Assembly (NCBI GenBank): GCA_944392235.1
Contig: CALXVZ010000012.1
Coordinates: forward strand, 1-32,003
Source: an uncultured Alphaproteobacteria bacterium
Lineage (GTDB): Bacteria; Pseudomonadota; Alphaproteobacteria; RF32; CAG-239
Length of the DNA stretch: 32,003 nt
Direction: 5' to 3'
Position numbers and translations under genes: made by a program. Below are positions 1 to 32,003 of this stretch, in pieces (the stretch's first letter is position 1; the number at the start of each line of letters is the position of its first letter). The notes under the pieces were generated by a model. That model was not told the DNA's origin, searched no databases, and saw nothing but the letters and a program-made list of their open reading frames with translations.

Positions 1-75
1 TTGCTCCGTTTTGCTTGCGTTATTCTGAATGTAACCTATTTGCATATCCAATCCGTGATATTCAAAAATCACCAT
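1..75 (-). CDS. N-terminal fragment of a gene leaving the left edge
   Basis: An ATG at position 75 (reverse strand) opens 25 codons that stay open to the window edge, beginning MVIFEYHGLDMQIGYI. No function can be read from so short a piece. Support comes from a good sigma-70-like promoter 25 bases upstream (100-127) and the lack of any stop. There is no Shine-Dalgarno sequence: the leader just before the ATG is A/T only, as in several other unknown genes of this window. It could still be a chance open frame. Confidence 0.4.
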   Translation of the reverse strand, partial: MVIFEYHGLDMQIGYIQNNASKTEQ

Positions 76-99
76 TTATTTTTAATAGTAAGTGTGGGT

Positions 100-127
100 A
101 TAATATCAAGTATTTTTATATTTTCAA
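100..127 (-). promoter_or_regulatory. Sigma-70-like promoter for the left-edge gene
   Basis: On the reverse strand TTGAAA (127-122) and TATTAT (105-100) are separated by 16 bases. It points at the ATG at position 75. Confidence 0.45.
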
Positions 128-197
128 GATAAATCTTTCATGTTTGCAACATAAGAAAAATAAGCGTTTTTTTTGATTTTATAGTTAGTTAGCAAAA

Positions 198-605
198 TCA
201 ATCTGCAAAAATGGTGGTTTTTGAACGCTGTTTATTTTTAGAAGACTTACTTCTTTGACTATCTATTATCTTAGGGAGTTTAAGCGTAACGCTATCTGTA
301 TTAACTTGTTTACCCGAGGTATCAATTATGCAATATTTGTTGTTTACAGCTACCATTGCTTGGCCATTATAAAATTGTCCGACCTTATCAAAAATTATAG
401 GCACAAAGATCTTTCCGGTATTATCCATTGATTTTTCCCATTGTAACCAAAATTCAACGGTATTTTTAAATGCTCTAAATATCCAAAGATTGTCTATATG
501 ATGGTAACTAAAACTGAATATATAATTGCTCAATAGCGTAAACCAACTGTGCCGATTATATTGTGTATTTGTTGTTTTCTGTATTTTTTTAAACATGTTT
601 CTCAT
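198..605 (-). CDS. Short protein with one WG-repeat-like unit
   Basis: This is a 135-residue protein. Residues 64-101 fit the WG (KWG) beta-repeat pattern: a Gly-Lys start, a Val-Pro...Phe-Asp-Lys-Val core, then Phe-x-x-Gly-x-Ala-x-Val, and an Ile-Ile-Asp-x-x-Gly-Lys end. Proteins of this family usually carry many such repeats, so a single unit suggests a remnant or a truncated copy. The first 60 residues are aromatic-rich with no clear signal peptide, and the C-terminus is Ser/Lys-rich. The start has a GAGG ribosome site 7 bases upstream. A promoter candidate lies at 634-661. The gene is divergent from the 970-residue AAA protein. Its molecular role is unknown; WG repeats are thought to bind proteins. 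Confidence 0.6.
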   Translation of the reverse strand: MRNMFKKIQKTTNTQYNRHSWFTLLSNYIFSFSYHHIDNLWIFRAFKNTVEFWLQWEKSMDNTGKIFVPIIFDKVGQFYNGQAMVAVNNKYCIIDTSGKQVNTDSVTLKLPKIIDSQRSKSSKNKQRSKTTIFAD

Positions 606-633
606 GTAAATATCCTCTGTAATTTATGATTTA

Positions 634-661
634 TATTTAATATAGCAGTAATCTGTGCCAA
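634..661 (-). promoter_or_regulatory. Promoter candidate for the WG-repeat-like gene
   Basis: Reverse strand TTGGCA (661-656), 16-base spacer, TAAATA (639-634). The start codon is 29 bases below the -10 box. The rest of the 606-818 gap is A/T-rich and holds no other feature I can support. Confidence 0.35.
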
Positions 662-818
662 AATATGACGCACTCTAACTCATATTATTTCAATTATTTT
701 TTTTATGAGCTTCGCTATTTTCCAGATACGTTTGATAATCCACTTGCTTCTATCTTTTTTAAATAGATTTTAACTTTTTGCTGATATCTTTGCTTATATT
801 TTATATTAAGGAATAGCC

Positions 819-3731
819 ATGATACAAAAAAGTGATGTCAGAGAAGATTTTCTAAAATTTATTCAGTCTATTATGCAACATAATAATGTTGATTCTCTTA
901 ATCTCACTTTGCTTGATTTATGTGATTTTGACAATCTTGATTTAGATGTGTTTATTGTTGATACGCCCTCTCCTATCTTGAAATATAATAAGCTTATTCT
1001 ACTTATAATCGAAAAAGCAAAAAATTCCAGTATAAAAAAGGATGTTCTTGATTATATTCGCTCTTTTCTTTTTACAACTATCGATAAAAATTTGTCTGCT
1101 GATCTTTTGAAAATTGTTAAAAATTGGATTATTTCAGCTATTCCTTTGGATGATTTAAATGTTTATAAATCTCATTGTGCCAATTCTTATATTACTAAGC
1201 TTCTTAATTTTCTTAAAATAGAGGATATTCCTTCCATAGAAGAAACTTTGCAGAAAATATATGAAGAACTCTCTAAAATTGAAAATAAACCAGCTTTTAG
1301 TCGTTTCTATGCTGAATATGCTCTTTTTATCTTACGTTCTTGTGATATTAAACATAAAGATTTAGATCCTTCTTTTTTTGATTTAATTCAAAAGTCGCTT
1401 ACCCTCAAACCTGAAAATAATACAGCAGCTTTTTTATACTTGGGATATGCTTATAAGAATTTCCCTCTGCAACTTTCTTCTTCTGTCAATGATAGCTATA
1501 ATTTAGCAGTGCAATACCTCGAAAAAAGTTCTGCCGCTGGTTCTACTGTGGCTGAAAAATATTTGAAAAAAGTGCAGGAAAAATTATTTCCTCAAAATTG
1601 GTTGTCTTTGATGAATACAGATGTCAACTTACAAGACTTTTTGGAACAATTGAAGAATAAATCTAAAGTCTCCTTTTCTCTTCTCCTCTCAGGACCATAT
1701 GGATGTGGACAAGAAGAATTCGCTAGACAATTCTTAAACCAACTTAATATTAGCTTTGAGGAATTTTCTATTGCCGATTATCCTATTGCCGGTGATAATA
1801 ATATTTATCAGAAATTAGCTAAGTTAGATACTATTAATAAAGCTTATATTATTAAATATGTTGAATCTGTTTTTGATATTTCTAAATCTTCAGGTCTTCT
1901 TCCTATCAGAATGACTTATTTGATGCAAAATAAATTAAAAGAAAATAGAAAACCTATCATCTTTATTGTTGAAGACCTTAATAAATTAAATTTTAATCTT
2001 CAGATGAGCTTTATGTTCAGAATTGCGTTTACTTATATGGATCAACCACAAAAAGATGCTGCTTATAATCTATTCTTTCATAAAAATCCACCTATTGAAC
2101 TAGATTGCTTGAATTGTGTTACTCTTGATGACTTTATCAGAGCTAAAAGAAAAGTTATGCTCTTTAATCTTATGAATGATCATAATAAAATTCTGGAAAT
2201 ATTAACTGATGAGGTTGGATTGAAAAGTAATGATGGTGCATATTCGGCTATTATTGATAATTTTAGCACGGAGCTGATTAATTCTAATATTAATCTATGG
2301 AATTTAACAGATAAACTTATCTCTCTTAAACAATCTCGTTTTACAATGCTCATTTATGGTCCTCCGGGAACCGGTAAAAGCTATTATTTAAGATATTTAG
2401 CTCATAAATTAGGCATAAATACTCTTGAGAAAACTGCTGCAGACCTCTTCTCCCCCTATCAAGGTGAACCCGCTCGTAAAGTTGCTGCAATGTTTGCCGA
2501 AGCTGAACAGAAAAAAGCTATGATCATCTTAGATGAAGCTGATGAAATCTTAAAAAAACGTTCCGATGCTGAAAGAAATGAACATTGGAAAGTTGATATG
2601 ATTAATGCTTTCCTCACTCAGCTTGATAAAGCTAAATATCCTCTTGTCTGCACGACTAACTTTTTTGAAAAAATTGATCCGGCTATTTTGAGACGTTTCG
2701 TTTTTAAACTTAAATTTAATTATTTGACACCAGAACAATGTCAAATTGCTTATCATAATTTTTTCAAAAGAAATGCTCCTAAGGAATTATCCAATATCAA
2801 TAATTTAACCAACGGAGATTTTGCTACAGTCAAAAGTCAGAGCATCTTACTTGATTTTTCTAATGATGATGAACAAATTCTCAAAGCTCTGCGAAATGAA
2901 ATTTCTGCTAAAAGCGGTGTTTCTTATATAGCTACTTCAGAGTTTGATAAAAACGCTGTTAATACTGATTTTGATCAATTAAATTTAATTGAAAATAAAT
3001 TTAAAGAATTTGATAATATGAAAATTGTTATCGGTGGACCTTTTGGTAGTGGCAGAATGAGTTTTGCTCAGCATTTGGCTCTGTCCGTTAAAAGAAATTA
3101 TATTATTGTTAATGATGAAGATATTGAGTGTAAAAATACTATTGATAAAGATAAGGTTGATGAGTTTTTTCTTAAAGCTACCGATCTTAATGCAGTTATC
3201 ATTTTTAATAATCTTAAACTGTTTGCGCCTAAATATAAAACTAATGTCTTTTCTATAAAGCAAACTCTTGAAAAAGTTAGTGGTGAAGCTGCTAATTTTG
3301 ATGCTTATTTTATTCAAAAAATAAAAAATTATCAATATTCCGTTATTGTTATTACGGAAAAATCGCATCTCCTTTTGCAAAATGATAATACTAGGTATTC
3401 GTTCAATTTTTTCATTGATTTTAAATATCTTAATATTAAACAAGTGAGATATCTCTACAAGAAAAGCTTTGGCTTTAATTTGCCATTCTACTTTGGTTCC
3501 GGATCCTGTAAATATATTACTCCGCAATTATTCCAAAATATTGATGCTAATATTAATGCTTTGGGCTTTAGTAATAATCAAAAACAAGTTTATAGATACT
3601 TTATTGACGCATTATCTATCAATAAATCTATCTACTTAAGACGTTATTTGGCTAAATTCTGCTTATTTGTCCTAAGCTTGGCTGGGTTGATTTATATGAT
3701 TAGAAACTTGATGTTCCTATTGAATAATTAA
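819..3731 (+). CDS. Triple-AAA-module ATPase with C-terminal membrane anchor
   Basis: The 970-residue protein has an alpha-helical N-terminus with a TPR/Sel1-like stretch (about 159-256), followed by three AAA-like modules. Module 1 (from about 285) has a broken Walker A, GPYGCGQE at 292-299, and Glu-Asp in place of Asp-Glu at 385-386. Module 2 is intact: GPPGTGKS at 514-521, Walker B ending Asp572-Glu573, sensor Asn614, and an Arg625-Arg626 finger-like pair. Module 3 has GPFGSGRM at 740-747 and Asn-Asn at 797-798 where Asp-Glu is expected. The last 25 residues form a hydrophobic segment with no long tail, so a tail-anchored inner membrane protein with its ATPase modules in the cytoplasm is likely. 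A ribosome site AAGGA lies 6 bases before the ATG. It resembles Cdc48/FtsH-type AAA modules only at motif level. Substrate and partners are unknown. It stands alone, with no operon partner. Confidence 0.85.
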   Translation: MIQKSDVREDFLKFIQSIMQHNNVDSLNLTLLDLCDFDNLDLDVFIVDTPSPILKYNKLILLIIEKAKNSSIKKDVLDYIRSFLFTTIDKNLSADLLKIVKNWIISAIPLDDLNVYKSHCANSYITKLLNFLKIEDIPSIEETLQKIYEELSKIENKPAFSRFYAEYALFILRSCDIKHKDLDPSFFDLIQKSLTLKPENNTAAFLYLGYAYKNFPLQLSSSVNDSYNLAVQYLEKSSAAGSTVAEKYLKKVQEKLFPQNWLSLMNTDVNLQDFLEQLKNKSKVSFSLLLSGPYGCGQEEFARQFLNQLNISFEEFSIADYPIAGDNNIYQKLAKLDTINKAYIIKYVESVFDISKSSGLLPIRMTYLMQNKLKENRKPIIFIVEDLNKLNFNLQMSFMFRIAFTYMDQPQKDAAYNLFFHKNPPIELDCLNCVTLDDFIRAKRKVMLFNLMNDHNKILEILTDEVGLKSNDGAYSAIIDNFSTELINSNINLWNLTDKLISLKQSRFTMLIYGPPGTGKSYYLRYLAHKLGINTLEKTAADLFSPYQGEPARKVAAMFAEAEQKKAMIILDEADEILKKRSDAERNEHWKVDMINAFLTQLDKAKYPLVCTTNFFEKIDPAILRRFVFKLKFNYLTPEQCQIAYHNFFKRNAPKELSNINNLTNGDFATVKSQSILLDFSNDDEQILKALRNEISAKSGVSYIATSEFDKNAVNTDFDQLNLIENKFKEFDNMKIVIGGPFGSGRMSFAQHLALSVKRNYIIVNDEDIECKNTIDKDKVDEFFLKATDLNAVIIFNNLKLFAPKYKTNVFSIKQTLEKVSGEAANFDAYFIQKIKNYQYSVIVITEKSHLLLQNDNTRYSFNFFIDFKYLNIKQVRYLYKKSFGFNLPFYFGSGSCKYITPQLFQNIDANINALGFSNNQKQVYRYFIDALSINKSIYLRRYLAKFCLFVLSLAGLIYMIRNLMFLLNN

Positions 3732-3766
3732 CACCTGATACTTTTTTTATGGTATGAATTGAAAAC

Positions 3767-4414
3767 TTATGCTATGCAAAGTATATCTTCAAAGCTATTA
3801 AAATGAAAAAAGATATGATGTTTGGCCTTAGGAATTACTCTTAACTTCTCTTCGTAAAAATCTTTTTGGGAGGCTAATTTGAATAAAACATCATCTTCCG
3901 CCATTATGGCTTTATCAAATTCTGGATTTATCTTCTCTTTATGCTCATAATACAATTTTTCTAGACTTGTCAGTTCACTCTGACAGCTTTCCAAACTTCT
4001 TAAAGATTGGAGTGCATTATACTTTTCATACTCTTCATCGTTAGATACCATATATTCACGACGAAACGCTAAATAGTTATCCAACGTTATAGTCTTAAAA
4101 AGATTTAATGTTCTTGCCGATAATCCTAATTTTTCATCCAATAAATATGGATTTCCACATAATGCTACTTTCTTATTAACATGCGGAATTTTATCTCCAA
4201 CTATTGATGCGATAAATACACCGGCTGAATAGGCTATTATATCTATCTTTGTATAGTGCGAAAAATCAAAATCTAATGTTAAATCTTGATAATCGTATAC
4301 AATCAATATGTCTTTTCTATCTTGCAAATTGGTAAACTGATTTTCATCACATCCCCAACCTGCAAAAAATACTATTAACTCTTTGGATTGATTGTTTTGA
4401 TAAAAATAACGCAT
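3767..4414 (-). CDS. bioG: BioG-like pimeloyl-ACP methyl ester esterase (DUF452 family)
   Basis: This is a 215-residue alpha/beta hydrolase of the BioG type, which hydrolyses pimeloyl-ACP methyl ester and ends pimelate synthesis for biotin. The family signatures are visible: FFAGWG at 16-21, a YDYQDLxLDFD stretch at 40-50, the nucleophile elbow AYSAGV with Ser63, and a C-terminal His199/His200 before a Phe-rich end. Length matches the family. The classical elbow has Met where Ala64 stands here. No bioC or other biotin gene lies in the window, so the assignment rests on family resemblance. The start has an AAAGGG site 7 bases upstream. The gene is divergent from the kinase-like gene, with a palindrome (4450-4470) between them. 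Confidence 0.75.
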   Translation of the reverse strand: MRYFYQNNQSKELIVFFAGWGCDENQFTNLQDRKDILIVYDYQDLTLDFDFSHYTKIDIIAYSAGVFIASIVGDKIPHVNKKVALCGNPYLLDEKLGLSARTLNLFKTITLDNYLAFRREYMVSNDEEYEKYNALQSLRSLESCQSELTSLEKLYYEHKEKINPEFDKAIMAEDDVLFKLASQKDFYEEKLRVIPKAKHHIFFHFNSFEDILCIA

Positions 4415-4441
4415 CGTTTTTCCCTTTCTGCGGTCCCCGAT

Positions 4442-4469
4442 AGCATATCATTTACTAATTTTTAGTAAA
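4442..4469 (-). promoter_or_regulatory. Promoter candidate for the BioG-like gene
   Basis: Reverse strand TTTACT (4469-4464), 16-base spacer, TATGCT (4447-4442). The -35 box and spacer lie inside the 4450-4470 palindrome, which would allow repression by a bound dimer. Confidence 0.35.
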
Positions 4470-4470
4470 T
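4450..4470. promoter_or_regulatory. Palindrome, candidate operator in a divergent gap
   Basis: ATTTACTAA and TTAGTAAAT form a perfect 9-base inverted repeat around three T. It sits between two divergent genes and over a promoter candidate, as operators often do. The A/T content makes chance palindromes more likely, and no regulator gene is adjacent. Confidence 0.35.
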
Positions 4471-4521
4471 ATCTTTTTATCTTTTGCTTGCTTTCTTATA
4501 TTTCTTTTGTATCCTATATAT

Positions 4522-5073
4522 ATGAAAATACTTATCATTGGTCCTTTAGGGGCGGGAAAATCTTCTTTGGCTTATGCCATCAATAAAAAATTCAATTTAC
4601 CGAGATTGAATTTAGATGAAGTTTGCCGAAATCCTCAAGATGGTTCTTATTATTCTCAAGATGAACAATTTCATAAACTCCAATTTTTTATTGAAAATCA
4701 TACTTCTTGGGTTGCCGAAGGTTGTCAACGTTATCTTTATGAAACGATGAAACCTGATTTGATTATTGATATGCGTGTTAATCGTCTTGTGGCTATGTGG
4801 CGGTTTACTACTCGCTTTATTAAAGCAAAAAAACTTATTGGTAAAACAATTGATAAAGATTTACCAGTGCAGCCTTATCATTATCGCAAAATCACTCTTG
4901 CCAAAATTCGTGATTATGATAGTGTTGGACAACAGATTAATGCAGAAATTGAAGATTTTCTCGCAAATAGTTATTTTAAAGTCATAAAATGCAAAAGTTT
5001 TAGAGACTATCCTTATGTCTTTGCTGAAATTCAACATAATTTTACTCACTCTTTAATGGATAATGATCTATGA
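4522..5073 (+). CDS. P-loop kinase-like protein (FlaR/adenylate-kinase-like)
   Basis: A 183-residue nucleotide-binding protein. Walker A is GPLGAGKS at residues 7-14, right after the first beta strand, followed by a Leu-Asp-Glu-Val motif near residue 33. This layout is typical of small adenylate-kinase-like or 'DNA topology modulation' (FlaR-type) proteins, which are usually annotated by similarity only. I start at the ATG at 4522. An upstream TTG at 4507 would add five residues but has no ribosome site; neither start has a clear one. The stop overlaps the start of the Nudix gene (ATGA at 5070-5073), so the two are probably translationally coupled and act in one pathway, perhaps nucleotide metabolism. 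The exact substrate is unknown. Confidence 0.65.
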   Translation: MKILIIGPLGAGKSSLAYAINKKFNLPRLNLDEVCRNPQDGSYYSQDEQFHKLQFFIENHTSWVAEGCQRYLYETMKPDLIIDMRVNRLVAMWRFTTRFIKAKKLIGKTIDKDLPVQPYHYRKITLAKIRDYDSVGQQINAEIEDFLANSYFKVIKCKSFRDYPYVFAEIQHNFTHSLMDNDL

Positions 5074-5714
5074 TTCAAACCTATTCATCGGATATGACAC
5101 CCCTCTCGCTTGAAGATAAAAAAATTGTTCATCAAAAAGGTTTATGGCATAAAGTTTTTACAGGTATTTTATTTAATCCTGATACTAATAAGATTTTTTT
5201 ACAAACTATCTTTCCTAAAAATTCATATCTTTTTGAGCGTCCTGATTTTGTTGATTTTAGTGTCGGGGGGCATGTCGAAAATAATGAAAGTATTTTACAA
5301 ACAGCTATAAGAGAAACTGCTGAAGAACTTGGATTGAATATTACTGCTCAACAACTCTCATTCCTTGGTATCAGAATTTGCCGAGCTAATCCCTCTCCTT
5401 CTTATATTATCCGCGAATTTCAATACTTTTTTGCTATCATTACTACTAAAACTTTAGATACTTTGTGTCTCTGCCCTCTTGAAAAAGAAGTTAAATCTCT
5501 TATCGAAGTTGATTTAAATGATTTTATAGCACTCATTCTTCAAAAAACTCAAACTATTCAGGCGCGGGAAAAAATATTAAAAAATATGCAAATCACACCT
5601 ATTCATCTAAATTCTGATAGAATCATTCCCGATTACTTTCTTGATAAAAGTATTGTTGAGCAATTACTCTCTTTATCCTATCTTTTCTCTTTAAGCTCAA
5701 AAAAACACTTATAG
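5070..5714 (+). CDS. Nudix hydrolase, isopentenyl-diphosphate-isomerase-like subgroup
   Basis: A 214-residue protein with a complete Nudix box at residues 67-89: Gly67, Glu73, then Arg81-Glu82-x-x-Glu85-Glu86-x-Gly88. Nudix enzymes cleave nucleoside diphosphates linked to another group, using a metal held by the box glutamates. The lead-in (His-Lys-Val-Phe-x-Gly-Ile-Leu at 27-34) resembles the YfcD/IPP-isomerase-like branch. The C-terminal 80 residues are less typical. It overlaps the upstream kinase-like gene by 4 bases and is followed at once by a strong hairpin terminator whose left arm contains its stop codon. The substrate cannot be told from sequence. Confidence 0.8.
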   Translation: MIQTYSSDMTPLSLEDKKIVHQKGLWHKVFTGILFNPDTNKIFLQTIFPKNSYLFERPDFVDFSVGGHVENNESILQTAIRETAEELGLNITAQQLSFLGIRICRANPSPSYIIREFQYFFAIITTKTLDTLCLCPLEKEVKSLIEVDLNDFIALILQKTQTIQAREKILKNMQITPIHLNSDRIIPDYFLDKSIVEQLLSLSYLFSLSSKKHL

Positions 5715-5734
5715 CATCTCTGCTATAAGTGTTT
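5699..5734. terminator. Bidirectional hairpin terminator
   Basis: AAACACTTATAGCA (5703-5716) and its exact complement (5721-5734) form a 14-bp stem with a 4-base TCTC loop. On the reverse strand it is followed by seven T (5705-5699). It separates the convergent Nudix gene and the 269-residue gene; the Nudix stop codon lies in the stem. Confidence 0.85.
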
Positions 5735-5750
5735 CCCTTTTATCTCTCCT

Positions 5751-6560
5751 TTATCTTTTTTTGAAAAGGTTTATCAGGGAGATAAAATAGTGTTCCTCTC
5801 TCTTGCTAAAAGGATGACGAGGATCTTCATCCTTCTTTCTTTTCTCATACATTTTCTCAAGAGGCAGAACCAGCATTCCTCCCATACCTCGTTCTATTAA
5901 CTCTTCCGCGTGTAAGTGCAATATCATAAAGGTATTATCACTTATCCAGTCGCCCTTGAGCATGTAATCGAACATTAATGGGTGAGGAATTATTCCTTTG
6001 TCAAATGCTTCATCAATCTTGCCGAACATAAAATGGCGGACTTCTCGGTAATATTCATCCTTTCCATTTTTATCGTAGGTGTTCAGCATGATTAGTGCCA
6101 TCTTTCCTAGAAGTTCATAATTCTTCTCCTCATCTTCTTTTTTCTCACTGAAGACGCTGTAGTCGAACATCACTTCATAATAGGATAACGGAACATGCAT
6201 TTTATATTTCTGCATTTTGGAAATTGTTTTTTCCATTTGCAGGACGGTTTCTCGTTTTAATTCGATTACCTCTCGTTCATGCAATTTCTCTTTGACGAGC
6301 TTTTGAACTCGAGAAAGAGAATAATTTTTCATCAGAGCCGCATACGCACGCTTGCGTAAATCCTTATCCAAGGAGTTCAGATAAGCACCCTCTTCGAAGG
6401 TTAACTTTCTTGATGGCACAATCTTCTCTCGCTTAGGATGGCGAAGCCCTGAAATGTGTCTGTATACTTCCTCAAAACTCTCGCCATTTGCCAGCATATT
6501 GCATGCGATATGATGAAATTCTGGTTCTAATCCTTGCAGATATAAATCTAATGCTTCCAT
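5751..6560 (-). CDS. Unknown helical cytoplasmic protein, 269 residues
   Basis: I do not recognise this family. The protein is rich in Glu, Lys, Leu and Met, looks almost wholly alpha-helical, and has no signal peptide or membrane segment. Residues 50-130 are strongly charged and may form a helical bundle or coiled coil. Codon use is clearly richer in G/C than in the neighbouring AAA protein. There is no Shine-Dalgarno before the ATG; instead the leader is A/T only (TAAATTTAAATAATT). A promoter candidate at 6661-6689 implies a leader of about 90 bases. It ends at the bidirectional terminator at 5699-5734, so it is a single-gene unit. Confidence 0.75.
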   Translation of the reverse strand: MEALDLYLQGLEPEFHHIACNMLANGESFEEVYRHISGLRHPKREKIVPSRKLTFEEGAYLNSLDKDLRKRAYAALMKNYSLSRVQKLVKEKLHEREVIELKRETVLQMEKTISKMQKYKMHVPLSYYEVMFDYSVFSEKKEDEEKNYELLGKMALIMLNTYDKNGKDEYYREVRHFMFGKIDEAFDKGIIPHPLMFDYMLKGDWISDNTFMILHLHAEELIERGMGGMLVLPLEKMYEKRKKDEDPRHPFSKREEHYFISLINLFKKR

Positions 6561-6660
6561 AATTATTTAAATTTAGGCATTTTCCCCGTTCTTTCTATAC
6601 TTGCCTAAGGCATAGATGGGATTTTATAATAATTTATATAATTTTTACTCTTGAACTCTT

Positions 6661-6689
6661 AGTATATCATTTCTTGTGACTTTTTTCAA
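6661..6689 (-). promoter_or_regulatory. Promoter candidate for the 269-residue gene
   Basis: Reverse strand TTGAAA (6689-6684), 17-base spacer, TATACT (6666-6661). The leader down to the start at 6560 is about 90 bases and holds a small palindrome TGCCTAAGGCA near 6601-6611. Confidence 0.45.
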
Positions 6690-6707
6690 GATATTTTATA
6701 TCTTTTC

Positions 6708-7886
6708 TTATCTGCTCAGCTTCTTTTTAACTATTTCACGCATTGTTTCATTTGTAAATTTTCCTTGACGAGGCTTTGTTTCTTCAGACTCTCTCTTACT
6801 TATAATAACTTTTTCACCTTTTTCTATTTCTGATGTGATGTCTATATTTTCTTGAGAGATTTGTTCTCGTGATTTACTGTATTTTTCTTGAGAAACATCT
6901 CCTCTAAATGCTAAATCCAATGGAGCTTGTTGCACTTCGTTTCTATCCGGAGCCATTTCGCCATACTCTTTCATATCTTCCGCTCCGGTTTCTTTTTTTA
7001 GCTTCCTTTCTAATAAATTGCGAATTTTGCGAACCTGACGTTTTACTTTTCGCTCACTTAATTCTTTTGTTTTTACTTCACCATTATCTTCTTCACTTAC
7101 ATAACCTTTGTATTTTCCATTTATATATGATAGTTCCGTATATTTGCCATCTTTTTCTTTGGTATAACTTTCAATTTCTGAATTATAACTTCCCGTATAC
7201 TGGATATCCTGCCCGCCTTTTTTATTATATTTTGTATAACTTATATCCGTGTTTTCTTCTCCTTCTTGCTTTGAGTGATAAACTTCAAAAACATTTTCTA
7301 TACCTGATAAGTCTTCTTGGTATATATCCTTTCCTTTTCGTCCCTCTATTACGATATCTTTCATCACTACGGAGCTGCCATAAAATCCACTATGCTCTCT
7401 ATTTTTTGTGGTATTCCCTTTTTTGTCATATTCATCACGATTATAATTAAATGTGCCGTTTGAAAAATCATTTGTATAATCGAAAGTTCTTTCCAATGGT
7501 CCGGCTTTTCTATAATCTGACTGAAGTTTTAGTTCTTCTTTTAGACGTAATCTATCTCTTTTATCATACTCCTCTCGTTGCATTTCCGTTGAGGCACTTT
7601 CTTGGCGATTTATATTATATTCTCGATATTTTTCATCTATTTGTGATAATCTTACTCTTGATTTTTCATCACTGTTGGGATTTGTTATTTCTATTTCTCG
7701 TATTGCAGCTCGTTGGTCTCTGCTATCTTTATTGGGTATAATATACTCCGTCCTTTCAACATGTTCATCTTGCCTTGTATTTATTTGCTCCATTGCGGCT
7801 GCTTTTTGAACATTTAATGATGATATAACCAACATTGCCGTTGTGGCTGCAGTTTTTAATTCTTGTTTTAATTCTTCTCTTGTCAT
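6708..7886 (-). CDS. Unknown exported, charged, tyrosine-rich protein, 392 residues
   Basis: The first 33 residues look like a signal peptide, with a hydrophobic stretch at about 13-26 and a possible cleavage after Lys-Ala-Ala-Ala (28-31), though the n-region contains Glu residues. The mature part is very hydrophilic. Its middle (about 135-265) has spaced Tyr-x-Lys/Gly-Lys-Tyr phrases that recall MORN/YwqK-type beta repeats without matching them convincingly. The C-terminal third is Lys/Glu/Arg-rich and probably helical. A GGGAG ribosome site lies 6 bases before the ATG. The gene is divergent from the carbonic anhydrase gene, with facing promoter candidates. No function assigned. Confidence 0.7.
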   Translation of the reverse strand: MTREELKQELKTAATTAMLVISSLNVQKAAAMEQINTRQDEHVERTEYIIPNKDSRDQRAAIREIEITNPNSDEKSRVRLSQIDEKYREYNINRQESASTEMQREEYDKRDRLRLKEELKLQSDYRKAGPLERTFDYTNDFSNGTFNYNRDEYDKKGNTTKNREHSGFYGSSVVMKDIVIEGRKGKDIYQEDLSGIENVFEVYHSKQEGEENTDISYTKYNKKGGQDIQYTGSYNSEIESYTKEKDGKYTELSYINGKYKGYVSEEDNGEVKTKELSERKVKRQVRKIRNLLERKLKKETGAEDMKEYGEMAPDRNEVQQAPLDLAFRGDVSQEKYSKSREQISQENIDITSEIEKGEKVIISKRESEETKPRQGKFTNETMREIVKKKLSR

Positions 7887-7907
7887 GATAATTCTCCCTT
7901 TTACAAT

Positions 7908-7934
7908 TTTATATTATTTTAGTGATACTGTCAA
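7908..7934 (-). promoter_or_regulatory. Promoter candidate for the 392-residue gene
   Basis: Reverse strand TTGACA (7934-7929), 15-base spacer, TATAAA (7913-7908). The -35 box is perfect but the spacer is short. Confidence 0.4.
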
Positions 7935-7949
7935 TCTATTCTTTTACGC

Positions 7950-7978
7950 TTGACTTTCTAATTTCTTCCTTCTATTTT
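7950..7978 (+). promoter_or_regulatory. Promoter candidate for the carbonic anhydrase gene
   Basis: TTGACT (7950-7955), 17-base spacer, TATTTT (7973-7978), about 30 bases before the preferred start at 8010. Confidence 0.4.
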
Positions 7979-8009
7979 TCATCATAATTATATCAGGGTG
8001 GTTTTCATA

Positions 8010-8615
8010 ATGGTTAAAATTTCTAAACTTTTACAGGGATATCAATCTTTTTATAAACAGTATTTTGTTGAAGAACCTAATGTTTATCAAACTTTGGTGC
8101 GTGATGGACAGGCTCCTAAAACTTTGATTATCGCTTGTAGTGATTCAAGAGTTGATCCGTCTATCTTACTTAATACTAATCCTGGTGATATTTTTGTTGT
8201 CCGTAATGTTGCTAATCTCGTTCCTGCTTTTGATTCTGATATGAGCCATTGTCATGGAACATCTGCTGCCATTGAATACGCTGTTAAACATCTGAAAGTT
8301 GAAAATATTGTTATTCTTGGTCATAGTCATTGTGGCGGAATTAACACCCTTGTTTCTACTCATAAACATAACCATACTTTTATCGATACTTGGCTTGATA
8401 TTGCTGATACTCCGGAAATTCGTGATATTTGTGATACTCACTCTCATGATGTAGCGTGTAAATTGTGTGAAAAAGAAGCTATTCGCGTTTCTATCGGAAA
8501 TTTAATGACTTTTCCTTTTGTTAAGGATGCTGTCTTGAATAAAAGTCTTGATTTGCATGGTTGGTATTTCAACCTCGAAACCGGTGCGTTGGAAATTATA
8601 GCTCTGGATAACTAA
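8010..8615 (+). CDS. Beta-class carbonic anhydrase
   Basis: A 201-residue zinc enzyme interconverting CO2 and bicarbonate in the cytoplasm. The zinc ligands are visible: Cys43 in the CSDSRVDP motif, and His105 and Cys108 in GHSHCGG. The Asp45-Arg47 dyad of the active site is present. Length is normal for the bacterial enzymes. I choose the ATG at 8010 because AGGGTGG lies 8 bases upstream; an in-frame GTG at 7998 lies inside that ribosome site and is less likely. It is a single-gene unit between an unknown exported protein (divergent) and an epimerase-like gene (convergent). Bicarbonate supply for carboxylases is the usual role. Confidence 0.93.
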   Translation: MVKISKLLQGYQSFYKQYFVEEPNVYQTLVRDGQAPKTLIIACSDSRVDPSILLNTNPGDIFVVRNVANLVPAFDSDMSHCHGTSAAIEYAVKHLKVENIVILGHSHCGGINTLVSTHKHNHTFIDTWLDIADTPEIRDICDTHSHDVACKLCEKEAIRVSIGNLMTFPFVKDAVLNKSLDLHGWYFNLETGALEIIALDN

Positions 8616-8673
8616 CTGCCTACACCAAAACTTTTCAACTTTCTTACTGATTATTTTCTATCTCTTTTCTGCT

Positions 8674-9354
8674 TTATATATTATTTAGCAGACGGCCAAT
8701 CGCTTGTGATAAATCTTTGATATATGTGTTATCACTGACAGGAGCTTTCTTGCCGACACTCCTACTTTGGTATTTTTTCAATATCGGCATCTCTACCGGC
8801 GTAAATAAACGATATAAATTCTCAGCAGCCTCTTCATTTGCTTTATTTTCAGCAAAACTTGAGCGCAATTTATAAAACTTTACAGGAAATCCGTCTTTCT
8901 GCGAGAATTTACGAATGATATCACCTTCGCCCGCAGCATAGAAAAAACCTTTGAAACTTTCGGGATTGCTTTGCCAATAAGCTCGGCATACTTCCAATAA
9001 ATTTGCAGTTCCGTCACCCATTATCGCTTGGCGGCCTTTTTTTACCGCTGCCAAGTGTAACACGAATTCTATCTCTATTCCACTCTTTGACGCGGTATTA
9101 AATATTGATGCCAAAAAGGAAATATCCGCAACATCTCCAAAACAAAATTGGACATTATGTTCCTTAAAGGCTTCGGCTCTTATTGGTAACGCAGATGTCG
9201 CTTTTATCATTTTATTATTTGCTAACAGAGGACTAAATGCATCTTCTGAATCTCCCAAGGCGAGGACTTTACGCCCAGATTGCACTAATTCATTCAGAAT
9301 TTCTTGACCGACAAAACTGGTTGCTCCGGTGATTAAACATACTTTTTGTGTCAT
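8674..9354 (-). CDS. Short NAD(P)-binding epimerase/dehydratase-like protein
   Basis: A 226-residue Rossmann-fold protein of the extended SDR type. The dinucleotide-binding loop GATSFVG is at residues 10-16 after a beta strand, and a His-Leu-Ala-Ala motif follows mid-protein, as in NAD-dependent epimerases. The usual Tyr-x-x-x-Lys catalytic pair is not evident, and the protein is about 80-100 residues shorter than true sugar epimerases, so it may bind a nucleotide without that chemistry. I use the internal ATG at 9354, which has GGAGAGG 5 bases upstream. The longer frame from 9417 would run through the promoter candidate. Substrate unknown. Confidence 0.7.
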   Translation of the reverse strand: MTQKVCLITGATSFVGQEILNELVQSGRKVLALGDSEDAFSPLLANNKMIKATSALPIRAEAFKEHNVQFCFGDVADISFLASIFNTASKSGIEIEFVLHLAAVKKGRQAIMGDGTANLLEVCRAYWQSNPESFKGFFYAAGEGDIIRKFSQKDGFPVKFYKLRSSFAENKANEEAAENLYRLFTPVEMPILKKYQSRSVGKKAPVSDNTYIKDLSQAIGRLLNNI

Positions 9355-9388
9355 TCTGTCCTCTCCTTTCCTTTTTGTCTTTTCTATT

Positions 9389-9417
9389 ATTGTGAATTTT
9401 TTTTCTTCTCTTGTCAA
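9389..9417 (-). promoter_or_regulatory. Promoter candidate for the epimerase-like gene
   Basis: Reverse strand TTGACA (9417-9412), 17-base spacer, CACAAT (9394-9389). The -35 box is perfect and the -10 weak. Its place supports the internal start at 9354. Confidence 0.35.
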
Positions 9418-9516
9418 CTGTGTTTTATGGTAATTTGCTTTTATCTTTCTTTTTTTAGTAATTTTTCAGCTTAAACTCTATCGCTTCAAAATAACATCCT
9501 GCTTCTTATTACACAC

Positions 9517-9554
9517 AAAAAAAAGATGTTCCCTTTTTGAAAACATCCTTTTTT
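9517..9554 (-). terminator. Hairpin terminator next to a broken reading frame
   Basis: GATGTT (9525-9530) pairs with AACATC (9542-9547), extended by A/T pairs from the flanking A and T runs. On the reverse strand eight T follow the stem. It directly follows the remnant frame ending at 9559, and nothing else on that strand needs it. Confidence 0.55.
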
Positions 9555-9558
9555 AATC

Positions 9559-9681
9559 TTAGTGAAAATTTTGTTGTCTTACTTCATCCTGTAATATTCT
9601 CAATTCTTTGAGAAATTCATTTAAACGATAATCGTTAAATTCCTCTTCTACCGCAGCTTCCCTTTTTATATCCTGCTTTTG
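9559..9681 (-). pseudogene. Remnant 3' end of a lost gene (41 codons, no start)
   Basis: This reverse-strand frame reads as a charged, helical protein tail (it includes RLNEFLKELRILQDEV) and ends in TAA five bases before a hairpin terminator. It has no ATG, GTG or usable TTG start, and an in-frame TGA closes it upstream. It therefore looks like the tail of a gene whose body has been deleted. The 9355-9786 gap otherwise holds the terminator and the forward promoter. Chance coding resemblance is possible. Confidence 0.35.
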
Positions 9682-9711
9682 TCAAGTTATTTATTTTTTC
9701 TGACAAAATAC

Positions 9712-9740
9712 TTGACACTTTTCATTTTTTTTGCTAATCT
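9712..9740 (+). promoter_or_regulatory. Strong sigma-70-like promoter for the 481-residue gene
   Basis: TTGACA (9712-9717), 17-base spacer, TAATCT (9735-9740). The start codon at 9787 lies about 40 bases below the likely transcription start. TGTCAAGT at 9680-9687 and ACTTGACA at 9710-9717 form an inverted repeat that includes the -35 box. Confidence 0.65.
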
Positions 9741-9786
9741 TCTTTTTGATAAGTTATAACTATGTTTAATTTTAAAATAAACTATT

Positions 9787-11232
9787 ATGGAAAAACAGTA
9801 TTGTTTAGCAGAGATGCAAACTCTTTACTTCTCTGCGGTGTTTCAAATGTTAAACCAAAATGCACACCAATCTTGCACAGCCGTAGTTAAATCTGAATGC
9901 ACTTCGCCGGCTTTGGTCAAAGACTTGAGAAATCGGGTAGCTAAGCTCCCTATCAAACCTCAAAATCAGAAATATTTAATCAAATATTCCGGTGTTCCTG
10001 AGACTTATGTCGCTTCGGCAAAGGGGGTTAAGGTTTATTCTGAACGTGTTTGGGGATTGAAAATCGGGCAGAATGTTATGTTCGATACCGAAAAGTATTC
10101 TCTCCAGGATTTGATGACCATGGCTCTCAATGTTCCTATGGCGAAAATCTATTCGGATTATTCCGTTAACTATTATAGTAATGGTAAACGCGAATATTGC
10201 CGCGAACAACCTGTTACATTGGTCAATCAATTCCGCCGGCCTCCTTTGACTGGTTGGTCTCAGATTTCTTACGAGAGAGCATATGAACTCTTTCCTAAGA
10301 TTATTCAGAGCTATTCTAAGGAATTGAAAAATTACGGAAAGTGTTTCTTGGTGGATCCGGAAATCAAAAACTTGGTTCTTGCAGTTGACGAAGATTCTGA
10401 TATCTTCCTGCCTTTCAACTGCATCTTGCAGGGAAATGTTATCGAAAGTCAGCATTCTTTTACCTTAACCGGTAATATGAAGTCTGTCTTTGCCGCGTTT
10501 TCTAAGGTGCTTGAAAACGGTCAGTATGATGTTTTGGCTCAAGCGGAAGATTACTTCACTGTTGAGGAAGTTACTTATGTCGCCCAAAATCCTTCTGTCA
10601 AAAAAATCAAACTGATGGTTGGTTTTGCTGATTTACCTTGCGACAGTGCTCGGAAACTTGTCTCTAGCGAAGATTTACCTCTTTTCGAACAGCAAGTTCG
10701 TAATGGTATTAGAAGATTCTCTCTTACCTCTCAAGGTAAATTGCTTGATTCTTCAAAAGTCAGAACCAGCGTCTTTTTCAAAGATAGAGGTAATGAACAG
10801 ATTATTCTGGCTCCGCAAGAGGTATTCAGACGTTGGGGTAATTCATTCCCCGCTGAGTTTACGGCTAAACTTCAGCAAACTAAGAAAAATTGCTTCAATG
10901 CCGGACATAAGTTTTTAACCAATATCGCAGGTTCCTCTCAGACCGTTTCAGCTGAGGATAAGGCTTTGCAAAGGTTGTTAGCTATGCCGGCTGCCGGTTT
11001 CAAAAACATCGGAGGCGTGGATATTGCCGAAATTGGTGCGGATATTCTGAGCGGAAAATATTCTATGGTTGAGATCTGCCACAAATACAATCAAATCGCA
11101 GAACTCATTGAAGATTTTAAAATCAGTACGTATTCTACTGATTACGGTGCTCACTACTCATCACCTGTACGGCATCAACGTGTTACCGGAGCCTATTCTG
11201 GACGTGTTTATGAAGATAGAGTTATCAACTAA
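9787..11232 (+). CDS. Unknown protein, 481 residues
   Basis: I do not recognise this family. No signal peptide, membrane segment or known catalytic motif is visible. It is a mixed alpha/beta soluble protein with scattered Cys residues (6, 30, 38 and others) and a Tyr/Ser/Arg-rich C-terminus (about 450-481). Codon use is noticeably richer in G/C than most of the window (many CCG, GGC, CGG and AAG codons), which may reflect high expression or a different origin. There is no Shine-Dalgarno; the leader before the ATG is A/T-rich (TTTAATTTTAAAATAAAC). A strong promoter precedes it and a textbook terminator follows, so it is an independent and possibly well-expressed gene. Confidence 0.8.
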   Translation: MEKQYCLAEMQTLYFSAVFQMLNQNAHQSCTAVVKSECTSPALVKDLRNRVAKLPIKPQNQKYLIKYSGVPETYVASAKGVKVYSERVWGLKIGQNVMFDTEKYSLQDLMTMALNVPMAKIYSDYSVNYYSNGKREYCREQPVTLVNQFRRPPLTGWSQISYERAYELFPKIIQSYSKELKNYGKCFLVDPEIKNLVLAVDEDSDIFLPFNCILQGNVIESQHSFTLTGNMKSVFAAFSKVLENGQYDVLAQAEDYFTVEEVTYVAQNPSVKKIKLMVGFADLPCDSARKLVSSEDLPLFEQQVRNGIRRFSLTSQGKLLDSSKVRTSVFFKDRGNEQIILAPQEVFRRWGNSFPAEFTAKLQQTKKNCFNAGHKFLTNIAGSSQTVSAEDKALQRLLAMPAAGFKNIGGVDIAEIGADILSGKYSMVEICHKYNQIAELIEDFKISTYSTDYGAHYSSPVRHQRVTGAYSGRVYEDRVIN

Positions 11233-11249
11233 ACTTGTCTTAACACTTA

Positions 11250-11281
11250 AAAGCTGTTCCCAAAAGGAACAGCTTTTTTTT
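11250..11281 (+). terminator. Strong terminator of the 481-residue gene
   Basis: AAAGCTGTTCC (11250-11260) and its exact complement (11266-11276) form an 11-bp stem with loop CAAAA, followed by eight T. Confidence 0.92.
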
Positions 11282-11301
11282 ATTATTTCTTCACATAAAA
11301 T

Positions 11302-11330
11302 AAAAACGCCCCTCTCTAAGGGACGTTTTT
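11302..11330 (-). terminator. Terminator of the J-domain gene, twin of 12967-12995
   Basis: AAAAACGCCCCT (11302-11313), loop CTCTA, AGGGACGTTTTT (11319-11330), with one mismatched pair. On the reverse strand the stem ends in a T run. Loop and arms are almost identical to the hairpin at 12967-12995. Confidence 0.8.
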
Positions 11331-11349
11331 ACTTGTTTTGTTGAGCTGT

Positions 11350-12858
11350 TTAGCTTCTCGCCAAGCCTTCGAGATATGCATAGTATCTTTGGACTTTTTG
11401 AAACATCACAACCGCATTCGGCTCTCTGTTTCTATCCGGATGATACTTCTGCACCAAGCGTCTGTATGCTTGTTTCAAGCTTTCTGCATTAAGAGTTTCC
11501 TTAGTTAAGCCGAATAATCTAAAGGCTTCATTGGTTTCTCCCTTTGCCACATATGGCTGGATACCTCTTTCTTCCTTGAAACTTGCAAACTCTGGTCTGG
11601 TTTTAGCTAACTTGCGACATAACTCCAGCACTTGAGCTCTCGATAAGTTTCTGGCTTTGGAATTTTTGCTCAATATTTGATATTGAACCGGTGTTACGAA
11701 CACTCCATTGAAGTCTATCAATAAATCGCCAAAGTTACTAAAATCTCCATCTTGGCTTGACGCTTTTTGACGTTGTTCTTGTGACGGACGTTGATATGCT
11801 TTCGCTTTTTTCTCAACATCGGCATAGAAATCTTTTTGCCAATTTTCGTAGCCACTCTTCTCAAGCTTCAACTTCAAGCGTGCTAACAGAACATTTGTGC
11901 TTTCACTGCTATCCAAGAAATCTTGCCAGAACTCATTCACATACATCTCACAGTTTCGTAAATATTCAAGATGCTGGAACTCTTCTTGTCGAAGTATTTC
12001 TTCTTCAAGCTTAGCTCGCTTTTTCTCAATTCTATCCATTTGTTCTGCCTGAGCTTTTATGAGTTTTTTAGCTTTCATCCTTCCAAAAAATCTATATATA
12101 TAGAAAATCATTGCTATCGCAAAGTGGATATACATTAAATTTCGTAACAGATTTTGCATAGATACATATTTCTCATTACTGTATTTTAAGGTTGCTTCAA
12201 GTATTCCTTTACTCTGCCCCTGATTTGAATATAGTCCGTATCCATCTCTCGTTTTATAGATAAGTCCTTCTGCTCCCTTCATTTTATCATCAGGTAGGCT
12301 AAACTTCAAACTTGATATTTGATAATATTCTTGTTCATTGTCTTCCTTTTCGATAACAATTTCCTGAATATTAGAGTTTGGAACTTTATCTATACTGATT
12401 ACCTTACCATAAGATACTATTTCAAATGATGGTGTCGTATATTTATGCAGAAGAAAAGCTCCTACATAAAATATATTAATACATATGATTAATATCTGTG
12501 ACGGATCTACAACGCAAAATATACAGAAAATTAACCCTGCTATAAATAGCATTACAAGAAAATGAAATACGTTGTGAAGATATTGCTGATATATGACTTT
12601 TTGATCAACCTGACTTATGTAGTTAGAATTATATAAAATAACTCTTTGTCCTTCTGCCTTCAGAGGCGTTTTTGAATAACAGTCCAATGTATCTGCAAGT
12701 TTTACCTTCACAACTTTAGATGAATCTTTCAGATTTAACATTGCGTTATACTCGTCCAATTCTTCCAATGTTGCTACATGGCTTGTTTTGTAAGACTGTT
12801 TGCACGAGCTTAAGCTTAAACTTAATAGACAGCTCAACATTAATAATAATCTTCTCAT
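11350..12858 (-). CDS. Membrane lipoprotein with C-terminal J domain
   Basis: A 502-residue protein with an unusual order of parts. It starts with a lipoprotein signal peptide (basic start, Leu-rich core, lipobox LSSC with Cys19). Hydrophobic segments follow at about 94-135, then another at about 240-260. A charged coiled coil comes next (about 263-300), then a linker, and finally a J domain (about 448-502) with HPD at 473-475 in YHPDRN. J domains recruit and stimulate Hsp70 (DnaK), so the C-terminus should face the cytoplasm while the acylated N-terminus would be outside. No ribosome site is visible; the leader contains GAACTAAAAATTT. Promoter at 12901-12928, terminator at 11302-11330. A membrane-tethered DnaK recruiter is inferred; the client is unknown. 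Confidence 0.8.
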   Translation of the reverse strand: MRRLLLMLSCLLSLSLSSCKQSYKTSHVATLEELDEYNAMLNLKDSSKVVKVKLADTLDCYSKTPLKAEGQRVILYNSNYISQVDQKVIYQQYLHNVFHFLVMLFIAGLIFCIFCVVDPSQILIICINIFYVGAFLLHKYTTPSFEIVSYGKVISIDKVPNSNIQEIVIEKEDNEQEYYQISSLKFSLPDDKMKGAEGLIYKTRDGYGLYSNQGQSKGILEATLKYSNEKYVSMQNLLRNLMYIHFAIAMIFYIYRFFGRMKAKKLIKAQAEQMDRIEKKRAKLEEEILRQEEFQHLEYLRNCEMYVNEFWQDFLDSSESTNVLLARLKLKLEKSGYENWQKDFYADVEKKAKAYQRPSQEQRQKASSQDGDFSNFGDLLIDFNGVFVTPVQYQILSKNSKARNLSRAQVLELCRKLAKTRPEFASFKEERGIQPYVAKGETNEAFRLFGLTKETLNAESLKQAYRRLVQKYHPDRNREPNAVVMFQKVQRYYAYLEGLARS

Positions 12859-12900
12859 AATCTTTAAATTTTTAGTTCATAATAATTGTTAATTGACTTT

Positions 12901-12928
12901 ATATTATTCGTTATATTTATTTTGTCAA
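12901..12928 (-). promoter_or_regulatory. Strong promoter of the J-domain gene
   Basis: Reverse strand TTGACA (12928-12923), 16-base spacer, TAATAT (12906-12901). Boxes and spacer length are the same as for the promoter at 21835-21862. Confidence 0.65.
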
Positions 12929-12966
12929 GTTTTTTGTGTGTTATTTTGGCGATTCTATATAAAAAA

Positions 12967-12995
12967 AAAAACGTCCCTCTCTAAGGGACGTTTTT
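12967..12995 (-). terminator. Terminator of the 125-residue gene
   Basis: AAAAACGTCCCT (12967-12978), loop CTCTA, AGGGACGTTTTT (12984-12995): a perfect 12-bp stem, with a long A run on the left that reads as T on the reverse strand. Confidence 0.9.
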
Positions 12996-13008
12996 TTTAC
13001 ACTTTTTG

Positions 13009-13386
13009 TTATTGTGGCTGCTGATATTCACTACAGAATTTCTCATATTCCTCCAGCCAATCTCCTTCATCTGCTCCGTTTATCTCCATAAGATACTTTA
13101 CTTCCGCAAAATCTTCATGCGTCAATTTCCCCTGACGTTTTGCTTTTTGGCGAAAGCGTTCCAATATCTTCTCTCGTTCTTGATGATAGAACTCTGACCT
13201 CTGCCGGCAATATTCATTCAGACTTTCTTGCTTTTTGGCTTCTTCTTTCTTATTCATGTATCTTTTGGCTATCATTACTATAATACAAAAAAATACAATA
13301 CTCCACAGAATATACCAAATACTCACTACCGGATAACTTCCTAGCACACAGCTTGACAATAACACTACATTAATACTTATTCCCAT
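13009..13386 (-). CDS. Small membrane-anchored protein with charged cytoplasmic tail
   Basis: A 125-residue protein, not recognised. One hydrophobic region (about 17-40) is followed by Lys-Arg-Tyr and a long, highly charged, helical, Gln/Glu/Lys-rich tail, so the tail is probably cytoplasmic. An LLSSC stretch at 9-13 resembles a lipobox, but the n-region lacks basic residues, so lipidation is doubtful. There is no Shine-Dalgarno; the leader is A/T only (ATATAATT before the ATG). It lies upstream of the J-domain gene on the same strand, each with its own promoter and a nearly identical terminator. Layout suggests the two may be functionally linked. Confidence 0.7.
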   Translation of the reverse strand: MGISINVVLLSSCVLGSYPVVSIWYILWSIVFFCIIVMIAKRYMNKKEEAKKQESLNEYCRQRSEFYHQEREKILERFRQKAKRQGKLTHEDFAEVKYLMEINGADEGDWLEEYEKFCSEYQQPQ

Positions 13387-13420
13387 AATTATATCTATTT
13401 AATATTAAACTGTTTTATAG

Positions 13421-13448
13421 TCTATACCTTTTTTTTATTTTTTGTCAA
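13421..13448 (-). promoter_or_regulatory. Promoter candidate for the 125-residue gene
   Basis: Reverse strand TTGACA (13448-13443), 16-base spacer, TATAGA (13426-13421). Confidence 0.5.
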
Positions 13449-13453
13449 CCTTC

Positions 13454-14188
13454 TTAACGAATAAAATTTGTTCGTTCTCCTCTTTCCGGTGCCGGAGTTT
13501 TTATATCCAATTTTTTACCCTCTTCTATCAACTTTAATGCCCAAGCCATGTTTTTTCCTAAGTTTCGCATAGTCTGTAAACCTTCTTTATCCTGTTTTAC
13601 TTCATCGGGCGTATTCCCATGAACCTCATTCCAATAAGTTGACGATATTACCGGCATGTTGTTTATCGTAAAATATTTATTTATCACATCTATTGATGCT
13701 ATTGTTCCGGCTCTTCTGGCTGAGGCTATTGCTGCTCCAGGTTTATATGCAAACGCAGCTCCGCCTGAATAAAATGCTCTGTTTAATACACTCAACAATC
13801 TTCCCGATGGATGGGCGTAATATACTGGTGTCCCAAATATAAATCCATCTGCACTCTTGGCTTTCTCTACCAGCTCATTGACTATATCATTCGTAAATAC
13901 ACAATGTCCAAGTTTCCTACACCCTCCGCAGCCTACGCAATCTCTATACGCATCTGCTCCTAACTGAATAATCTCGCTCTCTATCCCCTCTTCTTTTAAT
14001 GATTTGGCTATTTCATTCAATGCGGTATATGTGCATCCATCCTCATGTGAACTACCATTTACCATCAATACTTTCATCTTTGCTTCTCCTTTCTTTACCC
14101 TCACTTGTTTCTCTTCTTTACATGCCGACAACAATGTCGTTCCGCCCAATGTCATCAGCGAATTGATTATAAATTCACGCCGATTCAT
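13454..14188 (-). CDS. Tat-signal flavodoxin-like NAD(P)H-dependent FMN reductase
   Basis: A 244-residue flavodoxin-fold protein. It starts MNRREF, a twin-arginine signal, followed by a hydrophobic stretch and a lipobox-like LLSAC (Cys23), so a Tat-exported lipoprotein is predicted. The FMN phosphate loop is at about 44-57 (NGSSHEDGC) and a Cys-rich motif CVGCGGC...C follows at 84-96, as in iron-sulfur-flavoprotein-like reductases. I start at 14188, where AAGGA lies 6 bases upstream, not at 14230. A second start at Met38 (14077) has its own GGAG site 8 bases upstream and would give a cytoplasmic form. It is divergent from an exported nitroreductase. The electron acceptor is unknown. Confidence 0.82.
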   Translation of the reverse strand: MNRREFIINSLMTLGGTTLLSACKEEKQVRVKKGEAKMKVLMVNGSSHEDGCTYTALNEIAKSLKEEGIESEIIQLGADAYRDCVGCGGCRKLGHCVFTNDIVNELVEKAKSADGFIFGTPVYYAHPSGRLLSVLNRAFYSGGAAFAYKPGAAIASARRAGTIASIDVINKYFTINNMPVISSTYWNEVHGNTPDEVKQDKEGLQTMRNLGKNMAWALKLIEEGKKLDIKTPAPERGERTNFIR

Positions 14189-14364
14189 CTTTGTTCCTTT
14201 GGTTTTAATTTTCTGACATTTTCTCCTCATTTCTTCGAATTCAGCAATATTTCTCTTTACTTATCCCCTTTTTTGTGGGTAATTCGGTTTTATTGAAGAC
14301 TTTTTTGCCTTTTTCTGACTATATTATTCTCTGGTTAAAACTTATTTCTATTTTGGGAGGTCTT

Positions 14365-14964
14365 ATGAATAAATTTGTGCTTGCAGCTATGATGTTGCTC
14401 TCTGCTTCTTCCTCTTTTGCTGCTGATATTAAATTACCTGAACCCTCTACTTCCGGTGGAATGCCGTTGATGGAAGCTATTGCAACTCGTCGTTCAGGGA
14501 GGGCTTTTGATACGAAAATGCTCTCCGACAAGCATTTGTCTGACTTACTTTGGGCTACTTGGGGTATATCTTCCGAAGATGGTAAACGCGTTGTCCCTAC
14601 TGCCAGAAATCGTCAGGATATTGATTTATATGTTCTTCTTCCTTCCGGCTCTTATCGTTATGATGCTAAGGCTAATTTATTAAAGCAACTTGGTGACAAA
14701 GATTTAAGATATATCTTGGCTAAAGATCAAAAATTTGCTTTAGATGCGCCTGTTCATCTCTTATTCGTTACTAAAGATAAGAAATATGGAGAAATGCATG
14801 CTGGTTCTATGTATCAAAATGCCAGCCTCTACTGTGCTTCCGAAAACTTAAAATGCGTTGTTCGGGGGCTTTATGATCGTGCTGAAATTAAACAGGCTCT
14901 TAATCTTGATGCCGATACAGAAGTTGTTATGACTGAAGCTGTTGCTTATCCTAAAGCTCAATAA
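14365..14964 (+). CDS. Exported nitroreductase-family protein
   Basis: A 199-residue protein with a Sec signal peptide (basic start, hydrophobic core, Ser-Phe-Ala near residue 19) and a nitroreductase domain. The Ala-Thr-Arg-Arg-Ser-x-Arg-x-Phe motif near the start of the domain is the FMN-binding signature of this family. The SagB-type oxidoreductase branch, often found with N-terminal signals, is the closest match I can suggest. The ATG at 14365 has GGGAGG 4 bases upstream; the frame extending to 14275 is not used. It is divergent from the Tat-signal flavin reductase and ends at a shared terminator. It probably transfers electrons via FMN in the periplasm. Substrate unknown. Confidence 0.82.
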   Translation: MNKFVLAAMMLLSASSSFAADIKLPEPSTSGGMPLMEAIATRRSGRAFDTKMLSDKHLSDLLWATWGISSEDGKRVVPTARNRQDIDLYVLLPSGSYRYDAKANLLKQLGDKDLRYILAKDQKFALDAPVHLLFVTKDKKYGEMHAGSMYQNASLYCASENLKCVVRGLYDRAEIKQALNLDADTEVVMTEAVAYPKAQ

Positions 14965-15021
14965 AACTTTTCTCTATAGATATCCCTCTGTAAACTCGGG
15001 GGTTTCTGTATGGCAACTAAT

Positions 15022-15061
15022 AAAAAAACACCCGCTTACTCTGTTAGCGGGTGCTTTTTTT
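15022..15061. terminator. Bidirectional terminator between convergent genes
   Basis: CACCCGCTTAC (15029-15039) pairs with GTTAGCGGGTG (15043-15053) with one mismatch. A runs flank it on the left and T on the right, so it can stop transcription from both sides. Confidence 0.85.
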
Positions 15062-15070
15062 GTCTTCCGA

Positions 15071-15730
15071 TTATCTTAATTCAAATAATTCTTTGCCGAC
15101 ACCACATAATGGGCATACCCAATCTTCCGGTAACTCTTCAAATGGAACATCGCCTTCATATACATATCCGCATACGGTGCAAACCCATTTCTTTTCCGCA
15201 TTTTCTGCCTTAGGTGTGGCTTTTTCTTCTTTGTTTTGTGTTGCTTTGAATTCTGTCATCACTTTCTCCTTAAATCCATTTCTATAATCACGATACGTTA
15301 ATGGCTCTCCCCCTTGTTGATATTCAAAAGCATCTTCTACTTCAGCTATAAACAAAGTATTATTTGGGAAAACCTTCTTGTCAATCACACGAGCGCGTAT
15401 CTTCGCCAATGCGTCCTTTAAATATGGTAAATCATCCTTGATTTCTTTTACCACATTGTCCCATTTATTCACATTACGACTGCTTTGATAGCCAAAATTT
15501 GCTATCACTATCGGAGCGACTTTCTTTGATAATATACTCAATGAAAATATACCGCTCTTCTCTATTGTCTCTTTCGTATAACTTGTATTCATACATGATA
15601 ATATGATGATATTCGGCCCTATGGCGACTTGCGAAACTGCATCAACCAGCGAACCTACATATCTATCACTCTCTTTGGCTCCTAATACATACAAGCCATT
15701 ACTTATCGCATATAAAGCTTCTTCTTCCAT
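15071..15730 (-). CDS. Flavin reductase-rubredoxin fusion (high-molecular-weight rubredoxin type)
   Basis: A 219-residue two-domain protein. Residues 1-150 form a flavin-reductase-like FMN-binding split barrel (Leu-Ser-Cys-Met-Asn and Ser-Leu-Ser-Ile-Leu stretches). Residues 180-219 are a compact rubredoxin with Cys184, Cys187, Cys206 and Cys209 in two CxxC pairs. This arrangement is known from high-molecular-weight rubredoxins, which pass electrons from NAD(P)H to flavodiiron oxygen or nitric oxide reductases. A flavodiiron partner is not in the window. AAGG lies 9 bases before the ATG, and a promoter candidate is at 15749-15776. Its presence points to an anaerobic or oxygen-sensitive life style. 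Confidence 0.88.
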
Positions 15731-15748
15731 TTTTTTTACCTTTTCTCT

Positions 15749-15776
15749 TAAATATTATGTATTTTCTTGTTTTCAA
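15749..15776 (-). promoter_or_regulatory. Promoter candidate for the flavin reductase-rubredoxin gene
   Basis: Reverse strand TTGAAA (15776-15771), 16-base spacer, TATTTA (15754-15749). Confidence 0.4.
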
Positions 15777-15789
15777 GAGCTTTTTTTAA

Positions 15790-16152
15790 TTAATGTTCAT
15801 GCATTTTTATCAGATTCTCATCAAAATCTTTAGCTGCTTTGCCTGACCAACCCATAAAGTGAGTATCACCCATGCATACTACCGGAACAACGATTGTCTT
15901 AAACTTAAACTTCTTGGCACATTGCTTTAATAAGGCTCTACCCTCCTCTGTTTCTATATTTACTTTTACGATATCCGGTCTGGTTAAATATTTGTCATTG
16001 ATATATTCTAATGCTTGCTTACATATCGGACAACCTTCCGCATAAATTACATATGCTTTATTTTCCTCTAAAACCGGCTCTTTCTTCTTGCGGGCTTCAG
16101 CTGGAAATGAAAACATTACCACGGCTAAAATTATACTTAAAATTCTTAACAT
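15790..16152 (-). CDS. Exported thioredoxin/glutaredoxin-like protein
   Basis: A 120-residue protein with a signal peptide (hydrophobic 3-17, likely cleavage after Ala-Glu-Ala at 18-20). The thioredoxin-fold active site is Cys41-Pro-Ile-Cys44 after a beta strand, and the cis-proline expected opposite it is Pro90 in Val-Val-Pro-Val-Val. Extra Cys at 78 and 93 are present. It should act as a periplasmic disulfide oxidoreductase. The CPIC dipeptide is nearer to glutaredoxins than to DsbA, so the direction of the reaction is unclear. GGAAGGG lies about 8 bases before the ATG. It sits upstream of the rubredoxin fusion on the same strand, with its own promoter. Confidence 0.82.
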   Translation of the reverse strand: MLRILSIILAVVMFSFPAEARKKKEPVLEENKAYVIYAEGCPICKQALEYINDKYLTRPDIVKVNIETEEGRALLKQCAKKFKFKTIVVPVVCMGDTHFMGWSGKAAKDFDENLIKMHEH

Positions 16153-16182
16153 GTTACTTTCCCTTCCTTTGTTAACTGCTTT

Positions 16183-16210
16183 ATTTTAAAATCTTTATTT
16201 ATTTTGTCAA
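16183..16210 (-). promoter_or_regulatory. Promoter candidate for the thioredoxin-like gene
   Basis: Reverse strand TTGACA (16210-16205), 16-base spacer, TAAAAT (16188-16183). Confidence 0.55.
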
Positions 16211-16230
16211 TCTGTTTTCTTCTTATGTCA

Positions 16231-16259
16231 TTAACTCTATTTTAAAGTGTTTGTAATAT
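16231..16259 (+). promoter_or_regulatory. Promoter candidate for the YwqK-like lipoprotein gene
   Basis: TTAACT (16231-16236), 17-base spacer, TAATAT (16254-16259), 28 bases before the ATG. Confidence 0.45.
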
Positions 16260-16286
16260 ATTTCCGCCGTTTTAGAGAGGTGTATT

Positions 16287-17126
16287 ATGGCTAGGAAAAA
16301 TATTTTGGATATTACAACAAGAAAATTCGTGGCAAAAAAATTAACTTTGAGACGTTTATTGCTTCGTAAATTAGCTCAAAGGCGTCTTGAAGCTAGAAAA
16401 GTTGCTTCTATGACTGCTATTTTACTGTTGCTTTCGGCTTGTCATGTCGGACAGTTGACTACGCTCTACTCAAACGATACTTCCTTTGTTGAAAATGATA
16501 TTCGGTATGACGCTCAGCATAAACCTATTACAGGTGTTTACCAAAACTATACCGATAAAATGCAACTGATTGAAGAAATTCATTATGTTGATGGTAAAAT
16601 TAGCGGAACTTATAAAGCATTTGATGATAAGGGTAATCTTATTCTTGAAACTTCATATAAAAATGCTCTGCTAGACGGTAAATCCGTTGCTTACTATACA
16701 TCTGGTGCCGAGGCTGAAGTGGCTTATTATCGTAAAGGAAAACTTACCGGCGGAAAAATTGCTTACTACCCTAATGGCGACCTTAAAAGTAAGGGAAGTT
16801 ATATAAAAGGACTTAAAAATGGTGTGTTTGAAGAATACTATCCTAATGGTGCTGTTCAATCTTCTATTACCTATAAAAAAGGCAAATTACATGGTCCTTC
16901 CAGATTATACACCCCAGGAAATCATCTCTTAGCTTATACCGAATATGTTAATGGAAAGCGTGAAGGTCCGGCTTTTTCTTATTATAAAAATGAAAAACCT
17001 AAAATTTTAGCTTATCGAAAAAATGATCTTCTTGACGGCGCAGCTAAAGAGTTTGATAGTAACGGTAATCTGCTTAAAGTTGTTGTTTATGATAAAGGAA
17101 ATATTGTTAAGGTCTTTAATTTTTAA
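16287..17126 (+). CDS. YwqK/MORN-repeat lipoprotein with long basic N-terminus
   Basis: A 279-residue protein. From about residue 80 it is a chain of roughly eight 22-residue repeats of the MORN-2/YwqK kind (phrases such as YYPNGxL and GKxHGP). Such proteins are annotated as antitoxins of toxin/immunity pairs or as surface proteins, and the function is seldom proven. A lipobox LLSAC (Cys52) follows a hydrophobic core at 43-50. The 40 residues before it are extremely basic and amphipathic, with repeated Lys/Arg-Lys-Leu phrases. GAGAGG lies 6 bases before the first ATG, which supports that start. An internal Met42 would give an ordinary lipoprotein signal but has no good ribosome site. Single-gene unit. 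Confidence 0.75.
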   Translation: MARKNILDITTRKFVAKKLTLRRLLLRKLAQRRLEARKVASMTAILLLLSACHVGQLTTLYSNDTSFVENDIRYDAQHKPITGVYQNYTDKMQLIEEIHYVDGKISGTYKAFDDKGNLILETSYKNALLDGKSVAYYTSGAEAEVAYYRKGKLTGGKIAYYPNGDLKSKGSYIKGLKNGVFEEYYPNGAVQSSITYKKGKLHGPSRLYTPGNHLLAYTEYVNGKREGPAFSYYKNEKPKILAYRKNDLLDGAAKEFDSNGNLLKVVVYDKGNIVKVFNF

Positions 17127-17228
17127 TCACATTGGCTTATCTTTTTTACTTTTGGCTTGATTATTCTTGAATTTTAGTTTATTTCTTGTTTATTCTTTTA
17201 GCATTTGCTACATGGAGAGGTCTGAACT

Positions 17229-18182
17229 ATGAATGGTATTGATAATGAATTAAACGAAATTGATGTTTCTTTTGTTATGACTGTCTATAATAAAGAATTC
17301 TATCTTCCGGCTGTTCTTAAGGCTCTCCTCAATCAAACCGGGCTTAAAAATCCTCAGTTTATCTTTGTTGATGATCTCTCTAAAGATCGTTCCGTGCAAA
17401 TTATCGAAGAAATGACGAAAGATATTAAAAATGTTGTTATTCTTAAAAAAGATAAAAACGAAGGTATCTCAATCTCAATTAATAAAGGAATTGCTCTTGC
17501 TCAAGGAAAATGGGTCAGAATGCTTGATTCCGATGATATTTTCCCGCTTAATTCTACCCAGAAAATGATTGAATTAGCGGATAAACATCAGGCAGATATG
17601 GTTTATGGAACTTTTACTAAAACAGGTAAAGAACCTATGGATATTGCTGCTGAATATATGCCCGAGACTTTTGATTATAAATATAATCCTGATGCTTTGA
17701 GAACTGTCCTTTCCGGTCATTTTACCCGTATGGGACAACTTATCCGTCGTTCTGTTTTGCAGGATGCCGGTGGGGCTGATACGCGTGTTTTCATTCAAGA
17801 TGAAAGCATCCCTCTCAGAGCTGCCAGATTGGCTCAAGGCGCAATCAAAATGCAGGCTAACGTCGTTCTTGTTCCTAAGGAAACTAATAATCTTAGCAAA
17901 AATACTCACCAACTTGATAACGATCGCTTTTTTGCTCATTATTATTTCTTGAAAGATTATCAAAAAAATCTCCCTGCTGATGTTGTTTCCAAACTTTATG
18001 CCAAGGCTCTTTCTGATAATTGGAAATATGTGAAGAAAAATCTTCCGCATCCTTATTTTTCTAGAGATTTTTATTTATATATCTTATCCAAAACAGTTTC
18101 CCTTAAACCTGATTTTATACTTCTGGATAAAATGGCTGAACGTTTTCTTGCACTTTCTGATGTTTTGCGTTCAAAGCCTTAA
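17229..18182 (+). CDS. Family 2 glycosyltransferase
   Basis: A 317-residue GT-A-fold glycosyltransferase. The N-terminal strand Val-Ser-Phe-Val-Met-Thr-Val-Tyr-Asn is followed by Val-Asp-Asp (47-49), which binds the nucleotide. The metal-binding motif Asp100-Ser-Asp102-Asp103 follows Met-Leu. There is no membrane segment, so it is a soluble or peripheral enzyme adding a sugar from a nucleotide donor, most likely to a surface glycan. GGAGAGG lies 8 bases before the ATG. It is convergent with the GT4 gene and the two share a hairpin terminator, which suggests a common surface-polysaccharide role. Donor and acceptor cannot be told. Confidence 0.9.
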   Translation: MNGIDNELNEIDVSFVMTVYNKEFYLPAVLKALLNQTGLKNPQFIFVDDLSKDRSVQIIEEMTKDIKNVVILKKDKNEGISISINKGIALAQGKWVRMLDSDDIFPLNSTQKMIELADKHQADMVYGTFTKTGKEPMDIAAEYMPETFDYKYNPDALRTVLSGHFTRMGQLIRRSVLQDAGGADTRVFIQDESIPLRAARLAQGAIKMQANVVLVPKETNNLSKNTHQLDNDRFFAHYYFLKDYQKNLPADVVSKLYAKALSDNWKYVKKNLPHPYFSRDFYLYILSKTVSLKPDFILLDKMAERFLALSDVLRSKP

Positions 18183-18207
18183 AATTTTCTTTAATATCTT
18201 AAAATTT

Positions 18208-18241
18208 AAGCTCAAGTATTTCTAATAATTTACTTGAGCTT
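18208..18241. terminator. Hairpin terminator between the two glycosyltransferase genes
   Basis: AAGCTCAAGTA (18208-18218) and its exact complement (18231-18241) form an 11-bp stem with a 12-base loop. T-rich sequence follows on the right; the reverse side is A/T-rich. Confidence 0.75.
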
Positions 18242-18267
18242 TCTTTATCAATTATTTGTTTTTAAAT

Positions 18268-19395
18268 CTATTTATTTACAATCGAATTAAGCAGCTTTTC
18301 CCATTCATCCATTAAAATTTCCGGTGCATACGCTGCCATATCTTGATGGGCATTGGCACCGAATTTAATGCGTAATTCTTTGTCTTGCATCAATATTTTT
18401 AATTTCTTTGCAAAATCATCTACATCCTCGGCTAAGAAACCATTATGACCTTCGACTATTATCTCATTTACAGAATGCGCATCCTTAAAGCCAATATGCG
18501 GTAAGCCTATTGACATAGCATCAGCTATTGCCAAACTAAAACCTTCGCAACAACTTGGAAATGCATGAATATCCGCGCTTCTATATAACCCTTCTACATC
18601 TGTGCTATATCCCATTAGAGCAACTTGACCTTCCAGATTGTTTTGGGCTATCGTTGATTTTATTTCTCTTTCATATGCAGGATATTTGCTCATTCCCCAT
18701 ATTTCAACCTTCCAATCAGGAAATTCATTGGCAATCTTTGCGAAAGCTTCTACCAATAAATGTGGACGTTTAATATGTTTTTCTATTCTTGCAACATATA
18801 TAATACGTTTCTTTTCTTTATTCAAATCAACCATTTCCCCTTCCGCGTATTGTTTAACGGGGTTGGCTATTCTTACAATATTTTTAGCTTCAAAAAACGG
18901 ATCTACATGATCCTTAAATGAATCCATCAGCACCTGATAAGTATTGATTTGATCAAAACTCTTTTTACACCACATTCTTGATAATTTATTTTTCTTCAAG
19001 ACTTTATCTAAAATTATCGGTGGATAGTTGTGTATCATCTGAACAATCGGTATATTGTGGTGCTGAAAGCGTGTCACATTATATAAATCTTTCGGAAAAT
19101 AGCAAATCATCACATCCGGTTTTTCTTTTTTTATTAATTTATCAAATAAAAACCATGATGGAAAAGGACTTCTGATTTTGTGCCAAAAATTTACTAATGC
19201 ACTATCGGTCTTACCATTTACATTGGCTATCTTTACTGCTGGATTTAGTTCATAACCTGGCGCTGATACACCTAATTTTTTGTATGTATCGCAAGCTATA
19301 ACGACTTCGTGGCCTCTTTCATAAAACAAATTTGCCAAATACGACAGCCAGTTATTGTTCAATATATTTCTATCTCTTACCAGCATTATCTTCAT
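18268..19395 (-). CDS. Family 4 glycosyltransferase
   Basis: A 375-residue GT-B-fold enzyme of the GT4 family. The second half starts with Ile-Ile-Tyr-Val-Ala-Arg (198-203). The donor-binding loop PSCCEGFSLAIADAMSIGLP has Glu284 and Asp292 in the EX7E positions, with Asp replacing the second Glu. No membrane segment is present. It transfers a sugar from a nucleotide donor with retention, probably onto a lipid-linked or surface glycan. Its start overlaps the stop of the ParB-like gene by 4 bases (ATGA), so the two are translationally coupled. It is the last gene of the unit that begins with phosphatidylserine decarboxylase. Confidence 0.9.
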   Translation of the reverse strand: MKIMLVRDRNILNNNWLSYLANLFYERGHEVVIACDTYKKLGVSAPGYELNPAVKIANVNGKTDSALVNFWHKIRSPFPSWFLFDKLIKKEKPDVMICYFPKDLYNVTRFQHHNIPIVQMIHNYPPIILDKVLKKNKLSRMWCKKSFDQINTYQVLMDSFKDHVDPFFEAKNIVRIANPVKQYAEGEMVDLNKEKKRIIYVARIEKHIKRPHLLVEAFAKIANEFPDWKVEIWGMSKYPAYEREIKSTIAQNNLEGQVALMGYSTDVEGLYRSADIHAFPSCCEGFSLAIADAMSIGLPHIGFKDAHSVNEIIVEGHNGFLAEDVDDFAKKLKILMQDKELRIKFGANAHQDMAAYAPEILMDEWEKLLNSIVNK

Positions 19396-20024
19396 GATTT
19401 TTTCCTTTTAATTAAAAGTTTCATAAATTCAAATGATTTTGGAACTGCCCAAAACGATACATTTACTTCTTCAACACCTAAACTTTTACATATCCCTATT
19501 CTATGATGTCCTTGTAAAATTTGATCTTTTACACCAAGCTTGCGATTAAGCATTATTAACATCGGGCTTTTTCTATCATAACCGTTGGCTTTGATTGAAT
19601 CATATAAGTCATGATAGCGTTTTTGTGCTTCTTCACGACTTATTTGCCATTTCTTATTCGTCCACTGATATGCATTGGCTTCATTTCTCTCACCTCGCGT
19701 AATATTATTTGCCAGCAAGCATGTCAATGTGGTTGTATAGATGCTTGGAAATACTCTGTAAAATTTACGTTTTATCGGCTTGATTAAATTAATCAAAAAG
19801 GATTGGAACGGATTATATGACTTATAGGCCATTCTTACCGGAAGAAAGTCTTTTTCTGCTTGCTCTACCTTCTCTTGGCCTGATATTATTTTATCCTCTC
19901 CTTTTTCATCCAGCAAAAGAATAACCTCTTCCCCTTTTATATCTGTGCTTATCTCTCGGGGTAAGTTTTTCAATTCATCTGCCTTTATTTGGTATATCTC
20001 AGATGATAACGCTATCTTACTCAT
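19392..20024 (-). CDS. ParB-like-domain protein coupled to a glycosyltransferase
   Basis: A 210-residue protein. Residues 138-195 have the core of the ParB/sulfiredoxin-like fold: a helix with Ser-Ile-Lys-Ala-Asn-Gly-Tyr-Asp, a strand, then the signature GHHRI at 172-176 followed by a helix and Val-Asn-Val. In chromosome partition proteins this core binds CTP. The helix-turn-helix of ParB is missing. The N-terminal 110 residues are not recognised. Stand-alone ParB-like proteins occur in surface-glycan clusters, and this one overlaps a GT4 gene, so a sugar-nucleotide or phosphate-transfer role is more likely than DNA partition. No strong ribosome site precedes the ATG. Confidence 0.72.
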   Translation of the reverse strand: MSKIALSSEIYQIKADELKNLPREISTDIKGEEVILLLDEKGEDKIISGQEKVEQAEKDFLPVRMAYKSYNPFQSFLINLIKPIKRKFYRVFPSIYTTTLTCLLANNITRGERNEANAYQWTNKKWQISREEAQKRYHDLYDSIKANGYDRKSPMLIMLNRKLGVKDQILQGHHRIGICKSLGVEEVNVSFWAVPKSFEFMKLLIKRKKS

Positions 20025-20116
20025 CGTCTTTCAATAATCCTTTAGCCTTTTCTTCAGATGATTGGAGTATAGCTGCTTTTCAGACTTTCTCAACAGCATT
20101 TTCCAGCTATCAACAT

Positions 20117-20986
20117 TTATTTTGTTTTGATTTCTCCGAGTTTTTCGCCGACTTTTACTGCTTTTCCAGCTTTTATATCTTTTGAAAATGATATTTTACC
20201 TTTAGGGAATATGCATATTGTTGTGCTTCCTAATAAAAAGCGACCTAACTCACTGCCTTTCTCTAAAACAATGTTGTCTTCACTGTAGTTATAAACCGTT
20301 ACTTCTTTTCCTTTTGATGGAGATAATAGGCCGGCAAATACTGTCGATACGCTTGAAACAATCGTCGCACCAACCATTACGACGGCAAAACGACCGATTT
20401 CCTCATTTTCAAAAAAGCATACGGCTCTTTCATTTCTCGCAAATAAATTATCGACATTACGTGCGGTCAACGGATTTACCGAAAATAACTCACCGGGGAT
20501 AAATAGCATTTTTTCTAATTTTCCCTTTAATGGCATATGGACGCGGTGATAATTTTTCGGTGAGAGATATGTCGTTACAAAACTTCCGTTTTCAAAATAT
20601 TTTGCTTCTTTTTCATCCCCTCCCAACAGAGCTTCCAGACTATAATAATGTCCTTTAGCCTGCAAAACAGCATCTTTATATATTTCTCCCAACTCACTTA
20701 TCATTCCGTCGGCCGGTTCGGAGATGGTTTTTTCTTCTGCAACAATCGGACGAGCTCCTTTTTTGAGTTCACGTGTAAAAAAGTCATTAAATGTCTTGAA
20801 TTTGCTGATATCTTGGATTTTTGATTCTTTCATATCAACGTCATAATACTTTATGAAGTTTTTTATCATAAACTCCGTTGCCTTACCCATTTCTGCGGAG
20901 GCTAATTTGCCTATTGCCTGTGATAATAGTCTCTTTGGCATTATGTATTGACTTTTTACTTTGATTTCATCCGAAATATTTTGCAT
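20117..20986 (-). CDS. psd: Phosphatidylserine decarboxylase proenzyme
   Basis: A 289-residue enzyme that makes phosphatidylethanolamine from phosphatidylserine at the inner membrane. The self-cleavage motif LGST is at 252-255; the serine at 254 becomes the pyruvoyl group. The other known active-site features are visible: Asp93 in PADG, and His147 and His150 in YHRVHMP. The family E-F-F-like region FNDFFTREL is at 66-74. Length agrees with proteobacterial Psd. I prefer the ATG at 20986, with GGGAG 7 bases upstream, over the ATG two codons earlier, which is only one base from that site. A promoter candidate is at 21014-21041. The ParB-like and GT4 genes follow. Confidence 0.95.
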   Translation of the reverse strand: MQNISDEIKVKSQYIMPKRLLSQAIGKLASAEMGKATEFMIKNFIKYYDVDMKESKIQDISKFKTFNDFFTRELKKGARPIVAEEKTISEPADGMISELGEIYKDAVLQAKGHYYSLEALLGGDEKEAKYFENGSFVTTYLSPKNYHRVHMPLKGKLEKMLFIPGELFSVNPLTARNVDNLFARNERAVCFFENEEIGRFAVVMVGATIVSSVSTVFAGLLSPSKGKEVTVYNYSEDNIVLEKGSELGRFLLGSTTICIFPKGKISFSKDIKAGKAVKVGEKLGEIKTK

Positions 20987-21013
20987 TTTCATTCTCCCTT
21001 TTGTATTTTCTTC

Positions 21014-21041
21014 AACATATCATCTCTTTTATATATGTCAA
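21014..21041 (-). promoter_or_regulatory. Promoter candidate for psd
   Basis: Reverse strand TTGACA (21041-21036), 16-base spacer, TATGTT (21019-21014). Confidence 0.5.
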
Positions 21042-21064
21042 CTTTTATACTCCTTTTTTCAGGC

Positions 21065-21099
21065 ATAAAAAAATCGGAGAAAATTTCCCCGATTTCTTT
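21065..21099 (-). terminator. Terminator of the 230-residue gene
   Basis: AAATCGGAGAAA (21071-21082) pairs with TTTCCCCGATTT (21084-21095) with one mismatch. The A run at 21067-21073 reads as T on the reverse strand after the stem. It separates this gene from psd. Confidence 0.75.
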
Positions 21100-21115
21100 T
21101 GTTACTACTGTTGTT

Positions 21116-21808
21116 TTAGTTTCTCATCTTGGCTTGAGGATTGAGTTCTTCCTCAAATTCGAGCATTTTACTTTCTATGTCATAGACATATTGTATAAAA
21201 AGCTTACGAAAACTTGCTTCCTCGACAAAACCAGTATTCCATGCATGTTGAGACATCAAAAATATTTTTGCTTTTTCTGTCTGCGGTCTTTTGGTTTGAA
21301 GCCAGCCGAAGATGTTGAAGCTATTAACAGCTAATAATTCTTTATCTGCCCTGTCTCCTAATTTCGTATACATCATGTCAAACAGATATCCATTCTCGTC
21401 CTCTTTGAAATCAAAGATGAATTGCATATTAAGGAAGAGAACACCTAATATCTCTCTATCCATGTACTCAATACATTTTTTTGTTAAGTAGGGAAAGGCA
21501 TATATTCCCTCTGGCAGATAGTGACTTATAACTTCCATGTAGTTCGCTATTATCTCGACATCTTCCAATGCAAAGAATTTTTCTGCAATATCTGTTGATG
21601 GAACTTTTGCTTCGGTGGGTATAAATGTATGCACCTCATTTTCCGCTATTCCAGCATATTGTGATACTGTCATTGATTTATTCTTTAGCCGTAAGAAATC
21701 ATGATACGCTTTCGGTGAGCTTATCCAAAGTCTTAAAATCTCTTCTGCCTGTTGATACGAGAGTTCTTTTGCCTGCAAAAGAATGTCTCTACTTTCTTTA
21801 TAATTCAT
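21116..21808 (-). CDS. Unknown helical cytoplasmic protein, 230 residues
   Basis: Not recognised. There is no signal peptide or membrane segment; the sequence is acidic, aromatic-rich and apparently all-helical. It resembles the 269-residue protein at 5751-6560 in style (soluble, helical, G/C-richer codons, single gene, no Shine-Dalgarno), but I see no alignable similarity. Its leader contains GAACTAAAAATT, the same as upstream of the J-domain gene, and both have a TTGACA-16-TAATAT promoter. A hairpin terminator follows. It may belong to a set of co-regulated genes. Confidence 0.72.
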   Translation of the reverse strand: MNYKESRDILLQAKELSYQQAEEILRLWISSPKAYHDFLRLKNKSMTVSQYAGIAENEVHTFIPTEAKVPSTDIAEKFFALEDVEIIANYMEVISHYLPEGIYAFPYLTKKCIEYMDREILGVLFLNMQFIFDFKEDENGYLFDMMYTKLGDRADKELLAVNSFNIFGWLQTKRPQTEKAKIFLMSQHAWNTGFVEEASFRKLFIQYVYDIESKMLEFEEELNPQAKMRN

Positions 21809-21834
21809 ATTCTAATAATTTTTAGTTCGTGCTT

Positions 21835-21862
21835 ATATTATACTTTTTAGCTTATTTGTCAA
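21835..21862 (-). promoter_or_regulatory. Strong promoter of the 230-residue gene
   Basis: Reverse strand TTGACA (21862-21857), 16-base spacer, TAATAT (21840-21835). It matches the J-domain gene promoter in both boxes and spacing. A second -10-like TATAAT overlaps at a shorter spacing. Confidence 0.65.
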
Positions 21863-21957
21863 TACCTTTTAGACAAAAACTATATATTTATATTCTTAAC
21901 CTTAGCATCATTTCCGCTAATCTCTCTTTATCTTGCCAAAAGTAACACAAAAAATGC

Positions 21958-21986
21958 TTGATTTTTTGTTTATATTATGTTATACC
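21958..21986 (+). promoter_or_regulatory. Promoter candidate for the 1167-residue gene
   Basis: TTGATT (21958-21963), 17-base spacer, TATACC (21981-21986), 43 bases before the ATG. Confidence 0.45.
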
Positions 21987-22028
21987 CTTCTTATTGTTAT
22001 AGCAATTTTAATGAATTGAGGTTGTTTT

Positions 22029-25000
22029 ATGCCATCTTTTTCAAAAAATAAAACTCAGTTCGATAAAGAACATGTTACTGAAATTATTCAGAAATGCTCT
22101 TTTCTCGGCATATCCTTAACTGAAAAGGAATTTCTTAAAAATCCTCAGCATTTTTCTCATATCGTTGATGTTTATGACAGCAGAATTAATCAATATATCT
22201 CGCAAAATAATTCTCAACTCTTAAAATTACAAACTCAATTTTCCTTAGATGGTTCGCTTACTCCAGTTGAAGCTCTGGTTAAAGCTAGACAGACTTTGAT
22301 TACTGAAGCTCAACAAATTATGATTGCGGAATTTGCAGCTTTCTTAAGCGTTGATAAAAATAATAAAAATGAAAGCTTTGCTTTTGATAATCCTCAATTA
22401 ATGGCCGCTGCTCAAGCTGTTGCTCAAAATGCTCCCTCTCCTACTTCTGCTGAAAATATTGTTGAGCAAATTAAATCTCAACCTCTTTTTCTGTCTTCTT
22501 TTAGAAAATTTACTGAGGAATATAATTCCCAAAATACTCCTTCTTTAGAGAAATCTTCAACTGCTCAAACTTCTTCCGTAAACAATATCGACAGTCTTGT
22601 TCTGGAATTCGAAAAATATAAAGATTCTACTTCTGGTAAACCTTTGTTAGATATTGATGCCAAAAACCTAAAAAAGAAAGATAATTTAGTTTACTTAAAT
22701 AAAATCTTAAATGCTTACAACTTAAAAGGTGATGAGGCTAACTCTTTTAGAGCTTCTTTGTCTCGTCATCACGGAAATCTCCGTGATTTTTTGTTAAAAT
22801 ATCAAGCTTTACAAACTCAACAAGCTGATTTTTCTCATAACAGCGTATTTGAAATTTCTGATAATAAAACTACAGAAACTATTCAATATTCTTTGACGCA
22901 ACAAAAACAACAAGTCGAAGAATTGAAAAGACAGCAAGCTCTTGAAAAACAACAAGCTAAAGAATTGAAAAGGCAGCAAGCTCTTGAAAAACAAGCTCGC
23001 TTAGCTCTGCAAAAACAACAAGCTAAAGAATTGAAAAGACAGCAAGCTCTTGAAAAACAAGCTCGCTTAGCTCTGCAAAAACAACAAGCTAAAGAATTGA
23101 AAAGGCAGCAAGCTCTTGAAAAACAAGCTCGCTTAGCTCTGCAAAAACAACAAGCTAAAGAATTGAAAAGACAGCAAGCTCTTGAAAAACAAGCTCGCTT
23201 AGCTCTGCAAAAACAACAAGCTAAAGAATTGAAAAGGCAGCAAGCTCTTGAAAAACAAGCTCGCTTAGCTCTACAAAAAAAATTGCAAGCTCAGAAAAAA
23301 ATTCAAAAATCCAGACATAGAAAAGCTTTAAAGTTATCTCTGCTTAGACGTTTGAAAAATTGGAGTATTGCTCAAAGAAAGGCTCTTACAACCTCTATTA
23401 CATCTATTGCTAAGTTGCCTAAAAACTTTGCTCATAAATTTATAACTTCTCGCAAGAAACCAAAACTTCAAATTGTAAAGCCTGCTCAGAAAAATATATT
23501 TTCTCGTCTGCTTGATAAAATGCTTTATTCAAGAAAGAATGCTGTTATCAAAAAAATATCCTTGAATATTCAAAATTATAAAAACGCTCTTTCTCAGCAA
23601 AAAAAGGCTAAAATTGTTCAATTTAAACAATCTGTTCGTAGCAAAACTAAGAAAACTTTGAAATATGCCGCAATCACTCTTCCTATTGCTGGTCTTAGCT
23701 ATACTGGATTTAATGCGATGAAAAACGCAAGTCCTGCTTTTAAATTTGATCATATCTCCTTGACTTTTGATAATTTTCATATTTCTCCGGATGTTATGAC
23801 TAAGGCTTCTAATATGTATACAAGTTTCACGGAAAATTTTGATAATCTTCATATTTCACCTGGTGTTGTGACTAAAGCTTCTAATATGTATGCGAGTTTG
23901 ACTGAAACTTTGGATAATTCTACACCTAATATTGATAAATTTTCCACTTCTTTGGCTTGGATACAACAAGATAAAAATGTTGAAAGTGATATTCCTATTA
24001 ATGAGGCTGACTACGATATTCAGGCTCCGCTTATTAAAAATGATATTCTCCATAACGTCCCTAATACAGACTTCTTTAATCTGTGCTTTGATAAAGTTAA
24101 TGTGGATGGCAATAATCATACTAAATACGGAATTCCTAGAAAACTTTATAATGATTTTATGAGAGAAAATAAAGCTATGGCTAATTTCTTTGGTATCGGA
24201 AATTATAGCTCTCTCTCTTTTGACGATGCTCGTATTATTGCTAAAACGCAAATCTATGATAAATATGGTATTGGATATATGCAAAATAAAAGTATCGCCG
24301 CTTATCTCTATTATACTTTAGTTAAAAATCATGAACAAAATTCTTCTGTGGCTTCTCTTGCCTCCTCTGTTATTGATTTTTGCTCTGTGAATGGTGTCGA
24401 TTTATCCGATAAACAAATATCTTCCCTAAATGATATGGCTGCAGGAAAAAATTTCTCAGCGTCTGATTGGCATGCGTTAGTCGCTGCGGTTAATTCTTGC
24501 GCTATTAATCAAACTCTGGAAAAACAATTATTTACATCTATACAACAAAGCCAATTCTTGGCTGATGTCCCTTTTAACGGAGGTTCTCACTCTGAAGAAT
24601 TTGCTAAACAAGCTCAGATTAATGCTGATTTTGCTTATCAGCCTACTTTCGATTTTGAACAAATTAGTTCTAATACTCGAGATGAGGCTCTCTTTGCTGA
24701 TGCGCCGATTTTGCCGGAATTATCTGAACAGTTTCTTGATGAAAATTTTGAAAAACAACTCTTAAATAAACAAAAAGAAAAAGAAATCGAAACTTTCTCG
24801 CGTGTCTACGCACAATGTTGCTATAATAATGTTATCAGACTTTCTTATGGTGATAAACGAAAAGCTTTTGATGATGCTAATAAAACTCTGGCTAGACATG
24901 GTATTCGTGGAAAAATAGATCGCAGACTTTATTGTGCCGGTATGAGTGCCGCTAGTTTCTGTCAAGCTTATGATATCTTTGTGCAAGAAAATCCTAACAG

Positions 25001-25532
25001 CTTTGTTGCTGAAGCGGTTAAAGATATTATCGGAAAATATAAAAATTGCGCTCACAGCTCTGTCGGTATGCGTAATACATTCAAAAAACACTCTAAGCAT
25101 TTGGTTAATTCTAAAAACTTGGAAAAAGATATTAAAAACTATATGAATAAACATAATTATGCTATTCTGCAAGGTGGTTTCCAGAGAAATTCTGCGGGTA
25201 ATCAACATTATAACGGATTTTTCCCTACTATGAATTTAGCTTCTAAAGATGCTTATACATATTGTGCTTACAATAATAATCATTGGGGAAATGAAAAAAC
25301 TTTCTCCAGCGTCTTACGTGACAGACGAAGAGCACGTTTTGGTAAAAGCGGTTGGTATGTTGATGTTTCAGCTTGGATTGATGATTTGGCTCAAGCGAAA
25401 ATTAATCAAGAGCTGAAAGTTAGAAAAACTTATAGACAAGATACTTTTGAGGAAAAATCGCTTATTGACAATACTCAGAAATATTTGGATAGCTTGACTA
25501 ATATTCTTTATCAGAGAATTGTCGGAAGGTAA
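22029..25532 (+). CDS. Giant single-pass membrane protein with coiled-coil repeats and possible Cys/His hydrolase domain
   Basis: An 1167-residue protein, not recognised as a whole. Residues 1-290 are helical and hydrophilic. Residues about 297-420 are a Gln/Lys/Leu/Ala coiled coil built of 22-residue tandem repeats. Residues 420-545 are very basic. One hydrophobic segment lies at about 545-562. A 24-residue duplication follows at 580-627, then a long acidic region. The C-terminus (about 940-1140) is better conserved in style: Cys969 and Cys978 near a helix start, His1060 before Tyr-Asn-Gly, and His1085-Trp-Gly. This could be a papain-like (NlpC/P60 or CHAP) fold, but that is a guess. The basic side suggests the N-terminus is cytoplasmic and the C-terminus periplasmic. 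GAGG lies 8 bases before the ATG. A terminator follows. Confidence 0.85.
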   Translation: MPSFSKNKTQFDKEHVTEIIQKCSFLGISLTEKEFLKNPQHFSHIVDVYDSRINQYISQNNSQLLKLQTQFSLDGSLTPVEALVKARQTLITEAQQIMIAEFAAFLSVDKNNKNESFAFDNPQLMAAAQAVAQNAPSPTSAENIVEQIKSQPLFLSSFRKFTEEYNSQNTPSLEKSSTAQTSSVNNIDSLVLEFEKYKDSTSGKPLLDIDAKNLKKKDNLVYLNKILNAYNLKGDEANSFRASLSRHHGNLRDFLLKYQALQTQQADFSHNSVFEISDNKTTETIQYSLTQQKQQVEELKRQQALEKQQAKELKRQQALEKQARLALQKQQAKELKRQQALEKQARLALQKQQAKELKRQQALEKQARLALQKQQAKELKRQQALEKQARLALQKQQAKELKRQQALEKQARLALQKKLQAQKKIQKSRHRKALKLSLLRRLKNWSIAQRKALTTSITSIAKLPKNFAHKFITSRKKPKLQIVKPAQKNIFSRLLDKMLYSRKNAVIKKISLNIQNYKNALSQQKKAKIVQFKQSVRSKTKKTLKYAAITLPIAGLSYTGFNAMKNASPAFKFDHISLTFDNFHISPDVMTKASNMYTSFTENFDNLHISPGVVTKASNMYASLTETLDNSTPNIDKFSTSLAWIQQDKNVESDIPINEADYDIQAPLIKNDILHNVPNTDFFNLCFDKVNVDGNNHTKYGIPRKLYNDFMRENKAMANFFGIGNYSSLSFDDARIIAKTQIYDKYGIGYMQNKSIAAYLYYTLVKNHEQNSSVASLASSVIDFCSVNGVDLSDKQISSLNDMAAGKNFSASDWHALVAAVNSCAINQTLEKQLFTSIQQSQFLADVPFNGGSHSEEFAKQAQINADFAYQPTFDFEQISSNTRDEALFADAPILPELSEQFLDENFEKQLLNKQKEKEIETFSRVYAQCCYNNVIRLSYGDKRKAFDDANKTLARHGIRGKIDRRLYCAGMSAASFCQAYDIFVQENPNSFVAEAVKDIIGKYKNCAHSSVGMRNTFKKHSKHLVNSKNLEKDIKNYMNKHNYAILQGGFQRNSAGNQHYNGFFPTMNLASKDAYTYCAYNNNHWGNEKTFSSVLRDRRRARFGKSGWYVDVSAWIDDLAQAKINQELKVRKTYRQDTFEEKSLIDNTQKYLDSLTNILYQRIVGR
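22959..23279 (+). repeat. Tandem 66-bp repeat inside the 1167-residue gene
   Basis: Five units of 66 bp begin at 22959, 23025, 23091, 23157 and 23223, the last one incomplete; a shorter related unit precedes them. Each encodes KELKRQQALEKQARLALQKQ plus Gln-Ala. The units are nearly identical at DNA level, so the expansion is recent or kept uniform by recombination. One arginine codon alternates AGG, AGA, AGG, AGA, AGG along the array. Confidence 0.95.
23766..23909 (+). repeat. 72-bp duplication just outside the membrane segment
   Basis: Two units (23766-23837 and 23838-23909) encode similar 24-residue blocks starting Phe-Asp-Asn-Phe/Leu-His-Ile-Ser-Pro and sharing Thr-Lys-Ala-Ser-Asn-Met-Tyr. 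They differ at many third positions, so the duplication is older than the 66-bp array. Confidence 0.85.
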
Positions 25533-25569
25533 GCTTTTTGTAAGTTTTATAAATAAAATCAATCCATAT

Positions 25570-25600
25570 AAGTCTCTGATTAACCTCAGAGGCTTTTTTT
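25570..25600 (+). terminator. Terminator of the 1167-residue gene
   Basis: AAGTCTCTGA (25570-25579) pairs with TCAGAGGCTT (25586-25595), with one G-T pair, around a 6-base loop. Seven T follow. Confidence 0.85.
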
Positions 25601-25620
25601 ACTTTTCACTGTCTGTTTCT

Positions 25621-27462
25621 TTAACGACTAAATACTCTATTCTTTATTTTTTGAAACAAATTTTGCTCTTTCTTTTGTTCTTGTTGTTTTTTTCTGTCTG
25701 TCTCTTGCCGAATATGTTTTGCTCGTTCTGTTCTGAATGTCTCAAGAAACTTAGCACATTCCTCAGGGCTCTTAAACGGCAATTTGGCTATCTTCGGAGG
25801 GCGGGCGACCGAAATCGTTTGTAGGTATGTGCTATTGTAAAATTCATCAGTTCCGGATATCTGATGATCTTTATCTGCACAGAATACTAATATCCTTTCA
25901 TATATATCTCCGGCATATTGCTCTTCTTGCCGTTTTTGTAATTCATTATATTTATCAACTAAGCCTATTAATGTGGCTACGAATAAATTAAGCAGTTTCT
26001 TGTCTTTTAAGGATTTATCCTCTTCACAAGACTTATTCACAATACTCATATTAATATCTACCGTCTGCAGAAATTTTTCTGTTTCTTCTTTTACCGTATT
26101 ATCTTGATTATATTTATACGGTTTTGAAATATCTTCTAGAGCTAGCTCCGGAAATCTTTCTATTATTTCTTCTTCATCACTATGAACCCTAAACCCCTTT
26201 AAAAAACAATACATCCCTTTGGCTGTTTTTATTTGAGGTAGATATTCCAACGGGCTTTTTTCTATCTGAAATACGTTAACATGCATCTTATTTATCAATA
26301 CATCATCTAATATTCCTTTTTTCAGTGCATACGGATATGTCAGAGCAATTAAATCATCTTGGATTAAGTTGGAACTTTGCTCTTTATATGTCTCTGAAAA
26401 ATCTATTTGTTGCATTTCTCTCCCACATTGGCTTTCTAACAAAACCGCTAGTGCGGGATTTTTTTCTTCATCCAGCGATTGTTTATCTCGATTATATATA
26501 TGCAATAAACGTGAAAATATTCTTGAAAATTCTCTCTCTATCCCATCATTCATCATCTGTTGGCGATTGACCGATCCGCTTGCTAAAAATACTGATGTCT
26601 TGGATAATGCTTTATAGCATAGTTCGGGATTTTGCAGATACGGAAAGTCTTTAGGATATGCCTCTAATAAATCCACAATTTCCATCACTCTTTTTCTTTT
26701 TTCCTCTGCAAAACCTCTTGTTATTATTTGATAGTCTATTTCTGTTAAAAGAGATAACGGATATTTTTTCCTTATATCTGATGAAATATCTGCTATTTCA
26801 TGATACTCTCTGTCTGTAATATCTTTATCTTTTTTTAATCCTAAAGCGCAATAGTTCCACTCTTCTCCATATCTTTTATCAAACTCTAGCTTATTTTGTT
26901 CTGACAGTATTTTTTGAATTTCATATAAATATGTTGTATCCTTGATTGCTTGGGGGATTATTTCCATTGCCAAATTACTATATGCTCCCTGCTCTACTTT
27001 ATTTAGCAATACTTCTCTTTCTATATCTTTCTTTTCTTCTGTTGTTAATGGTAGCATTTTGGCTTGTTTTTGAAGTATTTTCTCTTTTATTTCCTCCGGC
27101 AAATCAGATGTTTTTGTCAGTAAATTTACTAAGGCTATTGTATCACGGTTACTTGTATCTTCCGATACTACTTCGGTGACAAACTTTGCTAATAAATCCA
27201 TATTTCTTTTATTTTTTATACTTCGATACCATATATTTTCCAAAACTTCCGTATATGCATCTATATCTTGGGGATTGTTATTTAGATGAGTTTCTATTAA
27301 ATGAAGAAGTTTATATATCACACTGGAGTTATCGGATTTCTCCAAGATACTATCACAAAATTCAACGGTTAAACGTTGTCTTGAGTTACGAAAGCGCATA
27401 ACCTCCGTTGCCACGACTATCGGACTCTGGTTGTTATGCGCTCGCTTTCTGACTATTGTCAT
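25621..27462 (-). CDS. Unknown helical protein, last gene of the VWA-AAA block, 613 residues
   Basis: Not recognised. The protein is acidic-to-neutral, alpha-helical throughout, and may form a helical-repeat (ARM/TPR-like) scaffold. I see no signal peptide, membrane segment or catalytic motif. The last 50 residues are very rich in Lys, Arg and Gln, which could bind nucleic acid or membrane lipids. It begins 11 bases after the stop of the 105-residue gene, so it is co-transcribed with the MoxR-like ATPase. Unlike that gene it lacks a Shine-Dalgarno site and has an A-rich leader (GACTAAAAAATATAAAA). It is convergent with the 1167-residue gene. Being co-transcribed, it may be an adaptor or substrate of the ATPase. 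Confidence 0.8.
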   Translation of the reverse strand: MTIVRKRAHNNQSPIVVATEVMRFRNSRQRLTVEFCDSILEKSDNSSVIYKLLHLIETHLNNNPQDIDAYTEVLENIWYRSIKNKRNMDLLAKFVTEVVSEDTSNRDTIALVNLLTKTSDLPEEIKEKILQKQAKMLPLTTEEKKDIEREVLLNKVEQGAYSNLAMEIIPQAIKDTTYLYEIQKILSEQNKLEFDKRYGEEWNYCALGLKKDKDITDREYHEIADISSDIRKKYPLSLLTEIDYQIITRGFAEEKRKRVMEIVDLLEAYPKDFPYLQNPELCYKALSKTSVFLASGSVNRQQMMNDGIEREFSRIFSRLLHIYNRDKQSLDEEKNPALAVLLESQCGREMQQIDFSETYKEQSSNLIQDDLIALTYPYALKKGILDDVLINKMHVNVFQIEKSPLEYLPQIKTAKGMYCFLKGFRVHSDEEEIIERFPELALEDISKPYKYNQDNTVKEETEKFLQTVDINMSIVNKSCEEDKSLKDKKLLNLFVATLIGLVDKYNELQKRQEEQYAGDIYERILVFCADKDHQISGTDEFYNSTYLQTISVARPPKIAKLPFKSPEECAKFLETFRTERAKHIRQETDRKKQQEQKKEQNLFQKIKNRVFSR

Positions 27463-27473
27463 TTTTATATTTT

Positions 27474-27791
27474 TTAGTCTTTAACCTCAAATGAACAATA
27501 TATGTTCTTGGTTAGAGAACTTCTTTCTAAGACATTTTGCAGTCCTTTACTCGTTACTGAGGCAAATTTCCCTATAAATATGTCACTTACTTCGGGAGAA
27601 TTTACCGCCTCTTCCAATTCATGTAGGCTTGTTATCTCTTTTGTGCCTTTCATATTCTTAATAACGGTTTCTTCGCCTATTGCTTCTATTTTGTAAACGC
27701 GATTACCTCCAAATTCTTTATATGGGCGAGCCATTATTGTTTGCAGAATGATTGTTTCTATCTGATCTTTATTATAATGCTTTTCACTCAT
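27474..27791 (-). CDS. Small unknown protein coupled to the MoxR-like ATPase, 105 residues
   Basis: Not recognised. It is a small, soluble, mixed alpha/beta protein with no Cys cluster and no membrane segment. The start lies 2 bases after the ATPase stop codon, and the ribosome site GGGAG is built from the last codons of the ATPase gene. Translation of the two should therefore be linked, and the products are probably made in a fixed ratio. A role as an accessory subunit of the ATPase is inferred from this position only. Confidence 0.75.
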   Translation of the reverse strand: MSEKHYNKDQIETIILQTIMARPYKEFGGNRVYKIEAIGEETVIKNMKGTKEITSLHELEEAVNSPEVSDIFIGKFASVTSKGLQNVLERSSLTKNIYCSFEVKD

Positions 27792-27793
27792 GA

Positions 27794-30448
27794 TTATCTC
27801 CCTCTCATTTTGTCTTTTAGAGCCACGTTTACTGGAACATCTCGATTATATTCAACGTTTGTTAATTGTATTGCGTCTATATTTTCTTTATCCCATTCGC
27901 TCATATTTTGTAAATATTGGCACAATTCTTGCGCATTGTCATCGCCACTACCTCCGCTGGCAAGCTCGGGATCAACCCTTAGCATTAGTGATGAAACAAT
28001 GTGTGAGTTGGTTATTCCTTCAACCGGTGCCGTTTGACGACTTAAATAGTTGCCGATTATGCTATAATCGCCTTTACTATTTACCTCATTCAAATTGACA
28101 TAGAATACACCATTTTTTGACATTTTTTGTTTGTCGTCTTCGCTAACATTGAAATCTGCCAAAATCATTGTGTTCTGATTACTCTTGTTATAGACTATCG
28201 CCGCTATACCTATTTTTTCATTTTCTCTATCATTTACAAATACGCAGGTAGTTATGAAGTTCTTATTTTTAGAACGTGCCATATCTCTACTAATTTCATC
28301 TCCACATTCGCTGTCTTTGTCTAAATGCGCCGGTTCTTTTGCGTATTTCTTCATATTGTGACTACGCATACTCTTAATAATCATACTATCCGCAAATTGG
28401 TTGGTATTAATTAAGCTTTCTCTGTCTATCTTCATACCTCCGCCTTGAACCGGGGCTACATAAACCTCCTTCAATGGTTTATCGTATGTTGTTTCTATAT
28501 CATAGTTTGGCACAAAGATACGCTGATATTCATCCTCTTTTGCCAGCATTTGAGTGGCTTCAAGCAATGTTGTATCATCAAAGATATCCCCGGCTGTCAA
28601 TTGTTGACCTTTCAAGTCTTCCTTATATTCTTCTTTAATTGATGATATCAGGACTTCCTTAATCTCATCCAACTCAACATTTGGCATATCTTCAGGACGT
28701 GCATTAAACAATTTTGCCACAGAATCTTCTCCAACATAGCCGGCAAACTCAAAGTTTAATCCTTTGGCTGTTTGAACTATTGATTTCCATAGTCCTTCTA
28801 TTTTTGTATCGTCTTCTACTTTATTTTCAGAATCTTTTAAAATACTGTTTAGACTTCCCGGACGTATTAATTCGTAAAGTTTTACAACCAATTCATTTTC
28901 AAGTTTTGTCCCTCTTACCAAGAGTTTATTTTTTTCTCGCTTAGCTATGCGTTTATTCATTTCCCATGCGACTTCTTCAGGACTTTGCTCTTTTGTTGCT
29001 TTTCCAAGATTTTTAAAAGTTGAAGCTCCGGTTTTTCCTTTTGGTGTATTTATTTCTGAGTGCTGATAAAGCTTAAAGACATACCGCAAATCTACAACAG
29101 CTTGATTTGCCAGATATGCTGTGTATCTTTCTGGTAGAGTTTCATCTTTTGATGCTTGCAAAATAATATTTTCTGTTTCTGCCAAAAGTGAACCATAATT
29201 TCTTGCCACTTTAATAATTCTATCAATATGACGAATATTGAATAACTCATCTTGTGGTATTTTTTTCTTTTCTTCCGGTGTTAAGCCGACTGTTCTCATA
29301 TACATCAGGGTATCTGATAACATTTCCGGATTTTTATCAAATACTTCAGGATCCATCATATATACATGGTATGCAGGAACACCTGTTAAATGTTTTAAAG
29401 TTCTTGATAAGTAATCGGCCTTTTCAGCATCCGCAATTTGGCGAATATCAATTCCCATACCTTGACGAGAGATCATCGGTTTAGTCATTTCTTTCGCACT
29501 CAAACCCATATCTTCTGTAGCGTGGTTGGCTGTTCCTAAAAACATAAAAGTCGGCGGAATCTGTGAGTATTTTATTGTGATATCTTTATCATCTTTACCC
29601 GATAGTGATAATGAACCTGTTCCCGGTTCTGAAAAAAAGGCTTCAATTCTTAGCCATGCGTCTATTTTTGGGGCTCTATTTACCTCATCTCTAATAACAA
29701 TTCGGCCATAATCTGGTGAATCAGGATCTGCCAATGACTGCAATAACATACCATTTGAAACCTTAAAACCTAATGTGTTATTATCTTTTTCATATGGAAT
29801 TTTTTCCATCTCCATAACTTTATCTAACACACTTTCTATATAGTCTGGATCATGCTCAATGCCATCCCAATCTATTGCGGTAATTCGTTTGCCTTCTCTT
29901 ACTTCTTGGGTTACGATATCATTACCAAACATTTTTTTCATATAGGCAATAGCATTTTGGGATAAAGATTGCTCTTCATCTACATTGCCCATTTTTATTT
30001 GTGCATCAATTCTACGTTGCTTTTGAGCTTGATTGACACTTAATTCTGTTTTTTGGTGTAATTTTTTACTTTCTTCTTCATTTAACCCATTACAATCAAG
30101 TATAAATGCTCCTCGTGGATGAACAAGTTCTCCTATTGCCTTCATCAAATATGTTTTACCATTACCAGGTGCGCCCATTGCTGTGTAACTATAACTTTTG
30201 CTTTTTTTAGGTGTTCTTGTTTCATCCATTCTTATCAAGATTTCTGTCATATCTTGCATTAATGTCGGATCGGTCACTACTTCTCTTATTAAGCGTCCAT
30301 ATATTCTTTCTTTACTTTCATCTCGCATTGTTGGAATATATATTGCATCTTCTTCTGAAGCCAACCATCTTATTTCTTTTGATATTGAATCTATTATTGG
30401 AATTGGAAATTCTTCTGTTCCCAATTTATGCCAATGCACCGTACTCAT
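27794..30448 (-). CDS. MoxR/CobS-like AAA ATPase with long unknown C-terminal half
   Basis: An 884-residue protein. Walker A is GAPGNGKT at 92-99 and Walker B is IVIRDE with Asp254-Glu255. The sensor-like Asn308 sits in GTANHA, and Arg328 is a possible finger residue. The first 400 residues thus form a AAA domain of the MoxR/CobS/dynein-related kind, with an unusually long insertion of about 150 residues between Walker A and B. Typical MoxR proteins are about 330 residues. Residues 400-884 match nothing I know. MoxR ATPases work with VWA-domain partners as chaperones or metal-insertion factors, and a VWA gene lies directly upstream. AAGGAG lies 7 bases before the ATG. An internal promoter candidate is at 30484-30512. 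Confidence 0.87.
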   Translation of the reverse strand: MSTVHWHKLGTEEFPIPIIDSISKEIRWLASEEDAIYIPTMRDESKERIYGRLIREVVTDPTLMQDMTEILIRMDETRTPKKSKSYSYTAMGAPGNGKTYLMKAIGELVHPRGAFILDCNGLNEEESKKLHQKTELSVNQAQKQRRIDAQIKMGNVDEEQSLSQNAIAYMKKMFGNDIVTQEVREGKRITAIDWDGIEHDPDYIESVLDKVMEMEKIPYEKDNNTLGFKVSNGMLLQSLADPDSPDYGRIVIRDEVNRAPKIDAWLRIEAFFSEPGTGSLSLSGKDDKDITIKYSQIPPTFMFLGTANHATEDMGLSAKEMTKPMISRQGMGIDIRQIADAEKADYLSRTLKHLTGVPAYHVYMMDPEVFDKNPEMLSDTLMYMRTVGLTPEEKKKIPQDELFNIRHIDRIIKVARNYGSLLAETENIILQASKDETLPERYTAYLANQAVVDLRYVFKLYQHSEINTPKGKTGASTFKNLGKATKEQSPEEVAWEMNKRIAKREKNKLLVRGTKLENELVVKLYELIRPGSLNSILKDSENKVEDDTKIEGLWKSIVQTAKGLNFEFAGYVGEDSVAKLFNARPEDMPNVELDEIKEVLISSIKEEYKEDLKGQQLTAGDIFDDTTLLEATQMLAKEDEYQRIFVPNYDIETTYDKPLKEVYVAPVQGGGMKIDRESLINTNQFADSMIIKSMRSHNMKKYAKEPAHLDKDSECGDEISRDMARSKNKNFITTCVFVNDRENEKIGIAAIVYNKSNQNTMILADFNVSEDDKQKMSKNGVFYVNLNEVNSKGDYSIIGNYLSRQTAPVEGITNSHIVSSLMLRVDPELASGGSGDDNAQELCQYLQNMSEWDKENIDAIQLTNVEYNRDVPVNVALKDKMRGR

Positions 30449-30483
30449 TTTTCTCTCCTTATATCTTCATTTCCTATGTTTAC

Positions 30484-30512
30484 ATTTTAGCATATTTTTT
30501 ATATTGTTGCAA
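30484..30512 (-). promoter_or_regulatory. Promoter candidate between the VWA and AAA genes
   Basis: Reverse strand TTGCAA (30512-30507), 17-base spacer, TAAAAT (30489-30484). It would let the ATPase and the two unknown genes be expressed apart from the VWA gene. Confidence 0.45.
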
Positions 30513-30527
30513 TCAGTAATTCTTACT

Positions 30528-32003
30528 TTATCTCGTTTTCATGGATTTTAATGTTTCTTTTATTAATTTCCCCTTAACATCGTTGGTCATTACTTCTTGT
30601 ATTGTGCTATTTCTTAATCTTTTCTTTAGCATCTCCATTATTTTTTCCTGAATTTGTTCTCCGTTTTCTATCCCATCAACATAGTCAATACGCATACAAC
30701 CTTCTTTTTGCATTTCATATATCAATGGTTTGGTGTATCTTCCACCTCCTTCTGTGTCTCCATTTCCTATAAAGAAGCTATCAAAAGTTATTTGCTCATT
30801 TTTCTCTAACATGAGACGTAAACAATCGTTTACCATATTTCCATTCCCTTTGAAATAATCATCGTTATCACCATCCGTAACTGAGAAAATATGGGTAAAG
30901 CCACTTTTTACATGCGGATGTTGTGCCATGTCTTTTGATACATCTTGCAAAAATTGTTGAATTGCTGGTAGCAAAAAGTCATTACATCCGCCTTGTCCAT
31001 CACGAACACTCTCTATATTCTTTCCGATTTCTTTTGTCTTGTTTTCCGGAGTAGCAACTGTTAACGGATATGGTTCTCCCATCATGTAAATATAAACATT
31101 TATTTCTTTGAAGCTACGAGCAGCCTCATATAAAATGCATGATATAGCTAACGCACTTTCAAATGGCCTTCCGGTCATAGAACCTGATCCATCTATCAGT
31201 ATTCCGAAATTGGATTGTGGTAAATGGACATCTTTGATAATTTCATCTTCTGAATATGAACGTTGTGTATCAAAACGTTCAAAATCTCTCATACTTATAT
31301 TAGGATCTCGGTTTTGTAATTTCTTTTGCAACGTCATATGTCTTGCTTTATTTAACGAGGATATTCCCTGCGTTGGTATTAATGACCTTGTTTTTTTTCT
31401 GTGTTCTTTGCCTCGTTTGATACTATCAAACTTGTTTTGCTGGATAATCTCTTTGATTATCTTTTTGGCTACGGCTATTTCATTTTTATATTGTGCCACA
31501 TAACGCTGATATTCATCCCAATTTCCTTCACGATAGAAACGAGCTGCTTGCATATTATCCGGTGTTAATTTTTTCATATCGTTAATATCAAGTATTGTTG
31601 ATTGATCATTTTGCGGGAGATAATTTTCCAGACTATTGTTATTATTATCTCCGTGACCGTCTTGATGATTAGATTTTATTTTTTGTGGTTCTTTACCAAA
31701 CTCTTTATCTTTTTCGTGTTTAGGCAAATCATTTACTTTAATACCGTTTTCTTCGGCTTTTCTCTTTAATTCCCTAATACTTTCGGCCTTTTCCGATAGC
31801 TCTTTAGCTTGTTCTTCACTCATTTGAGGTTTATAGATGTCTGTATTAGGAAGTTCAAATTGTTTTGTATCCGGAAAATTGCCATTCCGATCTTTGCCGT
31901 CTTGATCTTGTCCATTGCCGGATTTACCATTCTGGTCTTTGCCGTCTTGGTCTTGTCCATTGCCGGATTTACCATTCTGGTCTTTGCCGTCTTGGTCTTG
32001 TCC
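30528..32003 (-). CDS. VWA-domain (MIDAS) protein with Gly/Gln/Asp repeats, partial at the right edge
   Basis: The reading frame is open to the window edge, so the true start lies outside. Counting from the internal Met at 31823, a VWA domain begins near residue 205 with a complete DxSxS metal site (Asp211, Ser213, Ser215). A later Thr-Asp-Gly-Asp segment supplies the remaining metal-site acidic residue. VWA domains bind divalent metal and protein partners. With a MoxR/CobS-like ATPase next door, the pair resembles CobT-CobS and other MoxR-VWA systems that remodel proteins or insert metals. The region before the VWA is charged and helical. Upstream of Met31823, in the same frame, are 60 more codons, including three 15-residue repeats. 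The gene is 79 bases from the ATPase gene. Confidence 0.85.
   Translation of the reverse strand, partial: GQDQDGKDQNGKSGNGQDQDGKDQNGKSGNGQDQDGKDRNGNFPDTKQFELPNTDIYKPQMSEEQAKELSEKAESIRELKRKAEENGIKVNDLPKHEKDKEFGKEPQKIKSNHQDGHGDNNNNSLENYLPQNDQSTILDINDMKKLTPDNMQAARFYREGNWDEYQRYVAQYKNEIAVAKKIIKEIIQQNKFDSIKRGKEHRKKTRSLIPTQGISSLNKARHMTLQKKLQNRDPNISMRDFERFDTQRSYSEDEIIKDVHLPQSNFGILIDGSGSMTGRPFESALAISCILYEAARSFKEINVYIYMMGEPYPLTVATPENKTKEIGKNIESVRDGQGGCNDFLLPAIQQFLQDVSKDMAQHPHVKSGFTHIFSVTDGDNDDYFKGNGNMVNDCLRLMLEKNEQITFDSFFIGNGDTEGGGRYTKPLIYEMQKEGCMRIDYVDGIENGEQIQEKIMEMLKKRLRNSTIQEVMTNDVKGKLIKETLKSMKTR
31869..32003 (-). repeat. 45-bp tandem repeat in the VWA gene, reaching the window edge
   Basis: Two identical 45-bp units (32003-31959 and 31958-31914) and a third diverged one (31913-31869) encode GQDQDGKDQNGKSGN. 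The array continues past the edge, so its full length is unknown. Confidence 0.95.

Follow-up and report, generated by a model that had tools for sequence, protein, structure and literature searches.

The window analysed here is an entire contig of 32,003 nucleotides from an uncultured gut alphaproteobacterium. At its far end, open reading frame calls place four genes in a row on the minus strand, encoding a VWA protein, an 884-residue MoxR/CobS-like AAA+ ATPase, a 105-residue protein and a 613-residue protein. The VWA gene (30528..32003) is cut by the contig end, leaving a 3′ part of 491 codons, open at that end, in which the VWA domain and its CobT-like pre-VWA stretch follow the end of a low-complexity linker. 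A 45-base coding tandem repeat, GQDQDGKDQNGKSGN (31882..32003), lies within the linker, and the contig stops in it. Downstream are the genes for the ATPase (27794..30448), the 105-residue protein (27474..27791) and the 613-residue protein of family c5 (25621..27462). These last three are separated by gaps of 2 and 11 bases, and the coordinates bear out the single-strand arrangement described by an earlier sequence-only reading. The convergent neighbour c8 (22029..25532, plus strand) encodes 1,167 residues with a coiled-coil-like repeat. We do not count it in the module because it also occurs in congeners that lack the module, where it adjoins the empty site.

All four genes are real, coding and under purifying selection. 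Among congener pairs, in which synonymous sites are near saturation, dN/dS is 0.029–0.036 for the ATPase, 0.049 for the VWA protein, 0.033–0.066 for the 105-residue protein and 0.14–0.17 for the 613-residue family (two pairs). For the last, dN is 1.9–2.6 times and dN/dS 2–6 times that of the ATPase. Unusually fast evolution of the fourth gene was nevertheless ruled out, since the flanking genes c4 (0.18–0.20) and c8 (0.12–0.16) have similar dN/dS.

The conserved core of the locus comprises a VWA protein with a probable zincin domain, a MoxR-like ATPase of 870–910 residues and a protein of about 105 residues. The VWA-ATPase order is found in all 13 ATPase loci detected, which come from five alphaproteobacterial families. 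All 12 loci that extend past the ATPase have a small gene directly after it, and they cover the four families whose loci go that far. Similarity among the small proteins is detectable in 11 of these loci, the L026 gene being assigned by position only. The four genes had been proposed to form one fixed unit, which does not hold: the order is kept in relatives for the first three genes but not for the fourth, because the 613-residue protein is limited to close congeners and is absent or replaced elsewhere. The loci outline an ATPase family in five alphaproteobacterial families and a third-protein family in at least three of those five, neither matching any named family in this analysis.

The module is rare, occurring in 4 of 384 other Alphaproteobacteria sampled. 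Within the genus it is found at a single site, and the same site is empty in six congeners. The ATPases have no match in phages or viral contigs, and a plasmid search with the L019 protein was likewise blank. Between genomes G003 and G011, c3, c4 and c13 are 98–100% identical and c9 is 92% identical, while the module is 71–79% and the far flank (c8 and c6) only 64–65% identical. This drop between the two flanks places a breakpoint near the module edge. Cassette swapping in this pair was considered and rejected, as the far flank is equally or more diverged and the module is not singled out.

The ATPase carries a Walker A motif at codons 92–99 (30175–30152), a Walker B motif at 249–255 (29704–29684), a sensor-1 Asn308 and an SR pair at 327–328. 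G92, P94, G97, K98, D254, E255, N308 and R328 are invariant in an alignment of 13 ATPases, and the identity of the putative arginine finger is our reading of that alignment. Lys98 and Asp254 are 156 residues apart, compared with 64 in the CobS of L037, an excess of about 90. The 150-residue insert reported earlier therefore corresponds to the whole Walker A–B spacing, of which only about 90 residues are additional to CobS. The C-terminal half (residues 430–884) matches no recognised family. All Pfam AAA matches of the window ATPase fall under cut-off, and the best AAA_5 match among the ATPases, that of L026, has an E-value of 1.3e-3 (19.2 bits against a cut-off of 22). The predicted structure is poor (pLDDT 58.3), with much of the AAA part, in which a helix-2 insert would lie, below 50. 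Although the motifs fall in register with CobS, hhalign gives homology a probability of 0.44%, and we do not take the register as proof. The analysis supports the earlier reading of a MoxR-type AAA+ and VWA pair of unusual layout.

Full-length relatives of the VWA protein have 915–1,165 residues, arranged as an N-terminal HExxH domain, a low-complexity linker and a C-terminal VWA domain. In the window, the HExxH part lies beyond the contig end and was consequently invisible to the sequence-only reading; what we report of it comes from the full-length relatives. All 11 full-length proteins have HExxH and a Glu 57–62 residues downstream, and these residues are kept even between families whose VWA proteins are only 23–28% identical. 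The domain is, on these residues, probably a zincin. Its model is weak at the motif (pLDDT below 50 over residues 123–217) and has no PDB match at E ≤ 0.001, and profile comparisons of this half gave nothing significant, whether with DUF2201 or with other proteins that have HExxH. In the window frame, DGSGSM (DxSxS) occupies codons 271–276 (31193–31176). The MIDAS is partly degenerate: its usual Thr position is N, C or K in the genus and L024 and T in L025 and L026. Pfam VWA_2 matches the window protein under cut-off (E 5.8e-4) and the L019 and L025 proteins over cut-off.

The 105- and 613-residue proteins had been called unrecognised partners, and they remain so: none of the Pfam and NCBIfam models scores over its cut-off for them, and PHROGs and PADLOC give no match at E < 0.02. 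The best profile match of the 613-residue protein is NCBIfam AmpH (E 1.8e-5), which scores 23.5 bits where the cut-off is 266. A resemblance of the small protein to the ATPase C-terminal domain, seen by eye, was rejected at an hhalign probability of 0.2%.

The fourth position is variable. Among nine congeneric loci, the 613-residue gene is present in six, and a 526-residue paralog, c14, sits between the small gene and the 613-residue gene in four. The N-terminal 100 residues of the 613-residue protein are common to c14 and to a 466-residue paralog elsewhere in G006. Three congeneric loci (L016–L018) have the core and no co-directional fourth gene, so a neighbouring client is not obligatory. 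In other families the position is taken by LRR proteins (G394), ankyrin-like proteins (G036, G133) or other repeat proteins. A C-terminal module is common to fourth-gene proteins from three families, with phmmer E-values, in a ten-protein database, of 6.7e-19 for L024b against L026 and about 1e-4 for L019 against L026. In G394, all three matches to this module lie inside the operon. We found no basis for making it part of the 613-residue family (hhalign 0.05%).

Few AAA+ systems are as poorly understood as the MoxR-VWA machines. Tentatively, we favour a reading in which the operon encodes an ATP-driven protein remodelling or processing machine that works on the repeat protein of the neighbouring gene. 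The MoxR-like protein would assemble as a ring, as expected from its family, and the VWA protein would serve as an adaptor, its VWA domain gripping the client and contacting the ring. A flexible Gln/Gly/Asp-rich linker would bear the N-terminal HExxH domain, a putative zinc-binding protease. The 105-residue protein may be a third subunit, a cofactor or an assembly factor, and the downstream gene may provide a dedicated client or recognition subunit in the form of a lineage-specific repeat or helical protein. ATP hydrolysis would then remodel this partner, or its bound target, and hand it to the protease domain. The HExxH half found in relatives makes remodelling combined with proteolysis a likelier mechanism than the pure remodelling first proposed. 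AlphaFold models of the module proteins were too weak to name folds. If an AAA ring does bring a tethered protease to bear on LRR or ankyrin-like proteins specific to each lineage, a single small operon would combine ATP-driven remodelling with proteolysis and variable recognition, and would make it practicable to ask what VWA adaptors recognise.

The module is a new and remote form of an already known type of machine, and DUF2201 (PF13203) pairs are the known precedent for an HExxH-VWA protein with a MoxR partner. As here, peptidase-like and VWA-like domains share one polypeptide beside a MoxR-like ATPase. Three loci exceeded the DUF2201 cut-off. Two of them have a VWA-type protein, with HEILH in L049 and HHVLH in L048, and in both it is accompanied by a MoxR-like ATPase of roughly 410 residues; the third, L050, has a 282-residue peptidase-like frame and no MoxR-like ATPase that we could see. 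The proteins of these two pairs are 409–456 residues long against 915–1,165 here, and their ATPases about 410 against 870–910. PF13203 gave no row for five full-length VWA proteins (E limit 1 or 0.5) and no match in G000, G036 or G083. Family models place the module in neither DUF2201 nor CobST. The portions of the literature on MoxR-VWA and related machines that were consulted contain no earlier account of it.

Conflict systems offer another comparison. In the sections consulted, Kaur et al. 2020 (PMC7159879) describe MoxR-vWA ternary systems (VMAP, iSTAND, FtsH, beta-propeller) in which the core is joined by a third component and by variable modules, and in rare cases by metallopeptidase domains. 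An AAA-VWA core, third component and variable modules also occur here, but the third component has 105 residues, variability resides in a repeat protein with a gene of its own, and HExxH sits on the VWA N-terminus in 11 of 11 full-length members. The module could be a similar immune-like system, with the swappable repeat protein as sensor, the AAA-VWA pair as switch and HExxH as effector. Replacement of the fourth gene between families and the patchy presence of the module among congeners fit this idea, which we nevertheless think unlikely. The four window proteins have no PADLOC match at E ≤ 1 and, like those of L012, L018 and L019, hit none of the Pfam models of the ternary systems (E ≤ 1 for the window). 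Further, dN/dS of the 613-residue family does not exceed that of the flanking genes, and the phage, viral and plasmid searches above were blank. A single gene roughly 24 kb from the module shows an IteA match below cut-off.

A maturation chaperone, which would activate or put metal into a specific target with HExxH as a metal or binding site, seems less likely again. Here the likeness is to CobS/CobT, which share the layout of N-domain, charged linker, pre-VWA stretch and VWA domain. The pre-VWA and VWA region aligns with CobT at an hhalign probability of 85% over 279 columns (71% over 50 columns when the alignment was left uncut), whereas the CobT N-domain is unrelated to the HExxH half (0.15%). 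PF06213, the model of that N-domain, gave no row among the VWA proteins scanned and no match in G000, G036 or G083, and the CobT_C VWA domain stayed at E 0.038–0.13 (12.3–14.1 bits, cut-off 21). Compared with CobS, the ATPase has, besides its longer Walker A–B spacing, about 450 more C-terminal residues. NorQ/NorD, CbbQ/CbbO and RavA/ViaA likewise pair a MoxR AAA+ protein with a VWA adaptor. NorD, CbbO and ViaA are not known to carry HExxH. NorQD and CbbQO are described as maturation machines, and NorD as having a disordered region besides its N-domain and VWA domain; NorQ, at 30 kDa, is far smaller than the ATPase here (PMC9976466, in the parts consulted). Against such a role, no metalloenzyme gene was recognised beside the module among annotated neighbours, and LRR and ankyrin-like partners are unlike enzymes.

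That the repeat proteins are exported effectors, unfolded or processed by the AAA-VWA-zincin set before secretion, is improbable: the G394 LRR proteins and most 613-residue-family members end in basic tails, and by eye some further proteins of the genus with -GR/-SR tails resemble hydrolases, but the ATPase and VWA protein bear the same kind of tail, which congeners lacking the module have too.

We also speculate, with considerable doubt, that the operon is a receptor-protease built on an AAA-VWA chassis. The fourth gene would supply an exchangeable LRR, ankyrin or helical sensor, and recognition would let the ATPase release or feed the tethered zinc protease. The Arg tails that most repeat partners have in common with the VWA protein and the ATPase might then be a peptide handle for the VWA domain or third subunit.

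Counted post hoc, C-terminal Arg tails are present in 11 of 13 VWA proteins, 11 of 12 closed ATPases, 5 of 6 members of the 613-residue family and 3 of 3 L024 LRR proteins. The background in a sample of G006 is 19 of 338 open reading frames, one being a 613-residue-family paralog. Tails are missing from the small protein (0/12), c14 (0/4) and all five L026 genes. An unrelated 376-residue family of the genus has a C-terminal Arg in 8 of 10 genomes with the module and in 4 of 8 others (the unresolved G007 counted among the latter). The tail is therefore not a module-specific mark. A Cys/His likeness between c8 and the 376-residue protein, seen by eye, was dropped at a best BLAST E of 1.1.

The four genes of the candidate remodelling set lie on the minus strand where the sequence-only reading placed them: a VWA protein (30528-32003), an 884-residue ATPase (27794-30448), a 105-residue small protein (27474-27791) and a 613-residue protein (25621-27462). 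The window spans the whole of contig C12 from a draft genome (1.29 Mb, 77% complete), and its end falls within the VWA gene, in a 45-base coding repeat. The start codon proposed earlier for that gene is consequently not the true one, because the contig stops inside it. Eight congeneric loci (L011-L018) belong to uncultured Alphaproteobacteria MAGs, the sources recorded for two being roe deer and water buffalo colon; these are the eight named ATPase-bearing relatives, counted once.

These relatives, together with loci from other families, reveal what the truncated gene encodes. Full-length VWA proteins have 915-1,165 residues (eight congeneric loci with long flanks plus L024, L025 and L026; for L011, where the reading frame opens further upstream, the 1,123-residue form was taken). 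They are tripartite, with an N-terminal HExxH domain, a linker of variable length rich in Gln, Gly, Asp and Asn, and a pre-VWA stretch followed by the VWA domain. The N-terminal domain carries HE[IL][AG]H, followed after 57-62 residues by E[ND]xx[AV]NR[YF][AS]V or a close variant. Both histidines, two glutamates and the N-R pair are invariant in all 11 full-length proteins, a count that excludes the window and L019 copies, which stop short of this region. This spacing suggests a gluzincin-type active site, a reading based on motif conservation because the predicted structure is unreliable at the motif. The VWA domain carries DxSGSM and [ST]DG, and the MIDAS Thr position is lost in the genus and in L024. 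Its Pfam match is above cut-off in L019 and L025, and below it in the other VWA proteins scanned.

Walker A, Walker B, the sensor-1 Asn and R328 are common to thirteen ATPase homologs. Counted on the sequence, Lys98 and Asp254 lie 156 residues apart in the window ATPase, versus 64 in the CobS reference. The C-terminal half (residues 430-884) is conserved across families; no Pfam or NCBIfam model matches it above cut-off, PHROGs and PADLOC gave no match, and no PDB sequence scores below E 0.047. The predicted model of the ATPase is poor.

The expectation that all four genes stay together in relatives held for three of them. In each of the 13 ATPase loci that the samples of relatives and of the wider class yielded (the window, L011-L019 and L024-L026), the VWA and ATPase genes adjoin in the same orientation. 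The small gene comes next in all 12 that reach that far, the contig of L025 ending first. In L026 the small gene, encoding 141 residues, is assigned by position, since its product has no BLAST match to the other small proteins and 17% identity in the alignment. Identities between families fall to 17-28%, and the association therefore looks old.

The fourth gene is variable. The 613-residue family occupies the position in six of nine genus loci (the window and L011-L015, the L011 copy being cut at a contig end), preceded in four of the six by a 526-residue paralog; in L016-L018 the small gene has no co-directional gene after it. The family was found in 7 of the 58 relatives; all seven belong to this genus and carry the ATPase, and one (G012) has only a weak match elsewhere. 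Other families have repeat proteins instead. G394 has three LRR-type proteins (LRR matches below cut-off, the best with E 7.7e-4 to 0.014), G036 an ankyrin-like protein cut at the contig end (Ank_2 E 0.058, below cut-off), and G133 a 516-residue repeat protein followed directly, within the operon, by a DUF6782 putative metallopeptidase (L026:13880-15031; E 2e-17, over cut-off). The latter is a second HExxH protein in the G133 version of the module. A C-terminal module is common to the fourth-gene proteins of these other families, and all three matches to it in G394 fall in the operon. The 613-residue family has a dN 1.9-2.6 times that of the ATPase and a dN/dS no higher than that of flanking genes, so its rate is not evidence for a client or recognition role. 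A 466-residue paralog in genome G006 (L084:17844-19244) resembles the window protein over its N-terminal 100 residues (E 1e-5); the remainder appears leucine-repeat-like by eye and has no Pfam match. In G012 a 191-residue relative lies beside similar genes.

MoxR AAA+ proteins are described as partnering VWA adaptors, which grip a client peptide while ATP hydrolysis alters its shape (PMC7159879), and the NorQD adaptor is predicted to put a VWA finger into the ring (PMC9976466). By analogy, the VWA protein would be an adaptor with a tethered HExxH domain and the AAA+ ATPase would form the ring; a client would be remodelled and then cleaved through the HExxH domain, presumably by zinc-dependent proteolysis. 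Since the putative adaptor carries that tethered domain, a machine coupling remodelling to cleavage is the simplest reading. The best candidate for a client or recognition subunit is the neighbouring repeat or helical protein, which is replaced between families.

The principle of a peptidase-VWA protein paired with a MoxR ATPase is already known from DUF2201 pairs, the two being neighbours in two of the three loci that exceed the family cut-off. The present set is matched by neither the DUF2201 nor the CobT family model; its ATPase is twice as long, and it has a further conserved subunit and repeat proteins as partners. It reads as a variant on that principle, and the literature searched showed no earlier description of it.

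The ATPase was found in 9 of 19 genus genomes (window genome included), in none of 15 others of the family or the one of the order, and in 1 of 23 further class members. Wider samples gave 5 of 385 for the class (window genome included) and 1 of 398 for the phylum (the window genome only), with one or two candidates scored per genome, so that very distant relatives may be missed. It had no match in phages or in viral contigs (in one search, among 600 stretches listed), and the L019 protein, the only plasmid query, had none in plasmids. In genus loci showing both sides, the module sits between flanking-gene family c4 and c8, c7 or c6; the window contig does not reach the c4 side. In module-free G001, G002, G014, G015 and G018, c4 lies directly beside c8 (gap 8-245 bases; c4 is a 92-residue remnant in G002, and c8 is in pieces in G001), and in G005 it adjoins c6 with no module between. 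G009 has c4 and the beginning of a VWA gene where a contig stops, and the missing ATPase there is probably explained by an assembly gap. With G009 included, 10 of 19 genus genomes have the module, six show an empty site, and three (G007, G013 and G016) allow neither call. Across 28 non-independent pairs, ATPase identity correlates with that of the flanking genes (r 0.90 and 0.92), a pattern consistent with largely vertical descent, losses and some recombination near the module edge.

Several proteins of the set, unrelated to each other in sequence, end in Arg, a feature not tied to the module. The convergent c8 neighbour (1,167 residues, 22029-25532, plus strand) contains a 66-base tandem repeat; by eye it also has a hydrophobic stretch, and its C-terminal region looks conserved. 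It has no Pfam match and is present in congeners whether or not they carry the module. Elsewhere in the window, a 970-residue protein (819-3731) has a mid-protein AAA domain (PF00004, E 2.5e-32), and its best NCBIfam match is IteA, an anti-phage ATPase (E 1.9e-23; 83 bits, cut-off 510). The only domain over cut-off in a 502-residue protein (11350-12858) is a J-domain close to the C-terminus (449-496). In G006, a 515-residue protein (L080:12435-13982) has no Pfam family over cut-off; it is hydrophobic over an N-terminal stretch, contains the motif YHEKAHFFHD and ends in GR. Adjoining proteins of 376 and 242 residues (L089:11785-12915 and 11044-11772) also end in GR and have no Pfam match. The former shows, by eye, a Cys...His pattern resembling a papain-type hydrolase, and has a homolog in 18 of the 58 relatives, none of them outside this genus.
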